A stretch of DNA of 64,000 bases from Diphasiastrum complanatum (lineage: Eukaryota > Streptophyta > Lycopodiopsida > Lycopodiales > Lycopodiaceae): the NCBI GenBank assembly GCA_029204225.1, contig CM055095.1, forward strand, positions 22,772,633 to 22,836,632, read 5' to 3'. The notes under the pieces are model-generated. The model saw nothing but the letters and a program-made list of their open reading frames with translations, was not told the DNA's origin and searched no databases. Position 1 is the stretch's first letter. The number at the start of each line of letters is the position of its first letter. Shown piece by piece: positions 1 through 64,000 of this stretch. Made by a program: the position numbers and the translations under genes.

Positions 1-46
1 AGTTGGTTCATCTAACATTGAAGTAATAAAAGTGTAAGATGTGAAA

Positions 47-114
47 GATGAAGTGCCTTCACTTTGATCATCTTTGCCAGATGGCAAAGGTGATCAAAGT
101 GAAGGCACTTCATC
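47..114. repeat. Near-perfect 32-bp-arm hairpin
   Basis: Arms 47-78 and 83-114 are reverse complements with a single mismatch, separated by a 4-nt loop (agat). It lies in the segment of Copia alpha that would encode the linker between integrase and RT. No element termini or target duplication are seen beside it, so it looks like a local inverted duplication rather than a MITE. Confidence 0.85.
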
Positions 115-183
115 TCATATGTGAGCCTCAATGGCTGGCCCTTGCTCTTGTGGGTCTTCTTGGAGCTCTTGGAGTTCTTGAAT

Positions 184-1367
184 CTTGAGGTGGATCCTCA
201 AGTTCTTCATCACTTTGAAGCTACTCCTCCATCCTAGCATGGTCTTTGGCATCATGATGATTAGTAGCATTGTCATTCATTTCACAATCATGTCCTTCAA
301 AAAAATAACATCCCTACTCACTATTACTTTTTTAGTGATGGGATTGAAGACTCTATTGCTATTCTCACCATATCCCACAAAGATGCCTTTGATGGAGGTT
401 GCATCATCCTTATTCCTTGTATCCAAGGTTTGGTGTACATAGCAAATGGATCCAAAAATCTTGAGATCCTTGAGATTGGGCTTCTCACTAAATAGAGCTT
501 CATGTGGTGTGATTCCTCCAATGGCTTAGTTGAGCAATCTTTTGCATAAGATATTAGCACATGTGATTGCCTCACCCCAAAATGGTTTGGGTAGAGAAGC
601 ATCTAGCCTTAAGGCCTTAGCACACTCACAAAGAGATCTATTTCTCCTCTCACTCACTCCATTTTGTTAAGGGGTGTATGGACATGACAACTCCCTCTTT
701 ATGCCATTAGAATTACAAAAGTCAATCAACTTATTGGAGATATATTCACCTCCAGTATCACTTCTTAATACCTTGATCCTGGTACTAAGTTGATTTTCTA
801 TCAAAGTTTTGAACTTTACAAAACAATCATACACCATAGATTTGCTAGACAAGAGGTACATCCAACAATATCTAGAATAGTCATCAATGAAGATTACATA
901 GTACTTGGCACCACCATTAGATTCTTGTGAAAAACTATGAACATCCGAATCGATGATTATAAGAGGAGTGTTGTATCTTGATGTAGATCTAGAGAAAGGT
1001 AGCTTATGAGCCTTTGAGAGGCTACAAGCCTCACATCGCCTTCCACACTTTGACAAATGCTTGGGGAGGCCAAGTGCAAACTCCTTTGCACACATTGTTT
1101 CCATAGCTTTGAAGTTGGGGTGGCCCAACCTTCTCTGCCATAGCTCCAAATTAGAGATATCCACCTTTGCCAAATTCACACTCTCCATAGTAACATTAGC
1201 ATATAGTTTAAACAATCTACCTTGTTTAAAACCCTTTGCTATGCATTCATCATTTCTAAGGATGGAATGAACTTCATGCTTAAATTGTACATTAAGGCCA
1301 TTATCCATTAATTGGCCAACATTTAATAAATTCTTGGTTAACTTAGGAACAAAAAGGACGTTCTATT
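184..1367 (-). pseudogene. Copia GAG-pre-integrase and integrase
   Basis: The longest intact piece is 667-1308. In order it shows a GAG-pre-integrase segment (GRLFKLY), a zinc-binding HHCC-like N-terminus (RRLGHPN, then CEAC, then AHKLPF) and the integrase core with FIDDYSRYCW and RSDTGGEY. The frame continues after a nonsense codon near 664, where YTP would be followed by QNG, into the C-terminal integrase region, which has a further stop. Copia integrase inserts the cDNA copy. The accumulated stops show this copy is not functional. Confidence 0.85.
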
Positions 1368-1383
1368 TAAGGATGATAAAAGG

Positions 1384-1959
1384 GCCCTGACAAAATACTT
1401 CTACATTCCTAGGTACTTGCGTGTGGATCCCTATTATCTACCAATTCAACACAAAGAAGTAGGGCAAGAGGTGCAAGATCCCAATGCCCTTCTAAAATTG
1501 GCCGATTATTCCTAATTTCAGGAGATGGATGATCTAACCAAACTTCAAGTACACGCTGGAACAGTTTTTTCAGAAGAACCATCACTCTGTTGACCCCACG
1601 GTGTGCCAGGTGGCTCTGAATTGCATGGAGTTGTCTCTCCTAAGTTATGTTGAGCTCCATTGGGACCACTCCTTAGGACCCTTTTTTTTTTTAATCCCAA
1701 CCCCCCCTTTCCAAGCTTGAAGTGGCAAGACAAACTCATTGTTGCTCGGATTTATTATAGAGCAGCAATGACAACTTCCCAACATGTAGCACAAGTAGAG
1801 TTGCAACACACTCAATGGTTGCCCCGTAGTTTCCATGTCTTTGGCCCACTAAAGGATGAGAACACATTAAGTGCCAAGGCAATGGAGGGCTACGAAAAAC
1901 TCATCCAAGAAATATGGAAGTCATATTTGAAAGCTGGAGCTACAAGAGTCCCTCTTTAA
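1384..1959 (+). pseudogene. Unrecognised coding-like segment inserted in Copia alpha
   Basis: The plus strand reads open for 44 codons from about 1384 (KYFYIPRYLRVDPYYLP), then, past a few stops, for 99 codons at 1660-1959 ending in a stop. The second part is rich in aromatic and charged residues and ends KSYLKAGATRVPL. Neither part resembles Copia proteins. It sits exactly where the protease of Copia alpha should be. I do not recognise the family. The internal stops suggest a decayed gene or transposon fragment. Confidence 0.35.
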
Positions 1960-2740
1960 AAAAAATTGCCATGGGACTAGCAACTAATTATTAGCAGGGT
2001 AGTGTGGGGGTTGGAATACAAGGCCTAAGGGGCATCTCAATGGAGCCCAAGATAATTTACAAGGACATGTCCTCTGTAAATAACCATTTTTGTTAAGTAA
2101 TGGTCCAAGTATGGCATCCTACATATATAAGCCCATTAGTAGTTAGTGATGTTAAGCATCCTGCGAGTGTAAGTCCGATGTAAGTCCAACTTGGGGTGCC
2201 ATTAGTTTACTAGGAACAAGAAAACAGTTTTGTCAAGTCTCAAGGTTAAAACTTAGACTTAAAAAGTTTATAAAAGTCAAAATCAAGTTTTCAAAAAGAG
2301 ACTTGCATTGTATTTTGAGACTTGAATTGCCATGTCCCATAAGCAAATGTGGAAATGGAGACCTACAAGTTTCTATAAGAAGAAACCCCACTCTATGTAA
2401 TTTTCATCCATAATACAAGAGAACAAAGTTCTGTCATTTTGGGTCCACAAGTGCTCTACTTTGGTGTTTGGCTAATTTCAGCTTGACTTTGTGTTTTATG
2501 CTATGTTTCTAAGTTCTTACTAATTTAGTTCCTAGTTTAGCATGTGTGTTTGCTTCTAAAGTCTTCTTGTTAAAGTTATTTTTTAATGTTGCTTAGAGAG
2601 AGAGGGTTAGAGAGCATGGAGCCCATGTTAGAGCAGAGAAAAGAGAGAGAAAAGAGAGGAAAAAGAAAGAGAAAAGAGAGAGCTAGATGAAGAAAAAATG
2701 GAGATCATAAGAGACTTATTTTTCACTCTCCTCTCCCTCA
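1960..2740 (+). repeat. Probable LTR fragment
   Basis: There is no ORF. It contains CATCCTACATATATAAGCCC at about 2117-2136, a TATA-box-like block also found in the LTRs ending at 27530, 55797 and 59571 and in the fragment near 20930. Downstream is the usual plant LTR leader texture. From 2595 it grades into GA/AG-rich low-complexity sequence before the Copia gag begins. Its ends cannot be defined. Confidence 0.45.
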
Positions 2741-2755
2741 CCTTCACCCTCATCA

Positions 2756-3245
2756 CATAGATTTGCTTGCTTGAAAATTTTCTTCTTCTTAAAACACTTG
2801 GAGGCAAAATGTCCCGTCTTACCACAAAAGAAGCATTTCATTCTGGATTTATCTTTCTTGCCACTTGTTGATGGTTGTGATGAACCATCATCACCTTCTT
2901 ATTTGGATTTGTCCTTCTTCTTGTTGAATGGATTCTTGCCTTTTCCTTTGATGAAGAGAGCCTTCTCCTCACCACCATCCTTGATCTTGAGTTGTCCCAT
3001 CCTTGAGAGTTTGTGCTCGTGTTTACTTTCCTCGGCCACTAGGACTCCTTGTAGACTCTCCATTGATGGGAATTCAACTTGGAGTGCATAAGATTGTACA
3101 AGACTAGCAAAGTCATTACTTAGTCCATTCAATACAACTTGGACAAGTCCCTTTTGGTTGATTGAATCACCAATGCATGGAAGCTCTCTATGATAATCTT
3201 TCACTCTCAAAACATAGTTTTGAGCACTCTCATCACTCTTTTGGG
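2756..3245 (-). pseudogene. Copia gag with CCHC zinc knuckle
   Basis: The open part (2899-3210) is the middle of a UBN2/Ty1-type gag (VQVVLNGLSNDFASLVQS) and ends in a lysine-rich stretch. A further stop separates it from a zinc knuckle at about 2794-2835 reading CFFCGKTGHFASKC, the canonical CX2CX4HX4C. Gag forms the virus-like particle and the knuckle binds RNA. The N-terminal third of gag is missing. Confidence 0.85.
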
Positions 3246-3789
3246 AACTCTAATTTCCAAATGGAATAGATAGAGGGAGTCAATCTCTCACTTGATCTCC
3301 AAGCATGTATGATTGTACATTATAAAAAATACATGATTATTTTCAAATTTGGAAGATCAATCAAACAAGCTTTGCATCTAGACAAGAGCATATGAACACA
3401 AGATAAGATCAAGCAATAAAGTCAAGCAATTTTTGCATTTATTGAATGAAAAAACTAAGTGTTATAGATTCTTTTAGAGAGAAAAAAAACATGAACTCTC
3501 AGGGTAGAGAGAGAATGGTATTGAGCTCTCAGCTTTGTACCGATGCCTCAAAATATCTATCTTCTCATTATGTGATTTGCAATCTCACAATTTCACATAC
3601 TTAGATTTGAAGTTCAAAACTACTCTTAGGGTTAGCCAAACTTAGAGTTTAGGCCTTCCCTAGCAAGGGGCAACCTCTTGAATGTGATTGGCCCATATGT
3701 ATGGCATAGATTAAGTGGTTCACCATTTAAATGCACTCAAGATCTTCTAAATTCTAGGCATTGATTTTGCATTGATTTTGGCTCGCCAT
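3246..3789. other. Intergenic, no gene seen
   Basis: AT-rich sequence between two Copia remnants. No ORF, tandem array or recognisable LTR terminus was seen. It may contain decayed Copia leader or LTR sequence upstream of the minus-strand gag. Confidence 0.4.
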
Positions 3790-4272
3790 GGAGCTTGAGT
3801 TCTAATCAATAATCCGTTTCTATTCTTTTTCTTTTCTGCTCTACTCACGCACATTCTCTGTGTGTATTTTGCTCCAAAAAAATAGTTTATATCTCCATTG
3901 TGTGGAGTTTACAAGATAGCTAAATAGAGAATTACAAGAGTAGTTATTGCTAATCAACTAATCAGTTACTCTCCGTTATTGCTAACTGTTTCGGTTGAGC
4001 GTGAAGTTTAAGGCTCCACGCTCGTTGAGCTGCCAGCTGGCAGCACGAAAGATTTTCTTTCATTTCTTTGCGTTTCGTGTCGTGTCTTTGTCTTTCTGGT
4101 CCTGAAGGCATGTTTGACTTTTGAAAATCATTTGACTTTTGAGTTTCACTTCGCTTCGTGTCTTAGAGTTTTCAGATCCGTTGACTTTCGTGAATTGTTC
4201 GTCGTTCGAACTTCGCTTTGTGCCGTTTCATTTCGCGTTGTGACAAAGTTGCAGGAGTCACAAATTTCGACA
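3790..4272 (-). repeat. 3' LTR of Copia beta
   Basis: The start (minus strand TGTCGAAA, at 4272) is fixed by the adjacent polypurine tract. The other end, near 3790 (TGGAGCTT on plus), is a guess from the TG/CA rule because no second LTR copy is present for comparison. Confidence 0.45.
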
Positions 4273-5660
4273 CTCCCTCTTGAACCTTGCAACTTTGCAC
4301 GTTTAATCCAATTGGCTTTCTTTGCTTTGTGAAGAGTGGCTTGTTGAGCGGCTTCGTGAGCAGATCTGCAATCATGTCTTCAGATTTTATGTACTAGACC
4401 TGGAGCTCTCCTTTTGAGATCAAATCTCAAATGTGATGGTACTTCAGAGGTATGTGGTTTGTCTTGGAATGGAAGACAGGATCCTGGGACAGATAGATGG
4501 CACTTTGAGAGTCTATCATCATCGTGCATTGTCCTCCTTGTGATATCCCAATTGTCTCCAGCATCATATGCAACCACACTACCTCGTTCGCCACACTACC
4601 TCGTTCACCACCCTTGAAGCTGCGACATATTCAGCTTCGCAAGAGGATTGAGCTACCAAGATTTGCTTTTTTCATATCCAGTTGATTGTTGCTCCACACA
4701 CTATTGAACATCCTCCAGTTACAGACTTGCTGTCATCTTTGCAGCTTGCCCAGCTTGCATCACTATAGTGGTGCAGCTCGAATCCTTTCTTTCGTTTTCT
4801 ACTCTGTAGATTAATCCCATATTGTGGGTACCCTTCAGATATTGTAGGATTCGTTTTGCCATTTGCCAATGTGCCATGCCAGGATTGGAAGAGAATTGGC
4901 TTAAAGCATAAACAGAGAAAGCTAGATCGGATCTGGTACAAATTGCAAGGTACATCAAACTACCGATTAGGTTTTGGTATGGTATACCTGCCATCTTCTG
5001 TTTTTGTTCTTCTATTTTTGGACAATCCTGCTTTGTCAGCTTGGCTCCAACTATCATTGGCGTGGCCTTTTCTTTGTAGTCCATCATGTGGTACTGCTTC
5101 AACACTTTTCTGGCATATTCTGACTAACTCAAGTGCATTTTTCCCTTTATTCGATCTCTATTGTCTTCGGCCCGAGGCAGTTTATTGCTTCTCCCAGATC
5201 TGTGATTTCATAATTCTCAGAAATCTGACTCTTTGTGTCCTCGATTAGTATCAAGGAATTACAGTCTGGTTGTGTAGGATTGAAGTCTAGAGACTTCAGA
5301 AGACCATCAAGCTTCTTGTACCAAGCTCGTGATGCCTGCTTTAGACCATAAATGCATCTCTGCAGCCGACAGACATATTGTCGATTGTCGGGGTCTTCAA
5401 ATCCTTCAGGCTGTTTCATGAAGATTTCCTCCTCTAGATCCCCGCGGAATAAGGCTATCTTTACATCAATCTGGTTAATTTCAGAGATTGTATTGTGTAG
5501 CGTATGCAAGGAGTAGTCGTATGCTTGTCATCTTGACCATCGACAAATATGTGTCGAAATAATCAACACCATATCTCTGTGTGTAGCCCTTTGCGACAAG
5601 CCTTGCCTTGTAACGGCCAACAGTGCCATCTGATTTCATTTTATTTTTGTACACTTTTAG
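4172..5660 (-). pseudogene. Copia reverse transcriptase and RNase H
   Basis: The RT is recognised by [17 protein letters not shown] at about 5600, FMKQPEGF and IYGLKQASRAWYKK in 5147-5509, then a short deletion that removes the YVDD catalytic motif before ITDLGEA. RNase H follows in 4672-5105 (TRSDLAFSV, then SDASWASCKDDSKSVTGG) and the terminal IADLLTKPLNKPL block in 4172-4375. The frame is broken several times and the catalytic YVDD is lost, so the copy is inactive. Confidence 0.85.
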
Positions 5661-5667
5661 ATCAGTT

Positions 5668-6844
5668 AGATTGTATTTATTGTATGTTCACTGGGAGAAT
5701 AGACACGCTTGCCACTCTAAGGGCTAATACGGATGCATTCACGTATGTGAGTGAGTATATAGATGAAACTTTGAAGCCTTATGCCATACAAATTCCTGGC
5801 TCAACTATCATGGGGATTCCATATAACTTGCTTAGTTATATATGGAAAGGAGATCGACCCTTTATTGCTCGTCTCAACAGATTTATTAGTCACTTGGGTA
5901 ACGATCATTACTTGGAGCTGACCAAGGATCAGCTGAAAACTTTTGATCTTGAAAGTGTAGGAAGGAAGTTTCTATCCGGTGAGATTACGATTACCTTAAT
6001 GAGTTTCCAGCGACTATGGCCTGCAACGAACACAATAATAGTGAGCAGGTGAACGGGATGCACGACCCGGGTGAAGAGGAAGATTTATCCGCGGAGCATG
6101 AAGCAGTCTTGGCTGAGCAAGAAGCAACAGGTGCATCCACATCAGCGGAGCTAGAAGATATAGATGAGTCCGATGATGTCATGCTTCGAATCCATGGCCT
6201 TGCTCCAATCATCATTGATGGGCAAGAGTATGTGCTCATGCATGACTTGCAACATATTCTCGGTTTGCGAGAAGATGAGATGTTGACAGCGTTGGTAAAT
6301 TTGCAGAATGGCACTTCCACTTTCGACCACACCCAGCTTGATGACACGTAGTGTTTGTTATGTTTGTTTGTCTTCATTATACTCATTTTGCAATAATTTG
6401 AACCAAATGCAGGATGCAGTGGAGCTTGATGCATTTGCTATGCGAAGGGGTGGCGTTCGGGAGAAAGTTGAAGCAAGAACTCTGGACAGGTCTTTGGCCC
6501 ACTACATTGGGAACTTGCCCAACAACTTTATTTTCTGCCTTAGCAACAAGTACAGTCCAGATGGACCGACGGAGCTTTTTAAATGCAAAGCACTCTCCAA
6601 GCACATTGGTGAGGTGGAGTTGTCACCGTCAGCGCCAAAGGCTTACTGTGTCCTCCGAAAAGTCGTTTTGAATGATTTCTGCCCAGGATTCAAGACCTGG
6701 CTCATTCTCTCGGGTTTAATTGGCCCTTATGAGAATGAGAGTGATGCTCCTAAATTAGCATTAGAAATATTAAAACCAGTACTATCATCAGAAAAGCGAT
6801 CAGAGAAGCTGGATTCCCGTCTGAAGGAAATGGACCGAATGTGA
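5668..6844 (+). CDS. Unrecognised protein, probably two or more exons
   Basis: The plus strand shows a coding-like segment at about 5690-5994 ([28 protein letters not shown]), a second from about 5996 to 6294 (acidic, [16 protein letters not shown], then [20 protein letters not shown]) and a third at 6413-6844 ending [14 protein letters not shown] phase-0 intron 6295-6412 (GTAAAT to ATGCAG) joins the last two in frame. A one-base frame change or tiny intron lies near 5985. A polyadenylation signal AATAAA overlaps the stop at 6844. The N-terminus is unclear because the sequence abuts Copia beta near 5660. I do not recognise the family. It is not an LTR-element protein and is convergent with the histone-like gene. 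Confidence 0.5.
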
Positions 6845-7036
6845 ATAAAAATTTTGTCGTTTTTTTTTCTTGTGGACTCTCCTAATTATTTGTTGTAATT
6901 GTATGATGTGCTATTCTTTGAATTTAAAATTTAATTTTTTTTTCTCTGATAAAAATTTCTTTTGTCTTTTTCGTGGCGTGAAAATCATGCAAGGGCGCGA
7001 CCAGGGGCCGTTTGACCAGGTCAAAATGGCATCCCA

Positions 7037-7162
7037 TAGTACTGAAAATTTTAAATCACTGCATTCACATAGATGGTACTAAAATTTTCAAATCACTGCA
7101 TTCACATAAACAATACTGAAATCAGATATTAAACTCAATCACAGCAATTTGCATTCACATAA
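7037..7162. repeat. About 38-bp imperfect tandem repeat, 2-3 copies
   Basis: The unit contains TACTGAAAATTTT then AAATCACTGCATTCACATA, repeated at about 7037 and 7076, with a diverged third copy ending GCATTCACATAAC at about 7162. It lies between the 3' ends of two convergent genes. Confidence 0.7.
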
Positions 7163-7233
7163 CCTGAAATTCTTCAATATACTTGACACCAAATCTTTAG
7201 TATAATAAAAATAAAATCATGTACATGATATTT

Positions 7234-8417
7234 TTAATTGCACTCTCTCCTTAGACTTCTAGCTAGGTGGAGATCCTTCGGGAGTATTGTGACTCTCTTC
7301 TCATGGACTGCACACAAAAATGAGTCCTCAAAAAGTTGCGTTAGGTACATTTCCGCAGACTCTTGTATCGTAGACACATCATCTGCCATAACTCTATTCC
7401 CCAAGGAAAATTCATCGATTATTTTCTTTACAAGCCTCACAAATGGGACCTTAGGTATCAGAAATTTTACAGACTTCTGATAACTCCGTATATCTTGGAG
7501 CCACTTTGCGAGCCTGCGCTTCCTACGCGGTCGAGGAGGTAGTGGTTGCATCTTGCGAAGCTCCTTTCCAGCCCATGGTGCTGCACGAGGGGCCGGCCTA
7601 CCCCTGCCATGCTCTACAGTCCTACTTGGGCTAGCTGCAACAGAACTTGGAGGTGGTGGATGTGGAGGTGGTAGTGGAGGTGGTGGTGGAGGTGGTGGTG
7701 GAGGCGATGGAGGCGGAGGTGGTGGAGGCGATGTTGGCGGTGTGGGCAGTGGTGATGGCTGCTGAGCTGCAGGGTTCCGTCGCTTTGATGTAGAGCCTGC
7801 CTTGCGATGATTCTTTTTTTTTTTTTTTCGCTCGTGTGCTCCTCTCCCTGACCATCTGTGTATCGCCTTCTACTTCATCCTTGTTGTATGCGACAGCGGG
7901 TGCCCTCATCAGAACCACCCTCCAGTAACAACATCATCGGACCCATCACCGGGCCGTGACTTGGGGGTGACACGGTAGGTGTGGTGTCACCCGATATCCT
8001 CAAATCTGCTGTGTCCATGCCCATTGCTAGTGGAAATGGGTCGAAGAATGCATCATTAAGAACCGACAACTCACCCGATGCCACAAGCTCCTCATCCAGG
8101 AACTTCATTGTGTCCTCCCGCTTGGTTGCCATCGGGGAAGGGCTTTTTTGTCGTGGTGGCTGCTGCTGCTGCTGGTCTTCTTGCGGGGGCTACTTACTCT
8201 GGTCCTCCTGTGTAGCTGCTGTGTGGGCCATGTCCTCTTCAGCTTCATGCTGAGTGGCCGGATCATCCTGAGATGCTGTTGGGCTGCAACTCCTACTCCT
8301 GCTTCTGCTCCCCTGTCTCTCTCTCTCATCTAGGGTGGCTAGTGCATCCCTATGGAGCAATGCAGTCACTCTGGGATCTCTAGCCGTTTGTTTCGTCTGT
8401 GCCATTTCCTCCGACAT
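7234..8417 (-). CDS. Divergent histone H3-like protein with long proline-rich linker
   Basis: Exon 1 is 8417-8198, the intron 8197-7848 (GTAAGT to GGTCAG) and exon 2 7847-7234. The phases match and give a 277-residue frame. The second ATG (8405) would place AQTKQTAR at the mature N-terminus, the H3 tail ARTKQTAR with R2 changed to Q, Lys4 kept, and DPR instead of KS after it. A Ser/Arg-rich and acidic segment, a lysine run, a proline-rich linker and a basic stretch follow. Exon 2 ends in a full H3 fold: IRSYQKSVKFLIP, VPFVRLVKKIIDEF, AEMYLTQLFEDSFLCAVHEK, RVTILPKDLHLARSLRREC. Loop 1 has the canonical H3 length, so a CENH3 assignment is not clear. Inferred role: chromatin protein or H3 variant. 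Open frame and splice signals argue for a real gene, but expression is unproven. Confidence 0.75.
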
Positions 8418-8913
8418 TGGTTAGCCTTTGAAAACGTATCAGAGAACACGAGAGCTGAAAAATAGAGACTTATCCAAACTAGCAGTTGAAGTGTATCTCT
8501 TCGATGACAAACCTGATACACTGCTCCACAACTACAATGGCTTGATCAAAATTGACTTACCGACTGCAAATCCACAAAACAATCACACTCACCACTCACC
8601 AAGAGCATCCAAAGTGTGATTATCGACCCGTTCTTCATCCTCTGCGTGTCCCACACACAGCTCGTCCAATGCAAGTCCGCTATCTTGCCCAATGGCTTTC
8701 AACTAGCACCACCTCGCACTTCCATCACCTGTGACCACCAATATGTGTGTATTTAGCAGATTGGCCAACTCTATTTTAGAGGATGACATTGTGATGCAAC
8801 TAAGAACACTAATTTACCAGCTAACTAGTAGTCTAATTGAACAGGACAAGCTAAATTACGAGGAAAGAAATTTCAACAAAGCAAGAAGTGACAACAAAAT
8901 GAAAACCGCCACT

Positions 8914-8924
8914 CTTATATAGAC
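8914..8924 (-). promoter_or_regulatory. TATA box candidate for the H3-like gene
   Basis: The minus strand reads TCTATATAAGA here, about 500 bp upstream of the H3-like start codon. If used, it implies a 5' leader of roughly 460 nt, possibly with an intron. The stretch 8418-8913 has no ORF of its own. Confidence 0.4.
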
Positions 8925-9687
8925 GGACGTCTTTTCAAAAATAAATATTATTATAAAACAAAATAAAGCAATTTCTATTTATAACAACAATCCAATTCGT
9001 CAGTAATATTTATCACAAAGGAATATTCAAATTACAATCCAACATAAATTGCTTCTATTCCATCTCATCAGTTTTCGTAGCTTCTCTAGCATTGGTTTCC
9101 AAAACATTGGATGTTGGTGTCCTCGGCATCCATCTCTTTCCAACTCAGACTCTAAACATCCTCCATTCTTGATGCCTTGTTTTAGCATTAGAGGATTGCC
9201 ATGCCGTCTTTCTAACTGAATTTGAATTGGAGATCATTGAACTCAACTCTTCAGTTCTTGTGTTTTGAAAGTGTCCTCGGCCCAAAACTCCTCTGTAAAA
9301 CCATTGGAATATCTCAACCAATGCATTACTAAGACCCTTTCCTCCGCCATGGCGTGAATTTTTTAAATATGTAGCCTTTGCCCTGTAATGACTCTTTTCC
9401 ATGCCTTGCGTATTCCAGATAGCTAATGATCCATAGGTTTTCATAAACCAAGTCCATGAGCATAGAAGATGTGCTGTTCATAGAAAATTTGTATTAGTTT
9501 AAATTTTTATAAATACATAAATACGAAAGTAAAAAATATGAGACACACATACTATGTAGTGAGCTATGTGTGTTTCTCCCCATGCATAGATCATCAATTC
9601 AGTAAATGTTTTGACTTCTCTTGCGTATCTATACAAATCTTCATCTCTCACAATTTTTTTGTTGATAGTTTGTGACAAGGCATCAAA

Positions 9688-10364
9688 TGTGAAAGATTCA
9701 ACTAGTTTCATCACATTTTGCAATAGTTCCATATTTGGCATATTGAGGCCAAAGCTTGTTTTAGACTTAGAGGTTGACTTTTCAAAGTTCATTAGTCTAA
9801 ATTTCATTTGAATAAACACTTTTTGAAAGTGTGGGAAAGTTAGAATGCGAGTTTGAGTAGATTCAATTTGAATAGTTGGGTACATTGAATCTAGACCCAA
9901 AATTAGTAGGGTTAGCATTTTGGTGGGAAAGCCAAGTGGCCAAATAGGGTTTGGACCTGCTATAAAAGGATGTAGCTCATGAAGAGAGTGATATTCTCTC
10001 TTATCTATCTCATTTCATGCTTATACATGGTTCTCTTGGGTTCTACTATCCATTGGTGCACTATCTTGGTGCACTATCCATTGGTGTACTATCTTGGTGA
10101 TTGATTGCAATTCTATGTGTAGAATGATCTATATTTGTTATTTTTGGATCCACACGTGTGAAATACAGTAGCTTGCTAGTTTTGTACGGACAACAACAGT
10201 ATATAATCATTTCATTCAAGTTTGATCAAGTTCTATTGGTGTTTGCATCTCAATTTGTGTGTAGATGCTAATTTTTCTACATTGGTGAGATTGGTAGTGT
10301 ATTTTTCTTTCTAACCAAAGATCATTCAAGTAGATTGGATCTTAAGGATCTAAAATCTTTCACA
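9688..10364 (+). repeat. 5' LTR of Copia 1
   Basis: 677 bp, TG to CA, with a TATA box (TATAAAAG) at 9961-9968. It is longer than the 3' copy mainly because of a local duplication of the TCCATTGGTG and ACTATCTTGG motifs around 10050-10100. Confidence 0.95.
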
Positions 10365-10377
10365 CGGTATCAGAGCT
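10365..10377 (+). other. Primer binding site, tRNA-Met type
   Basis: CGGTATCAGAGC directly follows the LTR and differs from the usual TGGTATCAGAGC by its first base. This is the minus-strand priming site of Copia elements. Confidence 0.85.
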
Positions 10378-10966
10378 TGTGTTTCAGGTTATGAAAGAGG
10401 AAATCAGATCTATCAATGATTTGGTGAAGATATCAAGTCTAGAGCATGCTAGAGAGGATTCTACACCAAAATCGGATTCTTTTTGCTTTTGTAGATTGGA
10501 TCTTTTGTAGATTAAAACACTAAATAGGTCAATATACTTGTTCGATTCCAATTTTTGAACTCACATACTAGATTTGGCCGATTTTTGGATCATTGGTTCA
10601 GCCTAAGTGGTGGCTTATAGATTGCATATCAAATTTTCTGCATTTGTATGTAGATTTGGAATAGTAAATTTTTTGTGATTTTGTCAAAACCCTAATTTTG
10701 ATTGGATCTCTAGATAGTGAGGTTGCTGTACTTCATTTGAGTGTGTTTCAATCCTAGGAAGTGGCAAAAGTCATTAGATTGAGGATAGATCATAGGTTGA
10801 TCAAGATTCCATGATTCTTTGTGTTGATTTGCTTGGATAAGTGCTAGAAGAGAATTTGTGAGATAGTTTCAAATCTTGGTGATTTCTTTTGAAAGCATTT
10901 GTTGTTGTTCAAAGGAGTGCTTTGTGCATTGAAGCAGGTTGAAAGAGAAGATCAGGTCATTGCTAC

Positions 10967-11120
10967 ATGGCAACCTCAATTGGAGTCATGTTGGAAGCCA
11001 ATGATAGGCTTACCTCAAGTAACTATTCATTGTTGAAAGTGAGGATGGAGTCACTTCTTGAGATGAATGATGTTTTGGATATTGTTGTAGGTTTGGAGGA
11101 GAGACCAGCAACACAATAAG
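10967..11120 (+). pseudogene. Copia 1 gag, N-terminal fragment
   Basis: About 46 codons starting at the ATG at 10967 match the gag starts at 35065 and 29847 (motifs NDRLTS, KVRMESLLEMND, EERPA). A stop and a deletion junction near 11110-11135 then lead into integrase sequence. Confidence 0.85.
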
Positions 11121-11193
11121 ATCAATTTTGGTATGACATGAGCATGGGATCAAGAGGGAGTATACAACATCAAGGACCCCACAACAAAATGGA

Positions 11194-12516
11194 GTGGCTA
11201 AAAGGAAGAATAGGACTTTATGTGAAAGTGCTAAAGCTATGAGGTTAAGTGCTAATCTTGGCAAACCATTTTGGGATCAAGCTTTGTTGTGTGCCAATTT
11301 CTTGTGCAATAGGTGGCCGAGTGCTGTTTTGGATGGAAGGACACCTTTTGAGATGCTATTCAAGAGGAGGCCGAGTGTCAACTTTCTAAGAACCTTTGGA
11401 TGCACATGCTATGTCAACATTACTCTTGATGATAGGACCAAGGAGGATCCATCTTCAAGAAGAGGTATTTTTGTTGGATATAGTGAGGTGAGTAAAGCCT
11501 ACAAGGTTTACATTCCTTCTACTAACAAAGTGATTGTTGGTAGAGATGTCATTTTTGATGAGGGGAACATTCCAAAGGTGTCTTCAAGCATAATTGATGG
11601 TAGAGTGGATGGATCTAACATTTTTGATGTTGATGAGAAGGATTTTACTTTGGATGGTGGTGATGATGGACCTTCATCAAGTCAAAAGCCAAGGAGAACA
11701 TCAAGAGAAAGACAAGTATCTTCAAGGCTCACATATGATCAAAAGGGTAAGCAAGTAGTTTCTAAAAATTATGTTGCTTTCCTAACCTCTTTGGATGAGC
11801 CTACAAGTGTAGATCAAGCAAGGAAAGAAGAGGAGTGGATCCAAGCAATGGATCTTGAGTATCGATCTCTTACGAAGAGTGGAACATCTTTTGGAGGATC
11901 TTCTTGTGTACATGGAGATATGCAAGTGGATGGATGTTATCTTTCTATAAAATCATGTAATGGATCTGGAAAACAAATTTTGCTAAATGACTTTGATGAT
12001 CAAGTTGAAGACCAAGAGGTTGTTCTCAAAGCGCTTCAACTGGTCAAAAGGGAAGGTGGCAATTTGGAGCTAGTCAAGAGCATCAAAGGAGAGGTAATTG
12101 GCAAAGGTGTTATGGACCTATTTTTGCAGCATATTGAAGACTCAAGTAAGGTCAAAGGAGCAGCAAGGAAGTGTTTTTCAAGTCTACTTTACTTGTTCTA
12201 TCTCATGTTTGAGCATTTTCATGTGGATATGTGCAGGTTGTCAAGATATGGTAAAACTAGCTACATTGGTGAACATTGTTTTGATGTTGGATTTGTACTA
12301 GCATTCTTGGCTGGTTTTGCTGCTGGAAATGAAGCTATTGGAGGTTCATTGTGTCACTCATTCATGGCCAAGTCATCAAGTGTTGATGATATGTTATGGC
12401 AAGATGGACATGGAGGCTCAATCATGGAGTATCATGGTGGATACATGGCAACAAAGGACAAAGGAGGAGGAGACATTCAAGCAGAAGTTGATCACTCACA
12501 TATATTGTTTGTTTGA
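11194..12516 (+). CDS. Copia integrase C-terminus fused to a non-pol module
   Basis: An open frame of 440 codons. Residues 1 to about 210 are the end of Copia integrase and the linker to RT: CESAKAMRLSANLGKPFW, FGCTCYVN, RRGIFVGYSEVSKAYKVY, VGRDVIFDEG, and the RT start EEWIQAMDLEYRSL. At about 11880 it switches to a segment with no RT motif (GNLELVKSIKGEVIGKGVMD, SSLLYLFYLMFEHFHVDMC). The same segment is at about 37560-38280 in Copia 2. The frame stays open across the fusion. Homology to integrase extends upstream to about 11135. The module's function is unknown. Confidence 0.7.
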   Translation: MAKRKNRTLCESAKAMRLSANLGKPFWDQALLCANFLCNRWPSAVLDGRTPFEMLFKRRPSVNFLRTFGCTCYVNITLDDRTKEDPSSRRGIFVGYSEVSKAYKVYIPSTNKVIVGRDVIFDEGNIPKVSSSIIDGRVDGSNIFDVDEKDFTLDGGDDGPSSSQKPRRTSRERQVSSRLTYDQKGKQVVSKNYVAFLTSLDEPTSVDQARKEEEWIQAMDLEYRSLTKSGTSFGGSSCVHGDMQVDGCYLSIKSCNGSGKQILLNDFDDQVEDQEVVLKALQLVKREGGNLELVKSIKGEVIGKGVMDLFLQHIEDSSKVKGAARKCFSSLLYLFYLMFEHFHVDMCRLSRYGKTSYIGEHCFDVGFVLAFLAGFAAGNEAIGGSLCHSFMAKSSSVDDMLWQDGHGGSIMEYHGGYMATKDKGGGDIQAEVDHSHILFV

Positions 12517-12741
12517 TGTATTTTTCCAAAGAGTTCAGTGTCGAAAGCATGGTGGAGGTAGTTCATTTACATTCTATTTGATTCTTCATGTTCTAGTTAC
12601 ATCTTGATATGTAAAATTGATGTAAGAAATAGTGAAGCATCCCAAGTGGACACTATTCTCTATATCAATTATGGTTGTTTCTATTTTGAACATTACATGA
12701 TCATTTAAAGGAGATCTATTCTTAGGAAGAATATCATTCTT

Positions 12742-12981
12742 ATGATGGATCAAAGTTCTATTGTCAAAAACTATGCTAGGAGCAAGCATATTGAGATACA
12801 ATATCATTTTGTGAGGGAGCGAGTCATTGCAAAGGAGGTGGAGCTTCAACATGTGTCTTCAAGGGAATGTGTAGCTGATATCTTCACCAAAGCATTGGGA
12901 AAAGACTTGTTCATGAAGCATAGGAATTCACTTGGAGTACTATCAAAGTCTATGCTAAAACTAGTTGAAGAGGGAGTGTGA
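12742..12981 (+). pseudogene. Copia RNase H, C-terminal fragment
   Basis: ARSKHIEIQYHFVRERV, VELQHVSSRECVADIFTKAL and KHRNSLGV are the standard end of Copia RNase H. The stop codon overlaps the start of the 3' LTR. The polypurine tract gaagagggag is at 12967-12976. Confidence 0.9.
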
Positions 12982-13625
12982 AAGATTCAACTAGTTTCAT
13001 TACATTTTGCAATATTTCCATATTTGGCATATTGAGGCCAAAACTTGTTTTAGACTTAGAGGTTGACTTTTAAAAGCTCATTAGTCTAAATTTCATTTGA
13101 ATAAACACTTTTTGAAAGTGTGGAAAAGTTAGAATGTGATTTTGAGTAGATTCAATTTGAATAGTTGGGTACATTGAATCTAGACCCAAAATTAGTAGGG
13201 TTAGCATTTTGGTGGGAAAGCCAAGTGGCCAAATAGGGTTTGGACCTGCTATAAAAGGATGTAACTTGTGGAGAGAGTGATCTTCTCTCTTCTCTATCTC
13301 ATTTCATGCTTATACATGGTTCTCTTGGGTTCTACTATCCATTGGTGCACTATCTTGGTGATTGCTTGCAATTCTATGTGTAGAATGATCTATATTTGTT
13401 ATTTTTTGATCCACATGCGTGAAATACAGAAGCTTGCTGGTTTTGTATGGCCAAAAATAGTACATAATCATTTCATTCAAGTTTGATCAAGTTCTATTGG
13501 TGTTTGCTTCTCAATTTGTGTGTAGATGCTGATTTTTCTACATTTGTGAGATTGGTAGTGTATTTCTCTTTCTAACCAAAGATCATTCAAGTAGATTGGA
13601 TCTTAAGGATCTGAAATCTTTCACA
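12977..13625 (+). repeat. 3' LTR of Copia 1
   Basis: 649 bp, TGTGAAAG to TTTCACA, near-identical to the 5' copy apart from the local duplication there. TATAAAAG is at 13250-13257. Confidence 0.95.
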
Positions 13626-15314
13626 TCAAATGCTTGCCAAACCTTAGCACGTGTACTTGCCATGCGAGGATCTGAGCCAATATTTGTTGTGCATTGACAT
13701 ATTTTCTTCCAGTACTCCCATTCAACACTGCTTTCACGTGCAGTATGATTTGACAATAAGTGTCTCGCTTTCGCACCACCCATTGAAACTTTTGTTGGAA
13801 CATCTTGAGTTTTTCCACTCATCTCAATGTCTTTGGTAAGACTCATGTTGCCCATGCAGCTATCCACCATATGTGATTTTCGGATTGCACGCTAAATTCT
13901 TTACAATTACTTCTGCCAAACTGTTGCAATTCACGATTCATCAAGGTGATTGTGACACGTTCAAGTTTATGTCCTTTTACGATTTCTGCTTCGTCCAACT
14001 TAATAACAAATATAACTTTACCTCCGCAATCTGTAAAACAAAAATTTTACTACGAAAACATATTAGTTGAAGAAAAGCATACAATTGAAAACTGAAATCC
14101 ACAATAAATGTTCTTACCATTTGTTTTAACTTCGTAATGTCGGATCATCATCGCTTGGACCTTTTTCAGATCTAAGAACATATTGTTGCCTTGATGATAA
14201 TGAAAAGTTGTCGGAGGTCCATTCTTCTTATTGGTTACTGTAAAAGAATCCTCAATATGCTGATTCAGAGAGCAATGCATTCTCGTTTGGCGGATTCAAC
14301 AAGTTTATAAGTAGGTATTATTTGATGGCGTTTTAACCCATTTCTGTTAGAGCGTTTCATATACTTCTTCAAAGCTCTATACCCCTTGCGACTCACACCT
14401 CCTTGGTCACATGCGTACACCATCTCTTTAACATTTGGATTTGGCTTGAACTTGTCAACTAGCTTTTTTGCAATTCTCAAGCGAATTGAATCACTTGTTT
14501 CATCTTCCACAATCTCAATCAAATCTTTACCCTTCAAAAAATGTTTCATATATTTTCCAGAAATAAATATTTTCCAACCGTCTTTTGCAAGAACTCTTTT
14601 GTGTCCCTCATACATCTTTTACTGGCACCACCACCTGGTGCCAAAGCTTCTAGTTTGTGTCTCTTAGTGTTTTTATTTTGTGCTTGCTGATCCATCGAGA
14701 CTCTACGCTTTCGTTGTAAGTCATATATTGCCCTCTAAAATATACTGATTGAAAATTGCAATTCTTCATTTTTTGTGACAGAACTGGCAAGCTCTATTTT
14801 CAAACCATTTATCTTCTGCTCCAATTTCATATTTATTCTATGCAATGACTTTAAATTGTCATTCATACTCAAGATATGAATGTTTGCCGTATTTGCCAAT
14901 GTCTCAGCTTGGATTATTCAAGAATCCATTGCTTGACAATAGCCAAGCTGTCCATTCCGACCATCTCCAACGAACCTTAATAAACTATGTACATCAGAAA
15001 ATTTAGGAGGAGCACCTACCCGTGGATTATGAGGGTATAAATCACCTCTTACCCATAGGTCAATATGTTTTTTGCCTTCTAATCTCCAACAACGCATCTC
15101 ATACGGATTTAAGTTAACACCCCATGTAGCTTTGGTGGTTGCATAATCCTTCTATATCTTCACATGTAAGTGATACTTGGTTGTCATCTTCAAGATGTCG
15201 AATTTCCCAAAAGAATCTATGTAGAACTTTACAATATACCTTAATCAAATGGTGAAAAAGTTCAATGTGAATTAACCATGATATAAGCTTTATTAGGCAT
15301 ATACTAGTTTCCAT

Positions 15315-15918
15315 CCCTAGGGTCCTATTGTAGTTAGGACAATGAAAGGTCGTCCTATACTAACCCTACTCTAGTTGTAATTTGTAACTTACCTATTAGT
15401 TGCCTATTATAGTCTATGCAAATAACCTACAATAGTCTATGAAAATGAGACCTACATTTAGGCCTTAACTCTTGCTCATCTTGTATGGTAACCCAAGGTA
15501 AAGGTGCCACGTAGGATTGATTAGCACTAAATTAATGATGATTAGAAAACCTGTTTAGGCAAGAAAGAGGCCCTTTTTGAGTCCAAAAAGGGCCCTAATG
15601 CTCTATTCCGGTTGGGTTTTCCGTGGTAGGAATCTCTTCAGTATAATTTGTTTTTTTTTTGATGCCATTTTATTGAACTCGATATAATTATTATTATTTT
15701 TGTTTTTTATTATAAGATTGTTTCATTATTATTATTTTTTATTAATTTCTTTAGTTTTTTTTAAATTTTTTAATTAATTAATAAATTTTGCTAGTAGGGA
15801 ATTCAAGGGGAAGACTTAGTATTAAAAGGGCTTTTTATTGGTATAAGTTGTGTTTTTGGGATTGTTTTTTGGGTGTTTATGCCTTTTTTTTTTTGACCTC
15901 TAAGGCCTTGTCAAGATG
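15315..15918. other. Intergenic, AT-rich, no gene seen
   Basis: The sequence becomes very AT-rich at 15640-15790, with runs of T and ATT repeats. No ORF of note and no element terminus was identified. Confidence 0.5.
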
Positions 15919-16137
15919 GTGGTTCGATCGAAATATGGAACATAAGTTTCGATCGAAAATTATGTGGATCTGGTCCGGTCGAGATTTTATCAAGCTTTGA
16001 CTCGGTTGAGATTTGACCCAAAAATTCGGTCGAGATTTGATTCAAAAATTCGGTTGAGATGGTCTTAAAAAAAAATTCAGTCGAAATGATCTCCAAACAT
16101 TCGGTCGAGATGGTCTTCAAAATTTCGGTTGAGATGA
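15919..16137. repeat. Degenerate tandem array, about 24-bp unit, about 9 copies
   Basis: Unit consensus TTCGGTCGAGATGGTCTTCA with variants TTCGGTTGAGAT and TTCGATCGAAAT. Unit lengths are 21-28 bp. On the minus strand it translates as repeated ISTE motifs, which is a by-product of the repeat. The array ends exactly where the truncated Gypsy A LTR begins. Confidence 0.85.
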
Positions 16138-16749
16138 CAGAGCCTCAATCAATCCCATTATCTGAACACATAGCTCATTCGGAGTTGAAGGAATTTCTGC
16201 TAAAAGTTATGTTTAACCGCTTCGGCTAATTCTCTGCGCACATTAGTCAGAATTATTACTTGCTGGTGTCACCTGAAAATCCGTGTTAGAGTAACTGAAA
16301 TTCAGTATAACTTAAGAAATGTGTGTGACACAAACAAAACAGTATCACAATCAATCACAGATCATACAGAGTGTGTTCGCACAAATGATAAGAAGTAATT
16401 CTGTGAGAGATAACAGAAGGAAAGAATGTTCAAGCTTTAAGAACTTGCTCTTCGCTCTCTATTGATACTCAGCTCTACATAGAAATGCGTATGTACAATG
16501 GCACATAGTGGTATCCTTATAGGAATGTTCTTCAGTCTCAATGTCACTTACGAACTGTCAAACGTCGGTTTTGAACTTCTATTGCGTCTCTTTAGAACGT
16601 CGCAACTTCTACTCAAAATATGAATTTACAAAGTGCGAAATAGGCCTTTACATGTATTTAGGCACTATAGCACATTTTATATATATGGAAATTGAAAATT
16701 TTACAATATATGACAAAATTTGGATAATGTAAGATATGAAGACTCCACA
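16138..16749 (-). repeat. 3' LTR of Gypsy A, truncated
   Basis: On the minus strand it starts TGTGGAGTC at 16749, right after the polypurine tract. Its distal part (16138-16270) matches 30008-30130 in the Gypsy A 5' LTR, including TTAGCCGAAGCGGTTAAAC. It stops at GAGGCTCTGTC (16138), where the other copy continues for about 400 bp. Confidence 0.8.
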
Positions 16750-16762
16750 TATCCCCTTCCTC
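16750..16762 (-). other. Polypurine tract of Gypsy A
   Basis: Plus strand TATCCCCTTCCTC, followed by CACAT on its LTR side. The same tract and spacing occur at 43601-43613 for Gypsy B, showing that A and B are one lineage and both read on the minus strand here. Confidence 0.8.
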
Positions 16763-16792
16763 AACTGTGCAACGGCTCGCAAACAATCTGAT

Positions 16793-18825
16793 TTATGTCC
16801 TTCTTTGTCGCTTTCGGCTAGTTGGCTTGCTGTGAAAAATAGCCTTGTCCCGGGCTTCATTCTCTTCATTTTCTTGTTCCAATGTCAGTCCTTTTGTTGC
16901 CAGGAAATAGTTGTTCTTCAAGTTGTACTCTTCTTGGAATGACAAATTTGGATAACCACCCATTCCTTGATTGCCGATTGGTGCAAGGGGGTTTTCAATT
17001 AATGTATTATTAACAAGATGTGCATACCAACTATCCTCAGTCAGGATTTCAGACATCTCGACAGAAGGGACAGTTAGTGAAAGGGCATCATATGTATATT
17101 CGAGAAATTTCTCTTTAATATACAGTTGTTGGACAGACAGGAGGGCATACGAAATGAGAGAAGCAATATTTACATGGCTGTAAATATAATATGGTCTAGT
17201 TATGGGGTTAGTGGAGCAAAGTATATTGTTTGCTTTTACTTCCTCCAAATAATGAGAATATAGTTAGTTTTCCAGTTTGTGTAGATTTCCCATAGATCAG
17301 GAAATAAGAACTGATGAGTAACTCGGGAAGAAACCACTTTAGAGTTAGAAACAACTTCTTTTACATCAAGAATGTTAATTGATTCTAACTTATTCAAATA
17401 CTCATCCAATGCTGGAAAAATATTATTTTCAAATGTTCTTAGATATTTAAGATGTATATATACAAGGATCCTGCGACCACATGAATATAGTTAGTTTGCA
17501 CATCGAACTTGTTCTGAACAATGGCAAGGGTGAGGATTTCTTTTTTATGTACAGTTAGTCTAGACCATAAAGTATTTATGTTAGAAAAAGTCCAAGGGTT
17601 CTCCCATTGTTCTTTTGTGTAACCAAAACGTTTAGGTAAAAAAAGGTAATCCATTCTCCATTGGAGTTCTGGACTACAAAAAGGTGGAATAAAAAATCTT
17701 AGTTCCTGATGAAATGTCTGAAATTCTGACCTTAGTAGTGAGTAGACAATCTTGTTTTTCTTTACAGCTGCTCCACTTGGTGACGTTTGGGCTTGGTATG
17801 GAATGACGCTTAACGCCTCAAGTTGGTCTTCAGTAGCTTGTACCTCTGCAGCATAATTGGTTTCGGTCTGTGTTTCTTGATCTCTCAGGATCTGCCTGCA
17901 GATGGTATCCGTTTGGATGGCCTTTTCTGACATTACTGGTGCTAGCTCATCTGTCTGCGTCTCCTGATCTTGTCCTTGCACTGGTTCTTCTGCATCAAGA
18001 ATCTGCATTTGGCCTGATTGGAATTCGGCCTTTTCTAATTCTTCCTTTAGCTTCTCATAAGCAATCATCTGCAGTTACAGATATTGCATTTGGAAGGTCT
18101 GGATCATCCTCTCCTGGATTCCCTTCCATGCTACCGGATCGATTCGGTACCTGCCATGAGATACGCAGGCATCGAGTGTGACTTCGGCGCTGATTCGCCA
18201 CAGTATTGCCTCTTTGGCCTGTTTCTTGTGTATCTGATTGTCTTTCTTTAACATTTCTGCAGAATTTTGCAGTTGGGCAATTGATTCTTGAGCACTGTTG
18301 AGTTCATTGCTCAGCTCTGTATTGCTACTCTGAAGAGTAGTTCGCACTCGTCTCTCCTCCTGCAAAGAAGCCTGCAGGGTCTGAAGTTGTTGTTTAAGCA
18401 GTATGTTCTCACTTTTGAAGGCGTTGTACTGCTCTTGCATTTCTTCCAGCACTTCGAACGTGGCATCCTGCCTTCCTTTCACTTCTTCAAGCTTTGTATC
18501 TTTTCTGCTCAGCTCCGCCTTAGCTGCTTCAAGCTCCTCATTTCTATAAGCCAACTCAGCCTTTGTTTCGATCAGCTCTGTATCTTTTTGGGTGAGCTCT
18601 GTTCAGACTCTTTCATACTTGGACCCCAACTTTCTGGATACCTTTTCCAAGCTAGCAAGATGCTGAATAGCTGCCCTAGTATCTGGCAGTAGTGTTCCAA
18701 AAACCTTTTGATATAACTCGACATCGAGGATTGGTTCCTCGACATCGCTTTCACTGCCCTACTGGTCATTAGAAAGCTGCTCTTCTCCTTGTGGTTCTGG
18801 CTCTTGTGGTATTTCAGCCTGATTA
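16793..18825 (-). pseudogene. Gypsy A extra ORF, distal part: coiled coil with TQT motifs
   Basis: This lies between pol and the 3' LTR and is not pol. Read from 18825 it has an acidic start, then a long coiled coil in 18554-18075 (EELEAAKAELSRKDTKLEEV, ELNSAQESIAQLQNSAEML), one in-frame stop at 18075, then the same frame to 17439. That part has three motifs QETQTD, AIQTDT and QETQTE (17960-17865) and then an aromatic-rich domain (FFIPPFCSPELQWRMDYLF). The last open piece is 17248-16793 with a basic tail (SRKRQRR). Extra ORFs in this position are known in Tat-type Gypsy elements. Its proximal half is at 42366-43340, separated by the inversion. Confidence 0.7.
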
Positions 18826-19821
18826 AATAGTTAAGTATACCTCCTATGGTATAGGTGAATGTATTCTCAATCTAATCGTTAACTAGACCCTTTCGCGGGA
18901 GCGATGCACCTGTTATTTTAGAGGTGTGTTTGTTTGTCCCGTAGAACATATATTGATCTCACACTTCAGTCTCGATCATCGAGAGAGAAGAGTTTATGCT
19001 TATGTAAGAGATTGAAGAAGTGAATAGAGTTCTGTGATTCTCTCTTATCTCTATTCTCCGCACTGTTGAGAGTGAGTGATCTGGAGTCTGCTAACAATCT
19101 CTAACACATTTCATGAACTTCTCTCTGATCAGACAGACGCTCTAGTGCATTACAGTCATTTGTTGAGTTTTTGTAAAGCATGCTCTAAAGAACTGTCTTT
19201 AAACTATCTTATTTGTCTATCACGAATACTTTCTTCTCGGCACTCGAATAATGACTATCTTTGGTAGAGTCTAGCACGATCATTGAATAAAGCTGTATGT
19301 ATACATATGAGATGGCAGTCCTTGCTTGAAGAATTAAGTCTCTGATCTGTCTTCTTGATTGACATTGACATAAGTTTCTAACGTATTCTAAAACTCTTCG
19401 TGTTCTTTAACCATTAAGTTGGACTTTAGTTGTTAAGGACTTCTGTCTAGAAGCGAATAGTTCGCGAACGCGATTAATTAATTGTCTGCACAGTCACGAA
19501 TACATCGAATGATTTTTGATTCTCTGTTGACACCTTAATCAGCCAGAGTGTAGTACCGCTGTACTACTCTGAAAACATCTCATTTGTAAAACGCACTTTA
19601 TCCAATTCGATAGAGGCCAGATTGTTGTTTTGAATTTATTAACACTACCCATCCCAAATATAAGTAATACTGGTTACTTTTAATGTCTGTCGACAACCAA
19701 AATTACACTCAAAACCACTTGCCGTAGTTGTACCAAAAACATAACTTTCTAACGCTGTCCTATGTGGGAACGACATTATTTACTATAAAATCTATATTAA
19801 CCCTGTTGGTATAGTACAACA
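18826..19821 (+). repeat. LTR fragment of Gypsy B, displaced by inversion
   Basis: About 1 kb that is the reverse complement of 45991-46989, the inner part of the Gypsy B 5' LTR, ending GTATAGTACAACA. It lacks the first 260 bp of that LTR, which are at 43341-43600. No primer site follows it. It is best explained as the missing part of the Gypsy B 3' LTR. Confidence 0.85.
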
Positions 19822-19826
19822 TTTAT
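19822..19826 (+). other. Target-site duplication of Gypsy B (inverted half)
   Basis: TTTAT here is the reverse complement of ATAAA at 47255-47259, immediately outside the other end of Gypsy B. With 18826-43340 flipped they become a direct 5-bp duplication. Confidence 0.8.
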
Positions 19827-20149
19827 CTTTCACATTCACCCTCAAATCCAACTTTTTTTTCGCCTTTATAATATATTCGTTTTAGTACAAAAAATGATTT
19901 TATGTTTTCTAGATAATGCTTTTTTGAGAGACTACATAAGACCATCCCAAATTGATATAGAGACTAGTATCCATCAAGGATGCATCACTATCTCTTATGA
20001 CAATTTATCAATGTGATATGAGATTACAAAAAGTAAACTCCTTAAGGAGACCATATAAAATTTTCTTGCTATAAGAAAATAGTATCTTTATTTCTACAAA
20101 TCCATCTCTCTAGGATTGTGACAAAGAATGCTAAGAACCTTTATAATTT

Positions 20150-20400
20150 ATATAGAGTTCATGCTTGACCTTATCAATATCACTATTACTATATTTTGTA
20201 AGTGTAGTGTCATCAACATAATGTAACAAGAAAATAAAATGGGTTCCATCCATTTTGGAAAAAAAATGGATGATCATACACTTATCACAAACCTACGAGT
20301 GAGCACAAAAGTGTTGGGTGGTTGCTTGAGCCCATACAAGCTCTTCTTGAGTGGACTTGCAAACACCTACAACAACCACCTAAAAATGATCTTAAAGTCA
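20150..20400 (-). pseudogene. Copia RT fragment
   Basis: The minus strand reads SPLKKSLYGLKQPPNTF, the conserved YGLKQAP block of Copia RT, followed by a degraded region where the YVDD motif should be. It has stops and no LTR. 19827-20150 has nothing recognisable. Confidence 0.7.
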
Positions 20401-20682
20401 TCATGAGCTAGGCTCTAGTGCCATACGAAAATTTTACTCAAGGTGTGGCTATTATGATGATTCATCACAACATAAAAACAACTTAGAATATTAGGAAATC
20501 AAGTTAAAAAATTTGTCAAAATTTGTGCATAAAAGATCAAATAGATTTAAAAAATATTGACCACTAAACAAGCTCTAGATTTTATATAAGTGACATTCCA
20601 TCCACACTTTTCCTAAAGCCATCCATTATTTTTCATAGCTAATAAGCATGCTAAAACATTCAACAACAACGAGAATGCTTAA

Positions 20683-20831
20683 GGAGTGCACTGTAGGGGC
20701 ACCTGCAGTGTTGGCCCCACTCCATCCAATGGTGATGGATGGAGCTAAGGGAGAAAAAATCTATCTCTCCCCTTGGATGGAGTGGGGCTTGTGCAGCAGA
20801 GGCACTGCAGGTGCTTCTACGGTGCACTCTC
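20683..20831. mobile_element. 149-bp foldback MITE (Tourist/Harbinger-like)
   Basis: Terminal inverted repeats GGAGTGCACTGTAGGGGCAC and the complement of GTGCTTCTACGGTGCACTCTC; the arms extend inward through CCCACTCCATCCAA so that nearly the whole element folds back. TAA flanks it at both ends (20680-20682 and 20832-20834), the 3-bp target duplication typical of Harbinger-type MITEs. It has no coding capacity; the reading frame across it is incidental. Confidence 0.75.
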
Positions 20832-20837
20832 TAATAA

Positions 20838-20990
20838 GAGCCTACAACAACCAAGGCAAGTGTTGTGGGACTATTACCAATTTAGGTGGGGAATATTGTT
20901 GTGGTGGGTCCCACCCATCATGTGTGTATAAGTCCAACCCAATGAGCATAGCTAGTAATGTTACACAAGTTGTAATTTAGAAATATAGTG
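20838..20990 (+). repeat. LTR fragment with shared TATA block
   Basis: TGTGGTGGGTCCCACC followed by ATGTGTGTATAAGTCCAACC and AATGAGCA matches, on the opposite strand, the LTRs ending at 55797 and 59571. It is a short remnant beside the MITE. 21000-21550 beyond it shows no gene. Confidence 0.55.
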
Positions 20991-21711
20991 ACCTCAACAT
21001 TAGAACCACATTACATTAGTATGAAAAGCTAAGTTAGGAAGTTGCAGGAGAATCTCACATATCATGTGAAAGTTCTTGGCACTCCAAATTAAACTCACAT
21101 GAATCATGTGAAAACTCACCTAACTAAATTAACATCACTAGATAATTTGTGAAGGGCTTGGATTAGAATCCTTGTGATTTTGGAGTAGTCAATCAAAATA
21201 AAATGGTAGGGCCTTTCTCAAGAATAAAAAAATACCTCTTGTATTCATTTAACATGTTGAGGGAGAAAATTCCATCAAAGTGTAGATGCTCCTATCGAAT
21301 AGCTAGGCATAGTCACCATGTGAGCTAATTATGACCAAAAGTCCATCAATGATCAATAGTTCAGATCCGTTGAGATCTTGGAAAGATCAATCATTAGATG
21401 AGCTTGAGCTCCAAACTTCAATTTTGAAGTTCAAGTACTCTTCTTCATTAAAATACTTCAAAATGAAATGAATGAAGGGACCCAACAAGTGAATTTGGAT
21501 TTGAAGTAATGATTATCTTCAAAAGAAAAAAAAAAAAGTCCAAAAAACTAGTTTCCTTCTAGTTTTGGGACCATTTGTTTGTTTATGGACATACGAAAGG
21601 CTATTTATTGTCCTCAAATGAAGGGTAGAAAATAAATGTTTGCCACATGTATAGCTTTCTTTGAGTATAGAGTTCACTCTATAGTGGAGAGAATATAGAT
21701 GGGAGATTGTT

Positions 21712-22230
21712 TTGTACCATTCTAAATCCAGGGAAGTTAGTGATGAGGCCTTGGAAGCATTGTGTGATTTTTTTCCCTACTGTGACTCCCAAGGAGGCTT
21801 TTACAAGGAAAAGTTTTGTTTCTTTGGATGTAAGGTCCATGTGCATGTGCCAAAGGTAAAGGAGAACATGCTAGATGTGAAATCTATCAAATTCACCTTT
21901 GTTGGATACTACAAGAAGACCTAAATATATAGGTTCTTCAATCCAATAATGCATATGCTACATGTTAGTAAAGATGTGATATTTGATAAAATACTCAATT
22001 TTCCTGGCAAAGGTGATATCTATATGGATAATGAAAGTGGAAATCTTTCCATAATTGTGCAAGATGATGAAGAAGCCATACATCAAGAGTTTAAGCAAAT
22101 AATCATTGATGAGAATGAAGGTTGTGATCAAACACCACCTATGGAGGAATTTAGAAAAAAATATTTGCGAATAGGTGTAGAGAAAGACAAGCTTATTGGA
22201 AATAGAAGTAAAAATCAACACAGTTCATAG
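21712..22230 (+). pseudogene. Copia integrase C-terminus and linker fragment
   Basis: FFGCKVHVHVPKVKENMLD, IKFTFVGY and, after one stop, LHVSKDVIFDK match the end of Copia integrase. An acidic linker (IVQDDEEAIHQEFKQ) follows. Homology probably begins near 21560 with out-of-frame pieces. No LTRs were found for it. 22231-22492 shows no gene. Confidence 0.75.
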
Positions 22231-22492
22231 GACATGTACTCTCCAAGGAGTATTTTGCATGATGTTGAAAGATTCAAGCACCATCAAAATCTCCAATGAA
22301 GATAAATATAAATAACAAGGGCCATTTACTTTTGTAGATAAATGTAATTGACTAAGTAGGTAGGTTTCCTTTACATTGGAGTCTTGGAACCCAAAGAGGC
22401 CAAGAGCTATGAAGGGTTGGCACCCACAAATAGCCATTAGAAGTGATTAGAAAACTTATTCCCTCTACCTTCCACATGCCTTAATCATAGAG

Positions 22493-22959
22493 TTAGAAAT
22501 CAGAGTTAATCTGATATCCATTTTATGTGAGCTTTAAATGTAATTGGTGTACAGTTTATCTGGTTTACTGTACATGGATGGTTGTGATCAGGACGTGACC
22601 CGTTAGGATACATTGATCGGGCACTAGTCCCGTAGCTGGCTACTTGGGTTAGTCGAGTAGCCACACATAGGAAGAATTAGCTTGTACAGAGTTATTTACA
22701 GTACTTGCTATACTTGGGGGCATGTCCCAAGCTTGTCGGTCGAATTTGGCCATATTGGGCCCGACCTTAGTTTGACAGGTGGTAGGCCAAGTTTAGGACA
22801 CCTGCCTTTTCATGTAGTTTGTGAATACTCTATATGTACAGTGTTTCTTTGTAATCTATTAACTTTTGTTGTGCCATCTTTGAGAGCTTGTGAGGAGTGG
22901 ATATGGTGATTGTGTGATGTGATCTGCATACTGCACTAGATCCTAACAGAATTTCAACT
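22493..22959 (+). repeat. 5' LTR of the non-autonomous Copia-type element
   Basis: Begins TTAGAAATCAGAG and ends near ATTTCAACT. Contains the short stem GGCTACT/AGTAGCC. Matches 28053-28528. The exact terminal bases are uncertain because neither end shows a clean TG/CA. Confidence 0.85.
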
Positions 22960-22971
22960 TGGTATCAGAGC
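22960..22971 (+). other. Primer binding site, tRNA-Met
   Basis: TGGTATCAGAGC immediately follows the LTR, a full match to the canonical Copia primer site. Confidence 0.9.
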
Positions 22972-24004
22972 GTCAGGGTGATGTAGGTATGCACGATCCG
23001 GTGGAGCTATGGGATAGCGTCTTTCACTAGGAGAATAACACTCAAAGCGTCTCAGAAGAGAGGACTCCATACGGGGTATTGGAAGTCTGGATGGATAGAG
23101 ACAACAAAGTTCCTTCGATCGGAGATTCGGGAAAGATCTGAACGATCGTCGTAGGTGGATTCTAGGGAGAATTCACGAAAAATTGTTCATAAACGGCTTC
23201 AAACGGCTTTTACGAAAAGCTGGCCAGAAATCTCTGAGTACTCTGTCAATTGGAGAGCGGAGCGAATCAGAACGGGCTACAAGGTAGTGGTAACTCAGGG
23301 TTGAGTGGATTTTGAAATCCATTTACAGTGTGAGGAGAAAGGAGCAGTTCTGTGAATTGCCAACAAGTGGCCTAGTTGAAGAAAAACGGAAAGTCACGGA
23401 TCTTTCTCTGTACTTGATGGAATTGGGCACTGTAAAAAGCTACCCAACATTGTTTCGGTGAGGCCAAGCGATTTCTAGAAGTGCAAAGTCAGCCATGGAG
23501 CAATCATATAGAGCAATTATTTCTCTTTCAAAGGTGAAAACCATGAATCTCTCTCTATAGTGGATGGAATTGAGAGTTGTAAAGCTTTGACAGTGGGCGG
23601 CCTAAAGCCTAAGTCAATGCTAAAAGGCCACAACCTGATGTAGAGCAATGATTTCATGAATCCATGAAGATTGGACAACATATTAAGTAGCCAGAGTTTG
23701 AAAAACATAAAAGTATGAATCTTGCTCAGTGCAAGACATTTTTCTGAGCTGTAAAGCTAGGCACCCTGGTGAGGATATATTACTGCCAGAAGGCCGTGGG
23801 CGGCGCATGTAGAGGAGGGAGATGGAACAATCAGATCCTGATCAGCTATAGTGGGTTTCTTTTCTTGCCTAACCTGAATCCAAGATCTAGTCAATCTAGC
23901 ATCAAAGAGACGGAGTTAGTTGTCACGCGGAGGTTTATTCCAGTGCGTTTCCATGAGATAGTGACAAAATTTCTGAATAGAAATCATGGCTAGCGCTTCA
24001 CATT

Positions 24005-25580
24005 CTGTTGTTGAATAATTCTTCTCTAGATCTGTAAGCTGTCTGCTTGCAAATCGTATAGGATAATCCTTCTTATAGTCACCTGGCTACGTCAAAACTG
24101 ATCCAATGGCGTATTTTGAGATGTCCATATGAACATGAAACTCTAATGTCCAATCTGGAGAACACAATATTGGTGCTGAAGATAATGCTTTTTTTAACTT
24201 TTCAAAAACTTATAACGCCTCTACTGTCCAAATAGGAACAATAGTTAATTTGTATATAGGTCGTGCTAAATCCGCAAAGAAGATAATAAAAATTCGATAG
24301 TAGTTCGCATGACCCATAAACACATAAACTCCTCGAATTGTTGCTGGCGGTGGCAATTCCACAATAACTTTGATCTTAGAGTAATCGGTGGCAATACCAT
24401 GTCTTGATATCACATGTCCAAGCACCACTCTGTGAGAAACCCATATCTGGCATTTTTCTAGATTTAGAGAAATCTAATATTTGTGGCATCTTTCAAAGAC
24501 TTTCTCCAATCGATCTAGGTGGTCTGTATCTTTACTATGTCCAAGTAAATTTCAAGGAATTTTTTGTAGATAATCTTTAAAGGAAAATTGCATTACTCTT
24601 TGGAATGAACTTGGTGTATTACAGAGTCCAAACGACATTACTTTGAAAGCATAGGTGCCCCATACTGTTGCAAAAGTAGTTTTGTGACGATCGGCAGGTG
24701 GAATCTTAATCTGGTTGTAACCACTAAATCCATCCAGAAAACTATAAGCTTCCGCTCTAGCAAGGCGATCCAAAATGCTTTCAGTAAAAGGTAACGAAAA
24801 GTGATCCTTCTGTGTCACTTTATTCAATGCTTTGAGATTCACACAGATTCGCAATTTCTCATTTTTCTTCGGAACAATGACAATTGGTGAAATCCATTCA
24901 GTATGCTCGATCTCATAAATGAAATCGACATCAAGCAATCTCTGAAGTTCTTTCTTTATCAGATCTGCCACATTAGGATTACAGCGATAGAACTTTGTAA
25001 CCTTTGGTACTGCATCATGTACTAAAGGTATGGTATGTTCATCCCAAATTGCATCGTCCATCGCATTTTGCAAAAGTGCGTACTCATTATGGCGTTTCAG
25101 TTCACGTCTGATCCGTTTAGGTAGACTTGACAAAAACCATGTAATCATGGCATTTTTATTAATCAGCTCAGGCTCACATTCAGGTTTAAGACGTTTCACC
25201 CTTTCGATGTAATCTCGAACCATTTTCCGCTTTCCCATTTTAATTTTACTTAAAAGTAGGAAAGGGTCTTCCATAAACTTCCGCAGTTTGAATCGTGTGA
25301 TAAGACTCGTTTAACAACCTCCCAATCTGTACGCTCAGTTCCATCTTGGTTATAGTACCAATCTTGTGCTGCGTCTGTTAAGGCCATAGAAAACAGCTTA
25401 AGTTTATCTTGAGGATAAATCTCACCATAGATCTCACAGGATTCAGCATAGATATGAAGAAATCGAACTGGATCTATTAATCCATTATATTTGGGTAGAT
25501 CCAATCGGGGTGCTTTTCTAACAATAATTGGATTGACCTCCTGTGGAGAACCTCCAGGAGCAGCTCAAGGGGTAGCCATT
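24005..25580 (-). pseudogene. Gypsy C gag fused to RT and RNase H
   Basis: Gag is read from about 25580 (PKYNGLIDPVRFLHIY, LKLFSMALTDAAQDWYY). It is interrupted, then the 240-codon frame 25274-24552 runs from gag (KRMVRDYIERVK-like region, FLSSLPKRIRRELK) directly into RT (WISPIVIVPKK, SFLDGFSGYNQIKIPP, FGLCNTPSSFQ). The frame then ends before the YxDD motif. The remaining RT and RNase H (DYPIRFASRQLTDLEKNYST) continue to about 24005 in other frames. Nucleocapsid and protease were removed by an in-frame deletion near 25000. Confidence 0.85.
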
Positions 25581-26765
25581 TAGATCAAATTGATAATGTG
25601 ATTGGATATAGATTTTTCCAAAAACTATCTCAGATTAGATCTACTAGCTCTATTCCACTTTTCAAGAATCTGATTCTATATGATGAAAAACTACTCAAAA
25701 TTCGATCAATCAATACTTCTCAAAAATGATAATTCTCTCAAAGTCCAATTCAAAATATATCAGATCTGATCCAAATTTTGACAGAGACTTGATGTGAAAA
25801 ATCAGAAACTAAAAATAGGACTGGCGAAGGTTAGCTCGGCGAAGGTTCAACAGTGCTATTTTGGGATAAAAACTCTCTGAACACTTTTTAGGCAATTTCT
25901 TGGGAAATAACCTTCGCCGATTTCTCAGATGGAAGATCTGACACAGACAAAACTATGGACAACCGGACGAAGGTTTCCGACACAAGGAAATACAGTTTTT
26001 GTGATCTGGCGAGAGTAAAAATCAAGATTTTTTGTGATCTGATCAAGATAAATCTTTGCTGAACTCAAAAATAGTATTTTTATATAAATAGAATGTTCTG
26101 GAAACTCGGTGAAGGTTCTGGCAAAGGATCAAGAGTAATACTGGTGATTTTACAAAAAAGTGACATTTTTTTGGCAAAAATATGACAATATGACAACTGA
26201 TCCTCTGAAAATCTTTGTATTTTTGGTATTATTCTTCGCTGACCTGGCAGTAGATAGATCTAAATCACATCTAAGCACAGTGAATTGAACGAAGGTTCTT
26301 TTTCTGTATTTTTTACGATTTTGATGATTTTGGTGTTTTTTGGTGGTTTTTCTGATGTTTCTGGAAATCTGCTGGGAATTAATCTTCGCCCTTCAAACTG
26401 AAGGTTTTGTAAACAAAACCGAAGGTGTCTGCAACTCGGTGAAGGTTTCCTGAAAGAGGGTAAAAAGTTTTGGGCTTTGATGATGCTTTTTGCCTCTTTT
26501 TGACCAAATTTGGTAGATTTGACCGATTTTTGTTATTTTCTCTGATATCTCAGATCCAAATGGATCTTAAGATTAGTGATCTGAATAGCTTTCCCTGTTT
26601 AATAATCAGATTAGATTTCAAACAAGCAAATCCACTCAAAATCTAGCAAAATCAATCCCAAACTATCCCTACAATGCAGTTTTAACACTATTCATCCCAC
26701 GACAAGATGCCTAATGCAAGCTAACCATCAGCCAAACATGCTGCAAACTGAAAAATTGGCGTAGC
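25581..26765 (-). other. Untranslated leader of Gypsy C with repeated GAAGGTT motif
   Basis: Between the primer site and gag. It has no ORF but about ten scattered copies of GAAGGTT or its complement AACCTTC, many preceded by GGC or CGGT. Similar motifs recur in the leader of the gag-only element at 57720-58540. Confidence 0.6.
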
Positions 26766-26783
26766 TCCCCGGCAACGGCGCCA
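26766..26783 (-). other. Primer binding site, tRNA-Asp
   Basis: Plus strand TCCCCGGCAACGGCGCCA, which on the minus strand is the canonical plant Gypsy primer site complementary to the 3' end of tRNA-Asp. It is the only perfect copy among the Gypsy elements here. Confidence 0.92.
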
Positions 26784-26787
26784 AAAT

Positions 26788-27530
26788 TGTAGTGGGTTTT
26801 TTCCCCTGCCTAACCTGAATCCAAGATCTAGTCAATCTAGCATCAAAGAGACGGAGTTAGTTGTCAGGCGGAGGTTCATTCCCATGAGAGCGATAGTATA
26901 GTTCAGATTTTAACATGAATGGAGGATCTAACACTAACATCCATTAACACTAAGCATTAACACTACATCCATTAACCCTAAATCCACAACAATGATAGAA
27001 ACTTACTCTTCTCTCTCTCCTTTTCTCTCTCACAAAAAGCATAAGAAATAGCAATCCCAATAATGATCAGATCCAACAATTAGCAAAATCCAAAGAAAGC
27101 ATGAGAAATGGAGGAAAAGAGAGAAAGAGCAAGGACATTCATCAATCTATTTCTAAAGAGAACCAATATGCTTTATTGAAATGAGGAAATGAACATGAGG
27201 AGCAACTCGAGTTGGTCCCTTTTTATAGTAGAGAGGAGGACCCTAGCCTCTGAATCCTATTGGTCCAGTCTCGTCTCTCTTTTTATTCAAATTTAAAAAA
27301 GTGTGAGAACCATCAAAATTGGAGGGAAACCGAACTTTATTCACTAACTTGACATTTATGCCATGCGACATTAAAAGTCCCGCAAAAAGGCCTAAAGTCC
27401 TTTTATTAACATTCTAATTAATCAAATAACTATGTGATCATTGGGTTGGACTTACACACACAGGGTGCCAAATCCCTCTCACTTATTAACTAGGGTTAGG
27501 GTTGCCTTGGGATCCGCAAACCCTCCAACA
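26788..27530 (-). repeat. 5' LTR of Gypsy C
   Basis: The end next to the primer site (TGTAGTGGG on plus, 26788) is firm. The outer end near 27530 (CCTCCAACA on plus) is inferred from the TG/CA rule. It contains the shared promoter block complementary to TGTGTGTGTAAGTCCAACC near 27460. Confidence 0.65.
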
Positions 27531-28052
27531 TCACCATAGCTGGAATGAAGGAGGAAGAGAGATGGAGGAGGGCCGTGGAGGCCGCAGGCCAGTCCCACGT
27601 GCCCAGTCATGTTGTCATGGAGGTGTTTAGCAGACCTAGGAATTTGTTTTGGTGCACAGGAGCAGACAGGACCATATGATCTTGCATCAACTAGATCGAC
27701 GGTAGAGATCAAGCCTCTAAAACGAGGAGAAGGCCGTAGGATCACGTTGAATGGAGGATGTAAGTCTCATGGTGGCAGTGGGATTTCCTCAGTTGGAGCC
27801 ATGTCGCTCATATGGTCCACTTGTGTTCAAGTCGGATTGGGGACGTGTCAGTTGGTCGAGAGTATGGTAGACTCTCTGTATGAGCATTGTGTTTGCATGA
27901 TACTTTGTGAGTCAAACCTGGTGGTTTGTTGGTGTGCTTGAGTGTGAGTCAAGTACAGAGTAGCAGGATATGCATAACATCTTTTGGACACTCCAGACAT
28001 TGCTACAAATTATTGTTTTTCACTCTTATCACATTTGAGCTTAAGGGAGAGA

Positions 28053-28528
28053 TTTAGAAATCAGAGTTAATTTGATATACATTTTATGTAAGCTCTAAAT
28101 GTGATGATGTAATTGGTGTACAATTTATCTGGTTTACTGTACATGGATGGTTGTGATCAGGACGTGACCCGTTAGGATACATTGATCGGGCACTAGTCCC
28201 GTAGCTGGCTACTTGGGTTATCCGAGTAGCCACACATAGGAAGAATTAGCTTGTACAGAGTTATTTACAGTACTTGCTATACTTGGGGGCATGTACCAAG
28301 CTTGTCGGTCGAATTTGGCCATATTGGGCCCGACCTTAGTTTGACAGGTGGTAGGCCAAGTTTAGGACACCTGCCTTTTCATGCAGTTTGTGAATACTCT
28401 ATATGTACAATGTTTCTTTGTAATCTATTAACTTTTGTTGTGCCATCTTTGAGAGGTTGTGAGGAGTGGCTATGGTGATTGTGTGATGTGATCTGCATAC
28501 TGCACTAGATCCTAACAGAATTTCAACT
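28053..28528 (+). repeat. 3' LTR of the non-autonomous Copia-type element
   Basis: Matches 22493-22959 closely, with a small extra GATGATGTAATTGG-type stretch near 28100. Preceded by the polypurine tract ending at 28051. Confidence 0.85.
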
Positions 28529-28595
28529 CGTAGCCCTATGTAGGATGCAAATTTCAATTTTTTAATCTTTTGATATGATGTAACATTCTACTTCG

Positions 28596-30007
28596 TGTGA
28601 AAAATTGTCAATGAGTTTGGTTTTTATTTGGCATTTTTTAGGCCAAGTTGAAATCTCAACTTAGAGATATGTTCATATTTGTCAATAAAGGCCTAAATAG
28701 TGTTTGTACTAGTTCTGCAAGTAGATAAGTGGATGAGGTTAAGTTTAGACCCATTTTAACTGGCTAAATTTGATACATTGCATCTAGACTAGAATTTATA
28801 GGTCATTTGCTGAGATACCAAGAAATTACCATTTAGAAAAAGTTTAGGGCAATTGGCCAGATGACATTTGAGAAGATATAAGTAGAATTAGCAGCATGCA
28901 TAACATATCTATGTATTCTCACTTTATGTGGAGAATTCATCTCTTTTGATTCTATGTCCATCTCATGTGTATTTCTCATGATATCTTTGATTTCTATGTG
29001 TAGAATGTTGATTTTCTTGTTGATCTTGCTTCCACACGTGTGAAGGACAGTAGGGTCCCGCTATTGTATGGAAAGGGAGAGTACCTTACTATAATTCTAT
29101 GCTTATAATCAGATCTTAGTGATTTATGCAATTTTAGCATGTGTAAAGTGATGATTTCTATCTTGTAGCTAAATCTAGATGTGCAACAAAATTTGGTCAA
29201 CATCTTAGAGATCCATCAAGTATGTTTTAGATTTGATTTTTTCACATGGTATCAGAATAGGTTTCAAGACAAAGTTGGTGTTTATGCCAAATCTAGAGGT
29301 GGATTTGAGGGTGCCATAAATTCTAAGTGGATTTGGAGGCATTTCTAGCTCAAATCTTGCATTTTCAAGTATAGAAAATGGATCTTTGTGATCCAAGCAT
29401 CATTTTAGGTCAAATCACTTGTAGATGGCCACTTTTTGAAACCACTTACTAGAATGTGGAGACAAATTGCTCATGCTTGTGGATGTTACATTCTATTAGA
29501 TGAGATATCAAGATTATAGCTTTTGCATATAGATTTTGCTTTATTCAATATTTTGCATTTTTGGAGTAACCCTAAATTTGATAGGATCTCTTGATTTTAA
29601 GTTGCTGGAATTTCCAAGAGTGTGTTTCAATCTTAGGTGTTGGCAAAAGTTCATCATATTGTGTTTAGATCTATTGTGATCAAGAAATCAACCTTCTATG
29701 TGCTAGGATTTGCTAGAAAGAGAAAAAAGGAGAGGCTAGATTGTTTCCATATCTTTGTGATTTCTTCTTGAGTTTCATTTGTTGATTTTCAAGGGAGTGC
29801 TAAGTGCATTGGAACACATTCAAAGAGAAGATCAGATCATTGCAACATGAAAACCTCAAGTGGCTTCATGTTGGAAGGCAATGATAGGCTTACCTCAACA
29901 AATTATTTTAGTTGGAAGGTGAGGATGGAATATTTTCTTGAAATGAATGATTTGATGAATATTGTTGTAGGTGTGGAGGAGAGACCTTTGGCACCTCAAC
30001 AAAAATT
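28596..30007 (+). mobile_element. Copia 3, 5' end only
   Basis: A 651-bp LTR (28596-29246, TGTGAAAA to TTTCACA) related to the Copia 2 LTR (TTCCACACGTGTGAA, ACAGTAGGGT) is followed by a primer site (TGGTATCAGAA, 29247-29257), a leader and the first 50-odd codons of gag. The element stops at about 30005, where Gypsy A LTR sequence begins without a recognisable LTR terminus. Confidence 0.85.
29847..30005 (+). pseudogene. Copia 3 gag, N-terminal fragment
   Basis: Starts at the ATG at 29847 and matches the Copia 2 gag start (GNDRLTSTNYFSWKVRMEYF, then GVEERPLAPQ). It is then cut off and the frame runs into LTR sequence. Confidence 0.85.
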
Positions 30008-30544
30008 CCAGCAAGTAATAATTCAGACTAATCTACACAGGGAATTAGCCGAAGCGGTTAAACATAACTTTTAGCAGAAATTCCTTCAACTCTAAATAAG
30101 CTATGTGTTCAGATAATGGGATTGATTGAGGCTCTGTCTTGTTTGCTTCCTGCAATAAAAACTAATTCTCTGTGTTTGATTAAGAAGAACTTTTAGCTAA
30201 TGTGATTCTGCTTGATGAATCTAATTGTTAGTTGCTGTCAGTTCTGACTATTTTCCCGATGCCTGAAGAGCCTGAAAGATAAAGTAATTCTTTCAGTTAC
30301 AGACCTTGACCAAATCATTTCATCATTGGTGTTTCTGGATGCCAATTTATCCAAATATCTTTATATAACCAGTTATGTCGTTGTAGTATTCATTGTGAAC
30401 TTTATACACTCTAGTCTGTTTATCATCATACATACATTTACCATGCAAAAGATGAGATTATTCTCTCTCTTGGGGAACGATCAAACCTTTTATACTACAT
30501 AATTCATTGATTTTGTGGAAATCTATAACGACTAGGCCACCACA
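30008..30544 (+). repeat. 5' LTR of Gypsy A, 5'-truncated
   Basis: Shares CAGCAAGTAATAATTC and GAATTAGCCGAAGCGGTTAA with 16138-16270 (opposite strand). It ends CCACCACA at 30544, just before the primer site. The first roughly 490 bp of the LTR, judged from the other copy, are missing. Confidence 0.75.
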
Positions 30545-30549
30545 TAATT

Positions 30550-30567
30550 TGGCGCCGTTGCCGGAGA
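30550..30567 (+). other. Primer binding site, tRNA-Asp
   Basis: TGGCGCCGTTGCCGGAGA, one mismatch from the canonical tRNA-Asp site, five bases after the LTR end. Confidence 0.9.
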
Positions 30568-30632
30568 CATGAATTTCACCTTTTGCAATATTTTTAAGTG
30601 TATTACATCTACGAATCTTTCTCATGTAATGC

Positions 30633-31722
30633 ATGCCAAGAACATACTCTCAAGCAATTATTGAACAGAAACATTTAGAGCGTGCACAATGTTTAGAAGC
30701 ATATAGGAAGTCTAGAGATTTGTATTTGCAGAATTTGCAAAACTCACCAGTTAGAGCAAGATTAACACCTGAAGCGTTTAATGATCTTTTACACGTTACT
30801 ACAACATTTGTAGATTCATATGAGGAAAGATCCGTTGAAACACCAAGTTCTACAGATTCACTTGAATCAGATTCGTCAGATTCTAATTCCGAACCAAGTT
30901 CAGACTCTTTGTCCGAGCGAAGTTTAGATTTAGATCTTCCAAGTTCATCTAGTTCACCACCATCTGTTAATATGGCTAATCCAGCGCCACCCACATCTAC
31001 AAAAATCAGATATGATTTTTTTAAGGGATCATCATCTGAAGATGCAGATAGTTATGTGTCGGAATTTGAATCCATTACCATAGCAAACAAAGAGCAGACA
31101 GACGAGGATAAAGTTAGAATTTTGCCAGGTCTTCTACGGAACCAGACTAGGATTTGGTACAGTCAATTAGTACCGAAAACAGTTAATACTTGAAACGCTT
31201 TAAAAGCAGCATTCCTTAAATAGGGAGATAGGATATTCCACTAGATTGTTGACTCAGCTTAACTCTGTTGAAAAAAAGCCAAAGGAATCACTTAGGAAAT
31301 ATACTCGTAGGGTTAAGAATTTAATAGGAAAGTTAGGAGCCCAATATCCAGTTCCTATGCAAAATGAATGGTTCTTGGGTGGTTTGCCTAAGAAAATGGA
31401 CCGTTATTGTCGACAGGGTCTGATGACTTCTTTGGAAGATGTCATTGCCTCTGCCGAGAGTTACGAAACCTCTCGAATTTCTCGTAGACGGAGAAATGAA
31501 AGAAAAAGTAGTAAAAAACACAAATTTAAACGAACAGAAAAATCTGAAATATCTATTGAGTCTGAATCAAAATCTGATCCAGTGGATATGGAAGAATCTT
31601 TTAAGTATTCATGTTATTCTTCTTCATCAGAAGAAGAATCTTCGTATAGGAAAACTAGGAATAGGAACTTAGAAAAAAAGAAAAGAATGGAGAAATCCAA
31701 AAAGTTGGATCCATTAAAATAA
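30633..31722 (+). pseudogene. Gypsy A gag (capsid region)
   Basis: Two open pieces (30633-31193 and 31246-31722) in different frames, separated by stops. The first has a Ser/Asp/Glu-rich segment and the gag start of the capsid fold (IRYDFFKGSSSEDADSYV). The second has SLRKYTRRVKNLIGKL and WFLGGLPKKMDRYC, typical Gypsy gag, then a basic and serine-rich tail. Gag forms the particle shell. Confidence 0.85.
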
Positions 31723-31986
31723 AGTGTTGAGTTGTTTACAAGAGAAATGAGTGATCTAAAAGTCCAAATATCTGATGTTAAAGCCAAGCGAAGCCTAACG
31801 CCAATGTTTGGTGTACCGCGTGTGCGAAGGAAGGTCATTCTAAGACCAACTATCCCAGGTTACAGACTAATTATTTAGAAGAGGAACTATTCGATTAATA
31901 ATCATGAGGAGGTAGCTTATACTGCAACTCCTACTAACCAAAAAACTATGATACCGAAATAGCGTACTGGTCAACAGTACACTATT

Positions 31987-32175
31987 TTGCGAAGGGGTGG
32001 AACACGAGATTCCACTCCACCAACCAAAGTAAGGGGTTCGTGCTACAATTGCGGAGCCCCGGGTCACTATTCGCCTGATTGCCCTAAACTCAGGAGATCA
32101 ATAGGATATGTGCCGCTCTGTGCTAACTGTAAAGGCAAAGGGCATGTCATTGCTGAATGTCCTCAGCCACAATAG
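31987..32175 (+). pseudogene. Gypsy A nucleocapsid, two CCHC zinc knuckles
   Basis: CYNCGAPGHYSPDC and CANCKGKGHVIAEC are two canonical CX2CX4HX4C knuckles 14 residues apart, the RNA-binding part of gag. They are separated from the capsid part by stops at about 31720-31980. Confidence 0.92.
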
Positions 32176-32247
32176 CCACGGTCTAAACCAAGGTTTGTAA
32201 ACTCGCCTAGGGAAGACGACCTTCGGCCATCTAAGACTAACACTGAC

Positions 32248-32565
32248 ATGATAGTTCAGAGGATAGAAATAGAGTCTGAATTATTAGATCAAGATCATCA
32301 ATGGCCAGATTTAGAGGAAAAAGTAAATAAAGTAACTATAAGAAGTAGTAAAGACTCTTTAACTCTTAAAGATAAGAAGAAAACTAAGACGAAAATTGCG
32401 AAAACTGTGAAAAATGCGACCGAAAAAGCGAAGGTCGCAAAACAATTAGTAAAAATTTCTAGTAATAAAGAATTAAAGCTTGATAAGTCTAATGGAAAGC
32501 ATTATGATATTGATATTAGTTCAGAAGCTAAGAAGCTTTTAGACGAAGAAACTAGAAAAGTTTAA
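32248..32565 (+). pseudogene. Lysine-rich linker between nucleocapsid and protease
   Basis: An open frame of 105 codons, about one third Lys (KDKKKTKTKIAKTVKNATEK), with no fold recognised. It follows the zinc knuckles and ends just before the protease frame. It may be a basic RNA-binding extension. Confidence 0.55.
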
Positions 32566-32568
32566 AAA

Positions 32569-33096
32569 GTGACATTTTCAAATCCAGTTATAAGTAGCGA
32601 GATACCTAGAGATCTGTCGCCACTTAGAAACCATTCTTATAATATTGTCGAAGACCTTGTTTCTAGAATGTCCAATATAACTTTTAAACAGTTATTAGAC
32701 GATAACCAATATTATAAAAAAGAAATCAAGCAATTTTTGCAAAATAAAAAGAGAAGAAAGGCAAAGTTACCAGTAGTCAACATAGGATTAGTTAATTATG
32801 GTGATGAAGGCCAACCAGAGATTCAAGTAGTAATTAATGGCTGCATCTTAGATAATGTACCCATAGATTTCGGATCTAGTGTAAATATAATGACTAAAGA
32901 AACATCATATGAAATAGGCATTCATCATAGAATAGCACCCACTTTAAGACATTTAAGGTTAGCCGATGCAACTAGAAGATCACCAATAGGAGAACTATCT
33001 CAGATTACAGTTTATATTGGAGACCATAAGTTTCTTATGGATTTTATAATATTAAAAACTACGAGACAATCGTCATGTAGAAAGTTATCAGGATGA
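32569..33096 (+). pseudogene. Gypsy A retropepsin-like domain 1
   Basis: Shows the retropepsin pattern: PEIQVVINGCILDNVPID, then DFGSSVNIM in place of the usual D-T/S-G-S active-site loop, then LRLADATRRSPIGELSQI. The acidic residue and one Ser are kept but Phe replaces Thr/Ser before Gly. Retropepsins cut the polyprotein. A frameshift after the TTRQSS segment ends it. Confidence 0.75.
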
Positions 33097-33229
33097 CAAA
33101 AAGTTATAAAAAATCTCCACATCATGGGAAAAAGATAAGTACGAAGGTGAGACACCTACATATTCCTCGAGCTATACTTCAGAGGAAGAAGGGCTTCAGT
33201 CAATAGGGACTGAGGAAGGGGAGAGGTTA

Positions 33230-33595
33230 GTTACATAAAGAATACCTGCATATAGTAATAGAGTAGAATATGTAGATAGAGGAGATTGTGGAGTTCCTGA
33301 GATTAGTGCGATCATAGGAGATCAGACCATAGATAAGATACTAATAGACTCAGAATTGAGTATCAACCTAGTAACGAAAACAACGGTTAAAGAATTAGGA
33401 TTAGAAAACCAGATACAGCCTATCACTTATCATGAAATCCATTTAGCAGACCCGACTAAATGTATACCAGTAGGTGAGCTAAAAGGTATTAACGTAGTTA
33501 TAGAGACAGAGATGTTTGTTATGAATTTCCTTGTCATAAATCCAGTAGATACACCACCTTATTTGATATTATTTGGAAGACCATGGTTATATTAG
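33230..33595 (+). pseudogene. Gypsy A retropepsin-like domain 2
   Basis: A second copy of the same fold directly downstream: PEISAIIGDQTIDKILID, then DSELSINLVTK where the active-site Gly is Glu, then IHLADPTKCIPVGELKGI and the C-terminal YLILFGRPWLY. It aligns along its whole length with domain 1, so the domain is tandemly duplicated. The altered loop suggests no catalysis. Confidence 0.75.
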
Positions 33596-33923
33596 GCAGA
33601 TGCTATTATAAATTGGTCTACCAAATAGATATTTTTTCCAGGTATTCTCACAGCCAGTCCAATAGGGGATCACCTTTTGAGATGGGGTGAGGAGTTAGCT
33701 AGACTTGCTAAATCATGAATCAATTTCATAGAATGCTATGAGATTGATGAGGAAGTAGACATGCCGACAACATCCGAGTCGAGAGAAATTCTGGGTGGAA
33801 CCAGAGCAAGTCTGACCGAGGGGATAATAGGTAAAATAGATTATGTAGGAATAGAAATTAATAAAGGTAAGACTTTGAATCTATATAAACACCAATCGGA
33901 CCAAGAACGTGAAGCGTATATAT

Positions 33924-34468
33924 TGTGAGAGATTTCAACTAGTTTAGTCTAGTTTAGTCACATTTTGGTAAATTGTCAATAAGAGGCCAAAACTCATTTT
34001 AGACTTAGAGATAAGCTTTTTGAAGTTGTATTAGTTTAAAATACATTCAATAAACACTTTTGGAAAGTGTGGGAAAGTTGGTAGTCGAGTTTGAGAGAGA
34101 TTCAAATTTGAACTTTGGGTACATTGAATCTAGACCCAAAAATAGTAGGGTTTACATTTTGGAGGGAAAGCCAAGTGGCCAAATAGGGTTTGGAAACTCT
34201 ATAAATCTTGCAATCTTGTGTGTAGAATGATCATTTATTGCTATTTTTGGTTCCACACATGTGAAATACAGTAGGGTACTGTAATTGTACGGACAACAAA
34301 CATATTTTATGTTTTGGTTCATGTTTGATCAATATCTCTTAGAGTTTGCATCTCATTTTGTATGTAGATGCTGATTTTTCTACATTGGTAGGATTGTTGG
34401 TTTGCTCCTTATTGTAACCAAAGATTTGGGACATGGATTGGATCTTGAATGATCTGAAATCCTTCACA
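33924..34468 (+). repeat. 5' LTR of Copia 2, with internal deletion
   Basis: 545 bp against 654 bp in the 3' copy. A single 109-bp block, equivalent to 38929-39037, is missing immediately after the TATA box (34200-34205). Confidence 0.95.
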
Positions 34469-34480
34469 TGGTATCAGAGC
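34469..34480 (+). other. Primer binding site, tRNA-Met
   Basis: TGGTATCAGAGC directly after the LTR. Confidence 0.92.
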
Positions 34481-35064
34481 TCTTGTGTTTCAGGTTATGA
34501 AAGGATCAGCCATCTTTAGCAAGGATTTTGGAGGAGTTACCAATGCTAGAGCATGCTAGATTGATCTCTACTCAAAAATCAACATTTTTGCATGTGTAGA
34601 ATTGATATTTTGTAGGTCAAAACTCAATATATGGTTATATACTTGTTCAATTCCGATTTCACACTTGGCTTACTGGTGATTTTTGGTGCATTAGGAAGGT
34701 CTCATTGGAGTCTACAAGAAGATATACCAAGTTTCTAGAAATTGCATGTAGAATCTGAGATATTCAATTTTTTGTGATTTTGTCAAAACCCTAATTTTGA
34801 TTGGATCTCTAGTTTGTGAGGTTAATGAACTTCATTTGAGTGTGTCTCAATCTTAGGAAGTGGCAAGAATCATTAAATTGAGGATAGATCATAGGTTGAT
34901 CAAGATCTCACTATTCTATGTGTTGATTTTCTAGTTAGAAGTGCTAGAAGAGATTTGAGAGGTTCCATATCTTTGTGATATCTTCTTGAGTTCATTTGTT
35001 GACATTCAAGAGAGTGCTTTGTGCATTGGAATAGATTGAAAAAAGAAGATCAAGTCACTTCAAC

Positions 35065-35793
35065 ATGGCTACAAGTGGTGGATCTATGTTGGAGAGCAAT
35101 GATAGGCTTACCTCAATCAACTATTCTACTTGGAAGGTGAGGATGGAGTCCTTATTGGAGATGAATGAGTTGATGGAGATTGTTGCAGGTGTGGAGAAGA
35201 GACCTCAAGCACCTCAAGATCAAGTGAGGTATGACAAGAGAGCAAAGAAAGCTCTACACATGATCAAGATGAATGTTACCAATGAACTTCTCAAGGAAGT
35301 TGGTAAGTGCACATCATCTTTGGAGGCTTGGGAAGCTTTGAAGAAGCTTTGTGAATACAAGTCTACATCAAGAGTGCTTACTCTTAGGAGGCAAATCTTT
35401 CAAAGTTTGCAAAAGAAGGAAGAGAGTACTCATGCTTTTGTTTTGAGAGTTAAAGCATTCAATGATGAGTTAGCATGTATTGATGAAAGCATTAAGGAGG
35501 TAGAACTTGTTCAAGTTATACTTAATGGCTTGTTGGATGATCATGCTAATCTTGTTCAAAGTTTTGCTATTCAAAAGACTTTGCCAAGTATTGTGGATTT
35601 GCAAGAGATCTTGGTGAATGAGGAGTATAGGCTTCAATCAAGAGGAGGTGGATTCACATCGACATCTCATTATGAAGAGGATGCTATGTTCATCAAGGCA
35701 AGTTCAAGGGCAAAGGCAAAGGCAAGTGGTCTGAAGGGCAAGATCAAGGTGAGACTTCTTCTTTTGGCAAAAAGAAAGATAAGTCTAAGTTGA
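35065..35793 (+). CDS. Copia 2 gag
   Basis: 242 codons from the ATG at 35065. A UBN2-type gag: NDRLTSINYSTWKVRMESLL, ELLKEVGKCTSSLEAWEALK, LVQVILNGLLDDHANLVQS. Compared with the related gag at 2899, the reading frame slips at about 35696, where one G appears to be lost in a G/A-rich tract, so the last 30 or so codons are out of frame and the zinc knuckle lies in the next frame. A ribosomal shift cannot be excluded, but a simple deletion is likelier. Confidence 0.85.
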   Translation: MATSGGSMLESNDRLTSINYSTWKVRMESLLEMNELMEIVAGVEKRPQAPQDQVRYDKRAKKALHMIKMNVTNELLKEVGKCTSSLEAWEALKKLCEYKSTSRVLTLRRQIFQSLQKKEESTHAFVLRVKAFNDELACIDESIKEVELVQVILNGLLDDHANLVQSFAIQKTLPSIVDLQEILVNEEYRLQSRGGGFTSTSHYEEDAMFIKASSRAKAKASGLKGKIKVRLLLLAKRKISLS

Positions 35794-38276
35794 AATGCTT
35801 TTATTGTGGAATCAAAGGGCATTTTGCAAATGAATGTTTGAAGAAGCAAAGAGATGAAGGTAGCAAGCAAATCAACTTTACTACTAATGATGAGGGTCTA
35901 GGTGGTGGTGATTCTCTTTTGATGTGTTCTTCAAGTCCAATATCAAGTGAAGGTGACAAAGATTCATGGTGGATTGATAGTGGAGCTAGCTCACACATGA
36001 CTAGTCACAAGGAGTTCTTTACTTCTTTGGTCACTTATGATGGAGCCAAGAAAGCAATTCACATGGCCAATGGTGGTGAGTGTGTGATTGAAGGTATTGG
36101 TTCAATTCCTATTTGTCTCTCTACTAATAAGAAAGCAAGACTTGATGGTGCTCTTTACATTCCTTCACTTTCAAAGAATTTGATAAGTGTTGGTCAAATA
36201 ATAGAGAAAGGATACATGGTAAAGTTTGGGGGTGATGCTTGTTTCATTACAAAGGAAGAAATCTTGGTTGCTAGGGGCAATAAACAAGGTAGACTTTTCA
36301 AGCTTGATGCTTTTGTTATGGCTATCAAAAAGGATGGAATGGAAAAGGAGATTGGTCTCAACTTTCCAAAGTTACCTTTTAGCATCAATAAGATTGGTGG
36401 ATCTTATGCAAAGTCTAACAAGCTTCCTTATGCTAGATCTAGGTCAAGATCTAATATGCTTCTTGGAGATGTTCATCTTTGTGCTAACTTGGCTAGTCTT
36501 GAGGATAATGATGGTGTTTCAATGGTTCTTCATGGCAAGTGCAAGCATGCAAAAGGTAAGGAAAGAGCTAACTTCATCAATGGAGGTGAAGGTTCTTCCT
36601 TGGAAAAGATTGTTGCTAATGATTTCTTTGATCATATGGAAAAGGATGTTGCTAGGTGCATGCATGAAGGAGGTGGTTCTTCTACATTCTTTTGTTATGA
36701 TTTCAAGAAAGTCATTTTTCCAGCAAGTGGAGTCACATGTCTTCATAAAGAGAGTAGATCAAATGGTTCTATCAAGAGACTTAGTGAGGGAGATAATCAC
36801 AAGTCAAGAAGAAGAGAAGTATGTGAAGAGTTCAAAGTAGGATGTACTTTGAATGATGTCATTGTGAATGATAGTGAGGAAGAATCATTATCATATGATT
36901 CATTACCTAAAACATTGAGTAGAAGTTCTTGTTTGAAAAAAGAGAGTACTTCAATCATCCTTATGTTGAAGGTACTAATCATTTTTCTCATGGCTTCTAA
37001 TGTCTTTGAGGTTTCTACTTCTTATGATGCAATCATTAAGAGGGAGTCTTATGAAGGAAAGAGCAATGAAAGATTGGTTCTTGGAAAGATTCAAGGCATG
37101 GATCTCACATCTCTTCATCAACTCAAAGGATTCTATGATTGTGAATTTATCACTCATAATCGAGATGGCAAAAGGTTGGTTGGAGAAGACTACATGGAGC
37201 AAATCGAGAGGCAATTTATTCAAGGCAAGGGAGATCTCATTGGTGAGCTTATTGAGGTTTGTTATGGGCTCAAGAGGGCTGGATTTATTAGGTTTGATAC
37301 TCACCTTCACCTACTCTACTTCATGTTGGATGGAAAGTTTGGAAACTATCTTTTGATTTATGATGGTGACATTGGTGACATTGTTTTCACTAACCTTTGT
37401 GGAAATTCGAGATCAAGCATTGATGAGTTCTTGTCGGATCTAGATCATATGTTTGAGAGGGAGTATTTTCAGAGGTTCAAGTCTGAATATATTCATATCT
37501 TTGATATCTTTGATGATCAAGAGAAAGGTAAGCAAGTGGAAGCGACACACTTTGCTTTACTCACATGTTTTGGAGAATTTTCTTGTGTAGATGATGCTAT
37601 GCAAGTGGATATTGGTTCTCATGGTTTTCATACTGGAAAAGCAAGTAATGGATCTGGAAAACAAAGTTTGTTCAATGACTTTGATGGTCAAGAGGAAGAT
37701 CAAGAGGTTGGTCTCAAAGGGCTTCAACAACACAAAAGGAAAGGTGGCAATTTGGAGCTAGTCAAGAGCATCAAAGGAGAGGTAATTGGCAAAGATGTTA
37801 TGGATCTGTTTTTGCACCTTATTGAAGACTCAAGTAAGGTCAAAGGAGAAGCAAGGAAGTGTTGTTCAAGTTTACTTTACTTGTTCTATCTCATGTTTGA
37901 GCTATTTCATGTGGATGTGTGCAAATTGTCAAGATATGGACAAACTAGCTACATTGTCTTGCAATATCTTATTGTTGGAGTTGTACTAGCATTCTTGGAT
38001 GGTTTTGCTGATGGAAATGAAGCTAATGGAGGTTCAATATGTCACTCATCCATGGCTAAGTTCTCAAGTGTTGAGCTACTTGGTGCCAATACTTGGAGAT
38101 TGTCAATTTTTGGTGAATTTATGGTCATTTTCTTGTGTCAAGTAGACCTTGAAGATGGACTAGTGCAAACTACTTGGTTTATGGAGTCATGTGGTGCTAG
38201 ATTTGCATCATTTATGTACTCACATACTCATGTATTTTCAAGGTTTGATGGTTTCTTGTGGCAAGATGGAGATTGA
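35790..38276 (+). CDS. Zinc knuckle, protease motif and eroded pol in one 828-codon frame
   Basis: Residues 2-20: CFYCGIKGHFANEC zinc knuckle. About 60-75: WWIDSGASSHMT, the Copia protease active site DSGAS. About 165-175: GRLFKLDAF, GAG-pre-integrase. Next NKLPYARSRSRSNM echoes the start of integrase, but no DDE core follows. Around residues 470-580 faint RT echoes occur (YMEQ, CYGLKRAG, SSIDEFLSDLDHMFE), without YVDD. The last 240 residues contain the module shared with 11880-12516 (NLELVKSIKGEVIGKDVMD), with hydrophobic helices (LLYLFYLMFELF, LIVGVVLAFL). It is open throughout. Non-autonomous element protein of unknown role. Confidence 0.7.
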   Translation: MKCFYCGIKGHFANECLKKQRDEGSKQINFTTNDEGLGGGDSLLMCSSSPISSEGDKDSWWIDSGASSHMTSHKEFFTSLVTYDGAKKAIHMANGGECVIEGIGSIPICLSTNKKARLDGALYIPSLSKNLISVGQIIEKGYMVKFGGDACFITKEEILVARGNKQGRLFKLDAFVMAIKKDGMEKEIGLNFPKLPFSINKIGGSYAKSNKLPYARSRSRSNMLLGDVHLCANLASLEDNDGVSMVLHGKCKHAKGKERANFINGGEGSSLEKIVANDFFDHMEKDVARCMHEGGGSSTFFCYDFKKVIFPASGVTCLHKESRSNGSIKRLSEGDNHKSRRREVCEEFKVGCTLNDVIVNDSEEESLSYDSLPKTLSRSSCLKKESTSIILMLKVLIIFLMASNVFEVSTSYDAIIKRESYEGKSNERLVLGKIQGMDLTSLHQLKGFYDCEFITHNRDGKRLVGEDYMEQIERQFIQGKGDLIGELIEVCYGLKRAGFIRFDTHLHLLYFMLDGKFGNYLLIYDGDIGDIVFTNLCGNSRSSIDEFLSDLDHMFEREYFQRFKSEYIHIFDIFDDQEKGKQVEATHFALLTCFGEFSCVDDAMQVDIGSHGFHTGKASNGSGKQSLFNDFDGQEEDQEVGLKGLQQHKRKGGNLELVKSIKGEVIGKDVMDLFLHLIEDSSKVKGEARKCCSSLLYLFYLMFELFHVDVCKLSRYGQTSYIVLQYLIVGVVLAFLDGFADGNEANGGSICHSSMAKFSSVELLGANTWRLSIFGEFMVIFLCQVDLEDGLVQTTWFMESCGARFASFMYSHTHVFSRFDGFLWQDGD

Positions 38277-38646
38277 GGCTCATTCATGGAGTTTTATGGT
38301 GGAGACATATCAAGAAAGGACAAAGTTGGAGGAGACAAGCAAGCAAGTGGTCATCACTCACATTTATTGTTTGGTTGCTGTAATTTTCCGGAGATTTCAG
38401 AGTTTGAAACATGGAGGAATCATTTCATTCACATTCTATTTGGTTCTTCATGTTTTAGTTATATCTTGATGTGTAAAATTGATGTAAGAAATAGTGAAGT
38501 ATCCAATTTGGACACTATTCTCTATATCAATTATGAAAGATACTTTAGAACCTTAGAAAGAAGATCTATACTTAGGATGGAGATCATTCTAAAGTTGGAT
38601 CAAAGTTCTATTGTCAAAACTATGCCAAAACTAGTTGAAGAGGGGG

Positions 38647-39300
38647 TGTGAGAGATTTCAACTAGTTTAGTCTAGTTTAGTCACATTTTGGTAAATTGTC
38701 AATAAGAGGCCAAAACTCATTTTAGACTTAGAGATAAACTTTTTGAAGTTATATTAGTTTAAAATACATTCAATAAACACTTTTGGAAAGTGTGGGAAAG
38801 TTGGTAGTCAAGTTTGAGAGAGATTCAAATTTGAACTTTGGGTACATTGAATCTAGACCCAAAAATAGTAGGGTTTACATTTTGGAGGGAAAGCCAAGTG
38901 GCCAAATAGGGTTTGGAAACTCTATAAAAGGATGTAACTCGTGGAGAGACACATCTTCTCTCTTCTCTCTCTCATTTCATCATTATACATGGTTCTCTTT
39001 GGGTTCTACTACTCATTGGTGCACTATCTTGGTGTTATCTTGCAATCTTGTGTGTAGAATGATCATTTATTGCTATTTTCGGTTCCACACGTGTGAAATA
39101 CAGTAGGGTACTATAATTGTACGGAAAGCAAACATATTTTATGTTTTGGTTCATGTTTGATCAATATCTCTTAGAGTTTGCATCTCATTTTGTATGTAGA
39201 TGCTGATTTTTCTACATTGGCAGGATTGTTGGTTTGCTCCTTATTGTAACCAAAGATTTGGGACATGGATTGGATCTTGAATGATCTGAAATCCTTCACA
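38647..39300 (+). repeat. 3' LTR of Copia 2
   Basis: 654 bp, TGTGAGAG to CTTCACA, with TATAAAAG at 38923-38930. The polypurine tract gaagaggggg precedes it. Between 38277 and 38646 there is only 3' module sequence parallel to 12520-12740 in Copia 1. Confidence 0.95.
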
Positions 39301-39369
39301 TATATTGCTTCTTCAAAAATACCAAAATGTGTTTGCTTGGTCGATGGATGATTTAAATGGGGTGAACAT

Positions 39370-39990
39370 AGAATAGATCTCATTCAGGGAACAATACCTG
39401 TTAGGCAGCGCCAATATAGATTGAATCCAAAGTACTCCTTATTAGTAAAAGATGAATTAGATAGATGTCTTAGAGCGGGTATTATATATCCTGTTCTAAG
39501 CAGTGAGTGGGTGTCACCAATAGTTATAGTACCTAAGAAGAAGACGGGCAAGATTAGAGTTTGTCAGGATTTTAGGAAACTAAATGCTGCCACAACAAAA
39601 GATTATCATCCTCTGCCGTATACAGATACTATTCTTGACCAGGTAGCAGGACATGAACATTATAGTTTTTTAGATGGATTCTCAGGTTATAACCAAGTTT
39701 TTATAAAAGAGGAAGATAGATCCAAAACTACTTTCACCACTGATTGGGGGACGTACGCAAATACGCGAATGCCCTTTGGTCTTTGTAATGCACCTGCCAC
39801 ATTCCAATGTATGATGACAAATATTTTTCAAAGAAAGTTTTTAGAAATTTTTATGGATGACTTTTGTGTCTATTCATCAACTAAAATCCATTTAGATGCA
39901 TTAGAGAAAACATTGAGAAGATGTCAAGAGACATCTCTTAAACTGCATCCAGCTAAGTGTCACTTTGGGATGAGAGAAGGCATCCTTTAG
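39370..39990 (+). pseudogene. Gypsy A reverse transcriptase
   Basis: Complete RT fingers and palm in one frame from 39421: VSPIVIVPKKKTGKIRVCQD, YSFLDGFSGYNQV, MPFGLCNAPATFQ and the catalytic FMDD (FLEIFMDDFCVYSS). The upstream part, RQRQYRLNPKY, starts near 39390. It ends at a frame break near 39985. It is separated from protease by Copia 2. Confidence 0.92.
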
Positions 39991-40660
39991 GGCATAAAAT
40001 TTTGAAAGATGGTATACAAGCCGACATCGAAAAAATAAAAATGATTTTAGAATTATTAGAACCAACCAATTTAAGAGAGCTTAGAGGTTTTCTAGGACAT
40101 GTAGGTTACTATCGGAGGATAACTAAAGATTATGTTATAATAGTAACTCCTTTAATAAGTTTACTAAAAAAATCTGTTGAGTACCATTGGACGCAGGACC
40201 ATCAACAAGCTTTTGATCAATTGAAACAGTCATTAGCAAAAGCCACTGGGGTTAGACCTCCAAATTGGACTAAAAAGTTCCATGTATATGTAGACACGTC
40301 ATCTTTTGCGACAGGTGTAGTGCTTAGTCAGAAAGATGACTAAAATATAGATTATCCAATTTACTATGCAGGGAGGCAACTCGCTGCATCAGAAAAGAAT
40401 TATTCCGCTACAGAGCGAGAAGCACTAGGGATGATTTATTCAGTAAAGAAATTTAGACCTTACCTTTTAGGATATCCTTTTGTTTTTCACGTAGATCATT
40501 ACGCATTAAAACATTTAGTGAATAAAACCTGATCTTTTAGGTAGAATAGCTAGATGGGTATTATTATTAGATGAGTTTAATTATAAAGTAGAATTAAGAA
40601 GAGGCAAGGATCATCAAAATGCCGACTATATATCCCGCCTCCAAACAAAAAAATCAGCTA
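39957..40660 (+). pseudogene. Gypsy A RT connection and RNase H
   Basis: LRGFLGHVGYYRRI (RT thumb/connection) then HVYVDTSSFATGVVLSQ, where RNase H starts. After a stop at 40341, YYAGRQLAASEKNYSATERE and HVDHYALKHLV continue the RNase H fold. A further break near 40530 precedes GRIARWVLLLDEFNYKVELR and the linker to integrase. Confidence 0.88.
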
Positions 40661-41548
40661 GAACCCATTTTTGATGAATTTCCAAATGAACATATAATGT
40701 GTATTCAATCAGAAACATCAATTTATAGGGACGTTATTAATTTTTTACAGGACCAGATATATCATGAACATTTTAATAAACAACAAAAAACTGTTTTTCT
40801 TTCTAGGGTAGGACCTTACACAATTGTAAATAGTATATTGTATAAATTAGGAGCTGACGATAGTCTCCGCCAATGTTTAGAACCAACCGAGACAACCGTT
40901 GTAATAAGTGCATTACATGAGGAAGATTCGGGGGGTCACTATGCTCTTAAAAACACTACAAAAAAGATTTTCAATGCTAAATATTGGTGGCCTACCGTCT
41001 ATAGAGATGTTAAATTATTCATTAAAAAATATGATGCATGCCCGAGGATGGGGAAACCCAGTTTCGCAACACATTGGCCGCTTACTCCAATTATTCCCTT
41101 AGCACCCTTTGAGAAGTGGGGGATAGATTTTGTAGGGCCTATTAAACCGATCATGCATAAAACCCGTCGTCGTTACATACTCGTTGCCACAGACTATGCT
41201 ACCAAGATGGTAGAGGCCGAAGCCACTATTAAAAATGATGCTAAGACTGTAGCAAAGTTTTTATTCCAAAACATTATCATGCGATATGGTTGTCCCTTAG
41301 AACTCGTTAGCGATAGGGGAACCCATTTCCTTAATCAGACCATAGAAGCCATGTTGTCATATTTTTCTATTACACATCGTCAAACCACTCCATATAATCC
41401 AAAAGCAAATGGGCTTACGGAGCGGGCAAATGGAATTCTATGTAAAATTTTGAATAAAGTAACGGAAACACATTCTTTTGATTGGGATCAGAAGTTACCA
41501 TCTGTCTTATGGGCATATAGAACTGCTGAAAAGATTACAACTAGGTAG
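40619..41548 (+). pseudogene. Gypsy A integrase, N-terminal and core domains
   Basis: A 309-codon open frame. The zinc-binding domain has LHEEDSGGHYALKNT and YDACPRM, where the second Cys of CxxC is Met. The catalytic D, D and E are present in WGIDFVGP, LVSDRGTHF and GLTERANGI. A stop after EKITTR separates it from the C-terminal domain. Confidence 0.92.
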
Positions 41549-41563
41549 ACCCCATACTATCTT

Positions 41564-41971
41564 GTGTATGTAATGCATCCCATACTACCGATAGAATTCG
41601 AAGTTCCAACGTTTCGCATTAGTAATAAAGAGCGAATGGATGAACACGATAGTCTTCGGGAGCGGATGATTTCTTTGATGCAACTGGAAGAGGATCGTCG
41701 TCTTTCATTAATCGAGACTGAACGAGTCCAAAATAAAAGAAAAGAAAATTTTGATCAATCCATCAAGAAAATAAAAATTAAACAAGGGGACTATGTGCTT
41801 CTGTATTGTAACAGACACATGTTGTTTCCTGGAAAATTACATACCACATGGATGAGACCGTATAAAGTTATAGAAGTTTTTAATAATGGATCACTTCAGT
41901 TAGCTGATCTCCAAGGACATTTACTTGACACTCGAGTAAATGGTTCAAGGGTGAAGCGCTACTATGACTAA
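41564..41971 (+). pseudogene. Gypsy A integrase C-terminus, GPY/F-like
   Basis: MHPILPIEFEVPTF, a charged helix (LMQLEEDRRLSLIETERV), and GKLHTTWMRPYKVIEVFNNG with LLDTRVNGSRVKRYY, the GPY/F module with MRPY for GPY. No chromodomain follows, as expected for the Tat group. Confidence 0.88.
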
Positions 41972-42365
41972 TGTCCAAAACATCAGTTTTTGAAGGCCGT
42001 CATTTTTTGTCCAATTATTTTTTATTTCACCGAAGTATTAGCAAAAATGCCGAAACTAGTTTACATTTTAGCGAAAATGCCAAAGCATGCTGCATTGGTT
42101 GTATTGCGGAAAACCCGAGACCTTCGCTACATTTTATACTTTGCAAAAAACCTTGACACTACATTGGAATTTACCATTTTAGAAATACGGAAATTGCGAC
42201 ACTTACTTTCTCATTTTTCGGGATTTTCTACCTTCCGACACCTTCGCATTTTTTGCATAATAATTTTTGCTTTGATTTACCAAGCGAAACATTCGTGTAT
42301 TTTGTTTATTTATTTATATTTGTTTTTAGGACTAGCCACTTTATTATTGAGTATGTACCTTCAAA

Positions 42366-43343
42366 ATGAAGGACACGCTTCCATTTAATATTAGTCTAAT
42401 CCGCCGAAATACCATCAATACGTCTAAAACCTCAAACACTTCAATTGTTGTCGCTACCACTTTCCATCACTCTTGCTCTTTGAATTGCGAATTGTTGCGA
42501 TCAAGCTCTTGTCTGCCATCGCTCGTTTACATCTGCAAGCACTATGGCGATTGTATTCAAAACGCACCCAAAGCTAGTAATACCAGTATTACAACCACTA
42601 GCTGTTCGAGCGTGAATTGAAGGTCTTCTTCAATTCAATACATTAGTAATTCTTACTGATTTATGTTATGAGCTGATCCGCAATTTGGACGAAACAGAAG
42701 AAGGACATATTTTCACAACCGTCTGCAATCAAGAGATTGTTATCACAGAGGGGTTTTATTGTCATGCCTTAGGATTGCCTATGGACAGCAGTATGCCAGT
42801 TACTAAACCAGATCTCATTGCGGAGAGCGGAGCTTTTCAAGAAGAGGCTTATCTTGAGAAACGGGGATAAAAACTTTCTTACATAAGAGACCCCAATCTC
42901 AAGAGCTCCGTTCGATTTGCTCTTGCTTATATCTTCTTTATGGAACAAGAGTACACAATCCAAATACCAATATGGGATACCTATTGAGAGCTTTAAATGG
43001 AGAACAAATTGCCTTCAGACAGATTGCTTTCAAGCAATTTTGTAAATTAATAAAAGTTAATCAGTTTTCCAGGCTGGGTCAGTAGATGGGCATTTTATGT
43101 ATGCATGCTGGTGTGCTGACAGTGCACAAGGATATTAGGATTGCACTAGTACTGCCAGAGCTAGCACCATCAATTGAGGTGGCATCCCAGATGCAGACAT
43201 CAAAGGCAGCCACATCAACATCATCCAGTCAAGGGAGCATGGTGAGGATGACTTCGCCATCATCCCATTACACACCACTATCTAGCAAAGAAGGAAATAG
43301 TAATGCGGAAGAGGAGGCGGAGGACACTGCTGATCAGGAGTAA
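42366..43343 (+). pseudogene. Gypsy A extra ORF, proximal part
   Basis: Three open pieces with stops between them: a Ser/Thr/Asn-rich start (42366-42620), 42685-42870 with IVITEGFYCHALGLPMD, and 43086-43343, which ends in an acidic tract (EEEAEDTADQE). The ALGLPMD block matches ALGLPLD in the Gypsy B extra ORF. The terminal TAA is created by the inversion junction: in the uninverted order the frame continues into 18825. 41972-42365 between integrase and this ORF has repeated GAAAATGCC-type motifs and no domain. Confidence 0.65.
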
Positions 43344-43600
43344 AGTTACTCTAGTTTATCATGTCTTTTTGTATCTAGTCGTTTACGTATGGACAGCCTA
43401 GTAAAGGTTGTCCAAGACAATGTCTTTTCTTTTAAAAGGTCTTGTCCTTAATTACAAGGCAAGTACTTAGGAGATATATTCCCGAAAAATGACTTAGGCC
43501 TCTTCATGATTTATACTTATCCAGATCATATCTTCATTTTTGAGTATCTCATGCCATAGTTATGTTGATAATTAATATTGAATATTTTTGTGGCATCACA
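43341..43600 (-). repeat. 3' LTR of Gypsy B, first 260 bp
   Basis: Matches 46994-47254 closely. Starts TGTGATGCC on the minus strand, next to the polypurine tract 43601-43613 (TATCCCCTTCCTC on plus). It stops at the inversion breakpoint. Confidence 0.9.
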
Positions 43601-44061
43601 TATCCCCTTCCTCAAATGTGAAACGTCCTCATGAACATATCATCTTTATTTTGAGGAGTATTCGAGAAACATTCTTGTTCGTCAGATTTTCGTTGAGGCG
43701 AAAAGATATTTCTTCGTGTATTTCGTCCTTTAGATATTTCTTCATCTTAGAAAATATATGTCTTGCTGTTTCTTTTAACTGAATAGGTTGTTTTGAGTTG
43801 ATCTTTGAATTGCTAATGAAAACTGGAATCAAACTTCCAAACATCTTTAAACTTCAAAAAGTCAGCATCCTATACAGACATCACCATGACAAAGACACGA
43901 ATGAATTTTCAAGAATGATTCAGTTCTTCATATAACTTATGAGCAAGCTCCAAGTTCTGTTGAGCTTCGATCAAGAGCAAGTCTTCTTTCAATTTGGTAT
44001 AGTGGCCAACTGGTAAGTTGCTGAATTCTTCTATTGAGCTACTTCGACTGCTGGTGCAGCA

Positions 44062-44727
44062 TCAACTGAAATCGGAATAGGTATAGAAAGGATGCTGAAA
44101 AGATCTATTGGCTTGGGAAGTGGCATCCGCATCCGTCAAAAAAATTGCTTGGTTTGCATATTTACAAAACAACTTGAATGTTGTATCTCGGATCATAGAG
44201 ATTTTGTACCCCTTCGTGGGTATGAAACAGTTGCTTAAGAAGTGGGCAGCTTCATCCACCGAATCTTTGTTAGTTGAAAGTAGCTTCCTATCCAGAGGTA
44301 ATCCGAGAGCTGTGCAGAACAAGTTTTCAATGATAGTGAAGAATTGGACTCGTACGTGAACTTTGAAGTCCACCTTCGAAATTGAATGGATGGAGTTCAC
44401 GAATTCAGTACTGACTTCAGAGAGGATGATAGAGGGGTCCACTTTTAAATCACCCAACCTGCATCGATCCAAAAAGGACTGGATGGATGCCAGGTGGATT
44501 CCTGCGCGTGCTTTCCAAATGATATTAGAGCTCGAACCTGATGCAGAAGCCATTGTTCGAATGTTTAACGATAGCTTCGTAGATTGCAATAGTTCGCAAA
44601 AAGGTGCTTTGATCGCAAAGAGTGAGCGCAGGAAAGCATAAACTTCGCAGGTAGAAAGTGTAAAGAGAAAAAATGGAAAATAACTCTGATAAACAGTAGC
44701 GGTGTGGAAGGGATGATGATGTGGCAT
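44062..44727 (-). CDS. Gypsy B extra ORF
   Basis: A 221-codon frame. The likely start is the internal Met of MASASGSSSNIIW at about 44554, giving about 164 residues. It has a helical N-terminus (IHLASIQSFLDRCRLGDL) and the block FFTIIENLFCTALGLPLD shared with the Gypsy A extra ORF. It lies between integrase and the polypurine tract. Function unknown. Extra ORFs at this place mark Tat-type Gypsy elements. 43614-44061 is non-coding or eroded extra-ORF sequence. Confidence 0.65.
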   Translation of the reverse strand: MPHHHPFHTATVYQSYFPFFLFTLSTCEVYAFLRSLFAIKAPFCELLQSTKLSLNIRTMASASGSSSNIIWKARAGIHLASIQSFLDRCRLGDLKVDPSIILSEVSTEFVNSIHSISKVDFKVHVRVQFFTIIENLFCTALGLPLDRKLLSTNKDSVDEAAHFLSNCFIPTKGYKISMIRDTTFKLFCKYANQAIFLTDADATSQANRSFQHPFYTYSDFS

Positions 44728-44869
44728 GGTGACTTGACATCTGTCACTTCCATTTATGGAGGATGTGCATGGCTTAGTGTTTGAAACTATAATTTGCCAG
44801 ATCGATCTTTAATGAAGGAAGACCGTTTGTAAAAAGAAAGAAAAAATAAATTAAGAAAAAATAATATTT

Positions 44870-45345
44870 GTGAGCGTATACACATGTGAATAATGATGAT
44901 CACGTGGCCACGTCTTTAATGGAGAGATACAAAAAGTAGGTCGAGAGATAAGCTAGAAAGATTCTAGAAAGTTTTGCAAAATCTTTCTCGCAGGATCTTA
45001 AAAATGTATAGAAACTCACGAAAATTTCTCAAAAATTTTAGCAACATACTAGAAAATTTCTCAAAAAATTGGAAATAATGCTAGAAAAATTCTAGAAAAC
45101 GATTTACGAAAATTTGATTAACAATTTTAGTGTCGCGAAAAAAAAAAATCTCGAAAAATTCTCGAAAATACTTTTAAAATGATATTTGAAAGATTGAGAG
45201 AAGTCAAGAAAATTTCTCGAAAATTTCTAGAAAGAAAAAAAATAAAAGAAATGTTGCGAAAATTTTTTTAGACAAGCGAAAAGAAAATTCGCGATTATTT
45301 CTAGAAAAATACTAGAAAATAATAAGAATAAAAAAAAATTTCTGG
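44870..45345. promoter_or_regulatory. AT-rich spacer with six TTCNNGAA palindromes
   Basis: TTCTAGAA or TTCTCGAA occurs at 44962, 45090, 45159, 45214, 45225 and 45299, with many further GAAAA and TTTC half-sites. This is the core of plant heat-shock elements. The block is upstream of the Gypsy B extra ORF on its strand. It could be a promoter or simply a degenerate simple repeat. Confidence 0.4.
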
Positions 45346-45349
45346 TCAA

Positions 45350-45960
45350 AGGTAGTATTTCTTCAATCTGGACCCGTTAATACGTGTCGGTAATAGTTCA
45401 CCTTCAAGTGATTGAAGTTGCACAGAACCATTGTCAAACACCTCTATGACTTTATACGGTCCAAGCCATCGCATATGGAGTTTTCCAGGGAACTTTTGAT
45501 GGCGACTGTCATATATTAGTGCATAATCATCAACTTTAAGATCACATTTTTTTTATATGACTGTCATATTTCTTCTTTCTTTGTTTTTGGATTTCCTCCG
45601 TTAGTTTTTGTGAAGTCTCTCGAGCTTCAGCTAGTTCTTCAATATTAGTCAACCTTTCGTTTATTAATCCTGCATCTGTTCTTTGAGCTTGAATACAAAA
45701 GGTTTTCACCTCGAATTCAATTGGCAAGATAGGATGCATACCATATGTAAGGAAATATGGTGTCTGTTTTGTCGTGATTTTCTCTGTGTTGCGATAAGCC
45801 CAGAGAACTGATGGTAGTTTCTGATCCCAATCCGTTGCATGTGCAATAGTAATTTTAGTCAGGATCTTATATCAGATTCCATTAGCTCTTTCTGTCAACT
45901 CGTTTGCTTTTGGATTATATGGTGTAGTTTTTCTGTGTTTGATCAGGAAATAGGTTGTCA
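45350..45960 (-). pseudogene. Gypsy B integrase C-terminal fragment
   Basis: TTPYNPKANELTERANG near 45925 is the end of the integrase core with the catalytic Glu. It is followed by the conserved MHPILPIEFEVKTF, a charged helix, and GKLHMRWLGPYKVIEVFDNG, the GPY/F module. Stops and shifts interrupt it. It begins only about 10 bp from the primer site, so nearly all of gag-pol is deleted. Confidence 0.88.
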
Positions 45961-45969
45961 GCAACTATA

Positions 45970-45978
45970 TCGGCGCCA
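45970..45978 (-). other. Truncated primer binding site
   Basis: TCGGCGCCA on plus corresponds to the first bases of the tRNA-Asp site (TGGCGCCGA on minus). The rest is lost at the deletion that joins it to integrase. Confidence 0.65.
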
Positions 45979-45990
45979 AAAATTGGTATA

Positions 45991-47254
45991 TGTCGTACTA
46001 TACCAACAGGGTTAATATAGATTTTATAGTAAATAATGTCGTTCCCACAGAGGACAACATTAGAAAGTTATGTTTTTGGTACAATTATGACAAGTGGTTT
46101 CGAGTGTTATTCTGGTTGTCGACAGACATTAAAAAGTAACCAGTATTACTTATATTTGGGATGGGTAGTGTTAATAAATTCAGAACAACAATTTGGCCTC
46201 TACCGAATTGGATGAAGCGTGTTTTACAAATGAGATGTTATCAGAGTAGTACAACGGTACTACACTCTGGCTGATTAAGGTGTCAACAGAGAATCGAGAA
46301 TTATTCGATATATTCACAACTATGCAGACAATTAATTAATCGCGTTCACAAACTATTCGTTTCTAGACAGAAGTCCTCAACAACTGAAGTCCAACTTAAT
46401 GGTTAAAGAACACGAAGAGTTTTAGAATACGTTAGAAACTTATATCAATGCCAATCAAGAAGACAGATCAGAGACTTAATTCTTCAGGCAGGGACTGTCA
46501 TCTCATATGTATACATATAGCTTTAATCAATGATCGTGCTAGACTGTACCAAAGATAGTCGTTATTTGAGTGCCGAAAAGAAAGTATTCGTGACAGACGA
46601 ATAAGATAGTTTAAGTATAGTTCTTTAGAGCATGCTTTACGGAAACTCAGTAAACGACTGTAATACACTAGGGCGTCTGCCTGATCAGAGAGAAACTCAT
46701 GAAATGTGTCAAAGATTGTTAGCAGACTCCAGATCACTCACACTCAGCATTGCGGAGAACAGAGATAAGAGAGAATAACTCACAGAACTCTATTCACTTC
46801 TTCAATCTCTTACATAAGCATAAACTTTTCTCTCTCGATGATCGAGACTGAAGTGTGAGATCAATATATGTTCTACGGGGCGAACAAACACACCTCTAAA
46901 ATAACAGGTGCGTGGCTCCCGCGAAAGGGTCTAATTAACGATTAGACTGAGAATACATTCACCTATACCATAGGATGTATACTTAACTATGAGTTAAAGT
47001 TACTCTAGTTTATCATGTCTTTTCGTATCTAGTCGTTTACGTATGGACAACCTAGTAAAGGTTGTCCAAGACAATGTCTTTTCCTTTAAAAGGTCTTGCC
47101 CTTAATTACAAGGCAAGTACTTAGGAGATATATTCCCGAAAAATGACTTAGGCCTCTTCATGATTTATACTTATCCAGTTCATATCTTCATTTTTGAGTA
47201 TCTCATGCCATATTTATGTTGATATTTAATATTTAACATTTTTGTGACATCACA
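45991..47254 (-). repeat. 5' LTR of Gypsy B
   Basis: 1264 bp, TG to CA (TGTGATGTC to GTACGACA on the minus strand). Its two parts are found separately at 43341-43600 and, inverted, at 18826-19821. Confidence 0.9.
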
Positions 47255-47834
47255 ATAAACTTCTCCATCATGTTAGAACTAGGGACCAAATGGAATTTAA
47301 GCCTCAAGCTTTCGTCAAATGTCAGCCTCAATCCTACTTCAAATGTTCACAAATGGGCATTGAAGCTTATGTAAGAAGCTATGTGCCAAAATATGCAAAA
47401 TCCAACTCTAGGTCAAGTGCCAAGTTGGAGGCCTACTTGTGACACCCAAATTTTGGCCCTTTGACATTTGAACTTCTAAAAGGAGCTCAAAATTTGACAT
47501 TGCACAAGACTCATTTCGTATTGGTGAGGACTTCTTCATGAGGTCTCGATAGTTGGTTTTGATTTATGGCTAACATTGATGGAGGAAGGTGATGGCTTAG
47601 GTTTGGTCTAGATTCATTGTTACTTGATGAACTGATATGAGCCTCTATAAGCATATAAAGAACTTATTTGTCATTCTTGATCAGTCTCTTTCAAATAAAA
47701 ATTCAAGGACCTCTTTGGTTTAATAAAGATTTCATTTTCAATTGTGACTAGTTTCCTTTCTATCTTTGTAGGTACTTGGATGATCTAGTATGAACATAAC
47801 CCTATGAATTATTGTCATACTTCAAATATGATTA

Positions 47835-47955
47835 ATCTTGAGGTTCTGTACACTTTCTAAGTCTATTTGTACCAATCTCATTCAATTCTTTTTTTATCTT
47901 GAGGTTCTTTACACTTTCTAAGTCAATTGGTATCAATCTCATTCAACTTTCTTAG
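47835..47955. repeat. 61-bp tandem duplication
   Basis: ATCTTGAGGTTCT then ACACTTTCTAAGTC and AATCTCATTCAA occur twice, starting at 47835 and 47896, with a few differences. Confidence 0.85.
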
Positions 47956-49926
47956 CATTCTAGGTTGTGATCAATCATCATAGTGGCTACATTTTGGGTC
48001 CTCACATTTAGTTTAGGTGTAGCTCTCTACTATGGAGAGGGCTCTAGTATCAACTAAGATACTATAACATGGGTAATCCAATCCATTGAAATACCTCCAA
48101 AATATGTAAACATTCTTGCCACCATGGGACATGTCTTTCTGATGATAGATGACAAGCTCATAGATGGGATCGAGGATGAGATATCATAGATATGTCTACC
48201 ATAATATGGTCATGAGCATATTCCAATAATGACTAGCATATGTCTTAACTATTAAAGTTGCCACTTAGGAGGTGACTTCAACAAAGTTGAGTGACATCAT
48301 GAGCATTATTCCATAAGAAGAATTTTAAGATTTGATTCCACTTGAATGGTTGGAAAGAGACATAAAGACAAAGCCCATCCTGTAAGTCTCCTTATGTTGA
48401 ATTATAGGCATATTGCCAACTTGCTACTGCCATAACATTTGTGGGCCCATCCTAATTCAAGGGTGGTGGTGGCTATGTGGATTAGGGACATATTTTTCTT
48501 TTATCCAACAAGCTCCTATCACACTTGTATGAGGGCACAAATGTGACTAGCATGTAGTGTGATTGACAATACATTCTCCGCATGAAAAACCAACATTCCA
48601 AACATTGCTCTTTGGCTAGAATTTAGATATTCTATCTAGGAGCTCAAGGTCTAGGAAGAGAATATTCAAATAACCAATCTATATTCAACATAGTGAAAAG
48701 AGAGAGTGATGTATTACTACTCGAAGAAACAAAATGATGACTTTACTTCTTAAATAACATAGTTAATTGTATATATCTTATAAATTCACTAATGCATAGT
48801 GATATGCACCTTGTTCCAAGATCCCCTTCTGAGTGATCGTTAACATAAACTAGATTGTGGTCTCTTGCCACATTTGGGTAGTGAGTTGAACTTGAGACTA
48901 GCGGATATTGCTTGGTATGGGCTTAGAAGGAACATCCTTGTTGCATAGAGATTGAACTTTTGTACTCTTGGAGGTACGCTTGTTGTTACTTGGAAGATTG
49001 TTATTGGAGATCATGTTCTCTTACTTTTGAGCTCACCTCAAGTTTGACTCAGTTTGAGCCATGCTTGAAAAAATGAATGCACCTTGTAGCTTTCAACTCA
49101 AGCATTACTTCATCGTACTCTCAGTAGTAATTGCTTATCTTATATGTATTGTAGATTGAACTTAATCCGAATGAAAATTTTATAGGTTGCTCTAGCAAGA
49201 GTCATGATTGAGTTTCTTAACATAGCCTAGTTGGATAAGCCCAATTATTGGGTCCATTAATACCCATGCATTAATCTCAACTTGTGTGTTGTTGAAAGGG
49301 ACATTTTAAGTCCATGCTTTCCAAGTAAGCTAGGCCAATACATGGATTTAAAATGTAAACACTTTACAATCTACAAAGCACATATCATTGAAAAATATAA
49401 AGAGTGATGATTTGTGTTCACATAACTATTTCTCCTTTATTTATTTTTCCTTTCCAATTATTTATTCCCCTTTTTAATAAGTTTTATGATTGGTATGCTT
49501 ATAAAAATGGAAGGCATAGTTTCACATAATTATTACCCAATTTCTCTACTAGTCTAAACAAGCATCCTTGTCATTGGCATACCATTGTCTTCACAAAAAG
49601 TTATGCAACATCGTTAGTTACACTTAGGGGTAAGATTAAAAACATGAATATAAAACAAGTCTAGTAATAGATTTGATCAAGGATTATTGAAGGACAAATA
49701 TTAGGGGCAAGATAGAGGCAAGGAATGTAGGTCCTTGAGCACATTTTGGGAATACATTCAATCGATTCACATGGAAGAATGACCTAGAAGATGTAAAGCA
49801 AAACATGGACCAATGTAGTTTCACATAAAAGGTGATGGCCCAAATACTCTCTTCTCATGGTTGAGGCCAACTTTGGGAGTTTCCCCAAAGTTTCAAGAAT
49901 GGACGCTAATATGAGGTAAGTCCTCT

Positions 49927-50022
49927 TGTAGGAGGTGCCTATGCTTGTTCATTTATCACTTGACACCACAATATTGTAGGAGGTGCCTATGCTTATTCAT
50001 TTATCACTTGACACCACAATGC
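49927..50022. repeat. 48-bp tandem duplication
   Basis: TGTAGGAGGTGCCTATGCTT then CATTTATCACTTGACACCAC occurs at 49927 and 49975, nearly identical, so the duplication is fairly recent. Confidence 0.9.
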
Positions 50023-53000
50023 TCAGTCCAATGGGATACAATATTGCTCTATCTAAATCCAAGCTGAGGCCACTGACAATTAACTCTATCCTTGTGTAAA
50101 AGCCATGCACTCCTAAGGAAGGAAGTGTTGAGATATGATATTTGGGGCTTGCCAATGTATCAATCACATGATGTCTTTATTAAACCTAATCCTCATCACA
50201 CTATGTTTGGTTGTAGATTTACTAAGAATTTTTTGCTGTAAAGTAGGACTTGTGTTAGTATATTCTTTGTTGGAATTCAACTCAATATGTCAAATGACAT
50301 AAATCATATATTACATGAAGCTATCTTGTATAACACATTTAGAACTTGCCCAATCCTTTATCAAGCTAGCATGTAGCTTAATTGTAGGCATGCACCCAAC
50401 ATTACAACCATAGAGAAATTATTTATGGTCAATTATATCTTTCTTTCTTTTTTCTCGAGTGGTCATTTCGTTGACTTCATGCAATTTACGTGTAGAAGTG
50501 TAATGGTTTTAAGGTAAAGTAATGATTGCATAACTAATTTTTCATCATGATCAGTATATTGTAGGTTGTCATTTAAAAAAAAAAACAAGTGCAGATATGG
50601 ATTGTTGAATAAATAATCTCATGTTTGAATTAAAGAAGTATAAAAGAGTGAAGAATGAAGGAGTGTCTCTATTGAGGGTGAAGATGGCCCACACCTTGCA
50701 CTTATGCTTCTTGGTTTTAATAAATGCTTCTTGGTTTACACCTTGCACTTATGACAATACATCGAGCATCAAGGGTTGGCTATTAGTCTTAGATTTAAAA
50801 AAGTCGGTGTATGTTTTGAAGTTCTAGAATGTAACATAGATGAAATTCTAGACTCAAGGTATATTCATTATGAAGTTTTCTTTCTATTTGATTGAAACTC
50901 AAAATCGAAACAAATGTCTTCCTTCACTTCCTTGGAATGACAAAGAAGAATGGTATTTAATTATGTCAAGGATGTATCAATGGAGACCTAGACCCAAATC
51001 CATTTGTATGATCATAATGGGATACCTCAAAGTGTTTGTGCTCCAAGACTCTCTCCCACTCAACACCTTTTCTATATCTGTGGCATTTGTCTATGATACA
51101 ATAGTTGATACACCCTAAACCCAAGTTTATCATTCTTCAATTTAAAGTGAACAAGGGCACTTCACTCATATTGGTCACAAAAAGAAAAAACCATGAAACT
51201 CCATTCTTCAATTTACACTTTTGAGTTGCTTGATTGAAGTTTTAAAATGGTCTAAAAATGTATGTTATCATCAAAATGCCTACAACCTCTTCAAGCATAT
51301 TATTTTGGCAATTGGAAATAATGTTATCACTCAACTTGCATAATTTTATAGCTTACTTCAGAAATTACTACCACATTGCCCACCATAAGGATCCATTGAA
51401 GGGTTTACATCAATTGAAGTTTGCTCTATTGTAAAAGGCCAAAGCATTGAGCCTAGAATCTAATCGCTTGCGCAAAAGCTAGAATATATGTTTGAAAAGT
51501 AGTAAAACAAAATTAGTTTGTGAAGTGTAGCTATTAAGCTACAATGATCTACATCAAAGCTTGTTGGTGAAAGAAAACAAGTTGGTTACAAAAGTATTTG
51601 GCAACAATATAAACTTTAAGTAGAACTTTGCTTGTCATGCATGAAGTAACAGGGAGTGAAGAATGTCAACTTATAACATTTGAATCTAATGTATCCATAT
51701 ACTCCAAATGTTTGCCATCTTGCACGAGTTTCTAAATGCAAACTTTATGTCAACGTCGAGAAGATCAACGTGTAGATTCGCTTGTAGAGAATTCTAGGAA
51801 GAGAAGTACAAGAGAAAAATCAATCTTTGAGTGATTGCAACAAGTCAACATGGCAATGATAAAATCAATAAAGGAACAACTCACTAGCAACCATCTGTAA
51901 AGGGTAAAGTTTATGTGATATAGCAAAACTTTTCATTGAGAGGTTGTTAGTGAGTTGATATTTGATATGCACAAAGCTCTAAACTTAACGTGGAAAATAG
52001 ACCCAATGGTTTTCCATCTAGTTTCCTGATCTCAAAAGGGATAATTTTCATTCCAATTTTGCTAACAAAAAGCTAAAAAAAGTACTATTGAAAGAAATGA
52101 GACAAGTACTTGTATACATAAATGAGCTATGAGTAGGTTTTGGGTGATTCTTGTCCCACATGTTGAGCTCAAGTTTAGAGATTTTAAAATTCAAAATTTC
52201 TTGACATATTCTATCATTGAGGTGGAGTTTGTATGGGATGATGTTGAGGCTCTTGGTTGACTTTTTCAGTGGGGTTTGAGTAGCCATCTTGACTTCTTCA
52301 ACTATATACAAACTTCTTTTGTTGAGAGATTTGGCAAGTCTAGTCTTCATACATGCATGAAAAGGGAGCTAAGGCCAATGAGTTTAGAGAACCAAAAGGG
52401 GATCCTTAAACATGATTCCAGGAGAAAAGAGAAGCAAACTCCAAAAATGATTTGACAAGATTTTGAAGGTTGTATGGACCTTGAAGGGCAAAATGATCAC
52501 TATGAGTAAAAATACTGGAGAAAAAAATCCATATGACTCAGAGAGTAAGTAAGTGTGCCATTCTTTAATAAGGACAATAGAATCAAGTGCCAAGGCTTCT
52601 CAAAAATTTCTAGCTGAGGCTAAAAAGCTCCATGTAAATGAGCAATATATTCTTCAAGTATGAAAAGAGACTACCAAGTACACAATATTGAATAGGTGTA
52701 GACACTATTTGTCAAAATGAAAAAGCACATTTAGTGCTTCACACCAAAAACCAATGAACTTTTGAAAAGTTAATTGCTAAGGTTGTAAAAGCAACAGATA
52801 CTACAAGATAAAAACCATGACGGGAGTCATACTATGTCCAATAATGGTAGTCTAAGTTAGAAAACAAGCAACAAAAGAAGAATCCGACTTATTGATCTTT
52901 TATCAAATGCATCAAAAGGTCAGCTAGCTCTATGCTTAGGAGGTGGAGAGACTCTAAAAAGACCGCCTAGAAGCTCTCTATATTCAAATAGAATCAATAG

Positions 53001-53444
53001 ATTTGGATTACAAAGAAGCATCGCAAAGCACAAACATGCCAGTTCTAACTTGAGAGCCTTGACAAGGGTAGTGCGATAATGCAAGAGAAGTCCTTAACAC
53101 AATCGCAAAGATGGCATCACGTAAAGCTTAGATGGCTATGAACAACATTCAAATAGAAATCTCCTTCAAAGAATGATTAATCATATCATAATTAATCAAT
53201 GGTCAAATCCCTAAAAGTGACAACAAGGATTTCTCTCACTAAGAGGTCAATTAGTTCAATAAAGAAAGAGTAAAAAATTAATGTCCCTAATTCCTATTGA
53301 TAGTCTTCTGGAGAATCGTAAATGAACCTTCCAATAAATCATGAAACTCCAATTGCATAATTTGAAAACCAAGAGTGGTGTCACCTTTTGTGGAAAAAAA
53401 TGCACCACCTAAAAACGTATAGTTCCCTTACGTGAGGCATAAAA

Positions 53445-54709
53445 TCAATTCAAAGAACATGCAGAAAATCAAACTGGTAAAAGAATTAAAGCACTGAGGT
53501 CTGACAGGGGGGTGAATATATCTCTACCGAAACAATACATTACCTCCTATTCACCTCAGTCGAATGGTGAAAGAATAGAATCTTAGTTGAATTGACAAAG
53601 TACATGTTATCACATGCGACACTTCTAAAGTCCTTCTGGGCTAAAGCTGTTTCCACTGCAACTTGTATTTAGAACAGATGTCCTACTAAAGGTCTCTTAG
53701 ACAAAGCACCATACGAAGTTTGGACAGGCTCCAAACCCTCTCTATTGAACTTACGAGTTTTTGGATGTATCGCTTATGCGCAAATTCTACATGATCTCAA
53801 GAAAAAGCTTGACTTCCAGAGTATCAAGTCTATTTTCATCAGCTACACTACTTCAATAAAGCTTTTGAAGTTGTATGACCCTATCGAGTCGAAGATATTC
53901 AGTAGTTGAGATGTCATCTTCATTGTAGATTAGTTTATTGATCTCAAAGGTAAAGACAAAGCTCATATAGTTGAACTACTAGATTTTTCCGGAACATCAA
54001 ACTTCCAAGTTCCAAATTCAACTAATCCTATTGAAGATCCAAGCTCGTTTACTCCCGAAGAACAACTTATCAACATCGAATCCGAAGATGATGATGTTGT
54101 AGTTCAGCAACTACAGCATGATGAAGATCAACTTTGATCATCAGCCAGAAGATCGACAAGAGTCAGCAGACCACGTAATAGGTATATCGATGAGTCTACA
54201 ATTTACCTTGTTCAAGAGCTGATGATTGTTGAAGAGGTACTCAGTTAGCCTGATTTCGATATCTGGAAAGAAGCTATGGATAAAGAGTATTCATCTCTTA
54301 TCAAGAACCAAACTTGGACAATCGACAGATGAAAGTATTGATCGAAGAAAGGCTCAACCTATAGCCAGATGATTCTCTCAAGTACAGAACGTCGATTACA
54401 TTGAGACCTTCAGTCTAGTAGTTAAACATTCTTCTACCAGACTTCTATTGTCATTTGTTGTTGCAACAGATTTGGAAATACATCAAATGGATGTACAGAC
54501 AACATATCTTAGGGCATTTACATGGTGCAACCTGAAGGTTACAATATTGAAGGTAAACACAATCATGTGTGTAAATTCCATAAAGCACTTTATGGCTTGA
54601 AGCAATCTGCTCGAGCATGGTTTCAAAGGATCAATATTTTTCTTATTGATCACGGCTACACACCAAGCTCTTCAGATTCGAATGTCTACTTCTAAGTCAA
54701 TGCAAATGT
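53445..54709 (+). pseudogene. Copia D integrase to RT, left part
   Basis: Reads KRIKALRSDRG and SPQSNGERIE (integrase core), LNLRVFGCIAYAQ and the linker (RRSTRVSRPRNRY), the RT start WKEAMDKEYSSLIKNQTW, and SARAWFQRINIFLIDHGY. Several frames and stops. It ends inside RT at 54709, where the gag-only element is inserted. The element is truncated at its 5' side near 53445 and no 5' LTR was seen. Confidence 0.88.
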
Positions 54710-54896
54710 TGTGTCATCGATGTAGAATAGGGGTCCGTCGCTAAGAGCGGCAACCTCACCTTCACTTGCATAGAAAGAAGAGAGAGGGAGAGGAGAGAGA
54801 GGAGAAAGAGAGTGGAGAGAGGGAGAGAGAGAATGCCTAGGTTGAGAAAGGCTTTGGGGGCTCGAGCGCCTACCCAAAACTATTCTATCCCAATGT

Positions 54897-55080
<184 letters not shown>

Positions 55081-55134
55081 ATTAGAATGAGAATGGAAGA
55101 TGATACAATACAAAGAAAATGACTCCCTCTTATA

Positions 55135-55328
<194 letters not shown>

Positions 55329-55957
55329 TTTTATTAGAATGAGAATGGAAGATGATACAATACAAAGAAAATGACTCCCTCTTATAGATTTTAGAGGTGA
55401 GCCTCCTTTACTCTCATTGGCCACTTCATTGGGGCAAGGATTCTAATCCAAGCCTTTAAAATAAACACAACTTAAATCTATTGGTGCTAAGAAAGCACAA
55501 GGGCACTCACATGATTCATGTGAGTTTTAAGTTGGGCCCTTTTAGCTTTTTTATTTGCAACTTGACTTAGGGCCTCTAATGTCATTTTAGAGTTTTAAGC
55601 CCCTAGTCTCTTATTCCTAGGAATCACAACTTGCTACTTGTGCTCATTGGTGGCTGGGCTTATACACACAGGATGTCAATGCCTTGCACTTATTATTCTA
55701 CTGTATTGTGGCAGGGCCCACTAGGCAAGGCTTGGCCAACAATATTTTAAGTGGTGGGACCCACTTATTTATTTGTATACATGAAATACCCACAACAGGG
55801 TCCACGACCCAAAGTAGTGCCGGTCCCTCGGCACTAGGCTGCAATTGTCGTGAAGGGCGTTGTTGTCGGTTCTTTTATTGTTGGGACATGGTGCTTCAGG
55901 AAAAGCATGGATAGAATTCACTTACGTAAATCCTGAGGCTTTATTAGATGATGGCGA

Positions 55958-57719
55958 TCACCAAGAACTTGGACTTGCCAGATTTTCAATAATACCCATA
56001 AGGGTCTGGTGCCATTCCGGATAACCTTGTTCATCAACAATTGGGTAGTTGAGGCATTCCATCAGAGTATCCCAAGATAAAACTGGATCCTCATAGATTG
56101 GCGCAACTCGTCCCAATGTCATGGAGTCCCTCAAATCATAATGTGGATATGACATGCTTGCTTGACTTCTTGTCTGTCCAGGTATTCGTGGTATGCCATA
56201 ACCTGATGACTTTCCTCAGCAGTCAATATCAAAGATTTAGGACTAGGCTTTGTCATTGTAGGCACTGGTGCTTGTTGTATTGGAGGCCTATTTGGGCTTG
56301 GATTCCCCAGATTTGGCCTTTGAAGAATGTATATACTCCAAATTGGCGTTGATTTGGGGGTCTGTTGAATTGTGGAACAATTAGACTTTAGTTGAATCTT
56401 GCTCGTTGAGGGGCAATCATCAGCTTTAGTCTTTCCTTGGTCATTGCATTTCCCGTTGAAAACTACGTGACTGCACTTTTTCTTGGATCTTGTGTTGAAT
56501 TGCCTTCAAGTTGCTCTGTTGACGCTAGTTCCCTTTGTAATTCATCACTAAGAATTCTTTGTAGTGATTGTGCCAAGAGACTTGGTAAAATCCGTTGGAC
56601 TTCGTCGGATGCCAATTTTTTGACTTCCTCAGTTACCATTGGCATGATGGATTCTACCATCTTTGTCTTCTGTGATGGTTTTCCTTGTTTGCCCGAGGGT
56701 ATCTTTGCGTACTTTGGGACTTTTGCCAGATTGTCTTCTTCATCACTCGCTTCATAGCCCGGTGGCACTAAGATTTTTCTTTTATAGTGTGTTCGAGGTG
56801 GAAGGGTCACCACAGGTGCATGTCGGTCTACATAGGCCAAATGCCTCTTGGCTATTTGTGGATTTCTCATCGGGCAATCTCGGCATGGATGATTAACTCC
56901 GCATTGTGAACACGAGGGATAGAATGTTGATGGATCCCCTCGATGTGGACATTCAGCACGGTGATGTTTTCCTCCGCATCCATAGCATCTTACCGAGTGC
57001 AATACACCATCACCTCTAAGTTGATAGACATACATTGGTAATAGATTCCCCTTAGGATCTTCCACAAAGTAGACTGGTAGGTTGTTATGGTCCTCCATTG
57101 AATTTGGTGACATGCAAGAGGATATAACCAAAACTTCTACCTTGCCACCGTTTGTTGAAGAAACTCGTGATTTAGATGGATCAATTTGACATCCATCCTT
57201 ATGGTGAGCTCCTTGTTGGCTTGATTCTGCTTCTGACCGTTGAACCGCTGGATCTTGCTGTCAACAAGCTTGTTGATCTGTATTTTGTCCTTTTAACAAG
57301 CACGGATTCTTGATTGGACACCTGGTACTTGGATGATATCCAAAGCAGAAGGTACATTCATCCTTTTCAAGAAACTTAATAGAGCGAGCATAAGCTTGCT
57401 GACAGCTTGAACTGCAAGGTTCTTGGTCTTCCGCTGCACTTGATCTGCTTGACCTTGCTGCACTTTGTTGCCTTGCATGGGGTTTCATTCTTGTTGGATC
57501 ATTGCTCGTTGTCGACCTTTGTTCCTCTGATTCCCCTTCTGGATAGGGAAAATCCTTCTTCCTGAGTGAGATTTCCATCAAGGTAGCATCCTTACAAAGT
57601 TGTGCAAGCGACGAATAGGATGCTAACTCTTCCATACCAAATCTGATCTTTTTGGGCAGTCCGGCATAGTATTTTGCCATGATGATCTGTTGGAGAATCG
57701 GGGGATCACAATCCTTCAC
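55958..57719 (-). pseudogene. Gag of the TR-GAG element, with zinc knuckles
   Basis: 57719-57261 is capsid-type sequence (MAKYYAGLPKKIRFGMEELA) ending in a first knuckle CTFCFGYHPSTRC. 57131-56463 has two more, CYGCGGKHHRAEC and CSQCGVNHPCRDC, then a helical region (IMPMVTEEVKKLASDEVQRI). 56155-55958 holds a short C-terminal piece. The pieces are separated by stops or frame changes. No protease or RT motif is found. Gag binds and packages the element RNA. Confidence 0.8.
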
Positions 57720-58739
57720 TAGATGATAGATCTGATAGGTGTAGTCTCGGATTGTTTCAGTAGGGAGCTACAAGAGCTACTTTCCAAGGAAACTCAAAAA
57801 ATCTTGAAAAAAGTGCATTTTTTTGTGGTTTTTTTGGGAAAAATTTTAAAATTTTTTGGGAACAAACCCTTGCAGACTGGTATGCACTTGTAACTTAGTC
57901 AGATTCAGTTGCTCACCAAGCTGCAAGAGTTACTTCCCTAGGAAACTTAAAAAATCTTGAAAAAACTGCATTTTTTTTTGGAGTTTTTTGGCCAAATTTT
58001 GAGATTTTATGGGAACTAATCTTCGCAGCCCAGTATGTGCTTGTATCTAAGTTAGATCCACTTGCTTACCAAGCTGCGAGAGTTACTTCCCAAGGAAACT
58101 CAAAAATTTGCTGTCTGAGAAGGTTCTAGGCCCCTTTTTGCTCTTGGGAACCTTCACATGGGCACTTTTTTTTGGGATCTAGGTCTCACTTGTCTAAGTG
58201 ACATGGAACTTTAGAGAGCTCTGTGAAGGTTAGTTTTGAGTTTTGAATTTTTTTTTTAATTTTTACAAGGGATTTTTGAATTTTTATGGGTTTTTCTCTG
58301 TTTTTTCAAAATCTATAGGGAAGTAACCTTCACAGGCTTCTATGCAGGTCTGGAACAGTACCCTGGAGCTGCTGCTAGTCATGCGAAGGTTAGTTCCTGC
58401 TGGTTTTTGAGAAACCAAAATCTGATGGGATTTTGGCTCTCTTTTTCCCTCCAAAAACACATTTTGAGTTTTTTTAATTTTTTTCTGATTTTTATGGATT
58501 TTATGGATTAATGAAGGGATTGGGTGCTTGGATCTGATCCTCCCACCCCACAATCTCTCCCTACAGTGCAAACAAATAAAAACAATCACGAAAAACGACA
58601 AAAACTAACACTACTTACACTATTCTACCCCTAAAATCCAATTTTTTTGGTGAAAAAAGAGAAGAGAGAGAAGAGGAGAGGGATAGAGTGAAAGAGGAAG
58701 AGAGTGAGAAAGCTATGCGACAAAATGAGTGTGTGGTGC
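57720..58739 (-). other. Leader of the TR-GAG element with tandem repeats
   Basis: Between primer site and gag. A unit of about 154 bp beginning AGCTGCAAGAGTTACTTCC recurs at 57765, 57919 and 58072. GAAGGTT/AACCTTC motifs recur at about 58120-58400. No ORF. Confidence 0.7.
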
Positions 58740-58757
58740 TCCCCGGCAATGACGCCA
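58740..58757 (-). other. Primer binding site, tRNA-Asp-like
   Basis: TCCCCGGCAATGACGCCA on plus, two mismatches from the canonical complement, adjoining the right LTR. Confidence 0.85.
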
Positions 58758-58761
58758 CTAT

Positions 58762-59571
<810 letters not shown>

Positions 59572-60587
59572 ACAATCTTCCTTTATTATTATCACTTTGT
59601 AAGTGGATGACACATTGCTTTCCAACAACAGTATTGATCTCATAAAAGAAGCTAAGACAATGCTAATTTCTGAATTTGACATGACCGATCTATGGGCGAA
59701 GCTCATTACTGTCTAGGTATTCAAATCCAAAGAGACAGAAAGTTGATCTATATTTCTCAACAAAGACACATTCACAAAGTCTTAATCAGATATAATTTGA
59801 TGAATTGCAAATTAGTTCTCTCACCAATGGAACCAGGTTTCAAGATCTCGAAGGACCAGTGTCTCCAAACAATCGAAGAGAAGGAGTAGATGCGTGAGTA
59901 TTCTTATCATTCAATAATAGGATCTCTTATGTACGCAATGATCTGTACTAGACCAGGCATAGCTTTTGCAGTCAATTCCTTAAATCAGTATATGACCAAT
60001 CTTGGTATAACACATTGAAAGGCTCTTATTAGAGTCATGAGATATCTTCGAGCTACTATGGACTTTTGCATTTGTTATGGAGCAATCGACAACGACAAAC
60101 TCAATTTTCTTAGTGGTTACATAGATGCAAGTTGACACTCGTAAATCCAATTCTAGATTTACATTCTTCCTCAACAATGGTCCTATTTCATGGAATAGTT
60201 ACAAGCAAACTTCGATAGCTCTATCTTCCATTGAATCAGAGTATATCGCAGCCTCGCAAGCTACAAAAGAAGCAATATGGTTGAGAAACTTACTTTCATA
60301 TATCAGTCTGAATCAATATGCTCCGACAATTTTGTTTTGTGATAATCAAAGTGCCATTGCTTTATCAGCCAACCATAGATTTCATTCTAGGAGTAAGCAT
60401 ATTGAAATTAAGTATCACTATGTCAGAAGCAAAGTTCTTGGCAAAGAGGTTGACTTGCAGTGTTGTCGAACACAAGATATGACAGCATATATTTTTATAA
60501 AAGCATTAAACTTGGATGCACACACAAAATTTTGTGCAAAGCTAAGTTTGAAGGTCAAAGCATTCATGGATTTAGGTTAAGGGGGAG
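59572..60587 (+). pseudogene. Copia D RT end and RNase H, right part
   Basis: Begins with the second half of RT. The catalytic YVDD reads stop-VDD (TAAGTGGATGAC, 59601-59612), a TAT to TAA change. Then GEAHYCLGIQIQRDR, the TRPGIAFAVN region, SIESEYIAASQATKEAIW, CDNQSAIALSANHRFHSRSK and AYIFIKAL, the RNase H end. The polypurine tract taagggggag ends at 60587. Confidence 0.9.
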
Positions 60588-60960
60588 TGTATATTATTCT
60601 CCTGATGATTTTTAATCTTTATCTACTACATTACATAGCACTACAATTTTATGCATGTTTCTACATAGTCTGTAGAAGTACACAAAAATCGCTCACAGGT
60701 GGATTCCACAAGTAAATTTCTAGGAAGTACTAACTGGACAAATGCCAGCTGATGATGGCCAACTGGCCATTAAGGTCTATGACCTAATTGGCTGTCCTAC
60801 TGGACTTGCCGCATTTTTGCTTAATATAAATAGCTGATCAGCATTCTAGCTCATTTCTTAAGAGTTCATTTAGAGTTTTGGTATTAGCGCTTACTACTTA
60901 TCAGCGGAAGTGCAAATTAGACAAAGTTTTCAGAGATAGCTTAGAGTATGCAGTTTCTAT
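60588..60960 (+). repeat. 3' LTR of Copia D, right end uncertain
   Basis: Starts TGTATATTATTC right after the polypurine tract. TATAAATAG at 60825-60833 is a plausible TATA box. Without a second copy the end cannot be placed. It may extend a few hundred bases beyond the limit given. Confidence 0.55.
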
Positions 60961-62160
60961 CCGCAATTGTCTTGTGCTCATCATCATTTGCTTCATGCTG
61001 AATCAATCTATCCTTTATTGCGTTTAGTATCATATAAGAATGTATGCATCTCTGTGATAATTTTGTAGCTGATAAATCTCATATTGCTTTTGTTTGATAA
61101 TTCATTGTTTGGCTACATAATCACTGTAGTACTGATGATTTCAAAGTTAGTTACTATAAGCTTGAACGTGACTTTTGTCATTATGTTTGGTTCAATATTG
61201 ATAGGCGTAGTCATGCATTAGGAAAGCAGGCTCCATTCCGCTGCACTTGATAAGTCGTTCACTGCCTTCGCTTGTCGTTAATGCTATCACCTCTTTTCAA
61301 CAAAGCGAACGTAAGCGACCATAAGAAATCGTTAACAATTGGTTATGTTGAGTGTTGTTCGTTTACAAATGGTTATGGAGTTTTTGTATAAGTATGACTG
61401 CTTTGGCTGAGATGGGGTTGGAAAATTGTTGTTGTTGAAGTTTTATTCTATGTACTATCGGTTTGAAAAAACATGATAGCTTAACTTTGTTAGCAACTAC
61501 CACTCTGAATTATTGTAACTACTGGAAACAAGAAGAATTTTCCTTGTTTAAGATCCAAAATTGTTCAGAGCATTGTTGTTAGCAATTATAGTCTTTGTAT
61601 TTTGTTGTTACATAATACAATTGTTTACCAAATTATTGGACTGTGTATTTTTTGTGTTTTGCAATTAGAATGTTGGTAGCATGATTTTTGTTATCACCCT
61701 GCTACATTTTTTTATTATTGATGTTATCTATTCATACAACAAACATTATTAAATTCTATCGGGTTAGTTGGTTAGGTAATTAATTGCATCCCTAACACCT
61801 TTTTGGTTTCGTTCTATTTGGATTTTGAGGCAACACTCTTTACTCTAGATTGGGATAATTTTCAGCTTTGGATTCAATTGTCGATTATTTCAAACGAACT
61901 TGTGGTGATGGATAATGGGGCTAGTACTTCAGATAATTGATGCTCCATAGTGGCTAGCGGGGCTTGTTGGATAGACCCTCTATTTGTGGGCCGTACATGG
62001 GTAGCCACTTTTCAGTGATTCAAAGGGAAGAAGTGGGATGAGCCTAGTATGCACATACATTATTCTAGCTATATGTCAAGCTAACCGGGAAATGGAAAAT
62101 ATTTGAAAGTTGAAAGTATTTTCAACTACTTTGAAGGCCAATGCTTTGTAGTGAAATTCA
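60961..62160. other. No gene seen
   Basis: May include the distal Copia D LTR, then AT-rich sequence without an ORF of note, tandem array or element terminus. Confidence 0.4.
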
Positions 62161-62169
62161 CAATTGTCT

Positions 62170-62400
62170 TGTAGGAATTTCAGACATGGGATGAGTTTAA
62201 AGGTGCTTTTCTTAAGCGTTGGAGGAGGGAAGATGAGGATAAAGAGATTTTTTTGATAAACTTCAAGTTATAAATAGTAGCAAAAGGATGATGTCTTGGC
62301 TTATGTGCAACATTTCAAAGTTTTGAAAAGAAACTGCAGGAACCCTTGATAGATCTCAAACTTGTAAACCTATAGTTGAGTACTTTTAAATAATTCCAAC
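62170..62400 (+). pseudogene. Possible Gypsy gag trace
   Basis: The plus strand encodes WDEFKGAFLKRWRRED, resembling the capsid helix W-x-x-F-K-x-x-F-x-x-R-F/W of Gypsy gag, followed by out-of-frame sequence. Short and decayed, so the call is weak. 62400-62970 shows no gene. Confidence 0.4.
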
Positions 62401-62974
62401 GATTGACTACTGCTACCTAATCCATCCTATGTTAGATAATCATTTCTTTGAAATCTGATTACTAAGTACATTTTCAACTTCGCATGAAATAGATGACAGT
62501 CCTTCGGGTTGAAATAGGATTGATGTGAAAGTTTCATGTATAAAGGAACAAACCTAAATATGCCAAGATTCTCACACAATCTCTAACTACTATTAGTCAA
62601 GATGTAGACATCCAAAAGACCTTCAAATTTTTCAAGTGGATCAAATATGATGAAAAATCTATTTTGGACCTATAATAATGTCAAATATTAGAGAACACAA
62701 CATTCATAAAGATGCATGAAAAACATGTCATAATCATCATTCACATACGCAAGACAAAATGAGGAGATTCTACATAATATAGAAATCAATTTTCCTCCTC
62801 CAATATCATCACAAAGATGAGGTATGTACATCAACTACCACAATGGTAAAGTTGTAATAGGCCACATTTGGAAGGTTCTAGAAGTAGGTTTAAGCCCTAA
62901 ATCGCCACCTTCCATCAAGTCGATGTCTAGATTGATGAGCTTCACAATGACTACATAGCCTTATGAAATATGAG

Positions 62975-64000
62975 TTAAAATCTGCTTAAAATAGGATCAC
63001 AAATCATCACACATAGAATTACACACAGAAAGCACTCTCCCATGACACCAAGCTCACCTAATAATTCCACATTTATTCTAATGATCTCCCTAAAAGTAAA
63101 ATCTACTTTTGATGTTCTCATATACATAGTATCAAAGTTGACAGTATCAAAGTTAACAAACTTTAAGTAAAGAGAAACCAAGGCAATCATACCGTCAAAG
63201 CATAAGACATACAAATTAGGGTCAGAATGTGTTCTCACCATCCCCTTCGAATAAAAGTAGGCATCAATCCTATTGTACCATGCATGTGGTGCCTATTTAA
63301 GACTAGAAAGAGATTTTTTCAAGTGACATACTTTATGATCTTGTCATTCGTTACAAAGCCTTCGGGTTGTTCCATGAACACGTCCTCTTCTTCCAGCTCA
63401 CCATGATCAGAAATGATGCTTCACACATCCATCTACTATAAATGCCAACCAAAATGTGAAGCTAAAGCAAGAAATAAATGTCACTTACACTGGTGCAAAG
63501 GTCTCCTCATAGTCGATGCCTTTACTTTGTGTGTAGCCTTTGATCACCAATATTGCCTTGTGCTTTGCTATACCTCCATCTGCATGGTACTTAGTCTCGT
63601 ACACTTATTTACAGCCAACGGATTTCTTGTCAATAGGTGATTCCACCAAGTCCCATGTGCCCGGCTTAGCAACTGACTCCATCTCTTCTACCATGGCTTT
63701 GACCCAAATGTCGTCATCCTTCATTTCATTATAAGTCGAAGGTTCCTTGCGTTGAATGATGCTTGATAAGAGAGCGTAGTTTGCTTCATACTTATCAAGT
63801 TGCGTCTTCTCCCTTGTTGATCTTCTTAGCACTCTTAATTCAGAAAAGTCATCCTGTCACGACTCTCCATCAATCACTCAAACCACTTGGGGAGCTTCCT
63901 AATAGGTGATCTGCTTCCTGAAAATGTATCAAGCTACATTTCTTAATGGCACTCTATATGAAAAAAGATATATGGCATAACTTGATGGCTTTGTAATCCA
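62975..64000 (-). pseudogene. Copia RT remnant (element E)
   Basis: On the minus strand from the right edge: STREKTQLDKYEANYALL and WVKAMVEEMESVAKPGTWDL (RT start, 63605-63832), then out-of-frame KGYTQSKGIDYEETF, GELEEEDVFMEQPEGFV near 63370, and 62975-63241 with the ADPNLY-like RTHSDPNLYV. The YVDD motif is not intact. It continues past the window edge. Confidence 0.8.

What the first reader, a model, noticed from the sequence alone, without database searches (positions are those of the whole stretch)
7234..8417. Histone H3-like protein with a split tail and fold
The exon 1 start carries AQTKQTAR after an internal Met and exon 2 ends in a complete H3 fold. About 170 residues lie between them: Ser/Arg-rich, acidic, lysine-rich and proline-rich. 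Conventional H3 has tail and fold contiguous in about 135 residues. Keeping Lys4 but losing the Lys9-Ser10 context would decouple K4-type reading from K9 marks. It could be a lineage-specific H3 variant, a CENH3 relative or a chromatin factor mimicking the H3 tail.
Basis: partly seen in the sequence, partly recalled or inferred. Interest (0 to 1): 0.85.

Follow-up and report, generated by a model that had tools for sequence, protein, structure and literature searches.

The report
Clubmoss histone H3-like gene, probably broken
The window holds one copy of a clubmoss histone H3-like gene in which the tip of the H3 tail sits far from the H3 fold; the family looks real, but this copy shows signs of decay, so it is probably not a working new histone.

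Summary
In detail: an H3 fold (Pfam Histone 2.9e-26) at 7234-7548 and a 7-of-8 match to the H3 tail tip at 8402-8379, about 170 residues apart if 8197-7848 is spliced out. The close relatives found are four fold-only proteins of one clubmoss, Diphasiastrum complanatum, 63-83% identical; none shows the tail. The fold's stem was strongly constrained: 45 of 56 H3-conserved columns kept, 3 of 36 others. So an H3-like gene probably functioned and multiplied in clubmosses. This copy looks decayed: the 'intron' has exon-like G+C (54%) and codon-position bias and continues exon 1's frame for 104 codons after one TAG; its acceptor lacks a pyrimidine tract. All 6 changes private to this copy fall at H3-conserved columns (small sample). 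Centromeric H3 is less likely: no loop 1 extension, and published lycophyte CenH3 is highly conserved (mean omega 0.024); but trees do not exclude it. The K4/K9 idea is untested. No transcript, relative's DNA or dN/dS was available; the window's own genome could not be searched.

The parts
8914..8921 (-). TATA-box-like TATATAAG, possible core promoter
   Evidence: sequence read directly; not tested
8455..8599 (-). possible 5'UTR intron, GTGAGT...TTTTTCAG
   Evidence: sequence; G+C 0.40 for 8456-8600; inferred
8198..8417 (-). proposed exon 1: MSEE-MAQTKQTAR, then Ser/Arg-rich and acidic stretch
8379..8402 (-). AQTKQTAR, H3 tail-tip octapeptide (R2Q)
   Evidence: 7 of 8 matches, the only one of 127,954 in the window above 4
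8190..8192 (-). in-frame TAG, within the donor bases GTAAGTAG
7848..8197 (-). proposed intron, 350 nt, 54% G+C; more likely former coding sequence
7875..8189 (-). 104-codon open stretch (plus stop) continuing exon 1's frame after the TAG
   Evidence: codon-position test 23 of 5000 shuffles, openness 136 of 5000
7814..7828 (-). run of 15 A, lysine run in all three frames; possible site of a frame change
   Evidence: role inferred
7234..7847 (-). proposed exon 2: lysine run, proline-rich linker, H3 fold, stop
7234..7548 (-). H3 histone fold and its immediate N-terminal basic stretch

Best explanation
This is one copy of a multi-copy H3-like gene family known so far from one clubmoss species and this window. 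An ancestral H3 gene duplicated; its fold diverged while staying an H3 fold (shown by the constraint pattern), and a long low-complexity stretch came to lie between the tail tip and the fold (seen in this copy only). The ancestral product presumably paired with H4 in nucleosomes as a minor H3 variant (inferred). The window copy is most likely decaying: the stretch called an intron was coding, and a stop codon plus frame changes now separate the tail frame from the fold frame. If it is expressed at all, the products are probably a 71-residue tail peptide from the second ATG or a fold-only protein starting at MQPLPPRP, like the D. complanatum models (inferred).
For: Four D. complanatum relatives at 63-83% identity, then a drop from 201 to 114 bits to assorted H3s in the list of the best 120. 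Family consensus keeps 45 of 56 H3-conserved columns against 3 of 36 others (Fisher 2.9e-12), and variation within the family is lower at conserved columns (21 of 56 against 23 of 36, p 0.012). Proposed intron: G+C 0.543 as in exon 1 (0.545), against 0.28 for a 61-nt putative intron of the neighbouring gene, 0.40 for the possible 5'UTR intron, 0.38-0.41 for 5' flanks and 0.31 for the 3' flank; 8 of 27 bases before the acceptor are pyrimidines; open for 104 codons (136 of 5000 shuffles) with exon-like codon-position composition in exon 1's frame (23 of 5000; 46 of 5000 for best of three frames). A search for relatives of 152-485 residues found none at 1e-5 among 23 candidates. Six of 6 window-private changes lie at H3-conserved columns, when 41 of 54 eligible columns are conserved, i.e. 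no avoidance. Mean BLOSUM of one-step differences between window and relatives is not significantly above random nonsynonymous change: 2116, 2209, 868 and 617 of 5000 simulations as high for P0001-P0004 (16 of 17, 18 of 19, 20 of 23 and 26 of 38 differences used).
Against: The fold frame itself has no stop or frameshift in this copy. The donor GTAAGT is strong and the proposed splice keeps frame. The window-private sample is 6 changes, and the BLOSUM test also counts changes on the relatives' branches, so neither pins decay on this copy alone. A weaker permutation test of constraint within the family gave 712 of 10000. G+C also reaches 0.51-0.52 in 100-base windows at 8750-8601, upstream of the start, so high G+C is not unique to coding stretches here. 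No transcript, no relative's DNA and no dN/dS could be obtained. One search scored few candidates and drew words from the fold only. Whether D. complanatum copies carry the tail upstream is unknown.
Confidence: 0.6

Rival explanations
1. Working spliced H3-like variant: the 350-nt intron is real and yields a 277-residue protein (273 from the second ATG) whose H3 tail tip is tethered by a long linker to an H3 fold that pairs with H4. The stop codon lies inside the donor sequence GTAAGTAG, so the intron may be recent, made from exon sequence (intronization).
For: Strong donor, frame kept across the splice, intact fold frame, TATA-like box and a plausible 5'UTR intron; some constraint within the family.
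Against: Exon-like composition and open frame inside the intron, purine-rich acceptor region; no long relative found; no sign of constraint on changes private to this copy.
Confidence: 0.2
2. Clubmoss centromeric H3 (CENH3) or a paralogue of it.
For: Long divergent N-terminal region, LIP..F after the alpha-N helix as in the plant CENH3 rows, Trp in place of Ala47 as in human CENP-A (these reference sequences are recalled). AU tests do not reject a clade with plant CENH3 (p 0.103; 0.383 without P0034), with human CENP-A (p 0.412), or with all six CENH3/CENP-A rows (p 0.465, log-likelihood only 0.27 lower). Identity to the CENPA-like protein P0087 (49 of 104) equals that to Arabidopsis H3.1 (49 of 104).
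Against: Loop 1 has the canonical H3 length, while 6 of 6 CENH3/CENP-A rows examined have 1-2 residues more; but so do 3 of 20 rows grouped as H3 (P0008, P0058, P0061), so the mark is not exclusive. The tail begins MAQTKQTAR, like H3. Published lycophyte CenH3 has mean omega 0.024 (5 sequences; PMC5024113 Table 1), which fits poorly with a family of at least four copies in one species; the comparison is indirect, since omega of this family could not be measured. No centromere data.
Confidence: 0.1
3. An H3 gene captured and multiplied by a transposable element, as reported for a hAT element in fungi (PMC6710886, abstract and outline seen).
For: Four D. complanatum copies on four different sequences by locus tag and contig length; the window is rich in LTR retrotransposons.
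Against: Of 6 short inverted-repeat pairs in 4600-9700 none brackets the gene; no transposase or retroelement domain in the frames scanned between 5.7 and 9.0 kb; no second copy of 4.0-9.6 kb in the window. Flanks of the other copies could not be read.
Confidence: 0.1

Closest known systems
Diphasiastrum complanatum hypothetical proteins O6H91_05G054700, 13G100400, 07G108800, 11G030400
   Same: Same fold family, 63-83% identical; 16 of 92 columns are fixed in all five members but differ from the consensus of 20 H3 rows
   Different: Annotated as 102-105 residues, fold only, starting at the Met that corresponds to MQPLPPRP here; no tail shown
Plant H3-like (HTR) genes, as grouped in PMC4357034
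   Same: Degenerate N-terminal part, departs from H3.1/H3.3 signature positions, introns variable (passages seen)
   Different: Here the tail tip is kept and separated by about 170 residues; fold 47% identical to Arabidopsis H3.1 (49 of 104)
Plant CENH3 / CENP-A
   Same: Divergent long N-terminal region; LIP..F; Trp near the start of the fold as in human CENP-A
   Different: No loop 1 extension; H3-like tail tip; fold identity 38-41% to three recalled plant CENH3 (40, 41, 43 of 104)
P0034, unnamed 218-residue protein from a 1119-base contig
   Same: Groups with the clubmoss family (98/94); proline-rich region before a W-bearing fold start; 50 of 104 identical
   Different: One residue more in loop 1; both are long branches, so the grouping may be attraction; origin unknown

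Membership tests
Histone H3 fold family (PF00125, H3 type) | H3-type histone fold with alpha-N, alpha-1, alpha-2, alpha-3 | tested here: met
   30 of 59 columns conserved in at least 90% of 20 H3 rows are kept in all five members
Canonical H3.1/H3.3 | contiguous tail of about 40 residues with K4, K9, K14, K27, K36 | tested here: not met
   only the first eight residues are recognisable; similarity beyond residue 8 is no better than shuffles
Plant H3-like (HTR) group | degenerate N-terminus and departure from positions 31, 41, 87, 90 | tested here: met
   positions 41, 87 and 90 read from the alignment, position 31 has no counterpart; criteria from passages; a loose group, not a clade
CENH3 / CENP-A | loop 1 longer than in H3 | tested here: not met
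   same length as H3.1; 6 of 6 CENH3/CENP-A rows are longer (4 recalled, 2 from the database), but also 3 of 20 H3 rows
CENH3 / CENP-A | clade with plant CENH3 | tested here: inconclusive
   AU p 0.103 and 0.383; 0.465 for all CENH3/CENP-A rows together
CENH3 / CENP-A | localisation at centromeres | not testable with these tools
   needs antibody or tagged protein
Transposon-borne gene | terminal repeats or transposition gene in the same unit | tested here: inconclusive
   none found at this locus; other copies' flanks could not be read

The most novel reading that the evidence does not exclude
Clubmosses carry a working H3 variant class in which a K4-bearing H3 tail tip is tethered to a divergent H3 fold by a linker of 170 or more disordered residues, made by intronization of former exon sequence, giving nucleosomes with a far-reaching H3K4 tail and no K9, K27 or K36 in their usual context.
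Probability: 0.12. Interest if true: 0.75.

Novelty: new variant of a known kind. Interest (0 to 1): 0.38.

Why it matters
Plant H3-like genes are numerous and poorly understood. A clubmoss H3 family that kept fold constraint while its tail was stretched apart would be a natural test of which tail positions a nucleosomal H3 needs. If this copy is merely decayed, it still marks a family of which eight literature searches gave no sign in their listings (open-licence library only).

Tried and rejected
Search of the window's own genome for histones: no answer in 7 attempts, so paralogues, a conventional CENH3 and canonical H3 genes in this genome were not examined. A viral origin: scans of viral contigs with the fold profile (76 pattern matches, none confirmed) and with the last part of the neighbouring gene (9, none confirmed) gave no relative. 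A fuller H3 tail in exon 1 (the LAT...R pattern looked tempting): rejected, no better than shuffles. A transposon around the gene: no bracketing inverted repeats. Confirming my recalled Arabidopsis CENH3 against the PDB: at 1e-30 only two H3/CENP-A chimeras matched, so the recalled plant CENH3 sequences are unverified. Lycophyte CENH3 in other papers: passages of PMC11687628, PMC12708537 and PMC9210943 gave nothing on clubmoss CENH3. dN/dS: no DNA of relatives is held.

Full report
What is there. On the minus strand, 8417-8198 encodes MSEEMAQTKQTARDPRV..., and 7847-7234 encodes a lysine run, a proline-rich stretch and an H3 fold ending LRRECN. Joined at a GTAAGT donor and a CAG acceptor they give 277 residues in frame. 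The fold scores 2.9e-26 to Pfam Histone and 4.3e-26 to plant H3.1 in the PDB. A model from a 47-row alignment has helices at 24-37, 45-59, 67-95 and 102-111 (mean pLDDT 71.6, pTM 0.45, modest confidence), and Foldseek's best matches are nucleosomal H3 chains (E 5e-07, TM about 0.5). AQTKQTAR matches the H3 tip at 7 of 8 residues, and no other of the window's 127,954 six-frame octapeptides exceeds 4. The remaining H3 tail is not detectable.

Where it comes from. A fold search found 4 proteins among 6 candidates, all Diphasiastrum complanatum, a clubmoss (taxonomy). A profile search scored 7,988 candidates (only those sharing most words), found 237 at E 0.001 and listed the best 120; the four stand at 201-212 bits and the next protein at 114. 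The window is therefore most likely from a clubmoss (inference; its species is unknown), and 'clubmoss-restricted' rests on one named species. All four relatives are annotated as fold only, 102-105 residues, from the Met that corresponds to MQPLPPRP. A search for longer relatives (152-485 residues, words from the fold only) had 23 candidates and none at 1e-5.

Was the family functional? Taking Arabidopsis H3.3 as the starting state, the family consensus keeps 45 of 56 columns that are conserved in at least 90% of 20 H3 rows, and 3 of 36 others (Fisher 2.9e-12). The window alone keeps 42 of 56 and 4 of 36. A fold drifting freely would not do this. Within the family, variable columns are fewer at conserved sites (21 of 56 against 23 of 36, p 0.012); a related permutation test on mean conservation was weaker (712 of 10000). 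Sixteen of 92 columns are fixed in all five members but differ from the H3 consensus.

Is this copy functional? Against: the proposed intron has G+C 0.543, like exon 1 (0.545), whereas the 5' flanks are 0.38-0.41, the 3' flank 0.31 and a putative 61-nt intron of the neighbouring gene 0.28; on the other hand 100-base windows at 8750-8601 reach 0.51-0.52, and the fold itself is 0.44. The stretch continues exon 1's frame for 104 codons after one TAG (open in 136 of 5000 dinucleotide shuffles) and shows exon-like codon-position composition in that frame (23 of 5000; 46 of 5000 for the best of three frames); three uncalibrated flank stretches of the same length scored lower (best -3.39, -4.84, -3.82 against 2.76). 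Only 8 of 27 bases before the acceptor are pyrimidines. The readings on either side of the A run (KDEVEGDTQMVRERSTRAKKKKK in one frame, KKKKKNHRK in another) look like pieces of one former frame (inference). Six changes are private to the window copy, all at conserved columns, when 41 of 54 eligible columns are conserved; three sit where the other four members match H3 (E73K, A88D, A91T). The other members have such private departures too: 1, 1, 2 and 4. One-step differences between window and relatives have BLOSUM means not significantly above random nonsynonymous changes (2116, 2209, 868 and 617 of 5000 simulations as high), but these include changes on the relatives' side. For: the fold frame is open, the donor is good, a TATA-like box lies at 8921-8914 and a plausible 5'UTR intron at 8599-8455. 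The TAG lies inside the donor bases GTAAGTAG, so a change that made the stop may also have made the donor; intronization is possible.

Kinship. In a 31-row tree (1 window row, 24 of 120 database proteins, 6 typed references) the family is one clade (96/89) and joins an unnamed 218-residue protein, P0034 (98/94); the bootstrap had not fully settled. Without P0034 the family is a clade at 100/100 on a branch of length 1.28. A clade with plant CENH3 is not rejected (p 0.103; 0.383 without P0034), nor one with human CENP-A (p 0.412), nor one with all CENH3/CENP-A rows (p 0.465). Loop 1 has H3 length; the six CENH3/CENP-A rows are longer, but so are 3 of 20 H3 rows. Identity of the window fold is 49 of 104 to Arabidopsis H3.1, 49 to the CENPA-like P0087, 50 to P0034, and 40, 41 and 43 to the recalled plant CENH3. 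Zedek and Bures report 5 lycophyte CenH3 sequences with mean omega 0.024 (PMC5024113: abstract, Methods and Table 1 seen). So a conserved CenH3 exists in lycophytes, which speaks against this multi-copy family being it; their species list was not seen and the comparison is indirect. PMC4357034 (passages) describes a heterogeneous plant H3-like group into which this family fits.

Literature. Eight searches showed no description of this family in their listings; beyond listings I saw only the passages and sections named. The library lacks most subscription journals.

Mechanism. Shown: H3 fold, H3 tail tip, constraint on the family's fold. Inferred: pairing with H4, entry into nucleosomes, decay of this copy. 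Not tested: transcription, K4 marking, readers.

Noticed in passing
window 5690-6844, plus strand: Convergent, probably multi-exon gene with no Pfam match reaching cut-off; a copia-like reverse transcriptase fragment (5150-5527, minus) adjoins its 5' side; it ends about 390 bases from the H3-like gene's stop.
   Followed up: partly
window 9688-13625: Copia-like element with LTR-like direct repeats 9688-10364 and 12977-13625 (91% identical) and an integrase/SH3-like ORF at 11137-12513.
   Followed up: partly
window 33983-39310: Second, related copia-like element, 75-86% identical to parts of the first, with a zinc knuckle.
   Followed up: no
window 16796-18602, minus strand: Three adjoining long frames, one coiled-coil-like, with no Pfam match reaching its cut-off.
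   Followed up: no
P0034 (unnamed protein, 218 aa, contig of 1119 bases): CENP-A-like protein with PGPSR repeats that groups with the clubmoss family; possibly long-branch attraction.
   Followed up: partly
window 7036-7109: Two tandem 37-base copies (86%) in the 3' flank between the two convergent genes.
   Followed up: no
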